NCBI GenBank assembly: GCA_002731275.1
Contig: PCBK01000092.1
Span: 1 to 64,000 of the forward strand
Direction: 5' to 3'
Length of the DNA: 64,000 nt
Source of the DNA: Deltaproteobacteria bacterium
GTDB lineage: Bacteria > Myxococcota_C > UBA6777
Within the stretch, counting starts at the first letter, position 1. Each line of letters opens with the position of its first letter. A model generated the notes under the pieces. That model worked only from the letters and a program-made list of their open reading frames with translations, was not told the origin of the DNA and did no database searches. Positions 1 through 64,000 of this stretch are shown one piece after another. The position numbers and the translations under genes were made by a program.

Positions 1-176
1 CGCTCTCGAAGAGTAATACAACAACACAAACAAAAACAAAAAGTTGCCCACTAACTCGCCCCTGAAGAAGCGAGACTGCGTGGGCTTGATCTCGTTCAAT
101 GGCCAAAGTTATCCAATTTCACTCAATGGCTCTCATTCCATCGCCCTTCTCAAAGCGCACATGAGAGGATACTATC

Positions 177-938
177 ATGTTCATTACAAAGAAGAACCCA
201 AGCAAACTCTACCTCTTCCACATCCCCATCATGCTCACCATATTTGGTTTGATCTTCGCACTGGCAGGTGGCGCTGCGGTCTACTACACTCTCTCGACAT
301 ACACAACCACCTGTAAAAAAGAATCATCATCCGCGAAGTCCGCCACATGCAGTATCAAAGGGATCCTGCTAGGGCTCACGATCGATGAAAGAGAAATCAA
401 GCAGGTCTACTCACTCGGTCTCAGAATGAAGAGGGACAGTGAAGACAACACCTTCACTTACAACATCACGCTCCTTACCAAAAAAGGACGTAAAGAGATC
501 AACAGCCTCTACACTTCAGGCGAGGTTCCCAAAAAAAGAACCATCAACCACTTTGACGAGTGGCTGGAAAAAGGCCGCGAACCCACCTTCTCGTTTACAC
601 AATCACCGAGCCTGCTCTCTCACCTCGTGTGGCTGTTCTTCTTCGCAGGTGTGGGGATTCTCATGTTCGCACGAGTCATCAGTGTCCGCTTTGACCGCGC
701 AAGAGGTCGATGCACCATTCGCTCTTGGGGACTCACTGGTAAAAAGACCGAACATATCCCTCTTCAATCCATCCTAAACGCTTTCGTCGAAATCAACGCG
801 GACAGCGACGGCGACACCTACAGAGTGGCAATACGACTTCACGACCGCTCGGTACCTCTGATGGAGGTGTATAGTTCGGGTATCTCCGGAAAAGAAAAGC
901 ACGCTGACGCGATCAATCTCTTCCTCTCAAACCTCTGA
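177..938 (+). CDS. Hypothetical two-helix membrane protein
   Basis: I do not recognise a named family. The 253-residue product has a hydrophobic segment at about residues 11-40 and another at about 150-168. They flank a polar domain of roughly 110 residues with two cysteines (46 and 58). After the second helix comes a short basic stretch and a C-terminal domain of about 80 residues rich in beta-type sequence, ending in a charged helix. This layout resembles small DUF3592- or PH-like membrane proteins, but that is only a resemblance. The start is supported by GAGAGGA eight bases before the ATG. It stands alone: the next gene begins about 100 bases downstream with its own ribosome binding site. 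The first 176 bases of the window hold no gene I can support. Confidence 0.7.
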   Translation: MFITKKNPSKLYLFHIPIMLTIFGLIFALAGGAAVYYTLSTYTTTCKKESSSAKSATCSIKGILLGLTIDEREIKQVYSLGLRMKRDSEDNTFTYNITLLTKKGRKEINSLYTSGEVPKKRTINHFDEWLEKGREPTFSFTQSPSLLSHLVWLFFFAGVGILMFARVISVRFDRARGRCTIRSWGLTGKKTEHIPLQSILNAFVEINADSDGDTYRVAIRLHDRSVPLMEVYSSGISGKEKHADAINLFLSNL

Positions 939-1042
939 CCCACACAAAACCACTTCTCTTTCCCCCCTTCAGCGAACCGACTCCGGGACATTGTCGTCCA
1001 AAGACCAGAACACGATCATGTCCAGCGAGCGTCAGGAGTCTC

Positions 1043-1762
1043 ATGCCCAGTCCAACATTCCAATTCAAGCAATTCACGATCCACCACGACAGATGCGCGA
1101 TGAAGGTCGGTACGGACGGTGTCCTGCTCGGCGCATGGGTCGACCTCCATGGATGTCAGCGCATCCTCGACGTTGGCACAGGCTCTGGGCTGATCGCGCT
1201 CATGCTCGCCCAACGAAGTGAAGCACACATCGACGCTATCGAGGTCGACACAGATGCCGTCCAGCAAGCTCGCGAGAACGTCCAACGTTCACCTTGGCCC
1301 ACACAGGTGGACGTGTTGGAACAAAGCCTTCAGGATTATGCACAACAACACAGTTACGATCTGATCGTCTCCAATCCCCCTTTCTTCCAACCCACACAAA
1401 GCAACACCAAACAACAACGTCGCACAGCCCGCCATCAGGACTCCCTAACACCAGCAGAACTCGTACAGCATGCGAGTCAATTGCTGCGAGCCAATGGGCA
1501 GCTTTCTGCGATCTACCCCACACAAGAGTACGCGGACTTTGCTTCTCTTGCCGCACAACACGGTTTTGTGTGTAGACGGACACTTCACGTCAAAGGACGC
1601 GATTACAAACCCGTCAAACGTGTCCTCTCGCAGTGGAGCCTCACACCAGATGCAAGAGACAGCGAATGCCATGAAGAGACCTTGATCATTGAAAATCACG
1701 AACGACACGACTACACTCCTGCCTACCGTGCGCTGACACGAGACTTTTATCTACGCTTTTAG
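1043..1762 (+). CDS. trmN6: tRNA1(Val) (adenine(37)-N6)-methyltransferase
   Basis: The product is predicted to methylate N6 of A37 beside the anticodon of tRNA1(Val) with S-adenosylmethionine, in the cytoplasm. The 239-residue sequence has the N-terminal block 'MKVGTDGVLLGAW' typical of TrmN6/YfiC. Motif I is DVGTGSG, and the catalytic tetrapeptide NPPF (in 'SNPPFF') marks amino-group N-methyltransferases. Length fits the family. AGGAG lies a few bases before the ATG. It is followed after 12 bases by cmoA and then cmoB, so three tRNA anticodon-loop modification genes form an apparent operon. NPPF is shared by other N6-adenine methyltransferases, but the N-terminal block makes TrmN6 the best call. 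Confidence 0.88.
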   Translation: MPSPTFQFKQFTIHHDRCAMKVGTDGVLLGAWVDLHGCQRILDVGTGSGLIALMLAQRSEAHIDAIEVDTDAVQQARENVQRSPWPTQVDVLEQSLQDYAQQHSYDLIVSNPPFFQPTQSNTKQQRRTARHQDSLTPAELVQHASQLLRANGQLSAIYPTQEYADFASLAAQHGFVCRRTLHVKGRDYKPVKRVLSQWSLTPDARDSECHEETLIIENHERHDYTPAYRALTRDFYLRF

Positions 1763-1774
1763 AAGGAAACACCG

Positions 1775-2530
1775 ATGTCTTCGACAGAATCCCCCAAGCT
1801 CTATCTCGACTCCGAAAAAGATGAGCTGTTCGAGCGTGGCCCATGGCCCAAACCGTTCGCGTTTAACCAGGAAGTAGCCCGTGTCTTTGACGACATGGTC
1901 TCGCGCTCTGTCCCCCTCTACCACGAAGTCCTGACAGCAGCGGCCCACTGGACTCGTTCCTACGTGCAACCTGATACAAAGGTGATCGACCTGGGCTGCT
2001 CGACAGGGACGTACATGGAGCTGCTTGGCCGTTTCCTGAAGGCCCCCACACATCTCGTCGGTGTCGACAACTCAGCATCGATGCTGGAGAAAGCAGAGGA
2101 GAAGCTCAAGGATATCGCGCAACGTCACACTGTCAGCCTACATTGCCAAGACGCCAGCGAAACGGACTTCTCGGACAGCAGCGTTGTGATCATGAATTAC
2201 ACCTTACAATTCCTCCCCATGGATCAACGCCCCTCACTGCTCCAATCGATCGCAGAAGGTCTTCGCCCCGGTGGTTTGTTATTCCTCAGTGAAAAAGTCA
2301 AATCCCCCTGCCCAAGGTTCCAAGAGACCATCACCCACCACTACGAGGCCTTTAAGGAGTTCAATGGTTACGCACGGACCGAGATCGAGCGCAAAAAAGA
2401 AGCTCTCGAGCACGTTCTCGTACCATACACACAAAGACAACTCACAGAGCTGCTCTACAAAGCGGGCTTCTCACAAGTGGACATCCTGCTCAAGATGCAT
2501 AACTTCGTGAGCTTTATCGCGCTCAAATAA
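1775..2530 (+). CDS. cmoA: Carboxy-S-adenosyl-L-methionine synthase CmoA
   Basis: CmoA converts S-adenosylmethionine and prephenate to carboxy-S-adenosylmethionine, the donor CmoB uses to make 5-carboxymethoxyuridine at tRNA wobble position 34. The 251-residue protein shows the family's opening pattern (acidic start, then 'FNQEVARVFDDMVSRSVP'), SAM motif I 'VIDLGCSTGTYM' and the downstream 'MNYTLQFLP' block. Length matches characterised CmoA proteins. The start has AAGGAAA about eight bases upstream. Position between trmN6 and cmoB supports the assignment strongly, because CmoA and CmoB act in sequence on the same nucleoside. Other class I methyltransferases share the fold, but the pairing with cmoB makes an alternative unlikely. 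Confidence 0.92.
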   Translation: MSSTESPKLYLDSEKDELFERGPWPKPFAFNQEVARVFDDMVSRSVPLYHEVLTAAAHWTRSYVQPDTKVIDLGCSTGTYMELLGRFLKAPTHLVGVDNSASMLEKAEEKLKDIAQRHTVSLHCQDASETDFSDSSVVIMNYTLQFLPMDQRPSLLQSIAEGLRPGGLLFLSEKVKSPCPRFQETITHHYEAFKEFNGYARTEIERKKEALEHVLVPYTQRQLTELLYKAGFSQVDILLKMHNFVSFIALK

Positions 2531-2554
2531 GACTGAAGATCAAAGGACCCCCCC

Positions 2555-3547
2555 ATGAATGCACCTCTGCCACTCGAAGATTTAGGCTACATCGCACCTG
2601 ACTATCTCGAACAATGTGAGCTTCAAGAAGCCGAGCAGATCCGTACACTTCGGGCCGAACGTCAGGCCAATCTCTTCGCTGAACGCTTCGCGTGTTACAA
2701 AGACGCAGTCAAGAACGTCTCCGATCTGCGGCCTTCTGTCGTCGATCTCGACACGGCTTCGCTCCAGATAGGCCGCGCAGAAGATCTATCAGATGACCAA
2801 AAACGGCGACTTGATGAGACCCTCGATGTCTTCTGTCCCTGGAAAAAAGGTCCCTTTTCGTGCTTTGGAGTCGATATAGACGCGGAGTGGCGCTCAGATT
2901 GGAAGTGGGATCGTGTCTTTGCACACTCTCCGCCTCTTGAGGGCAAACGCATCGCAGACATCGGCTGCCACAATGGATACTTTATGTTCCGTATGGCCGC
3001 ACATAACCCACAATTTGTCGTCGGCATCGAACCATATCCCAAAAACCAATGGATGTTCCAACTCTTCCAACAGTGGCTACAATTGGACAACATCCACTTT
3101 GATCTTCTCGGCGTCGAACACATGGATCTCTTTGAAGGATGCTTTGATGTGATCTACTGCTTGGGAATTTTATACCATCATACCGATCCTGTCGGCCTGT
3201 TGAGAAAGATGCGCTATGCGCTCGCGCCAGGGGGCACCTTGATCGTCGACTGCCAAGGCATTCCAGGTGATCAACCCGTCTCACTCGTCCCACGCAAACG
3301 ATACGCTAAAGCACGAGGGATCTGGAATCTTCCAACACAGTCCTGCCTCGAACATTGGATCGTCCGCTCCGGCTACGCAAATGTCGAGACCTTCTTCTCA
3401 GAGCCGCTGTCCATCGAAGAACAACGCAGAACGAAATGGGCTGATATCGAAAGTCTGCGGGACTTTCTCGACATCAAAGATATCACCAAAACAGTCGAAG
3501 GCTACCCCGCCCCCTGGCGCCACTATGTCAAGGCCAAACGCGGCTAG
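2555..3547 (+). CDS. cmoB: tRNA U34 carboxymethyltransferase CmoB
   Basis: CmoB transfers the carboxymethyl group of carboxy-SAM to 5-hydroxyuridine at tRNA position 34, giving cmo5U and extending wobble decoding. The 330-residue protein carries the diagnostic block 'DAEWRSDWKWDRV', SAM motif 'IADIGCHNGYFM', and 'IYCLGILYHHTDPV' further on, all at positions usual for CmoB. The start follows AAAGGA and a run of C. It closes the trmN6-cmoA-cmoB operon. The 227 bases after it, before the next gene, hold no further gene; the only notable element is a 12-bp palindrome at 3633-3644 of unknown meaning. Confidence 0.93.
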   Translation: MNAPLPLEDLGYIAPDYLEQCELQEAEQIRTLRAERQANLFAERFACYKDAVKNVSDLRPSVVDLDTASLQIGRAEDLSDDQKRRLDETLDVFCPWKKGPFSCFGVDIDAEWRSDWKWDRVFAHSPPLEGKRIADIGCHNGYFMFRMAAHNPQFVVGIEPYPKNQWMFQLFQQWLQLDNIHFDLLGVEHMDLFEGCFDVIYCLGILYHHTDPVGLLRKMRYALAPGGTLIVDCQGIPGDQPVSLVPRKRYAKARGIWNLPTQSCLEHWIVRSGYANVETFFSEPLSIEEQRRTKWADIESLRDFLDIKDITKTVEGYPAPWRHYVKAKRG

Positions 3548-3774
3548 GCTCCATTCGGTATAGGCGAAACATCCAGGTCAAATCCTCCGACACAGACTAT
3601 GCCGACGACTCACGACGCAACAAGGTCTCGCAACAAGCGCTTGTAGACGTTCAACCCTCCGAACTCTTTCTTGCCTCCAACGGTCCAAGGCTATTGCAGT
3701 TTCCACACTCTAAGGCTATACATATACTATTCACACATGGTCGTTTGTACTCAACTTCAAACAAGGATCAAACC

Positions 3775-4827
3775 ATGGAATTACCGATACATAGAAAGCC
3801 TCTATTGTATGTGACTTTGGTGATCGCAGCCCTCTTTGCGATCTATCTCTCGACGTTCACTCACGCCCGCTCTCTCGACGCTTACTTTCCAAAAGTTCCG
3901 AGCTTCCCAGAGCTGACCCACAGCGCGACATACTCACTCAACACTCCGCCAGGAAAACGCTTTGACGCGTCTGGCCTGGCTTACGACACACGCACAAAAA
4001 GATTGTTCACGATCAACGACAAGCTCGACCATCTCGATATTTTTTCGATCACACTTGGCAAGAAAAAGGGTGCGTTTGACTACCCGGCCTCTCTCAAACG
4101 TGCGCTGCGCGGCAAAGACACTTATCCACACAAAGGAAAAGGTTCTTGGCATAGCACCCTCGACACAGAGGGGATCGCTCGCTGCGGAGCGTACTTTTAC
4201 ATGATGTCTGAACGCAAAAGCCTCGTGTACAGAGTCCACGCAAAGACCGGCAAAACAACACATCACCTGCTCGCCTACAAGACCTACAGAGCGCAACATC
4301 CCAAACAAACAAAGAAGTGGAAAGCGCTCGACCGATTCGCCAACGCAGGATTCGAAGGCATCGCCTGCTCACAGAAACATCAGGCGCTCTATCTGATCAA
4401 AGAGCGTGGTCCTCGCTTCATCCTCGTGACCAACATGCCGACGGGGACAACACACTCTCCCCTGACGATCAAAACACACTTTGACACGCCTCACCTCGGC
4501 TTGCCCCAGAAAGTTGCAGGCAGGACTTGCCCTCCGGACTTTGGCGGTGCAGCGGTCTTTGGCGACTTTTTATACGTCCTATACCGAAACGCTCGCGCCA
4601 TCCAAAAGGTCGATCTGAAGACCTTCAAAACAGTCGCGACACAAAGCTTCGCCAAGACCGTGAAGAACCTGTATACACGAGACAAACCGTATGGCTTCGC
4701 GGAGGGCATCGTGGTGACCCAAGCGAACATCTACTTGATCTTTGACAACAACGCACGCGCACGCATCAACCAACCAAAGAATCGACAACCAGCCCTCCTC
4801 GCCTTCACACGTCCGAAAGATTTTTAA
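3775..4827 (+). CDS. Membrane-anchored phytase-like/SdiA-regulated-like beta-propeller protein
   Basis: The 350-residue protein has one N-terminal hydrophobic segment (about residues 10-28, signal anchor or uncleaved signal), so most of it should lie outside the cytoplasmic membrane. The rest has short beta repeats. It includes 'FDASGLAYD', 'LFTINDK', 'DTEGIAR' and 'GFEGIACS', a pattern seen in 'esterase-like activity of phytase' and SdiA-regulated propeller families. I see no catalytic residues that fix a reaction, so substrate is unknown. I chose the ATG at 3775 because AAGGA lies seven bases upstream; an in-frame start 81 bases earlier adds residues that look non-coding. It appears to be a single-gene unit. 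Confidence 0.72.
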   Translation: MELPIHRKPLLYVTLVIAALFAIYLSTFTHARSLDAYFPKVPSFPELTHSATYSLNTPPGKRFDASGLAYDTRTKRLFTINDKLDHLDIFSITLGKKKGAFDYPASLKRALRGKDTYPHKGKGSWHSTLDTEGIARCGAYFYMMSERKSLVYRVHAKTGKTTHHLLAYKTYRAQHPKQTKKWKALDRFANAGFEGIACSQKHQALYLIKERGPRFILVTNMPTGTTHSPLTIKTHFDTPHLGLPQKVAGRTCPPDFGGAAVFGDFLYVLYRNARAIQKVDLKTFKTVATQSFAKTVKNLYTRDKPYGFAEGIVVTQANIYLIFDNNARARINQPKNRQPALLAFTRPKDF

Positions 4828-5023
4828 ACCTCCCTGTATTCTTTCGGGAATACCCAAACCACTCCATGTGTTTTGATCACGTTGGCACTTACATGTGACG
4901 ACAAACACACACGTAAAACAACACAAAACATCATATACACCGACACCTCGAATACACAGAGCGCGTTCGGTTTGGTCGCTGGAAGAAAACAACGCGAACA
5001 CACGTTGTCTTCACAGCTGCATC

Positions 5024-8000
5024 ATGGATACCATTATGAGACCACTCAACACACTGCTCCAAGTCGTGCAAACGCTCATTTTGATGCCAGGCACACTTCT
5101 TATGAGGTTCCTCTCCACCCTCACCCCCTATCTTCGGATGACCACAGGAGCGGCGAGCTTCCTCTTCTTCTCTCTCTATCTGTCCGGACTCTTTGCGCTC
5201 ACCTGGACACAAATCGCTTCACAAACATTGTTATTTGGTGTGGGAACGGGGCTCTTTGTCTTGTGCCTCGGGATCTGCTGGCTCAACCTGAACATCCACA
5301 AAGAAAAAAAACAGCTCATCGAAGGACAGCTCCACCAAGACGAAACAAAGTGGCTTAAAGATGACAAGCACCTGACACAAGGTAGTAACCTCGTCGCGCA
5401 CGTCTTCTTGTTTCTCTCGATCATCGCGATGTTATGGTTGAGCGCCAAATTTACAGGCGAACGCTTCTTTACACCAGCCTCGACATCTCTAAAAGTCTGG
5501 ACTCTGTACACCCTCGATTTACTCTTGAAAGCCACTCTCTTTGACATTCCAGAGATCTATCAGCTCAATCTCATCCAGATCAAACACGTCGGTTTTTGGG
5601 GAAGCACCATCGTCTTTGCGACCCGCTTCATTATCCTCGCCCTGCTCGTCACTGCGCTCCTGCGCTGGCGAGAACTTATCCAACTGCTCGACAGGACAGC
5701 GAGTATGGCAGAGGTCAACATGGCGCTCTCCAAACAACGACTGGCGATGATATTAGAACAATACCCAACGCAAACAGCTCGACTATGCCGATGGGTACAC
5801 GCTCCCAAGTGGAAGCCAAAGACGGAGAGTCGAGAGGCGATCCTCGAAGTGCTCGGTACAACAGAGCCTTCATTGAGCCTTGATGCGCTCTGTCAACCTA
5901 TCCAAGAGGTCGAAGACGACAGGATCCAGATCGCCGCGATGAAGGGACTCGCAGCGCTCTCACCTCCGCCCGTCGAGACCATCCTCCCCATACTTGTCGA
6001 AAAACGAACGGCATCACAGAGCAAAGCGTGGATGGCACAATACTGCGCGACACTCGCGCAATGGAAGACCACCTCTTGCCTCAAAGAGCTCGACGATATC
6101 GCACGAAATCATCACGATGTGGAGATCAAGAGTGTTGGGCTCGCGGCGCTTGGACAATCAGGCTCAGTCGAAGCCATCCCGCTGCTCCAAGAGGTGATGT
6201 TTGGTGGCCACTACAGCAAAGAAGAGCGCTTCGCGGCCAAAGACGCTATCCTCCACATCAACACCATCACAACAGATTTTCGCGAAAAACTTCACGACGC
6301 GCTCGTCCACTCATCGTTTCCAGATAACAGGCGCTTCGCAGGCATTGTGCTTGAAGGCATCCCAGATCCAGAGAGCTACGAAGTGCTCACACAACGATTG
6401 CACAGTGAAGAAGATCCCCACGCGATGGTCTACATCATTCAGGCACTCGCAGCGATCGCGTACACCCTCACGACACAAGACCTTCCCGCAGAAGTTCGCA
6501 AACAACATATCGCCAACACACTCCATCCCACAGCAGAGCATCGACTCTACCAGACATTTCGCGCGCTGGTTTTCGACGAAGAGTGCTCCATTTTTGTCCG
6601 CATCACAGCGCTCCAAGCCTTCGCAGACTTTATAGGGCTTTGGGTCCTCCTACGTGAACAAGCCTCGCCACCTGAACAAGCAATGTGCCCAACAGCACAC
6701 GAGACTCTTTCGTTTCTAAAACAATGCCAACGTCACCCCGACCCACAGATCATTGACGTCGCACGAGACACCTACAAGCGATGTCCAGACCTCTTCAAAG
6801 AGAGCTTTGAACAGCCATCTAACACGACACGACCGGACAAAGCACAACAAGAGACAGCTCCTGCATATGCAGCACTCCAGCTCGAACACCTCCCAACGCT
6901 CGAAGAATACCCAACCCTGTGCAAGCAACTCTACGAAGAACGAGAACCTGCACACCGGGAAGAGATCATCCAAAAGCTCAGTGTTCTCGCGTATACACTC
7001 AGTAAAGAGCCAATGACTTTCGACTGGTTCAAACAGATCGCGACGTTACGTCCCTCAATGACAGACTTCAAAACCAACGAAACGCTCCGCCAAATCGTCG
7101 AAAATAAAGATGCCCCGATGTCCCTTCGCTTAACCGCTCTACAGTCTTTTGCAGATCTTATCCATATTTGGAGCGTACTCGCAGAGTCATACGCAAAAGA
7201 GAAAGACCCCCACCTCCCACACAGCAACGAGACCCTCGCGTTCATAACATCATGCCAACAGCACAACTCTCCGGAGATATCTTCAATGGCTACGGAGACG
7301 TATCACCGTTGCCCACAACGATACCTTGATCGATTCGAACACCCCGAGAATGAAGAGTTGGAGCTGCGTCGCATGTGTACGACCGCTGCAGGTGTCACAG
7401 TCTATGAAAACATGAACGCGCAGCGCCCTCCTCGTGCATTTCCAAAACAAGTGATATCAGATAAGACCCTCCAAACAACCTCTCACTCCATAAAGGATAC
7501 GGTCCCCTCAACGCCTTCTCCGCTGCTTGCGAATGGATACACTCCCTCGACGCTGACCGAAGACGACTGGGCACGAGAAGAAGAGACGACCTGTACACTC
7601 TCCAGTCCAGGCTCGACACTCTCACAGGAGCGAAAGGTCGAATTCAACACGTCAGTGCTCTCAGACCTGCGTCCAACAACACCAGAACCACCCAAAGCTC
7701 CTATCGCCTTTCACGGCTTCTACGAAACACCAGACGCAATCCAGTCCTCCCAAGCTCAACCGATAGACAGGCAAGGACAAACACCGGAGAGCATCCCACC
7801 TTCGTTTTTGCGGCTCTCGGTGCCTTTGCGTGAGCGATATACCTATCTCAAGACAGTCTCAGAAGGCGAAGTCTCCAGCGTCTTCCAGGTCTTCGATACT
7901 GTTGATGGGCAAAAGAAAGCCCTCAAATACGCCAGTACACAAGAAGAAGTGCTCAAAGGTGCACTGCTTCGGGAGATGAAGGGACTTTCCGACTGCGCAG

Positions 8001-8641
8001 GGACAGGCATCCTCAAGCCACTCGAATCGTACCCAGATGAACCTTGTTTTACGCTACCTTGGATGGCACATGAGACATTGTTCAGACACATGCAAAATAG
8101 ACGTCGGAGCCAGCGCCCTTTCTCGACGGAGGAGATCACAAACATCGTACGACAGCTCAAAACGACGCTCTCAGCGATGCACGCGCTGCACTGGTACCAC
8201 GGTGATATCAAACCAGAGAATATCTTCTATGTGGACGGAAATATCCAACTCTTCGATATGGACACTGCCAGGATGTTTGGTGCGGGCGAACGTCCCCTTG
8301 AGACACTTCGCCTTCCGCTTGGGACGCCCTACTACATGGCCCCAGAACAAGTCCACCAGAGCAAACAGATCGATCAGCGCATTGACGTCTACGCTGTCGG
8401 AATCTTGATTTACGAACTGTTCGTTGGAAAGCTCCCTCTAGGAATGCACCCCCCACGTATCTCAGAGCTTCGACCAAACCTTCCAAAGGCCATTGATGCG
8501 TTCCTTGAGAAGGCAACAGCTTACCACCCCAATGACCGATACCAGCAACTCGACGAGCTTTGGATACACTTCAGAGGTGCTCTCCTTCCAAAGACCACAC
8601 AAGACCAACCAACATTGACCTCTTCTACCACTCGCCACTGA
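5024..8641 (+). CDS. Membrane HEAT-repeat protein with C-terminal Hanks-type kinase domain
   Basis: The product (about 1205 residues) starts with a hydrophobic region of several helices (roughly residues 25-100 and 130-230). A long HEAT-like alpha-repeat region follows to about residue 770, then a low-complexity linker and a kinase domain from about 937 to 1190. Kinase features are an Ala-Leu-Lys lysine (K968), HGDIKPEN in place of HRDLKPEN (H1059 to N1066), DMD in place of DFG (D1078) and MAPEQ. The glycine loop is degenerate ('SEGEVSSVF'). Lys, catalytic Asp and metal Asp remain, so activity is possible but reduced activity or a scaffold role is also plausible. Putting the kinase after the membrane region and repeats reverses the usual order. 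The start is uncertain: 5024 is an ATG with a weak ribosome site, and an in-frame GTG lies at 4895. Confidence 0.8.
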   Translation: MDTIMRPLNTLLQVVQTLILMPGTLLMRFLSTLTPYLRMTTGAASFLFFSLYLSGLFALTWTQIASQTLLFGVGTGLFVLCLGICWLNLNIHKEKKQLIEGQLHQDETKWLKDDKHLTQGSNLVAHVFLFLSIIAMLWLSAKFTGERFFTPASTSLKVWTLYTLDLLLKATLFDIPEIYQLNLIQIKHVGFWGSTIVFATRFIILALLVTALLRWRELIQLLDRTASMAEVNMALSKQRLAMILEQYPTQTARLCRWVHAPKWKPKTESREAILEVLGTTEPSLSLDALCQPIQEVEDDRIQIAAMKGLAALSPPPVETILPILVEKRTASQSKAWMAQYCATLAQWKTTSCLKELDDIARNHHDVEIKSVGLAALGQSGSVEAIPLLQEVMFGGHYSKEERFAAKDAILHINTITTDFREKLHDALVHSSFPDNRRFAGIVLEGIPDPESYEVLTQRLHSEEDPHAMVYIIQALAAIAYTLTTQDLPAEVRKQHIANTLHPTAEHRLYQTFRALVFDEECSIFVRITALQAFADFIGLWVLLREQASPPEQAMCPTAHETLSFLKQCQRHPDPQIIDVARDTYKRCPDLFKESFEQPSNTTRPDKAQQETAPAYAALQLEHLPTLEEYPTLCKQLYEEREPAHREEIIQKLSVLAYTLSKEPMTFDWFKQIATLRPSMTDFKTNETLRQIVENKDAPMSLRLTALQSFADLIHIWSVLAESYAKEKDPHLPHSNETLAFITSCQQHNSPEISSMATETYHRCPQRYLDRFEHPENEELELRRMCTTAAGVTVYENMNAQRPPRAFPKQVISDKTLQTTSHSIKDTVPSTPSPLLANGYTPSTLTEDDWAREEETTCTLSSPGSTLSQERKVEFNTSVLSDLRPTTPEPPKAPIAFHGFYETPDAIQSSQAQPIDRQGQTPESIPPSFLRLSVPLRERYTYLKTVSEGEVSSVFQVFDTVDGQKKALKYASTQEEVLKGALLREMKGLSDCAGTGILKPLESYPDEPCFTLPWMAHETLFRHMQNRRRSQRPFSTEEITNIVRQLKTTLSAMHALHWYHGDIKPENIFYVDGNIQLFDMDTARMFGAGERPLETLRLPLGTPYYMAPEQVHQSKQIDQRIDVYAVGILIYELFVGKLPLGMHPPRISELRPNLPKAIDAFLEKATAYHPNDRYQQLDELWIHFRGALLPKTTQDQPTLTSSTTRH

Positions 8642-8708
8642 GCGCATCAAGACTCCCCCTCAAAAAAAAAAGCAATTCAAAATCATACAGATCTATTTTT
8701 TATGACCA

Positions 8709-8771
8709 TTTTTTTCATTTTGTGGGGAACACTTTTTGGTGTGATTGACACTACCCTTGCCAAACACTTGA
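8709..8771 (+). promoter_or_regulatory. Putative ECF-sigma promoter of the WD40 lipoprotein gene
   Basis: The block reads T7-CAT, then GGGGAAC at 8724-8730, then GACACTACCC at 8747-8756, then CCAAACACTTGA. The same elements with identical spacing occur at 11594-11656 in front of the ECF sigma gene. GGAAC followed after 16 bases by a second conserved box is the usual form of an ECF promoter, with GGAAC as -35. The T-run upstream could act as an UP element. Transcription would begin about 130-140 bases before the ATG at 8917. The 275-base gap 8642-8916 otherwise holds nothing I recognise. Confidence 0.65.
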
Positions 8772-8916
8772 GCTCTGAACAAAAGGTGCTCACGCCACCT
8801 TTTTGAACGATATATTTTACACACTAGACAATCATCTCTATCACCCATCTTCCCATTCACAAACCACCGACGTAGTGGTATGCTATGGGAGCTTTACGTC
8901 ATCCAAAGGAATATCC

Positions 8917-11559
8917 ATGAAGAAGTCTATCCTTTCGTTTTTGTTGAGTTGTTTTCTCTCTTCGCTTGTACTACTTGGTTGTGGTGATTATCGATGGACT
9001 CCACTCATTCAGTGTTCAACACCTACCGATTGTCCTAACAACCAACGATGTGTACAAAGTGTCTGCAAAAAAGCTCTCCCTGAAGCTCAATGTTCTGTCA
9101 AAGCAGACTGCGCAAAGGACGAGGATTGTATCGCACAAAAGTGCACGCCCACGCCATCCCAAGAGCCAGGGACCTCGACGGAACATATCAATAAGGCCGA
9201 CGCGGGTGAAGAGTCACAATCACCAGAGAGACCGACAAGTCCAGAGCACTCAACCACAACGGATGGTGGTGTCGTGGCGGAGAAAGAGCCCGGAGAGAGC
9301 CTTCCCGAAGTCATCACACGAGACGAAACACACACCTCCCCAAACGGTCCTTTGTCAGGTTGCCTTCAGGGCTCAACACGTGTGTGCATGTATAAATCGG
9401 GCAGCCAAGACGCCAAAGCCTGCAAACAAGGACTGCAAACATGCTTGTTTGACGGTTCATGGTCCGACTGCAAAACAGATGCACAGGTGTACTACGATTG
9501 GTTTACATCAGAGAGCCGAAAGGGTGAGATCTGTGGCGACGGTATCGACAACAACTGCAATGGTCAGGATGATGAAGGCTGTTATGAACCCTTTCGTACG
9601 GACTGCTATAAAAATCGACATGTTCCTCACACAAAATCCTATGAAGAATGGCTGCTCCATCCAGCCTTTCTCTCCGGCTTAGCATATAGCGCGCAACGTA
9701 AGATCCTCCTCCAAAAGGGCGGAACCGTTGGCAGCATGTCACTCTACCAAGTCGATACGACGAATCACAAAAAGAAGAAGATGTTTGAGTTCCCTCCACT
9801 AGGGGATCATCTCGTGTCATACCATATCAACGCGGACGGTACACGTGTTGCGGCTTCGACATCAAAACATGTCTTTGTCTGGCTGCTTGAATACGACAGC
9901 AACAACCAACCCAAAGTCACACAGTACGGTGTCTATCCTATCAAAAATGTGTACCTCATTGGCGTCCACAAAGACGGAAAATTGCTCGTCACATACCAAC
10001 AAAGCTATGACAGCCAGACCAAAAAAACGACCTCCATTGTCACAACTTGGGATCTCAAAGTCGAGAACACAGGACAACTCACACTCGCACTCCACAAGAC
10101 AACCCTTACAGCCAAGCCTGATTACTACTTTTTTCAGAACTCCGGACATATCGCGCTTCACCCAAGTGGAAAATACGTCGTCTTGCACTCGTACAACACA
10201 GTGCTCGCCTATAGCCTCCCCTCACTCGAACTTCTTGCCCAAATCGACTTAGGCTCCCCCGTTGACCCGGAGGAACGAAAGGTTGTTTTTCACCCGACAA
10301 AACCACTCTTTTTGATCGCTCCAGTCAACTACGCGTCCATCGTCTCCATCGATATGACACTCGACGCCAGCGGCAAACCCAAAGGGACCGTGGATAAGAA
10401 GCAGTACGCAGCTTCACTCTCATCCCTCCCCTCTGTATGGGGATTTGATGCACAAACAGGTGAGCTGTACGGAACAGGTTATTCATCTTATGTATACAAA
10501 TGGACTAAGCCTTCAGGAACAACTCCTGTTGAACCTGTACTCATCGATGCTTCCGTCACAAAGTTTGCGATGGACACCAAACAAGGCATTGTCTATGGAG
10601 GCTCATATCAGGGATTCATCAAAGCGATTTCGACGAAAGACGGCAGCGAAATCTACCGTTGGTCGACCAACGCCGACCCCAAACAACCAAGCAACATTCT
10701 GCACATGAATTTACTCGCAGATGGAAAAACCCTGTTGGTCGCCAAGCCCGATGCTGTCACGCTCTGGACGCTCCCTGTAGGGGGCGGGAAGTTGACCGTT
10801 AAAAAAGCACAAATCCTCCAGCAAGGGCTTGGTATTACGTACAAAAACAAACACGCGATGACATCTTCGGAAGATGGCAGCTACATTGCCTTCAGTATCG
10901 ATGATACGATTCATATTTGGAACAAAATCGCCGACGGCTCATATACCAAAAAAGCAACCTTCACTTCACACAAAGGGAAAGTCCTCTCAATGGGTTTCCA
11001 AGGGAAAAATGAGTTTCTGGTCTCAGGCGATGATCAAGGACAGTTGTGGTTGTGGCCACTCGACAAGCTCAACGCCGGAACCCTCATTCATACATTTACG
11101 CGGACAAATTCAACATATCCAGCGTCAGTGCTTGGGACGACCTTCTTTGGTAACACAAACCACACCACACAATTTATCCTCGCGACGACACAAGAATCAA
11201 AAACCTTTGCCTTCTCCATTGATTTGAGTACACCAAGCACACCAGTCCTCAAAAAAGTCGATGGAGAGGTTGAGGTTGCGTTGAAAGGCTCACTCTCAAA
11301 AGTGAAATACGAAAAAGGCGGCTATATTGTCCTGCTAGGAAGCTCATCAACGTACGATCTTGTCAAACGTGGGTTCACAATCACCAATCCAGATGCCCAA
11401 GGGAAGCGCACCTTCAAAATCGCGGGCTCTCTCCTTCGACTTGATGATAAACACAACTACAAAGCGATCCCCACCCAGGACTTCGCTTCAGCGAGGGACA
11501 AAGGCTACTTCGCAACCTTTACAAGTACCAACATCTACTTTTGGCACTGTCAACACTGA
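8917..11559 (+). CDS. Large WD40/quinoprotein-like lipoprotein with cysteine-rich N-terminus
   Basis: The 880-residue protein starts with a lipoprotein signal ending in LLGC (Cys22). Two short cysteine repeats of the 'C..DC....RC....C' type follow, then a Thr/Ser/Glu-rich linker. A MopE-like motif 'GEICGDGIDNNCNGQDDEGC' lies near residue 205. From about residue 240 to the end the sequence is a run of beta-propeller blades with phrases such as 'VWLLEYD', 'LWTLPVG', 'IHIWNKI' and 'LWLWPLD'. It is probably exposed on the cell surface or in the periplasm, where propellers serve as binding platforms. Start: AAAGGA six bases before the ATG. The gene directly upstream of the sigma-factor unit shares its promoter block, suggesting it is a target of that sigma factor. 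No enzymatic motif is visible. Confidence 0.82.
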   Translation: MKKSILSFLLSCFLSSLVLLGCGDYRWTPLIQCSTPTDCPNNQRCVQSVCKKALPEAQCSVKADCAKDEDCIAQKCTPTPSQEPGTSTEHINKADAGEESQSPERPTSPEHSTTTDGGVVAEKEPGESLPEVITRDETHTSPNGPLSGCLQGSTRVCMYKSGSQDAKACKQGLQTCLFDGSWSDCKTDAQVYYDWFTSESRKGEICGDGIDNNCNGQDDEGCYEPFRTDCYKNRHVPHTKSYEEWLLHPAFLSGLAYSAQRKILLQKGGTVGSMSLYQVDTTNHKKKKMFEFPPLGDHLVSYHINADGTRVAASTSKHVFVWLLEYDSNNQPKVTQYGVYPIKNVYLIGVHKDGKLLVTYQQSYDSQTKKTTSIVTTWDLKVENTGQLTLALHKTTLTAKPDYYFFQNSGHIALHPSGKYVVLHSYNTVLAYSLPSLELLAQIDLGSPVDPEERKVVFHPTKPLFLIAPVNYASIVSIDMTLDASGKPKGTVDKKQYAASLSSLPSVWGFDAQTGELYGTGYSSYVYKWTKPSGTTPVEPVLIDASVTKFAMDTKQGIVYGGSYQGFIKAISTKDGSEIYRWSTNADPKQPSNILHMNLLADGKTLLVAKPDAVTLWTLPVGGGKLTVKKAQILQQGLGITYKNKHAMTSSEDGSYIAFSIDDTIHIWNKIADGSYTKKATFTSHKGKVLSMGFQGKNEFLVSGDDQGQLWLWPLDKLNAGTLIHTFTRTNSTYPASVLGTTFFGNTNHTTQFILATTQESKTFAFSIDLSTPSTPVLKKVDGEVEVALKGSLSKVKYEKGGYIVLLGSSSTYDLVKRGFTITNPDAQGKRTFKIAGSLLRLDDKHNYKAIPTQDFASARDKGYFATFTSTNIYFWHCQH

Positions 11560-11593
11560 GCAGTCTTCTGACAGGCTGATGTGTCTTTCCTGA

Positions 11594-11656
11594 TTTTTTT
11601 CATGCTGAGGGGAACACTTTTTTGGCAAGATGACACTACCCCTACCAGACACTTGA
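11594..11656 (+). promoter_or_regulatory. Putative autoregulated ECF-sigma promoter
   Basis: T7-CAT, GGGGAAC (11609-11615) and GACACTACCC (11632-11641) lie 33 bases or more before the sigma gene's ATG at 11689. Order and spacing match the block at 8709-8771 exactly: 23 bases from the start of one box to the start of the next. ECF sigma factors commonly transcribe their own operon from such a promoter, so this is the likely binding site of the factor encoded just downstream. Confidence 0.7.
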
Positions 11657-11688
11657 TCGCACAACAAACAAGGAAGGCCAAAACAAAC

Positions 11689-12240
11689 ATGTTGAACAAG
11701 CAAGAGCAAAAGTTGCTCGCCTCACTCAGACGCGGCGAGCGCAAAAGCTGTCAGTTGTTTGTCCAGCAGTATCTCCCTTCCTTGTTTGCGTTTTTTCGAG
11801 GCATGGGCGAGCCCAAAGAGATCGCTGAGGACCTCGCGCAAGAGACCTTTTTGGAGTTTTGGAAGTCACTGTCCTCTTTTCGAGGTGAGAGCTCTCTCAA
11901 GACGTGGATCTTTCTGATTGGACGAAGAGTCGCATGGAAACAACGCAAAAAACGTCCACGTCAAGAGTTCTCCTCCGAGACTGAAGAACACCACCAAACA
12001 GAAGGTCATGAAGCACTACAAGACGAATTGCTTTGGAAACAAGAACAACACTCTGTTCTCACCCAAAGCATGCAGACATTGGATGAACGCTTTAAAGAGG
12101 TTTTGTTGCTGCACTACATGGAAGAGCTCACCATCAAAGAGGTCGCGCTGGTACTCGACCTCAAAGAAGGAACTGTCAAATCTCGTATACACCGTGGCAT
12201 TCATCATCTCAAAAAGCAACTCGATTCACACTGGCAATAG
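11689..12240 (+). CDS. ECF-type RNA polymerase sigma factor
   Basis: The product is a 183-residue group 4 sigma factor containing only regions 2 and 4. Region 2 is at about residues 35-95, with 'EDLAQETFLEFWKSL' and 'LKTWIFLIGRRVAWKQRKK'. Region 4 is at about 125-178, with 'ERFKEVLLLHYMEELTIKEVA' split by a helix-turn-helix and 'GTVKSRIHRG'. It would direct RNA polymerase to the GGAAC-type promoter seen twice here. I chose ATG 11689, preceded by AGGAAGG; an in-frame GTG at 11581 would put the promoter inside the gene. The next gene starts 9 bases after its stop and looks like a membrane anti-sigma factor, so the unit is a sigma/anti-sigma pair followed by a caspase. Confidence 0.92.
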   Translation: MLNKQEQKLLASLRRGERKSCQLFVQQYLPSLFAFFRGMGEPKEIAEDLAQETFLEFWKSLSSFRGESSLKTWIFLIGRRVAWKQRKKRPRQEFSSETEEHHQTEGHEALQDELLWKQEQHSVLTQSMQTLDERFKEVLLLHYMEELTIKEVALVLDLKEGTVKSRIHRGIHHLKKQLDSHWQ

Positions 12241-12249
12241 GGTTTTAAG

Positions 12250-12984
12250 ATGGCCAAACAAACACTCCAATCGAACCCATCAAATCCAAGTCCGACACAG
12301 GACACCCACACGCTCCACGATTATTTCGCGGAGTACAAAGCCCATACACAGCCTTCCGATGATCTGATGGACCGGATTTTTGCGGACATTCCTGAAGCAG
12401 AGGGTTCTAAAGCGACGTGGTTTTCGATGTTTACATCCACCTCGTTCTTCACCTTCGCGTCGGCAGCCTGTGCCCTCTCACTGTTTTGGTTTGTCCCGAT
12501 GTGGTCGTCCAAGACAAAACCAGCGCAGACAAACATCGTCGCACCACGTGTCCAAGGACTTCAAGGCCTCACAGCCAAGGGAGATGTCTCCATTCAACTT
12601 CTCCACGCTCGTAAGACGGAGTTTGGATTCGCACACAAACAACTGACACACGATGGGACCATTCTCTCAGAAGGGGATCTCGTTCAACTACAGTACAACT
12701 TCAAACAAAAGACACACGTGATGATGCTGAGCACCAATCAAAAGGGTGAAGTATCCGTCTTCGTCCCGTTAGGCAAACGACACAGCGTCGCGGTATCACC
12801 GGGAAAAGGTCACCTCCCCTCAACAGGCTCATTGGAGCTTGATGACAACAAAGGTGAAGAAGTGTTCTTCTTGATATACGCTCCCAAACCGTTTACCCTT
12901 TCACAGATAAAGCAAGCACTTGCAACATCCCAGTCGCCCAAAGGACCTTGGAATGTGCGCAGAATTGTCGTCGAAAAAAAGTAG
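12250..12984 (+). CDS. Putative membrane anti-sigma factor with DUF4384-like extracytoplasmic domain
   Basis: The 244-residue protein has a polar N-terminal region of about 55 residues ('LHDYFAEYKAHTQPSDDLMDRIFADIP'), one hydrophobic helix at about 60-78, and an extracytoplasmic domain of about 150 residues. That domain contains 'LSEGDLVQLQYNFKQKTHVMML', close in form to DUF4384 domains. Such domains often travel with caspase-like peptidases and sigma factors in myxobacteria. The short cytoplasmic part fits an anti-sigma domain of the kind that holds ECF factors, although I see no zinc-binding HxxxCxxC. Spacing from the sigma gene is 9 bases, so co-translation is likely. Anti-sigma function is inferred from layout and position; a structural or secreted-signal role is possible. 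Confidence 0.68.
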   Translation: MAKQTLQSNPSNPSPTQDTHTLHDYFAEYKAHTQPSDDLMDRIFADIPEAEGSKATWFSMFTSTSFFTFASAACALSLFWFVPMWSSKTKPAQTNIVAPRVQGLQGLTAKGDVSIQLLHARKTEFGFAHKQLTHDGTILSEGDLVQLQYNFKQKTHVMMLSTNQKGEVSVFVPLGKRHSVAVSPGKGHLPSTGSLELDDNKGEEVFFLIYAPKPFTLSQIKQALATSQSPKGPWNVRRIVVEKK

Positions 12985-13051
12985 ACCATCCAATGCTCAA
13001 CATGTTTGCCAGTCTAAACACAAGTATGTCTTTTGTATGTGGATATTCACC

Positions 13052-14632
13052 ATGAAGAATCGAACCCTCCTTGTCTGCGTCTTTTTAGGATGTTTCATGC
13101 AACCTGGCGTGGTCCAGGCAGAAGAATTGCGACTCGCGTTGATGGTCGTCAACCAGCAAGGGTGGAAAAATGACCCCCACCTGAAGTTCGCAATCAAAGG
13201 AGATCTGAACCCTCTCTCCAAAGAACTCAAGAGACTCGGTTTTCGCGTTGTACAGGTCGTGAATCAATCACCAAGCAAATTAAGAGGTGTTCTCAAGCGA
13301 CTGGAAAAGCATCTCAAGGGCCAAAAGAAAGACATCACGTTTATGTTTTACTACTCAGGACACGCTGATCGCTTGCAGCTCCACATGGGTCCAACACAGA
13401 CACACCCTTTTACGTACAAAGAGTTTTTAGACTTCTTCCAAAAGCTTCCAGCACATCGAAGATTTGCGATCTTCGATGCGTGTTTTAGCGGTGAGATCAT
13501 TCGCCTCTTTGGGAGCTTAAAACGATACAAAGCGCTCCTCAAAGAAGGTCGACTCAAAGGTGTCCGCCGTCGTAACGCGCTCAACATCAGCAAATTGAGC
13601 TTCCCGAATCAGGGAAATGAGCGAGGTATTCGCATCATCACATCAAGTCTACAGATGTCTTGGGAACTCAACCGATACAAAGCCTCCGTCTTCACCTACC
13701 ACCTGTTAAAGGGGATTCGTGGACAGGCAGACCTCGACAAAGATGGGAAGATCTCTGTTGATGAGTTGTTCGACTACACGAGCAGAGAGGTCAAACAAGT
13801 AACAGGACAAAAGCCCCAACAGCTTGTCGTGATGAGACGAGAACGCCCTTACGCGCTCGCGCCAGCTTACCACAGCCGACTACGTATAGGCTCGAAGGTA
13901 ACGGGCACTCTTCAGATCTCCGTCGCCAACTTCTTGTGGTCCCATCAAAAAATAACCCAACGCCCACTGACCCTCTCCCTCGTACACGGAAAAGGCGTCG
14001 TGAGGCTCAAACGCGCCAAACAATGTTGGCAACAAGCGATCAAGCTCCCCAAAGGTGGTATGGCGAGCCTTGGGAACCAATGGAAAAAAGCACCTTGTGC
14101 GAAACAAGTCGCGCTTCGACAAAAAGGGTATCTCACGATCCCCGCACACGTCACCGCGACAGCTCCTCTCACAAATGAACGCAATATCGCACTCTCCCTT
14201 GGGATGACTTCTCAAGGAGCGGCTTCACTGCAGCGCTTTCAACCCTCTGTTGGGTTGTCCTTTCAGTGGAAATGGCTTCAGACTGAGCTCGGCTTTTCAC
14301 ATGGCTTTACGGGCTTGTCAAGTTTCTCTTTATCTCGGATATACGGACAGCTTGCGCTGGGACTACCACTCACCTTTCAGCTCGCGCGGTGGGAGTTGAG
14401 TGCTTTTGTTGGGGGTTTTGTTAGAGGGGGATTGATCCTACAACATCAGGAACAAGGTGGGGCGATCAACGCTCACGGTGTCTTTGGAGGGCTGGCTCAA
14501 GCCTCCATACACATCGACAGATGGGGGGTACGCCTGGGTGTGAGTGCAGGTGCAGACATCACCCCAACAGCCGGCGGTCTCAGTTGGTCTCCTTACTGGC
14601 AAGCTCACTCTGGTGTTTTTTGGACGTTTTAA
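13052..14632 (+). CDS. Secreted caspase-like (peptidase C14) protein
   Basis: The 526-residue product has a signal peptide ending near residue 23 (VQA/EE). The caspase fold follows at about residues 25-245, with the catalytic dyad visible: His104 in 'FYYSGHAD' and Cys144 in 'FDACFSGE'. Residues 227-238 (DLDKDGKISVDE) form an EF-hand-type calcium loop, which may make activity calcium dependent as in metacaspases. From about residue 300 the sequence turns to alternating aromatic/small beta strands, perhaps an outer-membrane anchoring domain. I chose ATG 13052 because it gives a clean signal peptide. The gene is third in the sigma/anti-sigma unit, with a 67-base gap. It may process extracytoplasmic proteins, possibly as part of envelope signalling; substrates are unknown. 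Confidence 0.82.
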   Translation: MKNRTLLVCVFLGCFMQPGVVQAEELRLALMVVNQQGWKNDPHLKFAIKGDLNPLSKELKRLGFRVVQVVNQSPSKLRGVLKRLEKHLKGQKKDITFMFYYSGHADRLQLHMGPTQTHPFTYKEFLDFFQKLPAHRRFAIFDACFSGEIIRLFGSLKRYKALLKEGRLKGVRRRNALNISKLSFPNQGNERGIRIITSSLQMSWELNRYKASVFTYHLLKGIRGQADLDKDGKISVDELFDYTSREVKQVTGQKPQQLVVMRRERPYALAPAYHSRLRIGSKVTGTLQISVANFLWSHQKITQRPLTLSLVHGKGVVRLKRAKQCWQQAIKLPKGGMASLGNQWKKAPCAKQVALRQKGYLTIPAHVTATAPLTNERNIALSLGMTSQGAASLQRFQPSVGLSFQWKWLQTELGFSHGFTGLSSFSLSRIYGQLALGLPLTFQLARWELSAFVGGFVRGGLILQHQEQGGAINAHGVFGGLAQASIHIDRWGVRLGVSAGADITPTAGGLSWSPYWQAHSGVFWTF

Positions 14633-14638
14633 AAGCGT

Positions 14639-17515
14639 TTAGGGACGTTTACGACGGGACACAAACACAAACGCGAGCAAACAAAGTGAGACCATCGACA
14701 CAGGCACAGAGTTCGATGTAGCCTGACAACCACAACCTTTATTTGGACCCCCTGTATCCCCTCCAGTTGCAGTCTCCTTCACACCACCATCGACTGTAGG
14801 CTCTGTTTGAGTAGGCTCTGTTTGGGTGGGCTCTGCTTGGGTAGGCTCTGGCTTAGGTTTCTCCACACAGCTTCCTTCTTTGCACATAAACCCCTCTTGG
14901 CACATCGTGTCATCCTGACATGCAACCACTTCAATAGATAAAAGAGTTGATGAACTTGCTCCTGCAGAGTCAACAACACGGACTTTTATCGAAGCTGTGT
15001 CGCCTTTGCCTTTGAGCGGGAAGGGGAACTGATGCTTTGTATTTGTGATATTCCATACACCGTCATACTCGGGGTCCCAGCTCACCTTTAAGGTCTCTGT
15101 TTTGTCCTCTTTGTCGCTCACCTTGACAGTGAGAGTGTCCGGCAGATGTCCAAGTACAAACTGATACGCTCCACCGTCCTTGTTGGGGAGCCCGGTGTGT
15201 TCGTAGCTGATCTGTGGGGCGGTGTTTTCAGGTCGATCTTTTTCATAAAGTAGCTTGTAGATACGAAGTTTTCCATATCCCCAACGTTTATCGGGCAAGT
15301 TTTGCACATCACCTTTCACAAAAGAGTCGATGTAAGCGTTCTTTTTGAGCGCAGAGAGCGCTTGTTGTTGATCCCAATCAGGGTGGAGCTGCTTCAATAG
15401 CCCCATCGCAGCGGCAACGTGTGGGCTTGCCCCGCTCGTCCCACCGTAAATCGTCGTGTGTCCATGACCAATCCAGGATCGTCCCTGCACGTTGAGACGC
15501 GAAACTGCTGTTTCAGGGTTATCAGGCGCGGTAATCCAAACAATAGGTTCACCATCAATACGAGGACCACCACTAGAATAGCCACGAAGCTGCCCTTGCA
15601 CTTCAGGTCCAGGAGAGTGAGGCTTGTCATCCCGGCCAGTGTATGCACCAACACCAATACAATGGTCCGCAGTGCTCGGCCAGGCGGCGAGATAATCCTC
15701 GACGACATCGGAAGAAAAGTATATCCCCTGCACCCATGAAGATGCCTCATCTGCGATATAACCGTGCAACAGAACGTCGACGTTTGGATCTCCCTCGATC
15801 GTCAGGGTCCACTTGCCGTTGGGGATGGAGCCAAATTGCTGCGTGGACGTTTGGTAATTGTAAAGCGTCACATCCTGCATCACCGTTCCTCGATCAGATG
15901 TGTTTTTGTAGTCGAGCAGATACAGACCCGTCCCCCCTTCGAGAAAACGTCCGGTTTTGTTTGTATCAGACAGCGGAATGGCCTTACCTTGTGGGGTCGT
16001 GAGCGTAAATTTGAGCGCCGCACCAGGCTGCTTATTCCAGAGCAAAGTCAACAACATCGTGCGATATTCATTGATGCGATACGCGGTGTTTGGTTCGACA
16101 TGGATGGGCAAAGTGATGGTGCTCTTTGCGGGGATTTGTTTCAGAAAGTGCTTCTTGGAGCCGCGTAAATTCCCAGTGGGACAGACTTGTATCATTCCGT
16201 CTTTTCCGGCCTGTGCGATAATTTTTTCAAGCGCAGAGCTGCCGTCGAGAAAGCGACCAAACCACAGCGAGTACTCGTGGATCGCGACTTGTGCGCCGTG
16301 CTTCTTCAAAAAGGCCATTGCCTGTGCCTGTGCAGCGACAAGTCGTCCTTGTGCGTCGGGTGCCCGAGAGTTACTGATGACGAGCTCGGCGTCCGGTGCG
16401 ATCCCTGTTAGCTTCGTCAAACCAGGGTGTCCCCCGACCATCACAGAAGAGCTCCCAGTGCCGTGCATGGCGTTTGATCCGGACGCGTCAATCTTGACCT
16501 TTGTCAGGATCAAGTCTTTCCCACGAACGCGCTCGACACCATCGATAAACGTAGCCTTGATTTTGGACGTTTTAAGACCAATGATCTTCTCGCCAACATC
16601 GAGCTTTCCATTTTTGTTAATGTCATCAATGATAAAGAATTGCTCACCAAATGTAGGATCAGATTCCCGAAACGCTGGCGCACCAAAATCCCTCTGGTTG
16701 TTTTTGTTTTGATCGTGGAACAACCAATCTGTCCCAGCACGGCACTCGTTGGGACCGGGTGTCGGATCGATTGGGTTGAAAGATGAGCGGTTGTACTTTC
16801 TCGCCTGCAGGCAACAAAGTGTCTCGTCGTCCTGTGCGCTCCCATCCTTGTTTAGATCGACCGCATCCGTACAGGGCGTGAACACTCCATCTTTGTTGAC
16901 GTCAATCCATGAAAACAATCCACCATCTGCGCGAAAAAATACAGGGTGAAACAAGTCGATACCTGAGTCCAAACTCCCGATAATGACACCCTTTCCTCGA
17001 ACAGGGACGTCCTTGTAAAACGTTTGGTGTACAGCTGGCGCTTCGATGTTATCGGTCGTTTGTGCAAGTGGATGGTGGACAGGCTTATGTGCCCCCCCAC
17101 TCTCAAGGCGCTTGACAAAAGGCAACGCATCGATCTTATCGAACAAATCGACCCTTGAAATAGTCGCAGGATAGAAATGTCCAAAGGTGTGATGCGGTGA
17201 GAGGCTCACACCCAAAGCCTCCAAACGCGCAAGTTCATCCTTACTCAAAGGATGGGTCGCTTCGAGGATACCGTAAATACGAAGCGTACTGAGCACGGTC
17301 TTCCTCTTTGTGAGCCCCAACCACAACACCTCACTCACGTGCTTAATCAGCCTGGGCGCGATCTTCTTGAAGGACTGCTTTGCGAGTTTCGTTTGTAATG
17401 GATGACGAAGCGTGTACATCGCACTCTTCGCTTGAACATCCCCACAAAACAACGCAACCCAAGAAAGCGCAACAATACAACATACTCTCAGCAACATTCG
17501 GTGCAAACATATCAT
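14639..17515 (-). CDS. Secreted subtilisin-family (S8) protease with MYXO-CTERM-like tail
   Basis: The 958-residue serine protease has a signal peptide (about residues 1-29). The triad is Asp183 (in 'GSLDSGID'), His351 (in 'MHGTGSSS') and Ser694 (in 'GGTSGASPH'). The long stretch between Asp and His holds three calcium-type loops ('DVNKDGVF', 'DLNKDGSA', 'DINKNGKLD'), an insertion absent from plain subtilisins. A beta domain, a cysteine motif ('CQDDTMCQEGFMC') and a Pro-Thr-Glu repeat linker follow. The end, GCGC, a hydrophobic helix and RRKR, matches a MYXO-CTERM anchoring/sorting signal. Start: CTGGAG nine bases before the ATG. It is convergent with the caspase gene, the two stops lying only a few bases apart. 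Confidence 0.92.
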   Translation of the reverse strand: MICLHRMLLRVCCIVALSWVALFCGDVQAKSAMYTLRHPLQTKLAKQSFKKIAPRLIKHVSEVLWLGLTKRKTVLSTLRIYGILEATHPLSKDELARLEALGVSLSPHHTFGHFYPATISRVDLFDKIDALPFVKRLESGGAHKPVHHPLAQTTDNIEAPAVHQTFYKDVPVRGKGVIIGSLDSGIDLFHPVFFRADGGLFSWIDVNKDGVFTPCTDAVDLNKDGSAQDDETLCCLQARKYNRSSFNPIDPTPGPNECRAGTDWLFHDQNKNNQRDFGAPAFRESDPTFGEQFFIIDDINKNGKLDVGEKIIGLKTSKIKATFIDGVERVRGKDLILTKVKIDASGSNAMHGTGSSSVMVGGHPGLTKLTGIAPDAELVISNSRAPDAQGRLVAAQAQAMAFLKKHGAQVAIHEYSLWFGRFLDGSSALEKIIAQAGKDGMIQVCPTGNLRGSKKHFLKQIPAKSTITLPIHVEPNTAYRINEYRTMLLTLLWNKQPGAALKFTLTTPQGKAIPLSDTNKTGRFLEGGTGLYLLDYKNTSDRGTVMQDVTLYNYQTSTQQFGSIPNGKWTLTIEGDPNVDVLLHGYIADEASSWVQGIYFSSDVVEDYLAAWPSTADHCIGVGAYTGRDDKPHSPGPEVQGQLRGYSSGGPRIDGEPIVWITAPDNPETAVSRLNVQGRSWIGHGHTTIYGGTSGASPHVAAAMGLLKQLHPDWDQQQALSALKKNAYIDSFVKGDVQNLPDKRWGYGKLRIYKLLYEKDRPENTAPQISYEHTGLPNKDGGAYQFVLGHLPDTLTVKVSDKEDKTETLKVSWDPEYDGVWNITNTKHQFPFPLKGKGDTASIKVRVVDSAGASSSTLLSIEVVACQDDTMCQEGFMCKEGSCVEKPKPEPTQAEPTQTEPTQTEPTVDGGVKETATGGDTGGPNKGCGCQATSNSVPVSMVSLCLLAFVFVSRRKRP

Positions 17516-17678
17516 GTATATGATCTCCAGATCTCACTTGTCTCGACAACCACAAAGAGCACAATCAAAATGCTCACCGGACCGTCTTAGAAGGGGCTTC
17601 AAGTTATAGAGTCTGGAGTCTCGCTGATATTTATCGAAAAAAAACAGGCGGGGAGTGTCGAGGGCTTGAGAGGTGATA

Positions 17679-18374
17679 CTAGAAGCGACAGATGACACCA
17701 AAATTCCCGTCTTCGTAAAAGCAGGTAAATTTACCAAGACGAAAAATACGATATGTTGGGATCTTCAAACGTTGACTTGTATCGAGAGGGGGTTCCTGCT
17801 GAAAATCGATCACGATATCTCGAGGAAAAGGCAAACTCACCCCTGTCTTTTTCGCACGCAACGGCTGGCTTCTTGTGAGGATGACACGATCAAGCGTCCC
17901 GTCCGCAAAAAAGACAAGCCTTGTTCCCTTTGTAAACCAAATCCCATCGACCTGACGGCTCTTCGCGAGTGTCACTCCCCTGAGACTCAACTTCGCGATG
18001 GGATACATGCGTTGACGTTTCTTCAGACAACGTACAGCACAACGATCACATTGCTTGCAGCTTGCCTTCTTGGACGTTCCTTGACAACGACCTCCCGTCC
18101 ACAGCCCCACCTGACGGTGAACAAAAAAGGTCACTTTCGTCCCCTTTTTGGCCGCGACGCCCTGGATCACTTTATCCTCACGAAGCGTCCCTTTCAACGT
18201 CGAACAATCGAGCACCCAATCTTGTAGCCAAGTATTGAACTTCACTTGTGAAGACACTCGCCAGACAGGGAGTGTTTGCTTCTTGGTCTCTTTGGCGCTC
18301 ACACTTCCAACACCAACGCTTAACGCACACATGGACACCAACCACATCGTTAATACTGAACTTCTCACACTCAT
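17679..18374 (-). CDS. Hypothetical secreted protein
   Basis: The 231-residue protein begins with a signal peptide (about residues 1-27, ending VSA/KE). The mature part has a cluster of six cysteines in 'CQGTSKKASCKQCDRCAVRC' and two more near the C-terminus, so disulfides or metal binding are likely. Repeated phrases such as 'GTKVTFF' and 'GTRLVFFADGTLDRVILT' suggest a beta fold. I do not recognise the family. ATG 18374 directly follows a GTG codon and is preceded by AAGGAG. It lies upstream of the subtilase gene on the same strand with a gap of about 160 bases, but there is no direct sign of a shared transcript. Confidence 0.68.
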   Translation of the reverse strand: MSVRSSVLTMWLVSMCALSVGVGSVSAKETKKQTLPVWRVSSQVKFNTWLQDWVLDCSTLKGTLREDKVIQGVAAKKGTKVTFFVHRQVGLWTGGRCQGTSKKASCKQCDRCAVRCLKKRQRMYPIAKLSLRGVTLAKSRQVDGIWFTKGTRLVFFADGTLDRVILTRSQPLRAKKTGVSLPFPRDIVIDFQQEPPLDTSQRLKIPTYRIFRLGKFTCFYEDGNFGVICRF

Positions 18375-18577
18375 CACTCCTTCTCACGCAGGCTCTCGCC
18401 TGACTAGACAAACCAATGACCTCAATCTACCACGGATCATACAAAGAGCATACAACACAGACCTTGACCTGGATCAGCATTCACCAAAAAATCACGTCTC
18501 TTTCTCATCCTCCCCACACCCATCTGTACACTACTCAACATCAAGCATTTGGTCTCTTACACACTGAAAGGCATCTG

Positions 18578-18922
18578 ATGAAAACCTTACTTAAACGATT
18601 ATTTGTCGCGTCTGTGTTGTTGGTGATGAGTGTCTCATGGCTGCTCACACGTCCTGTTCTCTACGCCAAAATGAAGAGCCCGAATGGGGTGTACACAGCA
18701 ATTGCGCAACACCCACTGTATCTCTCTTTGATCCCTATGATGCCGGGAGGTGGAGGAGGTAAAGCCGGCTACATCACCATCCGCCACCGCTCAGGCAGAA
18801 GCTGCGGCACCTACTCGGTCCCAATGGTCTCCTTTCTCATGAGTATCCAATGGGAGCTCGCGCACCAAAAGGCTTCGATTCCGGTCGTGGCGACGTGGTC
18901 GCTCAGATCCTGTTCGCAATAA
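18578..18922 (+). CDS. Small hypothetical membrane-anchored or secreted protein
   Basis: The product is 114 residues with an N-terminal hydrophobic helix (about residues 6-30), probably a signal anchor. A Gly-rich turn (PGGGGGK at about 55-61) and two cysteines near the middle and end follow. I recognise no family. The ATG is preceded by AAAGG with normal spacing. An earlier in-frame start would add 54 residues of low-quality sequence. Stop and start of the next gene, the large kinase fusion, are 73 bases apart, so co-transcription is possible. Confidence 0.55.
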   Translation: MKTLLKRLFVASVLLVMSVSWLLTRPVLYAKMKSPNGVYTAIAQHPLYLSLIPMMPGGGGGKAGYITIRHRSGRSCGTYSVPMVSFLMSIQWELAHQKASIPVVATWSLRSCSQ

Positions 18923-18995
18923 ATGACCTCGCGACGAGATTGCTGTTTGCTCCGTTTTTTGGTATGGTCGCCCAGTCCAAAACAGGAGAGCACAG

Positions 18996-21900
18996 GTGAC
19001 AAAGAAAAACATCCAATCCCTTTTTTACACAGTTTGGTTTGGTAGACAGGCTGTCCAGGATGGGTTCCTCTCCCCAGAGGATTTTGCGTCACAACTCTTC
19101 GAATATATAGAGCAAGAAGAGACATCCCCCCAAACCTTTGCCGAACATCTCAAGCAACAATATCTGCTCACGCCGTTTCAAATCAAAACACTCAACGCGC
19201 GGCTTCCATCACTCCCGACATTTGAAGAGACAGCGTCCCCTGAGGCACCTCGCTCTGTCACACAACGATACGTCCTCGAAGATCTCTTAAAGCAAGGTGG
19301 CATCGGACAAATATACCGCGCCTTTGACGAGGTCATGCAGCGGCATGTCGCGATCAAGTGCTTGCAACCACAGCGCCGAGAAGACGCACGCAAACGCTTC
19401 GAAAATGAATACAAGATCACCGCACGTCTGGAGCACCCAAATATCATCTCCGTCCACGACGCCGACTACATAGATGAAATTGGTCCCTTTTATGTCATGA
19501 GGCTTTTGGCAGGCCGCACGTTGAGGGATGTCATCCGAGAAGCCCATGAGCAAGAGACGATGAGCCGAGGCGCGCTGATGAGGATGTTCTTGGAGCTTTG
19601 TGCGGCCATGACATACTCTCACAACATGGGGATTCTCCACAGAGACCTCAAACCTTCCAATGTGATGGTCGGTGAGCTTGGTGAGATCCAGGTGATGGAT
19701 TGGGGGATCGCCAAAGACCTCCATCGCGAAGAGGACGAAGAGACAGACATATCCCAACAAGCATCCTCTCCAACAACTGGAACACAGCTCGGTGAGATCA
19801 TCGGCACACCCGGATACATGTCGCCTGAACAGGCCAAGGGAGAGACGCTCGATGCGCGCACAGACATCTTTTCGTTGGGCGTTATTTTTTACGAGATGCT
19901 GACAGGGCGCCTGCCCTTTCCGGGAACACAGCCAGAGAGCTATCTACAGGCGCTCACACAACACCCACTCCACCGCCCAAGTGAACATGTGAAGGGAATC
20001 GATCCCCAGCTCGATGACATCGCGATGATGTGTCTCTCTATTGATCCTGATAAGCGCTTCTCCTCCGTCAAGGAGCTCAGCCTTGAGTTGATCGCCTACA
20101 TGGAAGGTACGAAGATGAGGCAGCTTCGTACACAAAGAGCTGCTTCAAAGATCGCAGAAGGGCTGCGCGCCAAACAGCAGATCAAAGCAAACGAACAACA
20201 GGCACAGCAACTTCTGCGAGAAGTCCGCAAAGAACAAGCCCGTCTACGTCCCTATGAATCGCTCGAAAAGAAGCGCCCTATTTGGAGCAAAGAGCACCAA
20301 CTCAAGCACCTGCAAAGAGAAGCTGTCCTGTGGCTTGGAGAAGCTGTCAGCGCATTCAACCAGGCGCTCGCGCTCGATCCCGACAACAAAGAGGCCCGGC
20401 AACAACTCGCAGGCCTCTATCTCGAACGAAGACACGAAGCAGCCGAAAAGAAAGATCTTGTCCAGGTCGCGTATAACGAAGCGATGGTGAAACGTTACGA
20501 CGACGGTCGCTTCGTCGATGCCCTGAAAAACCAGGGAGAGATTCAGCTGCTCTCCGACCCTCCAGGCGCGACGGTGACTCTTCATCCTCTTCAGGAGATT
20601 GATCGAAGGCTCATCCCACAAGAAGGACAACAGCTCGGCACAACACCACTTGAGACACATGTCCTCCCTGCTGGTAGCTATCTCGCGACATTTTTCAAAG
20701 AGGGCTTTGTCGAGACGAAGGTTCCTGTCTACGTGGAAAATGACACCTGCCATATCTACCACGGACGTCTGTACAAAGAAGAAGACCTTCCCGAAGGATT
20801 TTGCTATGTCCCCAAGGGGCGATTCATCATGGGTGGAGATCCGATGACAGCGAGCGCTGGACAGATCAAGACGCCTGCATTAGAAGATCTGTTCGTCTCC
20901 ACATACCCAGTCACCATCAGAGAGTATCTGGCGTTTCTCAACGACTTTGACAAACCACAAGATGCACAAAAACACGTCCCCAGAAGAACACCTGACGGAG
21001 GCTACTATCTGGAGTGTTCACCTGATGGTGTTTGGAACCTACCTGAGCTTGACGAAGAAGGTGATACGTGGGACCCAGACTGGCCGACTTTTTCGATCTC
21101 ATACTACGACGCAGAAGCGTACGCAAAATGGCGCGCACAGCGTAGCGTCATGCCGATCAGACTCCCACGCTCCATCGAGCTTGAGAAAGCCGCAAGGGGC
21201 GTGGATGGTCGCTATCACCCTTGGGGCGATGGATTTGACCCCACATTTTGTAAGATGGGGACGAGCAAACAAGGCCCCCCCAAACCCGAAGCTGTGGGGA
21301 CATATCCGATCGATTGTTCTATCTATGGCGTTCACGATCTTGCCGGTACCATTAGAGAATGGTGCAGTGATAAGGTCGACGACCCTCAAGGCGCAATCGC
21401 CATCGGGAGTAGCTGGTCAGGCTCGGAGTTGGCATGCCGTGCGGCGCATCGTTGGCACTTGCAACGTTCACAGCTTGCGTCGGGGCTGGGGTTTCGCATC
21501 GCGATGGACGCTCCCCGCTGTGCATACCACCAAGGCTACAGCACACCTGCCCCACAAAAACGTCGATACGTCCACATCCCCCAAGGCTCAACACCACAAA
21601 CACTCACTCCCTCAACTGCACAAGAAGGCCTCTCCTCACCTTCTTTTTGGAGAGCCCTCTCGCAACGTGATGAACAAGCAGCCTTTGCACAGCTCGCTTT
21701 GATCGCAACCAACCACGGCGCAGCTTGGTCAACCATCCTCTCAAGCACAGAAGACATCCCACTCGCGACAGCAGGCCAACCCCCCGACCACATCCAGGCG
21801 CTGTTGACCGCATCCATCCAAAAGACACCTATAGATACAGAACTCCCAGCGGTCCTCTATACCTGCTATGAAGATCCACTGACACTCCTCGCCCTCCCCA

Positions 21901-23024
21901 AAGAGCACCCCCTCCCCAAGCACCTGAAGGACACTTTGCTTCCTGCCATTCAACATGTTTTACAGCAACGATATGAACGACAACACGCGGAACAAAGGGA
22001 ACAACAAGCACAACACAAGGCACAGCACGCACAAAAACAGCTCACGATCGTAAGAGAGGCCTTCGCGAGTCTCGCACCTGAAACCTACCTCAACGAGCAT
22101 TACCCGCTACTTGATGGACGCAGTAAGGCGATGCAGAGACTCTTTCGAACACTTGATCGTGTTGTCTCTTCTGATATCAATGTCCTCGTACAAGGTGAGA
22201 GTGGTGTCGGAAAAGAACGAGTCGCACGGACAATCCACCTCAACGGACCGAGAAAAGAGGGTCCATTTGTCGCAGTCAACTGTGGTGCAATCCCCGATAA
22301 TCTCGTCGAGAGTGAGTTGTTTGGACATGTCAAAGGTGCTTTTACAGGTGCCAACGACAACCACAAGGGCTTGTTTCGAGAAGCCCACATGGGGACGCTC
22401 TTCCTCGATGAGGTCGCGGAGCTATCACTGGACTCACAGGTCAAATTACTCCGCGCGTTGCAAAATCGTTCCGTCCGTCCAGTAGGAGACACCACAGAGT
22501 ACCCATTCGATGCCAGGATTATCTCCGCGACACACGAAGACCTCAAAGCTCGCGTCGAACAAGGCACATTCCGAGAAGACCTCTACTATAGACTCATCGT
22601 CTTTGATCTGGAGGTTCCCGCGCTGCGACAGCGCCCAGAAGATATCCCTTCGCTGATCAAAACCTTTTTGCGTGAGTGGGGTGCGCAAAGAGAAGTCGCA
22701 GAAGACACTATGGATATCCTACAACGATATCCCTGGCCTGGTAACATTCGAGAGCTTGAAAATGAGCTTCGACGCGCGCTCGTGATCGCAGAAGAAGGTC
22801 CGATCAAACCAACTGCCTTGAGCAAAAAACTGCGCACCCCTTCTCAGCACTCGTTGCCACTCCTGCAAGGCCAAAATACCCTCAAAGAGCTCGTCGGTGA
22901 AGTCGAAAGACAGGCCATTACAATCGCTCTTCAACAAGCCAATGGCAACAAATCAAAAGCCGCGAAACAACTGGGCCTCTCCAGACGAGGACTCCAACTC
23001 AAACTCGATCGCTACGGTCTCTAG
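18996..23024 (+). CDS. Kinase / PEGA / FGE-like / sigma54-activator fusion protein
   Basis: This 1342-residue cytoplasmic protein joins four modules. Residues 91-365 are a Ser/Thr kinase with Lys121, HRDLKPSN (215-222), DWG in place of DFG (235-237) and SPEQ (276). A coiled or TPR-like stretch (370-510) is followed by a PEGA-like domain (about 515-580). Residues 600-840 match the FGE/sulfatase-modifying fold ('GRFIMGGDP', 'VSTYPVT', 'LPRSIELEKAARG', 'GTIREWC', 'LGFRIA') but lack the catalytic cysteine pair, so binding is likelier than chemistry. Residues 1040-1270 are an AAA+ sigma54 activator with Walker A GESGVGKE (1067), intact GAFTGA (1114-1119) and Walker B 'TLFLDEV'. A Fis-type helix-turn-helix ends the protein (1312-1340). 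It could sense, phosphorylate and activate sigma54 promoters in one chain. Start: GTG with AGGAG seven bases upstream. Confidence 0.93.
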   Translation: MTKKNIQSLFYTVWFGRQAVQDGFLSPEDFASQLFEYIEQEETSPQTFAEHLKQQYLLTPFQIKTLNARLPSLPTFEETASPEAPRSVTQRYVLEDLLKQGGIGQIYRAFDEVMQRHVAIKCLQPQRREDARKRFENEYKITARLEHPNIISVHDADYIDEIGPFYVMRLLAGRTLRDVIREAHEQETMSRGALMRMFLELCAAMTYSHNMGILHRDLKPSNVMVGELGEIQVMDWGIAKDLHREEDEETDISQQASSPTTGTQLGEIIGTPGYMSPEQAKGETLDARTDIFSLGVIFYEMLTGRLPFPGTQPESYLQALTQHPLHRPSEHVKGIDPQLDDIAMMCLSIDPDKRFSSVKELSLELIAYMEGTKMRQLRTQRAASKIAEGLRAKQQIKANEQQAQQLLREVRKEQARLRPYESLEKKRPIWSKEHQLKHLQREAVLWLGEAVSAFNQALALDPDNKEARQQLAGLYLERRHEAAEKKDLVQVAYNEAMVKRYDDGRFVDALKNQGEIQLLSDPPGATVTLHPLQEIDRRLIPQEGQQLGTTPLETHVLPAGSYLATFFKEGFVETKVPVYVENDTCHIYHGRLYKEEDLPEGFCYVPKGRFIMGGDPMTASAGQIKTPALEDLFVSTYPVTIREYLAFLNDFDKPQDAQKHVPRRTPDGGYYLECSPDGVWNLPELDEEGDTWDPDWPTFSISYYDAEAYAKWRAQRSVMPIRLPRSIELEKAARGVDGRYHPWGDGFDPTFCKMGTSKQGPPKPEAVGTYPIDCSIYGVHDLAGTIREWCSDKVDDPQGAIAIGSSWSGSELACRAAHRWHLQRSQLASGLGFRIAMDAPRCAYHQGYSTPAPQKRRYVHIPQGSTPQTLTPSTAQEGLSSPSFWRALSQRDEQAAFAQLALIATNHGAAWSTILSSTEDIPLATAGQPPDHIQALLTASIQKTPIDTELPAVLYTCYEDPLTLLALPKEHPLPKHLKDTLLPAIQHVLQQRYERQHAEQREQQAQHKAQHAQKQLTIVREAFASLAPETYLNEHYPLLDGRSKAMQRLFRTLDRVVSSDINVLVQGESGVGKERVARTIHLNGPRKEGPFVAVNCGAIPDNLVESELFGHVKGAFTGANDNHKGLFREAHMGTLFLDEVAELSLDSQVKLLRALQNRSVRPVGDTTEYPFDARIISATHEDLKARVEQGTFREDLYYRLIVFDLEVPALRQRPEDIPSLIKTFLREWGAQREVAEDTMDILQRYPWPGNIRELENELRRALVIAEEGPIKPTALSKKLRTPSQHSLPLLQGQNTLKELVGEVERQAITIALQQANGNKSKAAKQLGLSRRGLQLKLDRYGL

Positions 23025-23243
23025 CAGACAGACAGCTCCCTCCAGCTTCACATGTATACTTTCTTTACACTTCTGAAAAATTGAATACTTTGTATGCATA
23101 CATTGTTACCACAAACCGACTCCCCAAAACACATAAACCACTGCAATCAAATAACAAAAAACAAACCAGAGAGACATGGAACAAAGGCTGCTTAAGGAGC
23201 GAGCATCACAATCTCGAAGACAAAACATACCAAGGAGTCAGTC

Positions 23244-24662
23244 ATGTTTGTCAAAAAAGGAATCTTCTTCACTCTCTCTTCCATGTTACTTGTTTTATTT
23301 GTCGCTTGTTCAAGTACAGTCCCCAGCACGGATCAACTCCAAAACCTTGGAGCTGTCGACGCGAAAGGTGCAAAAGTCTGTGGACTTGGGACCTGCCTTG
23401 ACTTTCCAGAGGGCGCAGTGGACGCCAAAATGGACATCAAAGCGCGCATCCTCGAAGAACAAAACGACCAATCACTCGGTCCTGTTTACGAATTTGTCAC
23501 AACAAATGAGACCTTTAAAAAGGAGATCAAGATCGAGTTGCCAGTCCCTGCCTCGGCAAAGGACGAAGAGCTCGAAGTCGCCTTCTATAAGGATGGCGAA
23601 TGGGTCGCAGTGCCCACAACGAAAAGTACCGATGGGATGACCCGCATTGGACTCTCCAACCACTTCAGTAAGTGGACTGTCCGCCGTAAACCTCCCACAA
23701 ACAGCAAGGCGTGCAAAGCTCATGCAGATTGTGCTCGTGGTGAGATCTGTGACAATGGAGCGTGCAAAGCAGGCCCAAACACCAACCCCAACGGATGCTC
23801 ATCTGACGCAGATTGTATCCAAAACAAAGTCTGTCTCAACGGAACTTGTCAAACAAGAACCAACCCCAACACTTGCACATCCGACGCAGATTGCGCTCGC
23901 GGTGAGATCTGCAACCCAATGACTCGGACTTGTAAAGTACAAAATGGTGGTTGCACACCGACAAAAGAAGTCTGTGGAGACCGCATCGATAACGATTGCG
24001 ATGGGATCGTCGACGAAGGCTGCAACACCAACCCCGGCGGATGCTCGTCAGACGCAGACTGCATCCAAAACAAAGTCTGTGTCAGAGGAACATGCCAAGC
24101 AAGAACCCCCCCAGCAGGTTGCACGTCCGATGCAGACTGTATCCAAAACAAAATCTGTGTCAGAGGAACATGCCAAACAAGGCCAGCTCCTAATACCTGC
24201 ACATCCAACGCAGACTGTGCTCGCGGCGAAGTCTGCCAAAACGGCACATGTCAAACGAACACCAACCCTGGTGGATGCTCATCAGACGCAGACTGCATCC
24301 AAAACAAAATGTGCCTCAATGGAACTTGTCAAACAAGACCAGCCCCTAACACCTGCACATCCGACGCAGACTGTGCTCGCGGCGAAGTCTGCGACGCAAC
24401 GACTCGGACTTGTAAAGTACAAAATGGTGGTTGTACACCGACAAAAGAAGTCTGTGGAGACCGCATCGATAACGATTGCGATGGAATCGTCGACGAAGGT
24501 TGCAACACCAACCCCGGCGGGTGTTCATCAGACGCAGATTGCATCCAAAACAAGGTGTGTCTCAATGGTACATGTCAAACAAGAACCAATCCAATGGGTT
24601 GTCGATCGGACGCGGATTGTGCGCCTTCACAAACATGCACAAACAACGGCGTGTGTCGCTAA
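23244..24662 (+). CDS. Cysteine-repeat lipoprotein with ZU5-like N-terminal domain
   Basis: The 472-residue product has a lipoprotein signal (lipobox FVAC, Cys22). A beta domain of about 110 residues follows ('GLGTCLDFPEGAV' to 'GLSNHFSKWTV'), resembling a ZU5/GAIN-associated fold. The rest is about a dozen tandem cysteine units of the type 'CTSDADC(A/I)xxxxCxxGTC', interrupted twice by the MopE-like 'EVCGDRIDNDCDGIVDEGC'. These motifs are typical of myxobacterial surface proteins and may bind copper or calcium, or just form disulfides. The start has GGAG nine bases upstream. The gene after it encodes a shorter relative. The 219-base gap before it holds TGTATGCATACA (23091-23102), a palindrome that could be an operator. 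Confidence 0.82.
   Translation: MFVKKGIFFTLSSMLLVLFVACSSTVPSTDQLQNLGAVDAKGAKVCGLGTCLDFPEGAVDAKMDIKARILEEQNDQSLGPVYEFVTTNETFKKEIKIELPVPASAKDEELEVAFYKDGEWVAVPTTKSTDGMTRIGLSNHFSKWTVRRKPPTNSKACKAHADCARGEICDNGACKAGPNTNPNGCSSDADCIQNKVCLNGTCQTRTNPNTCTSDADCARGEICNPMTRTCKVQNGGCTPTKEVCGDRIDNDCDGIVDEGCNTNPGGCSSDADCIQNKVCVRGTCQARTPPAGCTSDADCIQNKICVRGTCQTRPAPNTCTSNADCARGEVCQNGTCQTNTNPGGCSSDADCIQNKMCLNGTCQTRPAPNTCTSDADCARGEVCDATTRTCKVQNGGCTPTKEVCGDRIDNDCDGIVDEGCNTNPGGCSSDADCIQNKVCLNGTCQTRTNPMGCRSDADCAPSQTCTNNGVCR
23866..24588 (+). repeat. Internal duplication with 480-bp offset
   Basis: Within the cysteine-repeat gene, roughly 23866-24108 recurs at 24346-24588, exactly 480 bases later. The core around 23921-24040 differs at only a few, mostly third-codon positions. 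The unit encodes one MopE-like motif plus neighbouring cysteine units, so the protein grew by recent in-frame duplication. Confidence 0.85.
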
Positions 24663-24693
24663 CAAGTCTTGAGGTAAGACAGCTCTCCTACGA

Positions 24694-24735
24694 CCCCAGG
24701 GTCTCTGTCCGTTTGGACAGAGACCCTGGGGTGTT
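24694..24735 (+). terminator. Probable intrinsic terminator of the cysteine-repeat lipoprotein gene
   Basis: A perfect 17-bp stem (24694-24710 with 24715-24731) closes on the tetraloop GTTT and is followed by TGTTT. The stem is strong but the T-run is short, so termination may be partial or need Rho. Confidence 0.7.
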
Positions 24736-24857
24736 TGACGTTAAAGTGAGTACTGCGAATACAAGGAAAGCATCATTCTATTCGCCACCAAGGCGAACTT
24801 TTGGTATACAAAGACGCGTGCTCACATGTGGTGGGCCTGATGAAAGTGGGAACAGTT

Positions 24858-25706
24858 ATGAGATATTCTGCGAAGGAACCAAATAGACACATCACGAGAG
24901 CGCTGTGGAGTCTGCTCACATGTTGCTTTGTGTTGCTACTCATGTGCTGTAGCACCAAGCCAACATTAGAACCACAACACGAGCAGCACGAAGAACAGGT
25001 GCAAGACGCATCAACACAGGAAACCCCCACAAAGGAAGAAACGAACACAAAAGATACAAAGATCTTCCCAAAAGAAGGAGGTCGGGTTTGTGGTGATTCC
25101 ATCTGTGTGGATGCTCCAAAGTCAGCGTTACCATCGGACAAAGACGCACATATCCACTTTCATCCAGTCACAAGTTCACTGTCAGGAAACATCGCCCCAG
25201 TCATAGAGGTTGGACCTGATGATTGGAAACCTTCTGCTGACGTAGAGATCGTCTTTAAGCACGCGGACATCGCTCTCCCAAATGGAAAGACCTATGACGA
25301 TGTGCAAGTCGCGTTCATCGACAACGGTCTATGGAAGACCGTCCCAACCACCAATGACAACGTCAAAAAAGAAGTGCGTGGAAAGACCAACCACTTCTCT
25401 TCATGGAGTGTGGTGATCCAGGGCGGGGCATGTGGTTCGGATCAAGATTGTGGTCCCAACCAATTGTGTAGCAAGCAAGCCTGCTACAGCGTGCTGACAT
25501 GTACATCAAACGCTGACTGCTCATTCGGCCAAACTTGTTCGATGAACAGGAGATTATGTACTGCGCCGTCGTGTGTCGTGACAACGGAGATTTGTGATCG
25601 AATTGACAACGACTGTGATGGCCAAGTAGACGAAGGTTGCGCGCCTTGTACGACAGATGCGGACTGCAACCCAGCCCAGGCTTGTGTCAACGGCACATGT
25701 CAGTGA
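24858..25706 (+). CDS. Lipoprotein related to the preceding gene (ZU5-like domain, short cysteine tail)
   Basis: The 282-residue lipoprotein (signal ending LLLMC, then Cys) has a Glu/Thr-rich linker. A beta domain with the same pattern as the upstream gene follows: 'GDSICVDAPKSAL', 'GLWKTVPTTNDN', 'KTNHFSSWSVV'. A short cysteine tail has one MopE-like 'EICDRIDNDCDGQVDEGC'. It is clearly a paralogue of 23244-24662 with fewer repeats, probably by tandem duplication. A terminator separates the two genes, so it should have its own promoter. The start is uncertain: ATG 24858 and ATG 24840 are both in frame, and neither has a strong ribosome site. Confidence 0.75.
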   Translation: MRYSAKEPNRHITRALWSLLTCCFVLLLMCCSTKPTLEPQHEQHEEQVQDASTQETPTKEETNTKDTKIFPKEGGRVCGDSICVDAPKSALPSDKDAHIHFHPVTSSLSGNIAPVIEVGPDDWKPSADVEIVFKHADIALPNGKTYDDVQVAFIDNGLWKTVPTTNDNVKKEVRGKTNHFSSWSVVIQGGACGSDQDCGPNQLCSKQACYSVLTCTSNADCSFGQTCSMNRRLCTAPSCVVTTEICDRIDNDCDGQVDEGCAPCTTDADCNPAQACVNGTCQ

Positions 25707-25788
25707 AAATATTTCTTTCGAAAAGAACTGAACCTTGCTATGTGTTGATGCGTAGAGTCAAAGGTGCCCGCGGGATGTGGGTATCATG

Positions 25789-25906
25789 AGAGAGGTAGCT
25801 CAGTTGGTAGAGCATTAGTTTGTATTTGTGTGTTTTGTAGAAAACACCTCAGCAACCATCACATATTGGGCACTAAGGGTCGCGGGTTCGAATCCCGTCC
25901 TCTCTC
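25789..25906 (+). tRNA. tRNA-like gene with about 45 extra bases in the anticodon loop
   Basis: Acceptor stem AGAGAGG (25789-25795) pairs with CCTCTCT (25899-25905). The D arm GCTC/GAGC has loop AGTTGGTA. The anticodon stem TTAGT (25815-25819) pairs with ACTAA (25872-25876), and the T arm GCGGG-TTCGAAT-CCCGT is canonical; no CCA is encoded. Between the anticodon-stem strands lie 52 bases instead of 7. If a normal loop is restored by removing 45 bases after position 37, the anticodon reads GTA. If the removed bases follow position 33, the loop TTTGGGC gives TGG (proline). The insert holds a 7-bp hairpin GTGTTTT-GTAG-AAAACAC. The short variable loop argues against bacterial tRNA-Tyr. Identity and function are unresolved: an intron-bearing tRNA, a disrupted gene or a tRNA-like RNA. 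Confidence 0.62.
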
Positions 25907-25931
25907 CTTCTTCCCACTCAAACACAACCCC

Positions 25932-26303
25932 TTACAACTCTTTGACACACAGCTTCTTGTCTGCGACGGCTGCGTACGCCGCTTTTTGCTCCTCAGGGAT
26001 AAACTGAGGAGCCTTCAAGAACACCTCACACACAAAGCCCTTTGGGCAATCCTCCGCTTGTTCACACAATTTTGTACAATGTCCCTTTGATGGGGCAGGA
26101 TTCTCGCTTGTCTTCAGGATGCAGTAAGGAAATGAGCAAGTAAAAGACGTACGAATCAACTTACTCTCCCCTGTCGACTCAACCCCTCCACCTTCCGACT
26201 CAGAGAGCAGACAGCTCTGACCAGTATCATCACTGCCGACGATGGCACACCCTCCAACAAGACACCAAGACAACAAAAACAAACAAAGACCTCTTCTCAA
26301 CAT
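25932..26303 (-). CDS. Small hypothetical lipoprotein
   Basis: The 123-residue product has a lipoprotein signal ending LVGGC. Seven further cysteines follow in the mature part, grouped around 'CSFPYCILKT' and 'CTKLCEQAEDCPKGFVC', similar in spacing to the other cysteine-rich lipoproteins here. I recognise no family. ATG 26303 is preceded by GGAGG with five bases spacing; the codon before it is GTG. It ends 26 bases from the tRNA-like gene on the opposite strand. The roughly 235 bases upstream hold no gene I can support. Confidence 0.68.
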   Translation of the reverse strand: MLRRGLCLFLLSWCLVGGCAIVGSDDTGQSCLLSESEGGGVESTGESKLIRTSFTCSFPYCILKTSENPAPSKGHCTKLCEQAEDCPKGFVCEVFLKAPQFIPEEQKAAYAAVADKKLCVKEL

Positions 26304-26538
26304 CACATCCTCCGAACTTCAATAGAAAGATGTCCGTAAGGCCGGTCCAAACCCGCAACACGTGGAGTCATATTCACGCGCCGGAAATGACGAGTCTCAA
26401 AGCAGCGAAGAGACGGACATCGTGGATGATAGACGGTCTCACTTCGCCTGTTTCAAGAAGCAACACCATCATCCTTGCGCCATCCAAACACCACAGCTCC
26501 CCTATTTGTGACAACAAACACAAAGATCTTTCCAACAC

Positions 26539-28098
26539 TCAAGAAGATCCCCTTGGCGCGAGCTTCTTCTCCAACAAACCAAACAAAGCGTCCCCGATGA
26601 TCGCCAGACACGCAGCCGGCACGGCGCCAGACAAGATCAAGTTTGTATCGTTGAGTTGCAAACCTGTCACGATAGGATCCCCCAACCCACCAGCGCCCAC
26701 AAACGCCGCCAGCGTTGCGACGCCAATACTGATCACAGTGGCCGTCCTGATGCCCGCCATGATCGTACGTGTCGCCAATGGCAATTCTACCAACCACAAG
26801 ATCTGCATGTCCTTTAAACCAATCGCCCTCGCCGCCTCGATCAGGTTGGGGTCGATGCTCTTGATCCCTGTGTAGGTGTTCCTGACGATCGGCAATAGCG
26901 CGTACAGAAACAACGCCATGATCGCCGAACGCGCCCCCAAACCCAGGCCAGGAATGGGGATCATAAACGCCAACAACGCCAAACTCGGGATGGTCTGGAT
27001 CACACCGACAACATTCATGATCAGAGAGGACAACGACTCGTAACGCGTCAAAAAGATTCCAAGCGGAACAGAGAACAAGATCGCCAACAATACGGCAACA
27101 AACGTCAGATAGAGATGCTGTCCGACGAGTTTCATCGTCTCGGCACGACGCGCGACAATGAACGTAAGAAAACCCTTCTTACGAGCACCGTTATCGACGA
27201 TCACCTTGACACCTTTTCCCAAGAGCTTTTCGCTACGTAGAAAATCCTGCGCGACCTTCGCAAAAGACCCGCCATTCTCCACCTTCGCGTTGAGCTGCTG
27301 CATCTTCTTGTCTGGCAGCCGAAAGGCTAGTTTATTCAACAGCGGCGAGAGCTTTGGATACTTCTTCAGTGTGTCTTCTCTTACGAGAGGAGCTGCGTCA
27401 TAGGGCGGAAAGAAGTGACGATCATCCCGTAACATACGCACCTTGAACTTGGACAATTTGCCATCAGTGGTCCAAGTGTCGACCACATCGATACGCCCAC
27501 TACGCAGCGCTTCGTATGCCAAACCATGCTCCATGCCACGAATATTCGACAGTTTGAGTCCATAGAACTTCGACAAACCAATGTACCCATCTTCGCGCTT
27601 TAAGAACTCGTGACTGACACCCACTCGCAATGTTTTGGCATGTGGAAGCAGATCAGAGATGCTTTTGATGTTCAGCTTGTTGGCTTTCTTCTCGCTCATC
27701 GCGAGAGCGTAACTGTTGTTAAACCCAAACGGCGAGAGCCAACGCAGCCCAAACTTTCTCCGAAAGGCAAAGGACACCGTGCTGTATGCCTGCAATCCAT
27801 CGCGAACTTTCGTCTTCTTTCTGAGCTGAATGCTCCAGCCTGTCCCTGTGTACTCAGGGTAGATATCGATGTGCTTGGAACGCAGAGCTTTGAACACAAC
27901 GAGCGTACCACCAAGGTTTGGCTTGCGCTTTACTTTGATATCCGTATGCGCTTCGATGAGCTGTGCCATGATCTCGGCGAGCAGACGGTTCTCCGTAAAG
28001 TTTTTGCTACCAATCGCGATCTGTTTGTCCTCCTTCGCCTCACACAACGAAGGCACCCCAAGCAGCGAGACCATCAACAATACAATCGGTCTAAACAT
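26539..28098 (-). CDS. Osmoprotectant (glycine betaine/choline-type) ABC transporter, fused binding protein and permease
   Basis: The 519-residue product joins an N-terminal substrate-binding domain (signal to about residue 22, then 'IGSKNFTENRLLAEIMAQL', typical of OpuAC/OpuBC-type proteins) to a permease domain (about 315-515). The permease has six helices and the BPD_transp_1 pattern 'EAARAIGLKDMQILW'. It should import a compatible solute such as glycine betaine, carnitine or choline across the cytoplasmic membrane. In many bacteria binding protein and permease are separate; fusions exist. The start (ATG 28098) has AAGGAGG upstream and overlaps the end of the ATPase gene by 8 bases, so the two are translationally coupled. 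It fits a saline habitat. Confidence 0.88.
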   Translation of the reverse strand: MFRPIVLLMVSLLGVPSLCEAKEDKQIAIGSKNFTENRLLAEIMAQLIEAHTDIKVKRKPNLGGTLVVFKALRSKHIDIYPEYTGTGWSIQLRKKTKVRDGLQAYSTVSFAFRRKFGLRWLSPFGFNNSYALAMSEKKANKLNIKSISDLLPHAKTLRVGVSHEFLKREDGYIGLSKFYGLKLSNIRGMEHGLAYEALRSGRIDVVDTWTTDGKLSKFKVRMLRDDRHFFPPYDAAPLVREDTLKKYPKLSPLLNKLAFRLPDKKMQQLNAKVENGGSFAKVAQDFLRSEKLLGKGVKVIVDNGARKKGFLTFIVARRAETMKLVGQHLYLTFVAVLLAILFSVPLGIFLTRYESLSSLIMNVVGVIQTIPSLALLAFMIPIPGLGLGARSAIMALFLYALLPIVRNTYTGIKSIDPNLIEAARAIGLKDMQILWLVELPLATRTIMAGIRTATVISIGVATLAAFVGAGGLGDPIVTGLQLNDTNLILSGAVPAACLAIIGDALFGLLEKKLAPRGSS

Positions 28099-28846
28099 GT
28101 GCGCCTCCTTCGAGATGGCTGCGGAAGAAGTCTCGTACAAAATCGTTGGCAGGGCGCTCCAAAAAATCCTCAGGGGGACCAAATTGGATGAGCTTTCCAA
28201 AATCCATAAGCGCGATCTTATCGCCAAGTTTCACAGCCTCAGAGAGGTCATGTGTCACCAACACGATGGTTTTTTTGACCTCGCGCTTGAGCTGCGCAAA
28301 CTCATCGTGGATCTGCTCGCGAGTAATTGGATCGAGCGCACCAAACGGCTCATCCATCAAGATATACGCAGGATCGAGCGCCAAAGAGCGGGCGACCCCC
28401 ACACGTTGACGCTGCCCACCAGAGATTTCATCTGGATAGCGGTGGAAAAACTCCTCTGGCGGCAGATTGACCAAGTGCATCAACTCCTCCACACGTTGCT
28501 TGGTCTTTTGCGCCTCCCAACCTTCGAGCTTGTTCATCAAACCAATATTCTCCGCGACCGTCATATGCGGAAAAAGCCCCCCTTTTTGAATCACATAGCC
28601 GATCTGCCTACGCAGCCGAATCACATCCAACTCAGTGACCTTTGTCCCTCCGACTCTCACCTCACCAGAGGTCGGCTCGATCAACCGATTGATCATCTTC
28701 ATCGTTGTTGTTTTCCCCGAACCACTCGTCCCAATCAGACATACCGTTTCTCCCTCTGAGACCACAAGGTCCACATCATCCACGGCGACGACATCTTCTC
28801 CCTGGGGTCCAGAGAAGACCTTCCTTAACGCTCGCAACTCGATCAT
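28091..28846 (-). CDS. Osmoprotectant ABC transporter ATP-binding protein
   Basis: The 251-residue ATPase has Walker A GTSGSGKT (39-46), signature SGGQRQR (142-148), Walker B ILMDEP and the H-loop region 'VLVTHDLSEA'. It resembles OpuCA/ProV-type ATPases but stops before the regulatory CBS domains that OpuCA carries, so ionic-strength control would have to lie elsewhere. It is first in a two-gene operon with the fused binding protein/permease, overlapping by 8 bases. Confidence 0.88.
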   Translation of the reverse strand: MIELRALRKVFSGPQGEDVVAVDDVDLVVSEGETVCLIGTSGSGKTTTMKMINRLIEPTSGEVRVGGTKVTELDVIRLRRQIGYVIQKGGLFPHMTVAENIGLMNKLEGWEAQKTKQRVEELMHLVNLPPEEFFHRYPDEISGGQRQRVGVARSLALDPAYILMDEPFGALDPITREQIHDEFAQLKREVKKTIVLVTHDLSEAVKLGDKIALMDFGKLIQFGPPEDFLERPANDFVRDFFRSHLEGGAHV

Positions 28847-29035
28847 TGATCCACCTTTTCTCTACATGTTTCTGAAGTGAGGATGAGACACTTACGAATC
28901 TCCCACCAACAACGACGTGTGAGGAAGCATAACATGCCATCAAAAAAGGACAAGCAATCGGAACAGAAATACGAACGACGAAAGAGCGCCCTCTCACCCC
29001 CAAAAATATAATGTCTGAAACGCGATATAGCAGGT

Positions 29036-30727
29036 TCACCCCTGCCATTCAGCAGGAAGCTCCACAGTAAAACACGAACCTTTGTTGGGTTCACTTGAGG
29101 CCCAGATATCTCCACCAAGGAGCCGACAAAAGTGCTTGCAGATCGCGAGACCAAGGCCTGAACCAACAGTATCCTTAGCGGCGAGGTTGATCTGGGAGTA
29201 GGCCTCAAAGATGACCTTCAATTGATCCGCAGCGATTCCAATGCCGTTGTCTTTCACAGCAAACCGCACCCACGGCTCATTTGACTTTGTGAACCGCCTA
29301 ACATGAAGGGAAATCGTGCCATCTTTTGTAAACTTGGACGCGTTGGAGAGCAGATTGAATAGCACCTGTTTAAGCTTGAGTTGATCAGTGTGCACACTCC
29401 CCAACACCTCGTCCACTTCGAGCCGTAATTGATTACGTTGTTGTTGTACCAAGGGCTCACTCAACCAACGCAGAGACTCAAGAAACTCCTCGACCTCAAA
29501 TGTATCGGGCAACACCTCAACCTTTCCGGTCTCGATCTTGCTCAAGTCCAAAATGTTGTTCACAAGCGACAACAAGTAGCTCCCTGCGTGGTTGATCCGC
29601 TCAAGATCCTGAGTCAGAAAATCAAAATCCGAGGGGAATGACTCTTCAAGCAAAAGCTCAGAGTATCCAATCACAATATTGAGTGGTGTTCGAAGCTCAT
29701 GGCTCATATTCGCCAAAAAACGACTCTTCGATGCGTTCGCAAACTCAGCTTCATTTTTTGACCGGTAGAGCTCCTCCTCGACTCTGATACGCAAGATAAG
29801 CTGTGCGACTTGATCACCAATGGCAGCGAGCATTTCGAGGATATCATCTTCAGGCTGGGAATCTTCGATGTCGAACACCATGAGACCACACCACGCCTTC
29901 GTCCCAATGACCTTCACCGCGAGCAAGCGCCTGGACTTACTCCCACAATCAGTGGTCTCTCCATCTGGCGGAGACACGACGTGTACAGCGACCTGTCTTG
30001 GCTCCTCTAACATGTTACTCAACACGAATTTACAGCCATTCGAGAGCTTGGAGTCGACCTCTTCCGGAGAAAAGTCAGCGAGCAATGTCCACACCTCGTC
30101 CTCGTAGAGATATAAACGCCCAAATCGCCAGCGGAACGTCTCGGTGATGGTCTGGAGGACATGCTCACTTGCGCTCTCGATAGAGTGCGCTGAGGTCAAA
30201 ACAGGCGCGATAGACGACTGGATGGAGAGTTGTCTATTCACTTTTTGTAGTGATTGGGTGCGTGATTCCAATTCTTCTAGCAACGCTTGGTTATCTTCGA
30301 AGGCCATCTTTTGGGATTGTAGCATCATCAACAAATCGGGCGTCGCGCTGTGCTTCGGAAAATGATATAAATTCACCCCGTGGCTCTTGAGGGCGTTGAG
30401 ATCGTGACTCCACGGCTCACACAAATACAAAACAGCCTCATCCCCGACCCGAAGCATCTGACCACGAAGGCTCAAGGATGAGCGACGATTTTGTAGTAAG
30501 AATGTAGAATCAAGATGGTCACATAGCTCCCCAAAGCTCTGCAGACGAGGGGGACGGTCGATCGTGAATTCATCGAGCAAACAACCCCCAACTTCCAAAG
30601 AAGGAAGCAGTTTGCGCAACGATGCACCAACCTGCGTGACCAAAAACAGCCCATCAAACATCACATGGAAGGGAAACACTTGATGCAACAAATCAAGCGA
30701 GAATGTGACGGCTTGTTCGTCGCTCAT
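29036..30727 (-). CDS. H-NOX-associated sensor histidine kinase (HNOBA-GAF-HisKA-HATPase)
   Basis: The 563-residue kinase starts with an HNOBA-like domain (about 10-150: 'FPFHVMFD', 'LRGQMLRV', '[18 protein letters not shown]', '[14 protein letters not shown]'), then a coiled coil (135-170) and a GAF-like domain (175-315). The H-box '[10 protein letters not shown]' (phospho-accepting His343) follows. The ATPase domain has an N box (NLLSNASKF), 'DNGIGIA' and '[12 protein letters not shown]'. There is no receiver domain or transmembrane helix. The ATG overlaps the stop of the upstream H-NOX gene as ATGA, so the two are coupled. The H-NOX protein would bind the HNOBA region and control autophosphorylation in response to nitric oxide. 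No response regulator gene is adjacent, so the output must be encoded elsewhere. Confidence 0.92.
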
Positions 30728-31290
30728 TTCGCTCCACCTGGAGGTTCTGTCAAGGAGACGAAGAAGATATCGTGCGTCCCTGTATCCTCCCTCTTCACCT
30801 CGTGTGTGACGTCGAGTGGCGTCTGAAATCGATCACTCAAACCATGCAGCAATCCCACAACCAACGCAGAAAGTCCATCCCGATGGCTGTGGTACTCAAG
30901 ACGCAGTGAAGATGCTTTCACGTCCGTGCAGCGAAAAGAAGGGGTACGTAGTTCTGGAAAGTTGAGCTTGACACGAGTGTGCAATTCGTCGAGTTGATGT
31001 AGAAAATCAAACAGGTTATCCCCTGCCATATCGAAGAGATCACCGTATCCCCCTTGCGCTGTAAACAGGACCCAATGGCGACCAAAGGCGATCAGGATGT
31101 CCTCAGGTGAGAGCTCCAAGACCTTCGAGGCTGCTCCAACCAGCGAATATGTCACATCATCAGGATATGACTTCATCCTCAAGAAACGATCGGACTTTAA
31201 TCCAGCCTCATCACAAATCGATTGCCAAGTCTCCTCCCCAAACTTGTTGAGAACGAGATCTTTGACCCCTTGATTCACCAAACCATACAT
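30724..31290 (-). CDS. H-NOX heme nitric-oxide sensor
   Basis: The 188-residue heme protein starts 'MYGLVNQG', typical for the family. The heme ligand should be His104 (in 'DELHTRV'), and the heme propionate clamp YxSxR is present as Tyr133-His-Ser135-His-Arg137. It would bind NO, and perhaps O2, in the cytoplasm and regulate the partner kinase next to it. I chose ATG 31290 because it restores the conserved N-terminus, with GAGGAG upstream. A distal tyrosine that would mark an O2 binder cannot be assigned by eye. NO sensing is inferred from facultative-anaerobe and aerobe H-NOX/kinase pairs. Confidence 0.93.
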
Positions 31291-31747
31291 CGCCACATCT
31301 CCTCAACCAACGCCAAGCGGTGATACAATGTCCATCGTACGCAGATGACCTCACAACCCAAAGGCACAAGAAATACAACGAAAAAAAACGATACTTCTGT
31401 TCCCTTTGGGTGTAAGAAATTGTAACCCAAGTAAAGATATCACATCGTATATCCCCAATAGAACCGTGTCAAGCGGAGAATACACGTTTTATCGTACCGG
31501 GAAATAGATCGAGTCAGCGCTTTGTTGCGTAGACATTGAGAAAGTCGGAGAGCAAGACAGTCGACAAATTCATCTGCAAAGACTGGCCATCGGGTAAAAA
31601 AAGAATACGGAAACAGCACAAAATTGTACTCGTTCACCTGTTTTTCACGAAATCTTCATCTCACTTCCTTGCTTTTGTCGATATCCTCTGCACAATGGAC
31701 AACCAACAGTAGACCAAACCATTTTCTCCCCACAGGAGCCTAACGAT
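31291..31747 (+). promoter_or_regulatory. Divergent intergenic region with possible operator 31406-31430
   Basis: These 457 bases separate the H-NOX operon (minus) from the eight-gene operon (plus) and should hold both promoters. An inverted repeat TTGGGT-N13-ACCCAA (31406-31430) lies about 115 bases before the H-NOX start and could be an operator. On the plus side CAGGAG precedes the ATG at 31748. I see no convincing gene: a 65-codon minus-strand frame (31440-31637) lacks a ribosome site. Confidence 0.35.
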
Positions 31748-33235
31748 ATGAAGGATCCATCAACGCTCGCAAAGGGAATCAGTCAAGGCCCATCAGATCG
31801 CGAAATCAACCAGTTTCGTGGACAGTTTTTTGGGTTGCTGCTTGCAAAGTACGCGCTCGCCGCCTCAACACTTTGGACGTTTCTCTGGGGTAGCAGTGTT
31901 GTCATGCTCCGACTGACCTGGGATATCCCCGCCACTCAGCTGCTCTGGGGAGCTTTGGGCTACATCGCTGCGCTGCTTTATGCCTTCCGCAAGGCGACCC
32001 ACGAACAACCACCACAGCAACAAGTACGGGCCATCCTGGATCGTTACAACGAGATGGGCGGGTTGTTGATGGTTCAACACGAGGCCAACATCGGCGCGTG
32101 GACACGCCACACCAAAAACATCAAACGACCCCATATCGCATGGAGAAGTGGACCTGCCTGGGGGATGTTTGCGCTTGCCTTGGCCTTTCTTACAGCAGGC
32201 GCGCTGATCCCCACCCCCGTCAAAAGCAACACCACCAAACACACACTGATGATCAACGATCAAGTCGAACAACTCGGTAAACAAATCAAAGTGCTCGCAC
32301 AGGAGCAGATCATCAATCAACAAGAAGCACAGCGCGCCAAAAAACAACTCTCACAGATCCAAAAAGAAGCCTCTGGACGCGAACCTACAAAGACCTGGCA
32401 AGCGCTCGACAAGATGGCGCAAAAGCACAAACAACAGGCCGAAAAAGCAGCACAAAAAACCCTCTCAGAGGCTGAAAAATGGAACCAAGTCCAAAAAATG
32501 GCCGAGCAGCTCAAGCGCTCACTCGAAAAGATGGCGCAACAACAATCTGCGTCGAAAAAACAAAACAGCTCAACCTCCCAACCGACGAGTAAACAGTCTG
32601 CTCAAAAAAGCCAACACCAGATGTCCGCAGCGCAACGCAAAGCATTGCAAAAACAAATGCGAAAGCTCGCGAAGATGATCCAAAAGGCTTTAAAAGCCAA
32701 CCCATCAATGGCCAAGCACTGGCCAAAATCACTACTAAAGTCCCTCAAAAAAATGCCCTCACGCACCATCAAACTCAGCGCAAAACAGCTCAAAATGTTG
32801 ATGAAGATGAAGATGAAAAAGACCACCAAATCAGCGAAGATGTGTAAAAAAGCAGGTGGTGGAAAGCTCGCAAAACTCTTCATGGCAGGGATGCTCTCCA
32901 AAAGCACACTCAAGACCCACGCACGACTCGGAAAAGGTCCTTTTATCTCACGAGGTCCCGGTCATGCAGCTCTGTCATGGCGACACTTTACGGCCAAAAA
33001 AGGCGTCAAATTCAAAGAAAAGGTCCTCCCCAAAGCCCAACTCAACGCGCTCACACAGAGCAATCTGATCAAGCTCTCTACAGGCAAACACCAAAAAACA
33101 AACTCCTCGTATGTCCCATCTACAGGACAACTCAAACATGCCCATGTCGATCAAAACCAGGCACATACCCACAAAATCTTGCCGCGATACAGAGGCACCA
33201 TCCAACGCTTTTTTGACAAACCAAAGACACCATAA
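31748..33235 (+). CDS. Hypothetical membrane protein with long Lys/Gln-rich coiled coil
   Basis: The 495-residue protein has two hydrophobic stretches near the N-terminus (about 33-80) and one near 135-155. A long Lys/Gln/Ala-rich helical region (about 170-370) follows, predicted coiled coil by its heptads, and a basic C-terminus. No enzymatic motif is visible. It leads the MoxR/ABC/DUF58/vWA operon, and similar gene-neighbour proteins in such operons are usually of unknown function. CAGGAG lies nine bases before the ATG. The basic coiled coil may contact the envelope or nucleic acid, but this is speculation. Confidence 0.72.
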   Translation: MKDPSTLAKGISQGPSDREINQFRGQFFGLLLAKYALAASTLWTFLWGSSVVMLRLTWDIPATQLLWGALGYIAALLYAFRKATHEQPPQQQVRAILDRYNEMGGLLMVQHEANIGAWTRHTKNIKRPHIAWRSGPAWGMFALALAFLTAGALIPTPVKSNTTKHTLMINDQVEQLGKQIKVLAQEQIINQQEAQRAKKQLSQIQKEASGREPTKTWQALDKMAQKHKQQAEKAAQKTLSEAEKWNQVQKMAEQLKRSLEKMAQQQSASKKQNSSTSQPTSKQSAQKSQHQMSAAQRKALQKQMRKLAKMIQKALKANPSMAKHWPKSLLKSLKKMPSRTIKLSAKQLKMLMKMKMKKTTKSAKMCKKAGGGKLAKLFMAGMLSKSTLKTHARLGKGPFISRGPGHAALSWRHFTAKKGVKFKEKVLPKAQLNALTQSNLIKLSTGKHQKTNSSYVPSTGQLKHAHVDQNQAHTHKILPRYRGTIQRFFDKPKTP

Positions 33236-33273
33236 AGACAAGACAAAAACCACATAGAAATACGGAGCCATCG

Positions 33274-34329
33274 ATGGGCGATACAGCTGAAAAACAAGAC
33301 ATTCTCCAACCAGAAGAACTCAAACCAGCGACAGAGATCCTTCAGAAAACACAGGCACAACTCGACCGAATCTTACTCGGACGTAGCGAGCTTCACCGAA
33401 TGGTCCTCGTGGGCATCCTCAGCCAGGGACACATCCTGTTGGAAGGCCTTCCAGGTCTCGGAAAAACAGCCCTGGTCAAAGCCCTCGGTCAGATCATGAA
33501 TCTGGAATTCAAGCGGCTCCAATTTACACCTGACTTGATGCCCAGCGACATCTTGGGGACGCACATCCTCCAACCCACCGAAGATGGCCGTCGCGAGATG
33601 ACCTTCCAAGAAGGTCCTGTCTTTACCAACCTCCTGCTCGCAGACGAGATCAACCGCGCCTCCCCCAAAACACAATCCGCCATGCTCGAAGCCATGCAAG
33701 AGCGCAACGTCACACTCATGGGCACGACACGCGCGCTCCCTAAACCGTTTTTCGTCCTCGCATCACAAAACCCCATCGAGCTCGAAGGTACCTACCCTCT
33801 CCCAGAAGCACAACTCGACCGCTTCCTGTTTAAGCTCGCCGTCCGACACGTCGATGTTGATGTCCTCGAAGAGATCATCACCACAAGACGCCACGGCACC
33901 CCACCAACACCGGACTGGACCCTCGAAGCGGACAAGCTTCAAGAGCTCTTTGCGCTCGTCAAAAAGATCTTCCTCCCCAAACCAGTCGCGCGCTATATCT
34001 CCCGTCTCGTCGCTGCAACACATCCAGGCAACCCCGAGGCCAATGAGCAGGTCAACGACTACGTCACCTACGGCGCCTCACCACGCGCGGCCATCGCCAT
34101 GGCAGAAGCCTCGCGAGCACACGCCCTGATCCAAGGACGCCCCACTGCAGGCTTCGAGGATGTCAAAGCCGTCGCCCCACACGTACTCAACCACAGGATC
34201 TTGCTCAACTACAAAGCGCGTTTTGAACAGCTCGACACGTACACACTCCTCGATAAACTTATCGCAGAGCTCGAAGAGTCTGGCATCTCCATGCCCAAAG
34301 ATTTCTCAATGCGCAAAGAGGAGGCCTGA
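33274..34329 (+). CDS. MoxR-family AAA+ ATPase
   Basis: The 351-residue ATPase has Walker A 'GLPGLGKT' (58-65), Walker B 'LLLADEIN' (119-126), sensor region 'LASQNPIELEGTYPLPEAQLDRF' split over residues 165-188, and the C-terminal lid. MoxR proteins act as chaperone-like ATPases with DUF58 and von Willebrand factor A partners encoded nearby, exactly as here. Substrate is unknown. It ends one base before the GTG of the next gene, so the two are coupled. Confidence 0.92.
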   Translation: MGDTAEKQDILQPEELKPATEILQKTQAQLDRILLGRSELHRMVLVGILSQGHILLEGLPGLGKTALVKALGQIMNLEFKRLQFTPDLMPSDILGTHILQPTEDGRREMTFQEGPVFTNLLLADEINRASPKTQSAMLEAMQERNVTLMGTTRALPKPFFVLASQNPIELEGTYPLPEAQLDRFLFKLAVRHVDVDVLEEIITTRRHGTPPTPDWTLEADKLQELFALVKKIFLPKPVARYISRLVAATHPGNPEANEQVNDYVTYGASPRAAIAMAEASRAHALIQGRPTAGFEDVKAVAPHVLNHRILLNYKARFEQLDTYTLLDKLIAELEESGISMPKDFSMRKEEA

Positions 34330-34330
34330 C

Positions 34331-36256
34331 GTGTACGCCAACGACATGACGACCCTTCGGGCCAAAAGAAACCACTTCAAGTGGCTCCCACTTGTTCTCT
34401 TTATACTTGTACTGCCAATACACGAAGCCGCCGCACAATACAGCATTGGGAAAGTTCTCTTCAAGCAAGATGTCCCCTTATCTCCAACATCAGGGGGATT
34501 TGGATATGTACCCTATACCTTCTCCGTCACCAACACAGATTACCAACGCAACCACAAAGTGACCTTCGCCCTGTCAGGACGAAGTGGACGCTCGAATACA
34601 CTGACAAATATCAAGAAGAGCGTCGTGTTGGGAAAAGGTGGAAAGGCCAAGCTCACCATCCTCGCCCCTGCGCTCGCACACTCCCTCGAATCGTACACAG
34701 TCACCCTTGACGATGGAGCGCAATCTAAGTCGATGGCGCTCACCAGGATCCGTCGCGCAGGAAGCTCATGGAGAGGTTGGAGCCATGGGATCGCGCTCGT
34801 CGATATGACCTTTCCCGAGCACATACGCGATGAGATCAAGACGTTCATCAAACGCGCCCAAGAGCACTACAGAAACATTCAACATATCGAATACAAGAAC
34901 AAAGTCCCTCGCGGAAAAAGAACCCCTCGCCCTCCTATCCTTGGTTACAGTATCCGCACGACACAGAGTCCACAGACCATCAAAGACTGGCCCACAGATT
35001 GGCTCGCCTACAGTTCATATGGCGCTGTGATGATGAAACGAGCGCAATTCGAGAAAGCCCCCAAAGGGGTCCAACGAGCGCTCCAGCAATATGTCGAACT
35101 TGGTGGACTTCTCTACTTGCTCGGCCCAACAAAAGTGCCTACTCGCTGGGCACATGCTCCCAAGTACCACCCCAAAGTATCCAAACGACTCCTCACCGTC
35201 AGCCCCGGCTTTGGTGAATGTGTCCTCCTCGACATCATCCCCAAGGCTTCGTGGGATACATCTCTACCACTTATCACCATCAAAGAGGGTGTGTACTTAT
35301 TCACCAAATGGACACAAACACCTAAATTCCAAAGAAAAATCGAGACTATCGGCCAGGCAAATAAATTCCTCCCTGTCACCAAAAATGTCAGCGTCCCCGT
35401 TCGAAGTCTCTTTTTCTTGATGTTGCTCTTCAGCATCCTCCTCGGTCCCGTCAACATCTACTACCTCGCCAAAAAGAAGAAACGCCTGTGGTTGTTGTGG
35501 ACCGTCCCCCTGTTCTCCCTGGCGATGTGTTTGCTGGTCCTCTCCTACTCCCTCCTCTCAGAAGGATTGGATACATCAATAAAAACAAACGCGTTTGTTT
35601 TCCTGGATCAGCCAAACAAACACGCTTCAACGGTTGGTATACACGGGTTTTACGCCCCCATCACACCAGCTGGAGGATTGCGTTTCCCGAGTGACATGGA
35701 GCTTATCCCACAGCTAAGGTTTCGGTGGGGTCGTGGAGGTCGTGAACTCGGCATGAGCTGGGATCAACAACAGCACCTCTCCCAAAACTGGATCATCTCA
35801 CGTGTCCCCATTCACCTGAGTTTTCGTAGCAGTGCGCTGCGAAGAGAACGACTTGTCGTCTCCAACAAAGGAAACACAGTCACCGCACTCAACGGCCTCG
35901 GCGCCAACATCGAAAAACTATGGGTTGCCGATCAAGACGGTTATATCTATGTCGCCGGAGAAATCGCCCCAGGCGGCAAATCCACCCTCTCGAAAAAACC
36001 GTACAACATTCTTCCAAAACCACGCACCTTACGAGGACTATACACAAAGAGAAACATCCATCTCTTCGAAAAATACGACGCAAGCACAGACGTCAACCCC
36101 ATCCTCAAAGACCCAGGCTCATACCTGCAAAAAAACTCCTACATCGCTGTCCTCTCAGGCTCCCCATTCGCAAAGCATAACCTCAAGCACGTCAGGAAGT
36201 TCGAAGGTCACACAATCGTCTACGGTATCATGAGGAGCACAAAACATGGACGTTGA
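34331..36256 (+). CDS. Hypothetical secreted/membrane protein of the MoxR-ABC operon
   Basis: The 641-residue protein has a signal peptide (about residues 5-37, ending AAA/QYS). A large extracytoplasmic domain with beta pattern follows, then two transmembrane helices near residues 355-400 with a short basic loop between them ('YLAKKKKRLW'), and another extracytoplasmic domain. I do not recognise the family; its position between MoxR and an ABC transporter suggests an envelope component of that complex. I chose the GTG at 34331, one base after the MoxR stop, because GAGGAGG lies just upstream. ATG 34346 is an alternative. It overlaps the ABC ATPase gene by 11 bases. Confidence 0.72.
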   Translation: MYANDMTTLRAKRNHFKWLPLVLFILVLPIHEAAAQYSIGKVLFKQDVPLSPTSGGFGYVPYTFSVTNTDYQRNHKVTFALSGRSGRSNTLTNIKKSVVLGKGGKAKLTILAPALAHSLESYTVTLDDGAQSKSMALTRIRRAGSSWRGWSHGIALVDMTFPEHIRDEIKTFIKRAQEHYRNIQHIEYKNKVPRGKRTPRPPILGYSIRTTQSPQTIKDWPTDWLAYSSYGAVMMKRAQFEKAPKGVQRALQQYVELGGLLYLLGPTKVPTRWAHAPKYHPKVSKRLLTVSPGFGECVLLDIIPKASWDTSLPLITIKEGVYLFTKWTQTPKFQRKIETIGQANKFLPVTKNVSVPVRSLFFLMLLFSILLGPVNIYYLAKKKKRLWLLWTVPLFSLAMCLLVLSYSLLSEGLDTSIKTNAFVFLDQPNKHASTVGIHGFYAPITPAGGLRFPSDMELIPQLRFRWGRGGRELGMSWDQQQHLSQNWIISRVPIHLSFRSSALRRERLVVSNKGNTVTALNGLGANIEKLWVADQDGYIYVAGEIAPGGKSTLSKKPYNILPKPRTLRGLYTKRNIHLFEKYDASTDVNPILKDPGSYLQKNSYIAVLSGSPFAKHNLKHVRKFEGHTIVYGIMRSTKHGR

Positions 36257-37175
36257 AATTGTCAATTTGAAAAAGTACTTTGGGAAGACCAAAGCCGTCG
36301 ATGATATCTCGTTCTCCTTCTCATCGGGACAAATCGTCGGGTTTGTCGGTCCAAACGGGGCAGGAAAGACCACCACTATCAAAATGATGTCGACGCTCAA
36401 CGAGCCAACCTCTGGCGATATCTTTTACGATGGTGTCTCCGTCGTCGAAGAACCCGAAAAGGTCCGTAAACTTATCGGCTACATGCCCGACTCACTGCCC
36501 ACCCATAACGATATCGATGTCCATGAATACCTCGACTTCTTCGCAAGGGCTTACGGCATCCAAGGGAAACAACGTGCTCTTGTCGTTGAACAGGTCGAAG
36601 AATTCACCAATCTCAAAGGGATCAGAGATAAACTCTTAAAAACCCTCTCCAAAGGGATGAAGCAACGTGTGAGCCTCGCCCGCGCGCTCCTGCACGACCC
36701 TAGCATCTTGATCATGGACGAACCTGCAGCAGGACTTGATCCACGCGCACGTATCGAGCTCCGAGAGCTGCTCAAGATCCTCGCAGACCAGGGAAAAGCG
36801 ATCTTTCTCAGCTCCCACATCCTCACAGAGCTCGCCGAGATTTGCGATACAGCTGTCATCATCGAACAAGGTCGGCTGCTCTCGGCGGACTCACTTGAGA
36901 CTCTCTCGGAGAACAAACAACAACATACAACGCTGCTCATTCGCTCGATGCACTCACCTGAAGGACTCCACACGATGCTGCTCCAACAACCTCATGTCGA
37001 AGATGTGAAGATACAAGGAAAACACGTCGCAGTTCGCGTGGATGGCGGAGATGAAGTCTGTCACCAGCTCTTGCGCAGCATGCTCGCCAACGATATCCCG
37101 ATCGTCGAGTTCCAACAACAGCGCAGCAATCTCGAAGAGATCTTCATGAATATGACAAAAGGAGAGGTCCAGTGA
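36246..37175 (+). CDS. ABC transporter ATP-binding protein
   Basis: The 309-residue ATPase has Walker A 'GPNGAGKT' (35-42), signature 'LSKGMKQR' (134-141), Walker B 'ILIMDEP' (154-160) and the H-loop region 'SSHILTEL'. The C-terminal domain is of the GldA/CcmA drug-exporter type. It works with the permease gene that overlaps its stop by four bases (GTGA). Close parallels are ABC pairs in gliding and Bat-like operons of Bacteroidetes and Planctomycetes; the exported substrate is unknown. Confidence 0.9.
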   Translation: MDVEIVNLKKYFGKTKAVDDISFSFSSGQIVGFVGPNGAGKTTTIKMMSTLNEPTSGDIFYDGVSVVEEPEKVRKLIGYMPDSLPTHNDIDVHEYLDFFARAYGIQGKQRALVVEQVEEFTNLKGIRDKLLKTLSKGMKQRVSLARALLHDPSILIMDEPAAGLDPRARIELRELLKILADQGKAIFLSSHILTELAEICDTAVIIEQGRLLSADSLETLSENKQQHTTLLIRSMHSPEGLHTMLLQQPHVEDVKIQGKHVAVRVDGGDEVCHQLLRSMLANDIPIVEFQQQRSNLEEIFMNMTKGEVQ

Positions 37176-38770
37176 GCGTACTGCAAGCATTTCAGGGCTG
37201 GGTGGATGATCACATCAACCCCATCGTGATCAAAGAATTGCGTCAGGCAGTGAGAGGTCGCTTTCTTTCGGGCGTGTTGATTTTGTTCCTTCTCATCCAG
37301 ATCGTCACACTCGGCGTAACGCTTGTCTCGTTTTCCTTTTCGCACAACACAAACTTCACAGAAGGCCGAGATTACTTCTCCGCGCTCCTGTTCATCTTGC
37401 TCGGGACGTGTTTGCTGTTTATCCCTGCCTACACAGGTTTTCGTATGGGCTCAGAGCGTACGGATCATCGCGCTGACTTGCTCTTCATCACGACGCTCTC
37501 ACCGAGAGCCGTGATCACAGGAAAGCTCACCTCTTCGCTGCTACTGGTTTTACTTGTGTACAGCGCAGCCTTTCCATTTATGACCATCTCCTTTCTTTTG
37601 CGTGGGATTGACCTACCCACGATCTTCTCGATGGCGTCGTTCTCATTCCTCTCGATTTTACTAGCCGTGCAGTGGGCGATCTTTTTGGGCTCCCTCCCCC
37701 TCAATCGCGCCGCGCGGCTCGGTGCAAACATTTTCATCCTTGGCTCTTCGGGGATGATCTTCATCTCGACGCTCACGACGAGTTTCTCGATGATGTACTT
37801 TGGTATAGGTTCCTATTGGAGGAGTTGGCAATTTTGGCTCCCAGCCATCTCGACCATGCTTATCACTTTGATGATCGTAGGGTTACTCTTTGCGCTCTCC
37901 ATCACAGCGCTCACTCCCTCAACCGCCAACAGAGCTTATCCGATCCGCGTCTTCTCGACCATCTCATACGTGCTCACAGCTGCTTTCACGATCACGAGCT
38001 CATTCCTCTTGAATGACATGCTCCCTGTCGCGGCGTGGGGAGTGAGTATGTCGATGCTCCTCTTTATCAGCGCCTTCGTCAGTGTAAGTGAGCGTAAGAA
38101 GCACACACATCGAGTCCTTCGTACCATCCCCCAAAGTCCACTCAAACGAACCTTTGCGTTCCTCTTTTACAGTGGCAGCGCTGGTGGCTTGTCCTGGACC
38201 CTCTGCCTTTACCTACTCACAGCAGGAATGATGGGGCTCACTCTCAAAATGATGCCTTATGCCAAAAACCACTCTGACGCAGAAACGCTCATCTTAGTTT
38301 GTATCGGTCTTGCCGGCTTCGCGTTTGCCTATGGACTCACAGGGCAGGTGCTCAAAAAGATGCTCTTTCCCAAACTCAGAGAACATCTAACGTGGTTGTT
38401 GGCATTGCTCGTCGCGGTCATCGCGCTTGTGATTCCCCCGATCGTCGGACTTCTCCTTGGCTTCATCAAACAAGCCGACGGCTATCTCTTTTTGATGACC
38501 CCCTTTATCTTCTTTGAAAAGAAATACGTCGCCGCAGGCGCGATTGCAGGAGGAATCTGGGGTACACTAGCGATCTTCTGGAGTCTCCCCGGCTGGCTCA
38601 AGCAATTTCGCTCCTTCAAACGCTCAGAGAAAGTGTCGACACCCCCCAAAAAAGTCGTCTCACAAGAACAAGCACAGGCGCCTGAGACGGCAGAGGACGC
38701 ACAAGTAGAGAGTGGAGAAGAGTCGGAGAAACCTTCGGAGAAGGAAAGTGAGCAGGTCGATGGAGAATGA
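37172..38770 (+). CDS. ABC-2-type transporter permease
   Basis: The 532-residue protein has about twelve hydrophobic segments. The opening 'NPIVIKELRQAVRGRFLSG' is characteristic of ABC-2 permeases that begin with 'NPI..KEL...R'. The C-terminal 45 residues are a Glu-rich cytoplasmic tail. It pairs with the ATPase upstream (GTGA overlap) and overlaps the DUF58 gene by 11 bases. No substrate motif is visible. Confidence 0.88.
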   Translation: MSVLQAFQGWVDDHINPIVIKELRQAVRGRFLSGVLILFLLIQIVTLGVTLVSFSFSHNTNFTEGRDYFSALLFILLGTCLLFIPAYTGFRMGSERTDHRADLLFITTLSPRAVITGKLTSSLLLVLLVYSAAFPFMTISFLLRGIDLPTIFSMASFSFLSILLAVQWAIFLGSLPLNRAARLGANIFILGSSGMIFISTLTTSFSMMYFGIGSYWRSWQFWLPAISTMLITLMIVGLLFALSITALTPSTANRAYPIRVFSTISYVLTAAFTITSSFLLNDMLPVAAWGVSMSMLLFISAFVSVSERKKHTHRVLRTIPQSPLKRTFAFLFYSGSAGGLSWTLCLYLLTAGMMGLTLKMMPYAKNHSDAETLILVCIGLAGFAFAYGLTGQVLKKMLFPKLREHLTWLLALLVAVIALVIPPIVGLLLGFIKQADGYLFLMTPFIFFEKKYVAAGAIAGGIWGTLAIFWSLPGWLKQFRSFKRSEKVSTPPKKVVSQEQAQAPETAEDAQVESGEESEKPSEKESEQVDGE

Positions 38771-39632
38771 TATCCTCGCGGCCCTGCAAAAGGGTGAACA
38801 GATCGGCTCGCGGTACAAACTCGTCACACCACAGACACCACCACGTGGGCTCTCAGGCTCACATATCAGTCAACACGCCGGCTCTTCCCTGGAGTTCCGC
38901 GAACACAGAGAGTACCAACCTGGCGATGACTTAAGGCGGATCGATTGGGGGGTCTACGCGAGAAGTGACAAACTCAGCGTCAAACTTTACCAAAAAGAAG
39001 TCCACCCACACCTCGATCTTATCGTCGATACATCCCTCTCAATGGCACTAGAGGGGACAGCCAAAGCAGAAGCCACCGCCGGCCTCGCAGCCGTCCTCGC
39101 GACGGCTGCGAGCAACGCCGGCTACTCGTGCAAAAGCTGGTGGACAGGAGAAGGATGCCACCCCATCCTCAACGGCTCGGCGCGCCCCTCCTCATGGGAT
39201 GGCTTCTCCTTCGATCAAACGATATCGCCCCACGAAGCGTTCGCGAAACGTCCGCCAACTCTTCGTCCTCACGGAGTTCGCGTCTTTGTCAGCGATTTGC
39301 TCTGGATGGGCGATCCGATGACCATGCTCGGCTACCTATCCCACAAAGCGACGAGAGTCCTCATCTTACAAGTCCTCGCGAAACAAGATGTCGATCCACC
39401 CACTTCTGGACAGCTACGCCTTGTCGACAGCGAGACCGGCGAAGAGCGCGAAATTTATATCGACGCAACAATCCGTCGACAATATCTCGAAGGATTTCAC
39501 AGGCACCTCGACAACTGGCACCGCGCAAGTCGTCAGGTCGGCGCGATCATGCAGACGATCGTCGCCGAACCCTTTGTCGAACACTGGCAGCTAGATGAAC
39601 TCGTAGCCACGGAGACCTTGGCATACCAATGA
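38760..39632 (+). CDS. DUF58 domain protein
   Basis: The 290-residue protein carries the DUF58 hallmark 'YQPGDDLRRIDWGVYARSDKL' split around residue 60, followed by a von Willebrand A-like stretch 'DLIVDTSLSM' (DxSxS metal-binding pattern). DUF58 proteins nearly always sit beside MoxR ATPases. ATG 38760 lies inside the end of the permease gene, with AAGGAAA 12 bases upstream; GTG 38748 is an alternative. Its stop overlaps the next start as ATGA. Confidence 0.9.
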   Translation: MENDILAALQKGEQIGSRYKLVTPQTPPRGLSGSHISQHAGSSLEFREHREYQPGDDLRRIDWGVYARSDKLSVKLYQKEVHPHLDLIVDTSLSMALEGTAKAEATAGLAAVLATAASNAGYSCKSWWTGEGCHPILNGSARPSSWDGFSFDQTISPHEAFAKRPPTLRPHGVRVFVSDLLWMGDPMTMLGYLSHKATRVLILQVLAKQDVDPPTSGQLRLVDSETGEEREIYIDATIRRQYLEGFHRHLDNWHRASRQVGAIMQTIVAEPFVEHWQLDELVATETLAYQ

Positions 39633-41410
39633 TCCAACTACTCGCGAACCCAATCGCCCTGCTCGGCCTGCTCTCACTGCCCGCGTTGGTGACCATCTAC
39701 TGGCTTCAACAACGGTACCGAAAGAGAAAGGTCGTCTCCTCGCTCGCATTATGGGGTTTTGCAGCCAAATCAAAAGACGGCGGCGTGCGTCTACAACGCA
39801 TCCATACGCCCTTGCTCTTCTTTTTGGAGCTGCTCATATTGCTCTGTCTCGTGATCGCCGCGGCCGGACCACGCTGGCCACTTTGGCAACAACGTGCGCC
39901 CCTGTTTGTCGTACTGGATGATTCCTATTCGATGAGAGCCAACGCGCCAACATCTCCACAAGCTCGTGCCAAAAAGAAACTCTTCTCCCTCACACGAGGC
40001 GAACAATACCCTTATATTCGCCTGATCAAAGCGGGCCCCACACCGACATTGCTCGGAGGTTTCCTGCGTACACGACGTGACCTCATCCAAGCGTTGAAAC
40101 GATGGGATTGTCAGGCATCACAGAGCGCTCTCTCGCAAGCGACGATACTCGCTCGACAGCTCGGCGGACAACATGCTCGCGTCCTCGTCCTGACGGACAA
40201 AGCCCCTCAGCACAAAACACGTATGAGGCGTGTACAATGGATGGCCTTTGGCACACCACAGGCCAATCTCGCCATCACAGAAGCCACACGCTCAACACAC
40301 GTCGATCAAGATCGCGTCCTGCTCACTGTCAGCAACCTCTCCAAGACCAAACAAAGCACGACATTGACACTCTCAGACAAGGGCTCAAAGCGAACACTTA
40401 AACGCTTTACCTTGCGTCTGCAAGCCGGAAAAAGTCAGCGCTTGAGCATCACGCTCCCCAGTGGAATCAAAGAACTCACCGCGCAATTACAAGACGATGC
40501 GCTGACCTTCGACAACCGCGTCATCCTCCTCCCAGACAAAACCCCTCCTCTGCGCGTGAAGCTCTCTATCACACAGCCGACACTTCAAGGCTTGTTCAAG
40601 AGAGGGCTTCGCTCTACACAGCAAGTCCAATTTGTCTCCAAAGGCGAAGAGCTCCTGATCACAGACCAGCAAGGCTCAACAGCAGAACAAAAGCGACCTG
40701 ACCTGTGGCGACTACAGCTCTACCATCGCGCTCCTTCAAAGCCATATATCGGTCCCTATGTGACCAATCGCTCGCACCCACTCACCCAAGGACTTGCGCT
40801 CAAAGGCGTCCTCTGGTCTGCCCCAGCAGAACCCAAGCTGCAAGGACTCCCCATCCTCATGGTCGGTGAGCAACCTCTGCTCACAACCCAACCTGATGGC
40901 GAAGCTGGTCGACTCTTGGAGCTGACAATAGACGCGCAGCGCTCGACGCTACAAAAGACCCCGAACTGGCCCATCCTGTTGTGGAACATCATCAAAGAAC
41001 GTATTCATAAACGACCGGGGGTCCGAAACAAACATGTCCACCTTCACAGTAAAGTCACGATCCAAGTCCCCGAGACCATACGACAGGTGAGCCTGACATC
41101 CCCCTCTGGGAAGCGCTCCACGCACATGGCCGCCGAAAACAAGATGTACATCCAGGCCGACGAACCAGGTGTCTATCGTGTCCAGCTCGCCAATGTGATC
41201 GACACATTTGTCGTCAACCCGCTCTCCTATACAGAATCGAAGCTCACAGAGCAGATCACAAAACGTTGGGGAGATTGGGCCCGAGATGCAGAAGCAAAGC
41301 GCGAACACCACGACGTCACCTGGTTGTTTTTGCTGCTCGCCCTGGTTGGCATCGCGTTACACACCTTCTTTAGCCGCAGACAACCGAAGACGGAGGGCGC
41401 ACACTCATGA
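39629..41410 (+). CDS. BatA-like membrane protein with von Willebrand A domain
   Basis: The 593-residue protein opens with two hydrophobic helices around a basic loop (residues 5-25 and 57-80), the BatA N-terminal arrangement. A von Willebrand A domain with 'VVLDDSYSM' (MIDAS DxSxS) follows, then a large beta-rich extracytoplasmic region, and a last helix near 570-585. It should face the periplasm and assemble with the MoxR/DUF58 pair. Starts and stops overlap neighbours as ATGA at both ends. Confidence 0.85.
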   Translation: MIQLLANPIALLGLLSLPALVTIYWLQQRYRKRKVVSSLALWGFAAKSKDGGVRLQRIHTPLLFFLELLILLCLVIAAAGPRWPLWQQRAPLFVVLDDSYSMRANAPTSPQARAKKKLFSLTRGEQYPYIRLIKAGPTPTLLGGFLRTRRDLIQALKRWDCQASQSALSQATILARQLGGQHARVLVLTDKAPQHKTRMRRVQWMAFGTPQANLAITEATRSTHVDQDRVLLTVSNLSKTKQSTTLTLSDKGSKRTLKRFTLRLQAGKSQRLSITLPSGIKELTAQLQDDALTFDNRVILLPDKTPPLRVKLSITQPTLQGLFKRGLRSTQQVQFVSKGEELLITDQQGSTAEQKRPDLWRLQLYHRAPSKPYIGPYVTNRSHPLTQGLALKGVLWSAPAEPKLQGLPILMVGEQPLLTTQPDGEAGRLLELTIDAQRSTLQKTPNWPILLWNIIKERIHKRPGVRNKHVHLHSKVTIQVPETIRQVSLTSPSGKRSTHMAAENKMYIQADEPGVYRVQLANVIDTFVVNPLSYTESKLTEQITKRWGDWARDAEAKREHHDVTWLFLLLALVGIALHTFFSRRQPKTEGAHS

Positions 41411-44181
41411 GTCTCACGCATCCCATCTGGCTGCTCCTTCTCATCCCGATGCTCGCGACATGTTGGGCGTGGCCACTCCCTAACAAGACACTCCTCAGCT
41501 TGCGGGTCATGAGCCTTCTGCTCATCGTCCTCGCGCTCAGTGGATTCGCGCTGACACTTAACAGCCGTGCTGGAACCATCGTCGTCGTCGCAGATAGAAG
41601 TGATTCGATGCCTTCAGACAGCAAGGCCCACCAAAAAGAAATCATCGAAGCACTACAAAAGAGCATGGGCCCCAACGATCGCCTCGCGGTGGTGTCCTTT
41701 GGGCGCCATCCAGCTCTCGAACAAACACCACGAACAGGTCAATTTTCGGGTTTTGTCAGCCGCGTTCCAAAAGATGGTTCAGATCTCGCCGGTGCGATCG
41801 ACATGGGACTCTCACTCATCCCACTCGAACATCCAGGTCGACTGCTCTTGCTCACGGACGGCAAATGGACGGGCAAACATCCCTTCAGTCTCGCTGCGAA
41901 GGCCTCCTCACGTGCGCTCCCAATTGATTATCAGACGATGAAACGCTCCAACGCAGGCGATACAGCCATCATGCGTGTTGACGCCCCCAAACAGGTGCAA
42001 CCAGGTGAGTCTTTCATCTTCACCTCATGGCTCTACGCACCGATCAAACAAAAAGTGACGTACACCCTTTCAAGAGGAAATACAGTCATCGCCCAGGGGA
42101 CACGACTGCTAAAAAGTGGCTCCAACCGCTTGCTCTTTCGCGATAAATCATCGATAACAGGGATGCACAATTACACCCTGCGTATCAAACCCTCTGGCAA
42201 AGATCCTGTCCCGGAAAACAACAGCGCCGAATTTATCGTCAGCGTACAAGGGAACAAACCCATCCTACACGTCGGCCCTCACAAGATGTCCGGGCTGCCT
42301 CTCCTCCTGCAAAAAGCCAACATGAAGGTGACCTCGCTCGCACCAAATGAGGTCAACTGGTCCCTCTCAGGGCTCTCTTCATTCTCCTCCGTGATCCTGG
42401 AGAACGTGCCTGCCAACAAGATTGGTCGTGCGGGGATGGAACATCTCGCCGCGTGGGTCAAAAACACAGGCGCAGGGCTGATGATGACAGGAGGTCGCTC
42501 GTCATACGGTCCGGGTGGTTATTACCGCTCTCCACTGGAACCTGTCCTGCCAGTCTCCATGGAGCTGCGAAAAGAACACAGAAAGCTCTCCCTCGCGATC
42601 GTCGTGGCCCTCGACCGTTCGTGCAGTATGGGTGCAGTAACGTCTACAGGCGAGACCAAGATGCAGCTCGCAAATATCGCCGCTGCACAATCCGTTCAAA
42701 TGCTCAGCGCAATCGACGAGTTTGGTGCTATCGCCGTAGACAGTGCACCACACACAATCGTCTCACTGATGCCCGTCAAAGACAAGGCCGCCATACGCTC
42801 AAGGCTCCTGTCTATCGGTTCGAGTGGTGGTGGTATTTATGTATACGAAGCGCTCAAGCGCAGCGTTGACATGCTGCGAGGCGCACGCGCCAAAACCAAG
42901 CACATCATTTTATTTGCGGACACTGCGGACGCAGAGCAGCCAGGCAAGTACAAAACGCTGCTCAAGGAGTGCGAAACGCTTGGCATTACCGTCACGGTGA
43001 TTGGCCTCGGGGACAAAATGGACAAAGATGTCCCCTTCCTCACAGATGTCGCCAAACGCGGGAAAGGACGACTGCTCATCACCAACAGAGCTGACGATCT
43101 TCCACGGCTGTTTGCCCAAGACACCTTTATCGTCGCACGTAGCGCGTTTCTCGACGAGATCACCAAAGTACAGTGGGGCGCAGGACTTCATCAGATCACA
43201 CAGCTCACCTTCGCACAACCGCCCCCTATCGGAGGTTACAACCTTTGCTACCAACGCCCCAAAGCCAGCCTCGTGAGCCAAACGGTCGATGAGTACAACG
43301 CTCCTTTTGTCTCCTCATGGCAGGTCGGCTTAGGACGCGCTGTCGCTTACACAGGCGAGATCGATGGAAAGTACACAGGACCATTCGCGAAGTGGGACAA
43401 GCTCGGCTCCTTTGTGACAAGTCTTACTCGTTGGGTCGCAGGTGGTCGAGACAATCTGCCAAACAACATGATGCTCCAACAAAGCCTGAAGAATGGCGTC
43501 CACAAAGTCACACTTTTCCTCGATCCAGAGCGCAAAGGAAACCCCTTTCAAAAGCGTCCTCGCGTTCGGTTTTTGCAAGGTCGCCTTGGCAGCTCTCCTC
43601 AAGTCCATACGATGCAATTGCGTTGGGAGACACCCGATCAACTCAGCGCATCGCTCGCAGTCAGTGGCGATCAAGTCTCCATGGCGACGGTCAAACTCGA
43701 ACGCCGTCGCCCCTATACGCTCGCTCCAGTCAGGCTGATGTACTCACCTGAATACAACCCACAGTCGATCACACGCAAAAGAGACGTCCAACAACGCCTC
43801 GCCAACGTCACGGGAGGCAAAGAACGGTTGGAGGTCTCCAACATGTGGAAAGACATTCCCAAAAACCCACGAAAATGGCCACTGACCCCATGGCTACTGT
43901 CTGCTGCGATGATGTTGTTGTTATTTGAGATCCTCGAACGCCGCTCTAGCCTGCTCTCAAGTCGATGGCCGAGCAGGCAAAAGACACAAGATGGGTCAGT
44001 GATGACCGTCCCCACGACGGCCAAACACCCGATCACACAAAGAGGTGATGCCTCAACGTCTGTGACAAAAGAATCAACCCCCCAAGAGGAGGCCACGCCA
44101 CAGATCACAAGCGCACTTCAACAAGCATCGAAAAGAGCACGACACCGAACGAACCGAGACGACACCTCCAAGGACGATTAA
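41407..44181 (+). CDS. Large membrane protein with two von Willebrand A-type domains
   Basis: The 924-residue protein has two N-terminal helices (about 8-50), a first vWA-type domain with 'VADRSDSM' (residues 58-65) and a second with 'VALDRSCSMG' (about 398-407), both with DxSxS metal sites. Between them is a glutamine-amidotransferase-like region ('AAWVKNTGAGLMMTGG'), as in some BatA/YegL-type proteins. A transmembrane helix lies near residue 830, then a Thr/Gln-rich tail. It closes the eight-gene operon. Function is unknown. It begins within an ATGA overlap with the previous stop. Confidence 0.87.
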   Translation: MSLTHPIWLLLLIPMLATCWAWPLPNKTLLSLRVMSLLLIVLALSGFALTLNSRAGTIVVVADRSDSMPSDSKAHQKEIIEALQKSMGPNDRLAVVSFGRHPALEQTPRTGQFSGFVSRVPKDGSDLAGAIDMGLSLIPLEHPGRLLLLTDGKWTGKHPFSLAAKASSRALPIDYQTMKRSNAGDTAIMRVDAPKQVQPGESFIFTSWLYAPIKQKVTYTLSRGNTVIAQGTRLLKSGSNRLLFRDKSSITGMHNYTLRIKPSGKDPVPENNSAEFIVSVQGNKPILHVGPHKMSGLPLLLQKANMKVTSLAPNEVNWSLSGLSSFSSVILENVPANKIGRAGMEHLAAWVKNTGAGLMMTGGRSSYGPGGYYRSPLEPVLPVSMELRKEHRKLSLAIVVALDRSCSMGAVTSTGETKMQLANIAAAQSVQMLSAIDEFGAIAVDSAPHTIVSLMPVKDKAAIRSRLLSIGSSGGGIYVYEALKRSVDMLRGARAKTKHIILFADTADAEQPGKYKTLLKECETLGITVTVIGLGDKMDKDVPFLTDVAKRGKGRLLITNRADDLPRLFAQDTFIVARSAFLDEITKVQWGAGLHQITQLTFAQPPPIGGYNLCYQRPKASLVSQTVDEYNAPFVSSWQVGLGRAVAYTGEIDGKYTGPFAKWDKLGSFVTSLTRWVAGGRDNLPNNMMLQQSLKNGVHKVTLFLDPERKGNPFQKRPRVRFLQGRLGSSPQVHTMQLRWETPDQLSASLAVSGDQVSMATVKLERRRPYTLAPVRLMYSPEYNPQSITRKRDVQQRLANVTGGKERLEVSNMWKDIPKNPRKWPLTPWLLSAAMMLLLFEILERRSSLLSSRWPSRQKTQDGSVMTVPTTAKHPITQRGDASTSVTKESTPQEEATPQITSALQQASKRARHRTNRDDTSKDD

Positions 44182-44236
44182 GTTCTCCCCCTCCAGACTC
44201 CATTCATTACATGATATCATTTTGAGACTTCATCTT

Positions 44237-44253
44237 GACTTGCGATGCAAGTC
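44237..44253 (+). other. Short perfect hairpin after the eight-gene operon
   Basis: GACTTGC-GAT-GCAAGTC forms a perfect 7-bp stem 56 bases after the vWA stop. There is no T-run, so it is at best a Rho-assisted terminator or an RNA-stabilising hairpin. Confidence 0.45.
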
Positions 44254-44277
44254 CGAGTAATCTTCCAGACGAAAAAA

Positions 44278-44348
44278 GGCGGCCATGACAGGCAAAAGTG
44301 CACACAAACGCCTATTTTAACAATAGTTTTCCTGTCAAAAAAACCGCC
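44278..44348 (+). promoter_or_regulatory. Structured leader upstream of nqrA
   Basis: Three nested helices can form. GGCGG (44278-44282) pairs with CCGCC (44344-44348). GACAGG-c-AAAA (44287-44297) pairs with TTTT-CCTGTC (44327-44336), leaving C44293 bulged. CTATT (44312-44316) pairs with AATAG (44322-44326). The element ends about 58 bases before the nqrA ATG. Such a compact multi-helix leader before a sodium-pump operon could be a cis-acting regulator, but I cannot match it to a known riboswitch consensus by eye. Confidence 0.4.
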
Positions 44349-44406
44349 AAATGTTGTGTGAATATTTTTCCTTTTCGCGAATCAACACATCTCCAGTGAG
44401 GGATAC

Positions 44407-45789
44407 ATGGCATTCCACCGAATCACAAAAGGATTGGATCTTCCCATCAAAGGGAAACCAGCCCAGGAAATATCAAAATCTTCCTCCGTCTCCCACGTCG
44501 CCCTCTTGGGTAGCGATTACCCAACGATGAAACCCCGTATGCACGCCAACGAAGGCGATGAGGTCAAACGCGGACAGCTGTTGTTTGAAGACAGAAAAAG
44601 CGAAGGTGTCCACTTTACGGCACCGGGAGCAGGTAAAATTGTCGCGATCAACAGAGGTGAAAAGCGACGCTTTTTGTCTCTCGTCATCGAGCTTAACGAG
44701 AACGAAAAGAAAGGCAAACTCAAAGACGCAGATTGCCAAACCTTCGAACACTATAAGAAGGATATGTTGAAGAAGCTCGACGGCGAAAAAGCGCGCGCGC
44801 TGCTCTCCGAGTCCGGTCTATGGACAGCTCTTCGCACACGCCCCTTCAGCCGTGTTCCCGCGACTGATTCTCAGTGCCACTCCATCTTTGTCACCGCGAT
44901 TGACACCAACCCCCTCGCACCTTCCGTCGAAACCGTGATCAAAGGCCAAGAGAAAGCCTTTGAAAACGGAATGAAGGTCCTCTCCACGCTCACAGAAGGC
45001 AAAATCTTCTTGTGTGTCGGAGAGAAGTGGGAAACAGAGATCAAAGACATCGACAGAGTCCAAAAAGAGGTCTTCATCGGGCCACACCCCGCAGGCCTCG
45101 TCGGAACCCACATCCACGTACTCGCGCCAGCGAGCCGCAAGCGGACTGTCTGGCATATCGGATACCAGGATGTTATCTCCATTGGACACCTGTTCACAAC
45201 AGGTCAACTCCACGTCGATCGCGTCGTCGCCGTGGGTGGTCCAGCGTGTAAAGAGCCCACGCTCCTGAAAACGCGCGTAGGTGCGTCTTCACAAGAGCTG
45301 CTCAAAGACAAAATCGACGAAGAGAAAGAAGTTCGTATCGTCTCTGGCTCCGTCCTTCACGGAAGCAATGCGACGGACGACGTCCTTGGATTCCTCGGTC
45401 GCTACGATCAACAATTCTCCCTCCTCGAAGAAGGCCGTACAAGAGAGTTTATGGGCTGGATGAAACCGGGTGTTGGGAAGTTTTCGACGATCAAAGCCTT
45501 CCTCTCCTCTTGGTTGCCCAAAAAAGACTACGCATTTACAACAACAACCAACGGTTCACACCGCGCGATGGTACCTATTGGTATGTTTGAGCGTGTGATG
45601 CCTTTGGACATCATGCCGACCTTCTTGCTGCGTTCACTGCTCGTCACAGACCTTGAGCGTGCCGAGCAGCTCGGATGCCTAGAACTTCACGAGGAAGATC
45701 TTGCCTTGTGTGCGTTCGTCAGCCCCGGTAAAGAAGACTACGGAAAAGCCCTTCGCAAGGTGCTCACAGAGATCTGGCAAGAGGGATAA
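44407..45789 (+). CDS. nqrA: Na+-translocating NADH-quinone reductase subunit A
   Basis: NqrA is the peripheral, cytoplasmic-side subunit of the six-subunit Na+-NQR complex. It is implicated in ubiquinone binding. The 460-residue product shows the family opening 'ITKGLDLPIKGKP' and a Gly-rich block near 'GAGKIVAINRGEKRRFLS', which resembles a lipoyl-like fold. Length is normal. GAGGG lies seven bases before the ATG. It is the first gene of nqrABCDEF-apbE-nqrM but is separated from nqrB by 245 bases, unlike the tight spacing of nqrB to nqrE. Confidence 0.96.
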   Translation: MAFHRITKGLDLPIKGKPAQEISKSSSVSHVALLGSDYPTMKPRMHANEGDEVKRGQLLFEDRKSEGVHFTAPGAGKIVAINRGEKRRFLSLVIELNENEKKGKLKDADCQTFEHYKKDMLKKLDGEKARALLSESGLWTALRTRPFSRVPATDSQCHSIFVTAIDTNPLAPSVETVIKGQEKAFENGMKVLSTLTEGKIFLCVGEKWETEIKDIDRVQKEVFIGPHPAGLVGTHIHVLAPASRKRTVWHIGYQDVISIGHLFTTGQLHVDRVVAVGGPACKEPTLLKTRVGASSQELLKDKIDEEKEVRIVSGSVLHGSNATDDVLGFLGRYDQQFSLLEEGRTREFMGWMKPGVGKFSTIKAFLSSWLPKKDYAFTTTTNGSHRAMVPIGMFERVMPLDIMPTFLLRSLLVTDLERAEQLGCLELHEEDLALCAFVSPGKEDYGKALRKVLTEIWQEG

Positions 45790-46034
45790 CCCGTTTGCAT
45801 TGTGCCTACGCGCTCGATTGGAGCGCACAGGATGGCACAACCGGGTTTCCACGATTGAGACAGGATCTCTCCGACTGGCTCCCTCATCTTAGAGGTGAGC
45901 GGAAAACTGAATGATACGTTCTGTTCTTGACTTACTTCTCAAAAGAGAAGCGTACATCGGGGATAGACGCCACCGCAGGTCAGCGAGCATCGAGTGATGG
46001 CTGATTTGTTTTTGCAAGATTGGAGACTTGTTTG
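45788..46034 (+). promoter_or_regulatory. Structured intercistronic region between nqrA and nqrB
   Basis: A three-helix nested structure starts at the nqrA stop. AACCCG (45788-45793) pairs with CGGGTT (45842-45847), TTGTGCC (45800-45806) with GGCACAA (45834-45840), and GCGCTC (45810-45815) with GAGCGC (45821-45826). A second hairpin CTTCTC-AAAA-GAGAAG lies at 45935-45950, just after a TTGACT box (45927-45932). It may stabilise or attenuate the transcript, or hold a second promoter for nqrB onward. I see no gene in it. Confidence 0.45.
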
Positions 46035-47294
46035 ATGAAATTCCTCAGAGATTTTTTGGACAAGCAAGAAAAGCACTTTGAAAAAGGCGGGAAGCTCGAA
46101 AAGTTTTATGCGCTCTACGAGATGCATGACACGATTCTCTTTACTCCGTCTGATGTCAACAAAGGCAATACGCACGTCCGAGACTCTATCGACCTCAAGC
46201 GCATGATGATCACCGTCGTCGTCGCCTTGATTCCATGTATCTTGATGGCGTTTTACAACACCGGCTATCAAGCAAACCACGCGATCGCAAACCTCGGCGC
46301 CAAGCCCCTCGCGATCTGGCAAACCACAGTGTACGCCAAGTGGTTGGGCCTCACACACGATCCCACAAATATCCTCGCCAACTTCGTGTATGGCGGGTTA
46401 TTCTTTTTGCCTGTCCTGATCACAACCTTTGCGGTCGGTGGTATCATCGAAGTCACGAACGCGATCGTTCGTGGACACGAAGTCAACGAAGGCTTCCTCG
46501 TCACAGGCTTTTTGCTTCCTTTGACCTTGCCTCCGACGATCCCACTGTGGCAGGTCGCGATGGGCGCAGCATTTGGCGTCCTGATCGGAAAGGAAATCTT
46601 TGGCGGTACAGGGATGAACGTCCTCAACCCAGCGTTGACAGGGCGTGCGTTTTTGTTCTTTGCCTATCCCGCGCAGATCTCGGGTGACAGCCCCTGGATC
46701 GCGGCCAACATGCTCGGCGCAAAAGCTTCCAGCACGCTCCCAGACGCAGTCAGTGGCGCGACATGGCTCGGAAAAGCAGCGACTAGCAAGATGGCCCTCG
46801 CAGGACACAACATCTTCGGTGCGGAGTGGTGGAACGCCTTCTTGGGCTTTGTCCCAGGGTCTATGGGTGAGACCTCCGCGCTCGCCTGCCTGATCGGTGC
46901 AGTCATCTTGATCGCCACACAGGTCGCCTCCTGGCGGACGATGCTCGGCGTGGTCCTCGGGACCTTCCTCACCTGTCTGCTCCTCGGCAATGTCCAATCC
47001 GAAACCAACCACATGTTCTCCGTGCCCTTCCACTGGCACATCGTCACAGGAGGTTGGGCGTTTGGCCTCGTCTTCATGGCGACTGACCCTGTGTCTTCGG
47101 CATTTACAGAGGCTGGCAAGTTTATCTATGGCTTCTGTATCGGGATCATGGTCATCTTGGTGCGCGTCGTAAACCCTGCTTACCCAGAAGGGATGATGCT
47201 CGCCATCTTGTTTATGAACATGTTTGCCCCCTTCATCGACCACTTCTACGTTCAAGCGAACATCAAACGGAGATTAGCACGCGATGCAGCGTAA
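46035..47294 (+). CDS. nqrB: Na+-translocating NADH-quinone reductase subunit B
   Basis: NqrB is the large membrane subunit that carries covalent FMN and riboflavin and forms part of the sodium channel. The 419-residue product has about nine to ten helices. The flavinylation motif SGAT (240-243) places the FMN phosphoester on Thr243. The motif region 'GKEIFGGTGMNVLNPALTGRAFL' (186-207) is typical. I chose ATG 46035, with GGAGA eight bases upstream; a TTG 15 bases earlier is a poor alternative. It overlaps nqrC by 11 bases. Confidence 0.96.
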   Translation: MKFLRDFLDKQEKHFEKGGKLEKFYALYEMHDTILFTPSDVNKGNTHVRDSIDLKRMMITVVVALIPCILMAFYNTGYQANHAIANLGAKPLAIWQTTVYAKWLGLTHDPTNILANFVYGGLFFLPVLITTFAVGGIIEVTNAIVRGHEVNEGFLVTGFLLPLTLPPTIPLWQVAMGAAFGVLIGKEIFGGTGMNVLNPALTGRAFLFFAYPAQISGDSPWIAANMLGAKASSTLPDAVSGATWLGKAATSKMALAGHNIFGAEWWNAFLGFVPGSMGETSALACLIGAVILIATQVASWRTMLGVVLGTFLTCLLLGNVQSETNHMFSVPFHWHIVTGGWAFGLVFMATDPVSSAFTEAGKFIYGFCIGIMVILVRVVNPAYPEGMMLAILFMNMFAPFIDHFYVQANIKRRLARDAA

Positions 47295-48132
47295 TAGCGT
47301 ACCCTACATTCTAGGCTTTTGCACGGCTATCTGTTTGGTTTGCTCGGTCATTGTATCGACAGCCGCAGTTGGCCTGAAGGAAAAGCAAGAACAAAACAAG
47401 ATCCTCGATCGCCAAAAGAAGGTCCTGACTGTCGCTGGTCTCATCAAAGAAACAGAGGCAGTCACACCCAAAAAGGTGCAAGAGTTGTTCAAAAAGCGCA
47501 TCAAGTCGATCATCGTCGACCTGAAAGGCGGCACTTTGGACAAGGCCATGACCAAAAAGGCGAAAACATTCGACCAACAAAAAGCCAAAAAAGATCCCGC
47601 ACGTAGCACCTCTGCTCCGAAAAACAGAGCGGGTGTCAAGCGTCTGCCCAAACACGCCCTCGTCTATCTCGTCTCCAAGACGGATATCAAAGAAGATGGC
47701 AAAGGCTTTGCGCTCGACAAATACATCTTCCCCATCGAAGGAAAAGGGCTGTGGTCCACACTCTACGGATTCATCGCCCTCGCTCCAAACTTCAACGTGA
47801 TCAGAGGTCTTATCTTCTACGATCACGCTGAAACCCCTGGTCTCGGTGGTGAAGTCGAAAACCCCAGCTGGAAAGCCAAATGGCCCGGACGTACAGTTTA
47901 CGGCCCCAAAGGCAGCAGCCCCAAATCCTGGGGCAAACCCAAGATCAAAGTCGTCAAGGGCTTGGCTGGACCTCCCTCCAAAGACCCACACAAAGTGGAT
48001 GGACTCTCCGGTGCGACCATCACAAGTAATGGTGTCACTCACCTCGTCAGATTCTGGCTCGGTGAAAACGGTTTTGGACCATTCATCCGTCACAAGCTTG
48101 GTCTCAAACAAGCCAGCAAAGGAGGGAAGTGA
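47284..48132 (+). CDS. nqrC: Na+-translocating NADH-quinone reductase subunit C
   Basis: NqrC has one N-terminal helix (about 8-30) and a periplasmic domain carrying covalent FMN. The attachment motif '[10 protein letters not shown]' puts FMN on Thr245. The 282-residue length is normal. It overlaps nqrB by 11 bases and its stop shares bases with the nqrD start (GTGATGA region). ApbE, encoded three genes further on, is the enzyme that attaches the FMN. Confidence 0.96.
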
Positions 48133-48752
48133 TGAGTAAAGCAAACGAAGCGCTGATTGATCCACTCTTTGACAACAACCCCATCGCCCTCCAAGTCCTC
48201 GGGATTTGTTCGGCGCTCGCGGTCACGACAAAGCTCGAAACTGCGACCGTTATGGCGATCGCGGTGACCGCGGTCCTCGCGTTGTCCAACCTGTCGATCA
48301 GTATCCTGCGTAACTACATTCCACCTAGTATCCGTATTATCGTGCAGCTGACGATCATCGCATCGCTCGTTATCGTCACCGACCAGATCCTCAAAGCGTA
48401 CATGTTTGAAATCAGCAAACAGCTCTCCGTCTTTGTTGGATTGATCATCACCAACTGTATCGTCATGGGCCGCGCTGAAGCCTTCGCGATGCAAAATGGT
48501 CCCCGCCTCAGCTTCATCGACGGTATCGGCAACGGTCTTGGCTACGGCCTCGTGCTGCTCTTTGTCGGTGTCTTCCGCGAGCTGTTCGGAGCAGGGAAAC
48601 TCTTCGGTATCACCATCCTGCCCCTCGCGAGCAACGGTGGCTGGTACATGCCCAACGGCCTGATGGTCCTCTCCCCCGCTGCGTTCTTTTTGATTGGCGT
48701 GTTTATCTGGTTGCTCCGCACCTGGAAGCCCGAACAAGTAGAGGAAGATTGA
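48132..48752 (+). CDS. nqrD: Na+-translocating NADH-quinone reductase subunit D
   Basis: NqrD is an integral membrane subunit with six helices. With NqrE it holds an iron centre in the membrane and forms part of the electron and sodium path. The 206-residue product has '[15 protein letters not shown]' (helix I cysteine), '[15 protein letters not shown]' and 'GLGYGLVL', all typical. I chose ATG 48132 (AAAGGAGG upstream) over the GTG three bases earlier. It ends one base before nqrE. Confidence 0.96.
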
Positions 48753-48753
48753 T

Positions 48754-49416
48754 ATGGAACTCACTTTGCTACTGGCTGCCAAAGCTGGCTTGGCTTCGAA
48801 TCTAGAAGCCTACCTGAGCCTGGCTATCAAAGCCATCTTCGTAGAAAACATGGCGCTCGCCTTCTTTTTGGGAATGTGCTCCTTCCTCGCCGTCTCCAAA
48901 AAGGTCGACACCGCCATCGGTCTCGGCGCCGCAGTCGTCTTCGTCCTCGCGATCTGTACGCCACTTAACAACCTCGTATACACATACCTCTTGAAGGAAG
49001 GTGCTCTCGCTTGGCTGAGCCCCAAGTTCGCCACTGTCGACCTCTCCTTCTTGTCCTTTCTTACATTCATTGGAACCATCGCAGCAACCGTACAGGTCGT
49101 AGAGATGGCCATTGACAAGTTTGCGCCTGCACTCTACGCGACGCTCGGGATCTTCTTGCCCCTGATCGCTGTCAACTGCGCCATCCTCGGTTCTTCCTTG
49201 TTCATGATGGAACGCGACTACAACCTCCCTGAGAGTACAGTCTTTGGACTCGGCTCAGGGATCGGCTTCATGCTCGCGATCGTCGCGCTTGCTGCTATCC
49301 GCGAAAAAATGCGTTACAGCGATGTTCCAAAGGGCTTGCGCGGTCTCGGTATCACCTTCATGGTGACCGGACTGATGGCAATTGGTTTTATGGCCTTCGC
49401 AGGTATCCAACTCTAA
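48754..49416 (+). CDS. nqrE: Na+-translocating NADH-quinone reductase subunit E
   Basis: NqrE is the pseudo-symmetric partner of NqrD, with six helices and conserved cysteines that ligate the intramembrane iron. The 220-residue product has '[24 protein letters not shown]' split over residues 31-54 and '[12 protein letters not shown]' (about 146-157), with one cysteine in each. It begins one base after the nqrD stop. An intrinsic terminator follows before nqrF. Confidence 0.96.
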
Positions 49417-49421
49417 AAAAT

Positions 49422-49452
49422 CCTGACGGCCCAAAGGCCGCAGGCTTTTTTT
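49422..49452 (+). terminator. Intrinsic terminator/attenuator between nqrE and nqrF
   Basis: CCT..CGGCC (49422-49431) pairs with GGCCG.AGG (49436-49444) around loop CAAA, followed by C and seven T (49446-49452). The stem has a small internal loop. Six A before the stem (49415-49420) would also allow reverse termination. It starts six bases after the nqrE stop and ends just before the nqrF ribosome site (AGGAGG). Confidence 0.7.
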
Positions 49453-49468
49453 CCAGGAGGTTTGATTC

Positions 49469-50752
49469 ATGACAACAGCAGTCCTCGGAGTCGCTGTCTT
49501 CGTCTTTGTCATCGTGGCCCTCGTCGTCATCTTGATGGTCGCTCGTGGGCAACTCGTCAACACAGCTGACGTCAAGATCATCGTCAACGGTGACGAAGAA
49601 AATCCTATCGTTACACCCGCAGGGAGCACCCTGCTCAACGCACTCGCCGCACAAAAAATCTTCATCCCCTCCGCTTGCGGTGGTGGTGGGACATGTGGTG
49701 TCTGTAAAGTCAATGTAGAGTCCGGTGGTGGTGCCATCCTCCCCACCGAGCGCACACACGTTACACGTGGCGAAGAGCGCGAAGGTTGTCGTCTCTCTTG
49801 TCAAGTCAAAGTCAAAAATGACATGCACATCGAGCTCGAGCCCGAGATCTTCGGTGTGCGCAAGTGGGAATGTACTGTCCGCTCCAACGAAAACGTCGCG
49901 ACGTTCATCAAAGAATTCGTCATCGAGCTGCCCGAAGGTGAAGAAGTTCCCTTCCGCGCAGGTGGGTACATCCAAATTGAATGTCCCCCACACGTCGTCA
50001 AGTACGAAGACTTTGAGATCGAAGAAGAGTACCGCGGTGATTGGGACAAATTTGGCATGTGGGGCTTTGTCTCCGACGTCAAAGAGACCGCAACGCGCGC
50101 ATACTCCATGGCAAACTACCCCGAAGAGAAGGGCATCATCATGCTCAACGTGCGGATCGCAAGCCCACCTTGGGACCGCGCAAACAACAAATGGATGGAC
50201 GTTCCCCCAGGGATCATGTCCTCCTATATCTTCGGTTGTAAACCCGGTGACAAAGTCACCATCTCCGGTCCCTTCGGTGAATTCTTCGCAAAAGAGACTG
50301 ACAACGAGATGGTCTTCATCGGTGGTGGTGCGGGAATGGCGCCCATGCGCTCCCACATCTTCGACCAATTCAAACGTATCGGCACCAAACGCAAGGTCTC
50401 ATACTGGTACGGCGCTCGTAGCTACCGCGAAGCCTTCTACGTCGAAGACTTCGATGAGATCCAAGCGAACAACGACAACTTTGTATGGCACCTCGCCCTC
50501 TCTGATGTCGCCGAAGAAGACGATTGGGGCAACCCCGAAGCCGAAAGTCGAAAACCACTCGGCTGTAAAGAAGGCTACGTCGGATTTATCCACAACGTCC
50601 TCTACGAACACTACCTCAAAGATCACCCCTCCCCAGAGGACTGTGAATACTACCTCTGTGGTCCCCCCATGATGAACACTGCGGTCATCAACATGCTGCT
50701 CGACCTCGGCGTCGAACCCGAAAACATCGCACTCGATGACTTCGGAGGATAA
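49469..50752 (+). CDS. nqrF: Na+-translocating NADH-quinone reductase subunit F
   Basis: NqrF is the entry subunit that oxidises NADH. The 427-residue product has an N-terminal helix (about 4-26), a [2Fe-2S] ferredoxin domain with Cys70, Cys76, Cys79 and Cys111, an FAD domain (motif 'RAYSMANYP') and an NADH domain ('[15 protein letters not shown]' near residue 290). The end 'DDFGG' is typical. CAGGAGG precedes the ATG. Expression may be lower than nqrA-E because of the terminator upstream. apbE begins nine bases after its stop. Confidence 0.97.
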
Positions 50753-50761
50753 GCAAGCCCG

Positions 50762-51883
50762 ATGACTGACCAACCCTCCCCCTCCTCCTCTTCTCCTCCA
50801 CTCTCTGAAACCATCCCAGGCGGAACCCGAAGATTTATCCTTCCAGGGATCTTTGTACTCGTCCTCTTTGGTGTCCTCTTCTACAGAATGCCCCGCAAAC
50901 AAGCCACAACACACAGTGTCTGGCATGTCCAAGGGCGCATCTTTGGGACGACCTATAACATCAAAGTCATCCACAAGACAAAGCTCCCAAAGGGTCTTCA
51001 TATGCGCCTCAAGGCCGCACTTCAGCGAGTCGATGAGCAGATGTCGACGTACAATAAAAAGTCTGAACTCTCCCGATTCAACGCCTTCAAACAGACGACG
51101 CCCTTCAAAGTCTCCGCGGCGCTCGTGCAGGTTGTCTCAAAAGCCCACGAGATCACGAAGATGACAGGCGGTGCGTTTGATGTGACCATCGGTCCAGTGA
51201 TCAACGCCTGGGGCTTCGGTCCCAAAAAGCGAATCAAACCACCCGCCCAAGATGTCCTCGACAAAGCCAAACAGCGCGTCGGTGCGGCGAAACTCACCTA
51301 CGACAACAACACACACACCCTCCGCAAGACCCGCGCGGATTTGTACGTCGACCTCTCGGCGATCGCGAAGGGATACGGTGTCGATGTCGTAGGACGTGAG
51401 CTCGAACGAGCTGGGTTTCGGGATTATATGGTCGAGATTGGTGGTGAAGTTCGTGCTCGCGGAAAGAACCCACGCGGCATCGCGTGGCGCATTGGGATTG
51501 AAAAACCTGGACAAGGACAACAGCAAATCCATACAGTCGTCCCCCTCCACAACATGTCGATGGCGACGTCTGGGAATTATCGCAATTACATCACCGTCCA
51601 AGGAAAGCGCATATCCCACATCATCGACGCTCGGACCGCCAACCCGATCACACATGACCTAGCCTCTGTCAGTGTCTTCCACAAGGACTGCACGACGGCT
51701 GATGCCCTCGCGACAGCCCTCTTTGTCCTCGGCGCCAAAGAAGGTCTGGCGCTCGCCGAGACACACAAACTCGCGGTCGCCTTCCTCGTCCCCAAGGGCA
51801 AAGGCTTTGTCATGCGTGCCTCGAAAACCTTCCAAGCGCTCACCTCACCACAACACAAAAAGCCTGCCACACGTAAACCTTGA
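50762..51883 (+). CDS. apbE: FAD:protein FMN transferase (flavinylation of NqrB/NqrC)
   Basis: ApbE transfers FMN from FAD to a threonine of the target's SGAT-type motif on the periplasmic side. Here NqrB and NqrC both carry that motif. The 373-residue product has one N-terminal helix (about 26-42) after a Ser/Pro-rich start, 'FDVTIGPVINAWGFG' (about 140-154), 'LSAIAKGYGVDVV' and 'VEIGGEVRARG'. The late metal-binding block 'CTTADALATALFVLG' near residue 302 is also present. It belongs to the nqr operon, nine bases after nqrF. Confidence 0.94.
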   Translation: MTDQPSPSSSSPPLSETIPGGTRRFILPGIFVLVLFGVLFYRMPRKQATTHSVWHVQGRIFGTTYNIKVIHKTKLPKGLHMRLKAALQRVDEQMSTYNKKSELSRFNAFKQTTPFKVSAALVQVVSKAHEITKMTGGAFDVTIGPVINAWGFGPKKRIKPPAQDVLDKAKQRVGAAKLTYDNNTHTLRKTRADLYVDLSAIAKGYGVDVVGRELERAGFRDYMVEIGGEVRARGKNPRGIAWRIGIEKPGQGQQQIHTVVPLHNMSMATSGNYRNYITVQGKRISHIIDARTANPITHDLASVSVFHKDCTTADALATALFVLGAKEGLALAETHKLAVAFLVPKGKGFVMRASKTFQALTSPQHKKPATRKP

Positions 51884-52014
51884 CGCGTTGCGTTTTTCCA
51901 CTATCATGCCCACGTTACACACGATGTCCGCTCGTATACACAGGACATCGTGATTCCCAACGTCTTGAACTCAAAACCTCGGTGCGATGAAAGTTCCAGG
52001 TGAAGGAGATAAAT

Positions 52015-52215
52015 ATGCTCCCCGTCTTTTTACTCTCCCTCGGATTGATCGCGATCATCATGACGATCATGGCTGTCGGTGTGATCTTCTCAAACAAAGA
52101 ACTCAAAGGTTCATGTGGCGGTCCCGGTAATTGTGAATGTGAACGCAAAGGGATCCCCAAAAAATGTGAACAAGTGGCCAACCAAATCCTCGAAAGCATC
52201 AACGAAACCCCCTGA
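52015..52215 (+). CDS. nqrM: NqrM, Na+-NQR maturation protein
   Basis: The 66-residue product has one N-terminal helix (about 3-25) and four cysteines in 'CGGPGNCECERKGIPKKC', the conserved cysteine pattern of NqrM (DUF539). In Vibrio, NqrM is needed to insert iron between NqrD and NqrE. AAGGAG lies six bases before the ATG. It is the last gene of the nqr operon, about 130 bases after apbE. The hairpin at 52254-52284 could also end the operon transcript, but its main T-run faces the other way. Confidence 0.9.
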   Translation: MLPVFLLSLGLIAIIMTIMAVGVIFSNKELKGSCGGPGNCECERKGIPKKCEQVANQILESINETP

Positions 52216-52248
52216 TCGACCCCCTCACATTCCTCATGTCATAGGCAC

Positions 52249-52284
52249 AAAAAAAAGGAGTCGGCGAGCGATGCCGACTCCTTT
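52249..52284 (-). terminator. Intrinsic terminator of RNA copy 1
   Basis: On the minus strand a 9-bp GC-rich stem (52273-52281 with 52257-52265) is extended by three A-T pairs, has a 7-base loop and ends in eight T. On the plus strand only three T follow, so minus-strand termination is favoured. Confidence 0.9.
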
Positions 52285-52470
52285 GAATCAAAAAGAAGAG
52301 GAAGGAGGTCCACACTTGCAAGGTCAATCCACTCCCATAGATCGAATCCTTGCTTGTTGACTGAGAGATGACATGCCTGTCACCTGAAGGCTATTCTGTC
52401 CAGAACGAAGCGCTTCACTTGCAAGCAACATCCGTGTTGCCTGGAGACATCTTCCATGATGCCTCGTCCC
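52249..52470 (-). ncRNA. CsrB/RsmZ-like regulatory RNA, copy 1
   Basis: The inferred transcript (about 222 bases, minus strand) contains eight GGA motifs outside the terminator. Three hairpins present GGA in the loop: GAGGCATC-ATGGAA-GATGTCTC, GCAACA-CGGA-TGTTGC and TTCT-GGAC-AGAA. The second reads ACACGGATGT, close to the ACARGGAUGU consensus that CsrA/RsmA binds best. A fourth hairpin TGACA-GGCA-TGTCA and a larger stem GCAAGG/CCTTGC around more GGA follow. It ends at a 12-bp terminator stem and eight U. A possible -10 box is GAATAA (52477-52482). A homologous copy lies at 58979-59201. CsrB-type RNAs titrate CsrA; that function is inferred. No csrA gene is in the window. Confidence 0.75.
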
Positions 52471-52532
52471 TGTCTGTTATTCAGCCTACACATCTTCCTC
52501 CCCTCACACAGTGAAAGACCTCACAAGACACA

Positions 52533-52548
52533 TGTGAAATATTTCACA
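52533..52548. promoter_or_regulatory. CRP-like palindrome upstream of RNA copy 1
   Basis: TGTGAAATATTTCACA is a perfect palindrome matching the Crp-type consensus TGTGA-N6-TCACA. It is centred about 70 bases before the inferred RNA start. The same site sits at the same distance before copy 2. The rest of 52471-52799 holds no gene I can support. Confidence 0.6.
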
Positions 52549-52799
52549 ACAATCCCAAAAAGAAACTTGACATTCCACAATTGATCCTCTATCTCATCAA
52601 CCAAGCCCGCCCAAAAAACAATGTTCCCCCGATACAAAGCGATGTTCATATCGTCATATGTCATGATGGACTGTATTCGGTGGGGGAATCCATTATCTCA
52701 AAGTGCAAACAACGCACAAACTGGAAGACCTGGTCAACGACCTCTCCCCTCCGGAGAATGGGGTCTCCACGCTTCATCAAAACGAAAGGTTTGAGTCTG

Positions 52800-53492
52800 A
52801 TGAAAAAAGCACGTAAAGTGATGTTCTTCTCTTTGTTTTTTGTGGGCGCGACACTCTGGATGGCGTGTAACCCCATCACGCGGGAAAATTTCGGCGAACA
52901 GATGTGGAACACGTATTGTTCTTTTGTGCACGAAAAGTGCTGTAAGGAAAAAACCCTCGCAGACGCGACCAAGCAACTCTTCGGTGAGAGCATGGACGAA
53001 TGCCTCAAGAAGTACGGTGAGACCATCGATTTTGGTGGGCTCTTCAAGATCAACTTCAAAGAAACGTACGACAAGATCGCAAACAGCGAAGATGTCGACT
53101 TCAAAACGGAGAACGCGGCCAAGTGCGTTGAAAGTTTCGCCAACCAGTCCTGTGAAAACACCTCCGCACCCACCAACATTGTCTCAGGTTGTGATGATGT
53201 AATCATCGGCAAAAAGGCCGCAGGCGAAGATTGTCCCGAAGGCTTTGAGTGTATGCCTGGCCTCAGCTGCGTCAACAAAAAGTGCACCAAGCTCGCCACC
53301 ACAGGCGAAGCGTGCGGCGCTGAAACCCCCTGTGACAACGCGACTTACTGTGACTTGCAAGACAAAAAGTGCAAGACACGCAAAAAAGATGGCGAGGATT
53401 GCTCATTCGGTGAATGTGCTGATAACATGACCTGTAACAACGGCAAGTGTGGCACTTCCACGACCACTACGACCAACTCACTCTGCCAATAA
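52800..53492 (+). CDS. Cysteine-rich lipoprotein
   Basis: The 230-residue product has a lipoprotein signal ending WMAC (Cys23). A helical middle region follows with about five cysteines. The C-terminal third holds regularly spaced cysteines ('CPEGFECMPGLSC', 'CGAETPCDNATYC', 'CSFGECADNMTC') like the short repeats in other lipoproteins of this window. I do not recognise a family and see no catalytic motif. ATG 52800 gives a clean signal peptide; the in-frame codons upstream look like intergenic DNA. Confidence 0.75.
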   Translation: MKKARKVMFFSLFFVGATLWMACNPITRENFGEQMWNTYCSFVHEKCCKEKTLADATKQLFGESMDECLKKYGETIDFGGLFKINFKETYDKIANSEDVDFKTENAAKCVESFANQSCENTSAPTNIVSGCDDVIIGKKAAGEDCPEGFECMPGLSCVNKKCTKLATTGEACGAETPCDNATYCDLQDKKCKTRKKDGEDCSFGECADNMTCNNGKCGTSTTTTTNSLCQ

Positions 53493-53537
53493 CCCCCTCT
53501 CCTCCGAAAACCCATCTTCTTTTTTCTTGCAGTAGCC

Positions 53538-55772
53538 TTATGTGGGGAAAGCCTCCAAAAACAACTTGTAGAGCGCACGTTCGAGTTCATGACTACCTGC
53601 GTAAAAAGCTGTATTTTCCGTCTTTAAGCGCCCGTCGTACCAATTTGTCCACGCAAACAAGTGCTCGCCCTTGACGGCTGCGACAGTCAACACCTCGCGA
53701 GGGATGAAGGACTTCATGATCTCCCCCTCCTTCGGTAATTGCCCGAGCATAGTGACGATCTGCGCGACCGTCTCAGGCGCCGAGAGCTCAGCGCGAACAG
53801 TGCGCCCTCCCTCTTCATGTGACACCAACACCACGAAGATACGCTCTGCGCCAGAGAAGTCCATCGAGTCACTCCCCCCTTGTATCCGCTCTGTAAAGTT
53901 GGCGAGTGAGACCGCACCGCTCTTATTCCCTGTCGCCGATGTCTTGGCTCCTTTGGCCCGCAATGTCTGCATCAATTGCTCGATCACTTCAGGGCTCATA
54001 TTGTTTCCATCACACCGAAGGGTCTGTAAGGCAGGAAAAGCCGATGTCTCCATCAGCATCTTCGCCCCCTCATCACCCATCCCACAGCTCGAAATATCAA
54101 GCAGCTCCAAACGCTCAAAAGAGCTTGCCTGTCCGAGGACCTTCGCGCCTTCGTCACCGAGCCGATTACCCGAAAGACTAAGCACACGCAAAGCAGGAAG
54201 AGCTTGTGTCAAATACACAACCCCTTTGGCGGAGATCTTGTTATCCCGCAGTTTCAACGTCTCGATCTGGCTGGCCGCAGGTGTCTCGACAAACTGAGCG
54301 AGCATGTCATCTGCGATATTGTTATCAGACAGATCGATAGTACGTAGACACGGAAGCGCGCTGCTCATCAACGCAAGGAGCCCTTTGAGACCCACACGAT
54401 TTCTCGACAGATCGAGGCTCGTGACATGTGAAAAGTACGCGGCATCTACGAGCTGCTCGACAAAGTCCGAGGTCGCATCATTTAATGAAAGGCTGATGAC
54501 CTCAGTCTCTTTTTCTTCGGACTTATCAGCTGAACGCAATGACATCTCAAATGTCTGTAGCTGCTGTGTTGGATAGCGATTGCCTCCCCCCGCAGCCTCC
54601 GCACCAATCTGGTTGTCCGAAAGATCAATCGCCTCCACTCTCTCCACAATTGATGACGTAGCGAAGCGTATCGCGCCCTGATCATCGATATCGTTATTGG
54701 ATAGATCGATCGTTTGCTTTCGGGGCTGCGCAGACGGAGGTATTGTCTTCAGAAACGAACTTTGGATGGGGTTCCCTCCAAGGCTGAGGCTTGAAAGTTT
54801 GGACAGGTGAGGAGATGAGATGAGCGCCCTCGCGCCTTCATCTCCGACCCGGTTTCCGTAGAGATCCAAAGACCGAAGCGCTGTCATATGTTTGGTAGAC
54901 GCGAGCGCCTTCGCCCCCTCGTTGCCGACCTGATTACCGGAGAGCAGCAACGAGCTCAATCGATTCTCGCTTTTCGAGAGCGCGATGACGCCAGCATCAC
55001 CGACGGCGTTAAAAGGGACGTTGAGCAAATCGAGTTGGAGAGGCGCGCTCTCAGCGATCGCAACAAACGCCCCATCACCGAGCATACAACTCGCGAGTGT
55101 CAGAGATGTGAGCCGCTTCATCAGAGGCGATTGTGCGATGGCCTCGACGCCCTCATCCCCCACATAACTAAACGAAGCATCAAGTGTACAGAGCTGCGAG
55201 AGTGATGAGGACATCGCGATCGCCATCGCCCCGATACTGTCAAAGCCTGCATCATTCAAGGTGAGTGATTGGAGATTGGAGAGTTGAGAGGACGCAGCGA
55301 GCGCCTTCGCCCCTTTGTGACTCATCCCAACTTCGGTGAATTCGAGCGCCTCGACGTTGGAGATATACGGCGAGTTGACGAGCGCCTCGATGCCTTTGTC
55401 CCCAATCCTGTTGTTCATAATTGAGAGGACACGGACCTGCGCGAGCTGCGGTGTTCTCGCCAATGCCTTGGCACCTTTGACATCGATCCCCTCGATGGGC
55501 AAACGCAAATGAAAAGATGCAAATGGTGCGATCGTCGTCCATAGCTCAAAATCTTCGATGGACTCGACCATCTTGATCGGAGCCTTCCACAACGCACCAT
55601 GCTCCGTGAGATAAGGAAGCCAGATCTCTTCGTATGTATGCTTCTCTTCTTCATAGGCTCTCTTCAAGAGCTGACAAAGTGATGTCCTCCAACGGTAAGA
55701 GGTCCCCTCTTCGTAGGCTTTCTCGGCCCCTTGTATGATACCACGAAGTTCTGCAAACAATTCATTTTGCAT
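53538..55772 (-). CDS. Leucine-rich-repeat protein (ribonuclease-inhibitor type)
   Basis: The 744-residue protein has about seventeen repeats of the long LRR kind ('LxxLdLxxNxIGdeGakaLa'), from about residue 95 to 620. They follow an N-terminal helical region (1-90) and precede a C-terminal domain of about 110 residues with beta pattern. There is no signal peptide or transmembrane helix, so it is probably cytoplasmic unless exported by another route. Repeats of this type form curved protein-binding scaffolds, and myxobacteria carry many. No partner is suggested by the neighbours. AAAGGAAG lies before the ATG. Confidence 0.85.
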   Translation of the reverse strand: MQNELFAELRGIIQGAEKAYEEGTSYRWRTSLCQLLKRAYEEEKHTYEEIWLPYLTEHGALWKAPIKMVESIEDFELWTTIAPFASFHLRLPIEGIDVKGAKALARTPQLAQVRVLSIMNNRIGDKGIEALVNSPYISNVEALEFTEVGMSHKGAKALAASSQLSNLQSLTLNDAGFDSIGAMAIAMSSSLSQLCTLDASFSYVGDEGVEAIAQSPLMKRLTSLTLASCMLGDGAFVAIAESAPLQLDLLNVPFNAVGDAGVIALSKSENRLSSLLLSGNQVGNEGAKALASTKHMTALRSLDLYGNRVGDEGARALISSPHLSKLSSLSLGGNPIQSSFLKTIPPSAQPRKQTIDLSNNDIDDQGAIRFATSSIVERVEAIDLSDNQIGAEAAGGGNRYPTQQLQTFEMSLRSADKSEEKETEVISLSLNDATSDFVEQLVDAAYFSHVTSLDLSRNRVGLKGLLALMSSALPCLRTIDLSDNNIADDMLAQFVETPAASQIETLKLRDNKISAKGVVYLTQALPALRVLSLSGNRLGDEGAKVLGQASSFERLELLDISSCGMGDEGAKMLMETSAFPALQTLRCDGNNMSPEVIEQLMQTLRAKGAKTSATGNKSGAVSLANFTERIQGGSDSMDFSGAERIFVVLVSHEEGGRTVRAELSAPETVAQIVTMLGQLPKEGEIMKSFIPREVLTVAAVKGEHLFAWTNWYDGRLKTENTAFYAGSHELERALYKLFLEAFPT

Positions 55773-55883
55773 GTATTTCTTCCTTTTCGACGTTATCTCT
55801 GTCTAGCTCGAAGGCCCATCATACCACAACCCCAAACAAATCGCGCCGAAAAGATATTCTATTTGTCCTTCTCAACCAAACTA

Positions 55884-56058
55884 AGGCCGTCGGATGGAAA
55901 AAAGCGAAGACAAGAGGGCAGTGGATGGAGCCTCAGGCAAGGCATGAGGAGAAGGCATAGCATCGCTACGCCGACGACGAATCACAACGCCTGTGGCTTC
56001 AGCAACAACCTTCTGTCTTCGTCTCATTTTCCGTATTCTTTTTTCTATCCGACGGCCT
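55884..56058. repeat. Inverted-repeat-bounded element (about 175 bp)
   Basis: AGGCCGTCGGAT (55884-55895) is repeated inverted at 56047-56058. Similarity extends inward through 'GGATrGAAAAAAG'. There is no gene inside and no clear target-site duplication. The right arm includes the stop codon of the minus-strand gene 56057-56647. It could be a MITE-like relic or an RNA-level structure. Confidence 0.5.
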
Positions 56059-56647
56059 AACGAAGATAGAAGAAGAAAGACGCCCCCGCAAAGAAACCAT
56101 GACCGCTCATCAAATACGCCGGATTGCGGATATAATCCAGCGCCGCCACAGCCGTCCTCGCTGCATATCCACCGTGAATCCGAATCCCTATCGCCGGTAA
56201 CTTGCGCTCCTTCTTATCGAACATCACACGGCTGAACTCCTCAAACGCGAGCGGGATATCAAAAAAGGCCCCCGCATACGCCCGAAAGGAAAAGCTGTTC
56301 AAGGAGAGACCACCAATACTCCCGCCTCCAATCAAACCAAAATATTTCCCTGTCGGCATCCACACCACACCCAGCCCCACTTCTCCCTCAATATAGAGAA
56401 CGGAGAGTCCCCAGGTCGCCATAATATCGACAGAGACACGAAATGTATCTGTCCCAATCTCCCACCGCGCGACAGGTATCGAGAGCGATGTAAACGCCCC
56501 ATCTGCGACCTCAGGGTTATCGTGTTCCAACCACACGTTGGTCGTAAAACCAAACGATTGATACCCAAAAAATGAACCCGCGTCCGCTACTTTGGGCGCA
56601 CAAAACAACGGAATCAACAAAAGAGTCAGCAAGAAAAATCGCTTCAT
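56057..56647 (-). CDS. Hypothetical outer-membrane beta-barrel-like protein
   Basis: The 196-residue product has a signal peptide (about 1-23, ending ADA/GS). The mature chain has alternating hydrophobic/polar strands rich in Gly and aromatic residues, and ends in aromatic 'FFFYLR', an outer-membrane barrel-like C-terminus. I recognise no named family. Upstream and downstream genes face the other way or are far off, so it seems to be a single-gene unit. Confidence 0.7.
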   Translation of the reverse strand: MKRFFLLTLLLIPLFCAPKVADAGSFFGYQSFGFTTNVWLEHDNPEVADGAFTSLSIPVARWEIGTDTFRVSVDIMATWGLSVLYIEGEVGLGVVWMPTGKYFGLIGGGSIGGLSLNSFSFRAYAGAFFDIPLAFEEFSRVMFDKKERKLPAIGIRIHGGYAARTAVAALDYIRNPAYLMSGHGFFAGASFFFYLR

Positions 56648-56856
56648 AAGTCATTCTCCAAATGTTCAAAGCCAGTCAAAGTGTATGGTCATCCGACCAA
56701 TCATAAAGTCGAAAAGCCTCCAAAAAATGCACAGGCTTTCTTCATTTTTCACTCGCTTGACAGATCGCAAAAGATATCCAACACTCACACAAAACCATCA
56801 GGCTCATCCCAAAGCCCTTGGATGGAAAAAAGCCTCAAGAGTAGGGAGAATTACCT

Positions 56857-58941
56857 ATGACCCGGTTCATTCAAATCATCATCTTTACATCCTTTCTCGC
56901 GGCGATGTCCTTTGTCGCCTGCACACAAACAGGTCCACAGACGGAATCTTCACAAGAACAGCACACGGAGCACGTCACCGAAAAACATACAGACGCCGCA
57001 ACAAAAGACATAAAGGTCGAGCGCCCACCAGAACCACAACCTGAACCCACACCAGAAAAGACCACGCGCTGCCTCACTCCCAAAGCGCTCGGTGCGGGGC
57101 CATACTTCAAGGATATCACCAAAGAGGTCGGACTCGGCGAAGACGGCATCAAAGCCTATGGCACCAAGATCACCTCCGCTGACCTCGACCAAGATGGCTA
57201 CCCCGACCTGATCATTCACGGAAATGAAGCCAAGCGCGATGATTGGACCGCCTCCCCTCCTGTCCGTTACCGCTGGGTCCTCTACAATCGACCACACCCA
57301 AGTATCAAAGACAAACGTATCTTCGTCGATCAAACCAAAGAGAGCGGCTATGCACAAACACGCGATCCCAAAGTCCTCGGTCGCGCCAGCCACTTCGCGC
57401 TCTATGCAGATGTCAACAACGATGGACACCTCGATATCTTTAGCGCCGCAAAGAGCGACGCCAACAAACCCAACGAAGACCACACAGACCGCTCTCGCGT
57501 CCTCTTACAAGATGAAAAAGGAACGTTCTCCTTTGCGACAGGCGCAACAGACATCACCCCCTCTGCGAGTCAACTCTGGTCGACAACCTCAGCGACGTTC
57601 TTAGATTATGATAGAGATGGCATCATCGATATATTTGTCGGCTTCTGGTATAAAAATTACGGCCGCTCCTATGAAGCTCTTCAAGATCGACTTTATAAAG
57701 GACGTGGAGATGGAACCTTCGAGGATGTCACAGCCAAAACAGGTCTAACAACGCTCCCCTTTCAGCAAGGTTATAAAAATGGAACCAACCACAAACCGAC
57801 CTATGGTGTCACCTCCTGTGATGTGAACGACGACGGTTATACAGACCTTCTCGTCTCTGCGTATGGTCGACAATATAACATGCTCTACCTCAACAATGGA
57901 CGTGGTTCATTTACGGAGTTAGGCCGCCCAAGTGGCTTCGCAGGTGACGAACAACGTGACCCCAAAGATAACGAATTTTATCGCTGTTTTTGCGCAGCTT
58001 ATCCCATTCAATGTCCCGCAGGTGTCCCCAAACCCCGCATTCAATGTTCCAACCCTCCCCCCTGGAACAATACTCTTGATAGTCATCCATTCAGGCTCAA
58101 TGGGAACACCTTTACGACGGTCTGTGGAGACATCAATCGTGACGGTAAAAACGACCTGTACAATACGGAGATTCGGCACTGGCACATCGGGACCTCTTCT
58201 GACCCCACTCAATTGCTGCTCAATATCACGAGCGGAAGCACGATCAAATTCAAACGCATGGCTCCTCAAACGGTTGGGATGTCCCGTCCCAAGACAGGCT
58301 CGTGGAACCAGGGTGATTTGATGGCGGCATTTTTGGACTTCGACAACGACGGCCGCGAAGATATCTATCTTTGTAATTCCGATTATCCCTTTACATATGG
58401 TCACCTCTTTCACCAACAGACACCCAAAGCCGATGGGACGCCGACATTCACGGACATCGCCAAAAAAGCCGGCGTAGACCACGCCCGCGCAGTTGGTGTC
58501 ACGGCGATTGACATCGACAATGACGGAGACCTCGACCTTGTCATTGGTTCGAGTCGCGCACGCTGCAAAGCCGCAGAGGGTTGTCCCTGGAAGGTCAACG
58601 AAGTCCGTGTCTACGAAAATCTCGTGGGACAGGATACAAACTGGCTCAAAATATCACTACGAGGGAAAGGCAAAGGTGGGACCAACAAGATGGGGATTGG
58701 TTCGACGATATGGGTGACTGCAGGAGGCGTTACACAGATGAAGGAGATCTCTGGCGGCTATGGCGTCTCAGGACAACAACACGGTCTCGTCGCCCATTTT
58801 GGACTTGGGAAACATTGCACGATCGAGAAGATCATGGTGAGATGGGCAAATAGTAGCCGTGGGCGCCAAGTCTTCGAGAACGTCCAGGCCAATCAACACA
58901 TCCAAATTAACGAAGGCGTTGATACATTGACCACGAGGTAG
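56857..58941 (+). CDS. FG-GAP/ASPIC-UnbV repeat lipoprotein (CRTAC1-like)
   Basis: The 694-residue product has a lipoprotein signal ending SFVAC (Cys22) and a Pro/Glu-rich linker. FG-GAP-type repeats follow with many calcium-binding loops of the DxDxDGxxD kind ('DLDQDGYPDL', 'DVNNDGHLDI', 'DYDRDGIIDI', 'DVNDDGYTDL', 'DIDNDGDLDL'). The C-terminal ASPIC/UnbV domain is at about residues 600-685 ('ISGGYGVSGQ', 'LGKHCTIEKIMVRW'). The fold is a calcium-stabilised beta-propeller exposed on the cell surface. The role in adhesion or matrix is inferred from integrin-like relatives. It ends 37 bases before the terminator end of RNA copy 2. Confidence 0.87.
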   Translation: MTRFIQIIIFTSFLAAMSFVACTQTGPQTESSQEQHTEHVTEKHTDAATKDIKVERPPEPQPEPTPEKTTRCLTPKALGAGPYFKDITKEVGLGEDGIKAYGTKITSADLDQDGYPDLIIHGNEAKRDDWTASPPVRYRWVLYNRPHPSIKDKRIFVDQTKESGYAQTRDPKVLGRASHFALYADVNNDGHLDIFSAAKSDANKPNEDHTDRSRVLLQDEKGTFSFATGATDITPSASQLWSTTSATFLDYDRDGIIDIFVGFWYKNYGRSYEALQDRLYKGRGDGTFEDVTAKTGLTTLPFQQGYKNGTNHKPTYGVTSCDVNDDGYTDLLVSAYGRQYNMLYLNNGRGSFTELGRPSGFAGDEQRDPKDNEFYRCFCAAYPIQCPAGVPKPRIQCSNPPPWNNTLDSHPFRLNGNTFTTVCGDINRDGKNDLYNTEIRHWHIGTSSDPTQLLLNITSGSTIKFKRMAPQTVGMSRPKTGSWNQGDLMAAFLDFDNDGREDIYLCNSDYPFTYGHLFHQQTPKADGTPTFTDIAKKAGVDHARAVGVTAIDIDNDGDLDLVIGSSRARCKAAEGCPWKVNEVRVYENLVGQDTNWLKISLRGKGKGGTNKMGIGSTIWVTAGGVTQMKEISGGYGVSGQQHGLVAHFGLGKHCTIEKIMVRWANSSRGRQVFENVQANQHIQINEGVDTLTTR

Positions 58942-58978
58942 AGGTGTTGGGGCCTCGCCTTTTTCGTGTCGCAGGCAC

Positions 58979-59014
58979 AAAAAAAAGGAGTCGGCGAGCG
59001 ATGCCGACTCCTTT
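58979..59014 (-). terminator. Intrinsic terminator of RNA copy 2
   Basis: The stem 59003-59011 with 58987-58995, loop and eight T on the minus strand are identical to the terminator of copy 1. Confidence 0.9.
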
Positions 59015-59201
59015 GAATCAAAAAGAAGAGGAAGGAGGTCCACACTTGCAAGGGCCAATCCACTCCCATAGATCGACACCTTGCTCGTTGACTGGGAAAT
59101 GACATGCCTGTCATCTGAAGGCCATCCTATCCAGGATATGGCACTTCACTTCTGGAAAACATCCATGTTTCCCGGAGACATCATCCTTGGTGTCTCGTCC
59201 C
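58979..59201 (-). ncRNA. CsrB/RsmZ-like regulatory RNA, copy 2
   Basis: This is a second, diverged copy of the RNA at 52249-52470 (inferred about 223 bases). The 3' end and terminator are almost identical, while the 5' half differs in sequence but keeps the hairpins. Hairpin B is GGAAACA-TGGA-TGTTTTCC (loop ACATGGATGT). Hairpin C is ATCCT-GGAT-AGGAT inside GCC/GGC, against TTCT-GGAC-AGAA inside GCT/AGC in copy 1. The U-A to C-G exchanges in hairpin C keep pairing, which supports RNA function. Possible -10: CATAAG (59208-59213). It lies between two protein genes, with no overlap. Confidence 0.75.
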
Positions 59202-59263
59202 TGTCTGCTTATGACACTACATCTTTTTCCTCTTCAGCACAGTGAAACACCCCACAGCGTGAG

Positions 59264-59279
59264 TGTGAAACATTTCACA
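59264..59279. promoter_or_regulatory. CRP-like palindrome upstream of RNA copy 2
   Basis: TGTGAAACATTTCACA fits TGTGA-N6-TCACA and lies about 70 bases before the inferred RNA start, the same distance as in copy 1. A second conserved stretch CAGTGAAA lies between it and the RNA start in both copies. Confidence 0.6.
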
Positions 59280-59309
59280 GTTCTTTAACACGGCATCAAG
59301 CCGAAGGTT

Positions 59310-61037
59310 TCACTGACAATACCGGACACGCACATACGTCAACTCTTTTGTCGCCGTACGTGTCGCCCAGATCACATCACCATCAGGTGTGTTCTCAAAA
59401 TCGCCACGATCCGCACAACTAAAGCGACTCGCCGGACAGCTCGCGGCCAAAGGCACGCTCGCGGTCATCGCCTTGATCACACTCGCGCCTTGTAAATCAA
59501 CCACCGCGAGTTTCGTCGCGCTTCCTTCCAGCCAGCCCACTAAAAAGTTGCTTCCATAGGCCGCCATTTGGGGAGAATGTTTGGCCACTGTGGGTGCATT
59601 CGTCAGCCATTTGACGTGCCCTAGTTTTCCGGCGCTGGTGATGTGAAGGAGTCCAATCTCGTTTTGTTTCTCTTGCTTCTTATTGCGATACGTCGACGCA
59701 AAGGACAACGCAAAGCCATTTCCAGATAAGGGAACAAGACCACCTAGCGTTGCGGAGACATTCCCCGAACAATTGCCGCTCTCCTCTCGAAGCAGTGTGC
59801 GATGGTTAAAGGAGATGCTCTTCTTTGGGTAACAGTCGGAGGCACAGACCGGACCAAACCGCGCGCCGTTGTGGGCGATCCTCACATCGATACTGTGACT
59901 ACATCCCCAGCCCCACCCGCCGCTGACCTTTTTGCCGGTCGCGTCGAGATACATCAAGATGTCACCTTGATGTTTGCCATTGCTCCAGAGCATATTGTGA
60001 CCAAAATATGCGGCGTACTTCTTGTCTTTGTCCGACCACAACAACCGCCCACGATGCCCCCATGAATCCACCCACTTGTCGTTCACCTTCGTGTGGTTGT
60101 TGTTACCAACGAGGACGACCTCTTTTGTGGTCTTCCCGGTCTTGTCAGTACGCACAAACACCATCGTCTCGGCGCGACGAACCAACAAAGCATATCCATC
60201 TGTATGGGCGACGAACCCATTGACAAACTCACCATCAACGAGAACATCCGCTCCCATCGATTGCCCGTTGGCCCTGATAGACGTGATGTGGATCTTCTTG
60301 GCGGTATCGGCCCAAGCGATCCTCACGGTCTTGTCAGGGAGTGTGTCGAGCATAATCGCCCGTGAGGACGCAATCGAGGCTGTTGTCGCGAGTGTCTTCT
60401 TTTCGATCCGTTGTGTGAACGCCGGACAGCTTGGATTACCACATGTGTTAGGTGTTCCACTACCACCGCACGTTTGGGGCGCTGTGCACTTTCCACATGA
60501 GATCTGTTTTCCACAACCATCATCCAATGAACCGCAATTTGCGCCGAGCTGCTGACAGGTTTTGGGTGTACAGGCAGGTGCACCGCAGACTTTGGGCTGA
60601 CCACCGCCACCGCATGTCTGGGGCACCGTACACTTTCCACATGAGAGCGTCTTACCACAGCCGTCCTGAATTGTTCCACAGTTGGCCCCCCACGCAGCAC
60701 ATGTCGTTGGTACACAGGCCGGTTTGTCAGGCGCTATATCTTGTGGTGGTTGTGTGTCCAATTGTGTTTCCGGTTGTGGCTCAGGCTCAGGAAGGATAGG
60801 TTTATCAGCAGGTGGCTTGTCGTTTGTTTGGATGTCAGTGGGGTGCTGTTCGGTGATGTGTGGTTCGGGGAGTGTGTGTTGATCGGGGGCAGGACGCTCA
60901 ATGGTTTGTTCGGTGAAGGGTTTTTCAGGCGCGATGATCATGCCGACACAAGAGACACCAAGGCTCTGTCCAAAGAGCAAGATCAGTACGAACATCGCGA
61001 GCAGATGTGGGGTTTGATATGTTGGAAGCCGTTCCAT
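59310..61037 (-). CDS. Cysteine-rich secreted lipoprotein with propeller-like C-terminal domain
   Basis: The 575-residue product has a long N-terminal signal with possible lipobox LGVSC and a Pro/Glu/Gln-rich linker. Two cysteine units of about 45 residues follow ('C.P.TC...GANCG...DGCGK.LSCGKCT.PQTCGGGG.P.VCG'), common in Myxococcota. From about residue 210 it has a beta region with phrases such as 'VRIAWADTAKKI' and 'GLVPLSGNGFALSF'. I see no catalytic motif. ATG 61037 has GGAG about nine bases upstream; a TTG nine bases earlier is the alternative. Confidence 0.78.
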   Translation of the reverse strand: MERLPTYQTPHLLAMFVLILLFGQSLGVSCVGMIIAPEKPFTEQTIERPAPDQHTLPEPHITEQHPTDIQTNDKPPADKPILPEPEPQPETQLDTQPPQDIAPDKPACVPTTCAAWGANCGTIQDGCGKTLSCGKCTVPQTCGGGGQPKVCGAPACTPKTCQQLGANCGSLDDGCGKQISCGKCTAPQTCGGSGTPNTCGNPSCPAFTQRIEKKTLATTASIASSRAIMLDTLPDKTVRIAWADTAKKIHITSIRANGQSMGADVLVDGEFVNGFVAHTDGYALLVRRAETMVFVRTDKTGKTTKEVVLVGNNNHTKVNDKWVDSWGHRGRLLWSDKDKKYAAYFGHNMLWSNGKHQGDILMYLDATGKKVSGGWGWGCSHSIDVRIAHNGARFGPVCASDCYPKKSISFNHRTLLREESGNCSGNVSATLGGLVPLSGNGFALSFASTYRNKKQEKQNEIGLLHITSAGKLGHVKWLTNAPTVAKHSPQMAAYGSNFLVGWLEGSATKLAVVDLQGASVIKAMTASVPLAASCPASRFSCADRGDFENTPDGDVIWATRTATKELTYVRVRYCQ

Positions 61038-61142
61038 CAGAGTCAACTCCGTGTTTTGTCATTGTGTTGGGATCATACAACAAGATGTCCCAAAGCAAAA
61101 GCGAAATTTTCTGAAAAGAGACATCACCCGTATATTCATGTG

Positions 61143-61460
61143 CAAAAGGAGCGATGCAGGAAGGAACAGAACCCCCTCAGACGGGCTTTGGTTGATAGAA
61201 CAACCTGGGGTTTTCACCCCAGACCCCACGATGCTCACGCATCGTCTGTGTTGCGCTCTTCGAGCGCTGGGAAAGGCTGCAAGAGCGATGCAAAAAGAGG
61301 GAACAGGACCCCCTCAGACGGGCTTCGCCCGCTAGCTCCCTGCTGCTCAACTGCGTAGGCAAGGGGAGCGATGCAAGACCCCCTCAGACGGGCTTCGCCC
61401 GCCAGCTCCCCCTGTAAGACCTGCGCTTTGCTTCGGTCGACAAGGGGAGCGATGCATATC
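61143..61460. repeat. Cluster of short hairpin repeats, family A
   Basis: The unit starts (g)GGAGCGATGCA, continues ACCCCCTCAGACGGGC and ends GCTCCC, so ends pair (GGGGAGC with GCTCCCC) around an inner CGGGC-TTC-GCCCG hairpin. Copies begin near 61149 (degenerate), 61283, 61363 and 61444 (partial). Other hairpins between them are CTGGGG/CCCCAG (61205-61222) and GCGCTC-TTC-GAGCGC (61253-61267). There is no gene in 61038-61460 I can support. Confidence 0.7.
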
Positions 61461-61554
61461 AAAGGATATATCGCGATATAAACGAAAAACACGCGTATAT
61501 CGGTTTGATCTCAGTAGGGTCGGGCCTTGTGTCCGACCTCAATCTCCGTATATA

Positions 61555-62220
61555 TGGTTTGAATGGTCCCTCCTCTCGAAAGGATTGAGAGGAGGGAAGA
61601 GCCGAAGGCTCAGGGTGGTGAGTTTGTTGAGGCGTATGTTGCAAGTGAAGACGCAAAAAACCCACTAAAAGCTCGCGAGCAAAAGGGAATCCAAGGATAT
61701 GGCTTGCTATATCCGCCTGGAAGAAAGGGATGAAATAGTGGAGTCAGGGGAGTTTGCGGAGACACAAGTGCAACGTCCGCCGGATCAGAAATCTAGAATC
61801 CCCCGTGAATATCGGGAGAATAGCCCCTCCTCTCGAAAGGCTTGAGAGGAGGGAAGAGCCGAAGGCTCAGGGTGGAGAGTTTGTTGAGGCATATGTTGCA
61901 AAGCGCACGAAGCAAACGTCCTCATAGGACAGCTTTGCTTTGGACGCAAGTGCAACGTCTGCCGGAACAGAAATCTAGAATCCCCCCGTATATACCGGGC
62001 AAATGGTCCCTCCTCTCGAAAGGTTTGAGAGGAGGGAAGAGCCGAAGGCTCAGGGTGGAGAGTTTGTTGAGGCATATGTTGCAAAGCGCACGAAGCAAAT
62101 CAGCCACGAAGAAAAGCCTCTCCAAGAAGAGCATTGTAGGTGGTAAAGCCCCAACCCTGAGGGGGTTCAACCGGGGTCCAGCGGCCGCCCACTGGTGCAA
62201 CGTCCGCCGGAGCAGCACTA
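61555..62220. repeat. Direct repeats with paired hairpins, family B
   Basis: Three copies (61564-61643, 61822-61915, 62004-62100) share CCTCCTCTC-GAAAGGNTT-GAGAGGAGG followed by GAGCC-GAA-GGCTC and a conserved stretch ending TATGTTGCAA. The loop base N is A, C and T in turn. A second element, GTGCAACGTCYGCCGGA, precedes copies 2 and 3 (61768, 61950) and recurs at 62195. The CTAGA motif follows it. Copies 2 and 3 are 183 bases apart. The small frames inside are repeat by-products. The repeats abut the stop of the HEAT-repeat gene. Confidence 0.75.
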
Positions 62221-62224
62221 GAGA

Positions 62225-64000
62225 TTATTTGTAAAGGAGGCGTTTGGTAGCCTGTTGGATCTCAGGCTCTTCATCCCGCAAGAGTTGACGTCGCAAGCCC
62301 CTCACGACCTCATTCCGCAAAGAGAAACGTCTCAAAATAGAGACAAACGCCAAACGCACACGCCATTCATCCTCCCGTATATGCTCGAAGAGTGACTTTA
62401 ACTCCTCCGTCTTTGCGCTCGCACCAAGCGCCTGTAATGCAGCGATCCGCACAAGCAACGTACAATGCTTCAACAACGGCGCGATCGCACCTCGTACTGA
62501 CCGTGAAGACGTGCCCATCCGACGCAACACATCAAGCGCCGCGATCAACGTCCTCTCATCCTGCAACACATACCTCAGCGAAGCATCGAGGCGCAACAAT
62601 GACGCCTCCCTCCAGGCCACAAGTCCGCGAACAGCCGACTCTCGAACGCGTACGTGCTTGTCCTCTAATAACTCCATCAACAGCGACACCTGAAAGAACA
62701 ACACCTGCCGACAATCACGCCATAAAGACGTTTGATTCGACCACACCAACGCACCCCCCAAAGCACCACGACAGACACCTTTGTTCGACGCAGCCATGTC
62801 ACCTAACAGACGTGCAGCCTGCCGTCTCAGCTTCCAAGAGGACGCCCTCGCAGCCCGACGTAGATACACCTTGCCCTCCCCTTGCCAGGAGACAATGATC
62901 TCCCTCGCGAGGGACTTCTCGTACCAGAAACCTCTCTCCAGAAGAGAGAGCACAAGCTGCCCAATCCTCAGACTCTCAGGACCAAACGCCTTGATCGCAC
63001 GAAGTGACGCCTCACGTAACATCGCAGAAGAGCGAACCTCACGCAAAACAGAGGCCTTTGAACTTGTAGGTCTCGACATCGGGGCGGGCTTTGGGAGAAA
63101 CACCGTCGCAAGCACAGGCAACACACGTTTAGGTTCCATACCGAGCTGACCGAGCGCCTTGATCGCCGCGAGACGATTGCGTCGATGTGCGTCACGTAAT
63201 GCCGACAACAGCGTAGAGACCGCCCCCGGAAGATGACGCCCTCGCACACCCAAGAGACGAATCGCCATACGACGAACGCGCCAATGAGAGTGCTCGACCT
63301 TCTTCGTCCACCAGCGCCCTTGTCGTTGTGTCTTCACAATCTTGAAGACCTCATCTCCCAACGTGAGCATCGTGTACTTCGTCTTCCCGAGGCGTTTAAA
63401 CCAATCAGGGCGACTCAAAAGACCGAGCCCATAAGCCGGCGATGTCTGGTAAGACAACCTCATAGAAGGATAACACGACCTCCTCCCGCCTACACCCACG
63501 ACGCACTTCATTTTGGACGAGACGATAGGAACTTTGATCGTGGGGAGCTTGGGAGTCTTAGGCTTTTCCACCCGGACAAAAGACCACGGACCCCTTTGCA
63601 ACGCCGCCAACATACCCGGATACGCTTTGGCACCGAGCATCTTGAGCGCTCTTCGTGTCCACCTCGCCTGATCTTTGTCTTTTGCGAGCAACCCCTTGGT
63701 CAACGTCCCGATCAAATAATCTGGCAACACCGTCTTGTTTGGAAATGTATGGAAAGCCTGGATAGCCTCACGTCTGACGCTAGCGTCCGGATCTGCAAGG
63801 TGGCGCTGCCAGCGAATAAAGAAGCCCATCTGTGCCGATGACATCCCCTCGTAAAAAGAGGACAACACACGCAACGCCCGCGACCGTACAAGCGGATCAG
63901 GAGCATCGACAAGGCGTATCATTTCAGGAAAGAGGACTTTTTTGTGCTTGAGCCCCACAAAGAGACGCAACGCCAACAGGTGAGAAGACAATCGACGCCC
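62225..64000 (-). CDS. HEAT-repeat protein, 5' end beyond the window
   Basis: The frame stays open to the window edge, so the N-terminus is missing; at least 590 residues are visible. The sequence is a run of HEAT-like helical pairs ('DPDASVRREAIQAF', 'DKHVRVRESAVRGLVAW', 'DEWRVRLAFVSILRRF'), a fold that forms curved protein-binding scaffolds. No signal or catalytic motif can be seen in this part. The stop lies next to the repeat cluster. It is unrelated in detail to the HEAT region of the kinase at 5024-8641, though both use similar repeats. Confidence 0.8.
   Translation of the reverse strand, partial: GRRLSSHLLALRLFVGLKHKKVLFPEMIRLVDAPDPLVRSRALRVLSSFYEGMSSAQMGFFIRWQRHLADPDASVRREAIQAFHTFPNKTVLPDYLIGTLTKGLLAKDKDQARWTRRALKMLGAKAYPGMLAALQRGPWSFVRVEKPKTPKLPTIKVPIVSSKMKCVVGVGGRRSCYPSMRLSYQTSPAYGLGLLSRPDWFKRLGKTKYTMLTLGDEVFKIVKTQRQGRWWTKKVEHSHWRVRRMAIRLLGVRGRHLPGAVSTLLSALRDAHRRNRLAAIKALGQLGMEPKRVLPVLATVFLPKPAPMSRPTSSKASVLREVRSSAMLREASLRAIKAFGPESLRIGQLVLSLLERGFWYEKSLAREIIVSWQGEGKVYLRRAARASSWKLRRQAARLLGDMAASNKGVCRGALGGALVWSNQTSLWRDCRQVLFFQVSLLMELLEDKHVRVRESAVRGLVAWREASLLRLDASLRYVLQDERTLIAALDVLRRMGTSSRSVRGAIAPLLKHCTLLVRIAALQALGASAKTEELKSLFEHIREDEWRVRLAFVSILRRFSLRNEVVRGLRRQLLRDEEPEIQQATKRLLYK

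Follow-up and report, generated by a model that had tools for sequence, protein, structure and literature searches.

Csr-type small RNAs and related regulators

The RNA antagonists of the widespread CsrA protein are established mainly in Gammaproteobacteria, while FliW is thought to be used elsewhere (PMC4682653, PMC7652899). Among CsrA-bearing species, FliW and BarA-UvrY are strongly anti-correlated, BarA-UvrY driving the Csr sRNAs and FliW being proposed as the antagonist in the non-gamma groups (PMC4682653). In the literature searched, the Csr sRNAs outside Gammaproteobacteria are predictions only (Geobacter, PMC5568370; discussed in PMC11934962), those of Geobacter sulfurreducens being RsmA-type sRNAs of 71-88 nt predicted with InvenireSRNA (PMC5568370).

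The gammaproteobacterial CsrB/CsrC and RsmX/Y/Z are noncoding RNAs that present several GGA motifs in loops, one of them near the SELEX optimum, and that end in an intrinsic terminator; they exist as several paralogous copies in genomes possessing CsrA, with palindromic activator sites upstream. All these traits are seen or predicted in the sRNA described here, which comes from a Deltaproteobacteria bacterium (assembly GCA_002731275.1) and has two of its three genes in the 64,000-nt stretch of contig PCBK01000092.1 that was analysed (hereafter the window). It departs from CsrB/CsrC and RsmX/Y/Z in having no Rfam match and no visible UvrY/GacA box, in its tandem CRP-type sites and invariant anti-Shine-Dalgarno (anti-SD) linker, and in its lineage, which lies outside Gammaproteobacteria. 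The RNAs predicted in G. sulfurreducens are likewise computational Csr-type candidates outside Gammaproteobacteria, but they measure 71-88 nt and their host possesses FliW as well. Another point of comparison is provided by the alpha-r14/cuckoo RNAs of Alphaproteobacteria (NfeR1), in which an unpaired anti-SD motif is also invariant while the stems diverge. However, the alpha-r14/cuckoo RNAs are defined by three hairpins each with CCUCCUCCC, whereas the present sRNA has a single CCUCCU, carries GGA-loop hairpins, shows an unrelated terminator and promoter, and has no Rfam match. Finally, McaS of E. coli both base-pairs and binds CsrA, a possible two-function design that the present sRNA may share, although the sequences are unrelated and four GGA loops with an anti-SD motif stand here against a specific seed in McaS. 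The combination of CsrA-decoy-like GGA loops and an anti-SD motif in one RNA was not found described in the literature searched.

Our best reading is that of a new Csr/Rsm-like sRNA, CsrB/RsmZ-like in its working but outside those Rfam families, and we consider it rather probable that the RNAs of the three genes, two in the window and one on contig C24, are mainly CsrA decoys. If true, a genome combining CsrA, no FliW and a Csr-like RNA controlled in the CRP manner would imply that decoys made of RNA have arisen, or have survived, outside Gammaproteobacteria with another switch, and that the additional anti-SD element brings together two kinds of control in a single RNA.

Extent, fold and GGA placement of copy 1

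Copy 1 lies on the minus strand at 52249..52475 (~227 nt), between the end of nqrM (52215) and the start of the next gene. Its 5' end would be at ~52475, 5 bases beyond the edge given in the initial annotation, since in all three copies the same distance separates AGACA(A/G)GG from a TAnnnT element. The minus strand folds very stably: the 222-nt stretch reaches -88.4 kcal/mol, compared to -66.6 in shuffles (z -5.07). The intrinsic terminator with eight U that had been announced is present too, with a 12-bp stem (52254..52284, minus strand) and eight T at 52256-52249. A coding role was discarded by direct reading, the 25-codon ORF starting from ATGGAAGAT in copy 1 being absent from copy 2.

The initial annotation had counted eight GGA motifs, three of them in hairpin loops. 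The count of eight holds outside the terminator stem, which contains a ninth within the 227 nt, but four are located in loops, namely AUGGAA, ACACGGAUGU, CUGGACAG and UAUGGGAGUG, with unpaired probabilities of 0.98-1.00. While the number of GGA taken alone is mildly unusual (P ~0.02-0.05), four loop-GGA were obtained in 0 of 500 dinucleotide shuffles (mean 0.4), and loop placement rather than count is the strong part of the evidence in copy 1. As an internal control, 531 kb of this genome were scanned: among the 57 terminator-like sites present there, four loop-GGA in the preceding 190 nt were found only at those of copies 1 and 2.

Regarding the individual hairpins, the CsrA SELEX consensus is RUACARGGAUGU (PMC7652899), and the claim that one loop GGA comes close to it proved correct: the site at the apex of hairpin 2, ACACGGAUGU (52428..52437, minus strand) and ACAUGGAUGU, is one core position off, hairpin 2 agreeing with the best CsrA ligand at 9 of 10 core positions. 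The sequence ACANGGATGT occurs five times in 474 kb, both strands included, two of these occurrences being in copies 1 and 2. Hairpin 3 exposes the GGA of CUGGACAG (52396..52403, minus strand) on a stem with two compensatory changes in copy 2, and the apex of hairpin 5, UAUGGGAGUG (52330..52339, minus strand), is identical in copies 1-3. Several details nevertheless count against CsrA decoys. The consensus purine position of hairpin 2 is C in copy 1 and U in copy 2, the ideal A is missing from the GGGA of hairpin 5, hairpin 4 carries GGC, and the hairpin stems, with 8-9 pairs, exceed those of most SELEX ligands. The apex of hairpin 4, ACAGGCAUGU (52371..52380 in copy 1 and 59102-59111 in copy 2, minus strand), resembles a CsrA site in which GGC replaces GGA.

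Copies 2 and 3 and their shared core

The search for homologues succeeded within the genome itself, where BLAST detected copy 2 at 58964-59279 and, on contig C24, a partial match. Copy 2 (58979..59206, minus strand) shares 83% identity with copy 1 across the RNA and its promoter, folds with a z of -5.36 (58979-59205), and lies 6.7 kb from copy 1 within the window. Direct reading of contig C24 revealed copy 3, a shorter gene of ~147 nt: its 5' domain, closed by GAC...GUC, contains one hairpin with the loop AUGGAA, compared to four hairpins in copies 1 and 2, and is followed by hairpin 5 with the loop GGGA, the linker, and then a different terminator stem. Loop-GGA thus number four in copy 1, four in copy 2 and two in copy 3.

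Of the 13 pairs that vary from copy 1 to copy 2, 11 are still paired, four of them changed on both sides. When the same substitutions are placed at random on stem columns, 7.5 of 15.9 pairs are kept (P ~0.004 for kept pairs, ~0.003 for two-sided changes). The GGA of all four loops is also retained, which at 13% divergence would be weak evidence if taken alone. Common to all three copies are the promoter module, the enclosed 5' domain, the GGGA-loop hairpin and the 24-nt linker, with CUAUGGGAGUGG and the linker AAGUGUGGACCUCCUUCCUCUUCU as invariant sequences. As just two loop-GGA are present in copy 3, what is invariant in the RNA family is the core with the linker rather than the GGA loops, this conservation resting on three paralogues of a family found in one genome.

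The proximity of copies 1 and 2 could correspond to a local duplication, and hence to an intergenic repeat structured by chance rather than to an RNA gene. We hold this to be highly improbable in view of the promoter sites in common, the compensatory stem changes, the terminator, and the presence of the same architecture in the divergent copy 3 on another contig.

Beyond this genome, the searches were negative. Rfam, interrogated at gathering score and up to E = 10, returned no CsrB, CsrC or RsmX/Y/Z match, and the STnc390 and SCARNA7 matches were attributed to chance. BLASTN did not find the sRNA in four family relatives, all of which have CsrA, and a covariance model built on hairpin 5 and the linker recovered only the genome's own three copies among the five genomes. 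A weak covariance match in one relative (G002, L047), just upstream of an apparent rpmH, and a BLAST match on contig C79 (L005) were both judged to be chance, and a site with two loop-GGA (L076:13956) bears no resemblance to the sRNA. The searches at the order, class and phylum levels all amounted to these same five genomes in the searched set, and the myxobacterium-like lineage put forward at first is not established.

A tandem CRP-like promoter module

Upstream of each copy are found tandem sites of the form TGTG-N6-TTCAC with 23 bp between their centres. In copy 1, the distal palindrome TGTGAAATATTTCACA (52533..52548, minus strand) is centred at ~-64.5, in the same place in the three copies, and the proximal site TGTGAGGTCTTTCACT (52510..52525, minus strand) at ~-41.5; in copy 2, the tandem sites were read directly at 59241..59279 (minus strand). 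With respect to the putative start, the centre of the proximal site is at -41.5 in copies 1 and 2 and at -40.5 in copy 3. A candidate -10 element occupies a position common to copies 1-3, being TAGGCT in copy 1 (52483..52488, minus strand), TAGTGT in copy 2 and TACACT in copy 3. The CRP consensus is TGTGA-N6-TCACA, and -41.5 is the class II position. A CRP/FNR-type regulator bound at the two tandem sites would turn the sRNA genes on. No 18-bp UvrY/GacA box was seen upstream of the sRNA by direct reading, TGTGA-N6-TCACA-type sites being there instead.

The genome contains the exact tandem pattern five times, compared to none for the reversed-pattern control; three of these are the sRNA genes, and other occurrences apparently precede protein genes, which suggests a wider regulon to which the sRNA genes would belong. 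Ahead of apparent protein-coding genes, the 23-bp tandem module was noted at G000:C22:81095-81132 and G000:C70:22614-22651 (L042, L043), and at C109:24816 and C99:97068. Similar tandem sites exist in the relatives G003 and G004; downstream of the module in relatives, only apparent protein genes and no such RNA were seen.

The anti-Shine-Dalgarno linker

The linker AAGUGUGGACCUCCUUCCUCUUCU (52294..52317, minus strand), identical at 24 of 24 positions, is the longest stretch identical in the three copies, while the stems diverge. This most conserved part of the RNA had, like the tandem promoter, escaped the initial annotation. CCUCCU is the core of the ribosomal anti-SD, and that of the linker (52308-52303) is predicted to occupy the loop in a weak GGA-CCUCCU-UCC hairpin, with unpaired probabilities of 0.74-1.00 except for the first base in copy 1 (0.41). 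An exact linker 18-mer matched six times over 84,980 genomes, in unrelated taxa and at about the chance expectation. The anti-SD hairpin probably confers a second, base-pairing function on the sRNA, in which the invariant linker would pair with the Shine-Dalgarno sequences of some mRNAs.

These features could also be taken, in the main rival reading, to describe a trans-acting base-pairing sRNA whose CCUCCU acts on ribosome binding sites to silence mRNAs, as with alpha-r14/cuckoo, the GGA loops being incidental or serving stability. The identity of a mostly unpaired linker among diverging stems fits this proposal, identical anti-SD motifs with divergent stems being found in alpha-r14 RNAs (PMC10746234), as does its retention in copy 3 with only two loop-GGA. 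Nevertheless, the four loop-GGA of copies 1 and 2 are far beyond chance and needless for a pure anti-SD sRNA, the ACANGGAUGU apex is rare, and a single anti-SD motif is present instead of three, so that pairing as the main role seems to us possible but somewhat unlikely. CsrA sequestration and base-pairing are in any case not exclusive.

A further model would join the two in a two-sided regulator, the GGA loops, as ribosome-site mimics, acting as CsrA decoys and the CCUCCU, as a ribosome-tail mimic, acting as the seed. Base pairs can form between GGGAG in the loop of hairpin 5 and the CUCC(U) of the linker, and CsrA bound to that loop could free the anti-SD, turning the RNA into a CsrA-controlled silencer. 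Because both segments are identical in all copies, the pairing fits but cannot be probed by covariation; control of the seed by CsrA in this way is speculation, and we regard the two-sided regulator as improbable.

CsrA without FliW

The csrA gene whose presence the decoy proposal called for was found: one CsrA (81 bits) was detected by searching the genome. In an alignment with two reference CsrA sequences, it is 46% identical to E. coli CsrA, conserves the RNA-binding residues L4 and R44, and has K at residue 55, as in E. coli, instead of N55. The N55 residue has been linked to FliW binding (PMC13407953). CsrA is present in all five family genomes (the genome itself and the four relatives), and FliW was detected in 0 of 5, the B. 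subtilis and T. maritima controls being positive. A genome with CsrA and without FliW has no known antagonist unless it uses the usual BarA-UvrY-driven RNAs, which makes this sRNA a candidate.

The sRNA decoys would thus fill the antagonist role, the GGA-presenting hairpins binding CsrA dimers and removing CsrA from mRNAs, as the anatomy of the RNA suggests; we infer both CsrA binding and expression of the sRNA. Since CsrA binding has this status and Rfam gives no match, and since hairpin 4 keeps the apex ACAGGCAUGU in copies 1 and 2 without GGA, the structured RNA might have another role, binding another protein or acting by an unrelated regulatory mechanism. The GGA-in-loop statistics and the presence of CsrA without FliW make such a role quite improbable. 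Decoys are favoured by the fold z, the loop-GGA, the compensatory changes, the shared promoter and core, the presence of CsrA, the absence of FliW and K55, and weakened by the lack of an Rfam match, the two loop-GGA of copy 3 and the negative searches for the RNA in four CsrA-bearing relatives. The CsrB/RsmZ type originally assigned is accordingly sustained by anatomy, copy 2, csrA and the absence of FliW, but not by Rfam, by a UvrY/GacA box or by copy 3.

Neighbourhood of the genes

The nqr operon (Na+-translocating NADH:quinone reductase; window 46020-52215, plus strand), which ends in apbE and nqrM, adjoins copy 1 directly upstream in convergent orientation. The relatives G001 and G004 retain apbE-nqrM, and no such RNA was seen downstream of it in the stretch read in either genome. 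Elsewhere in the window, repeats spaced 78 nt and 246 nt were observed at 23749-24622, probably in a repeat protein gene, and short direct repeats lie near 61.2-62.2 kb, at 61304-61410 and 61543-62231.
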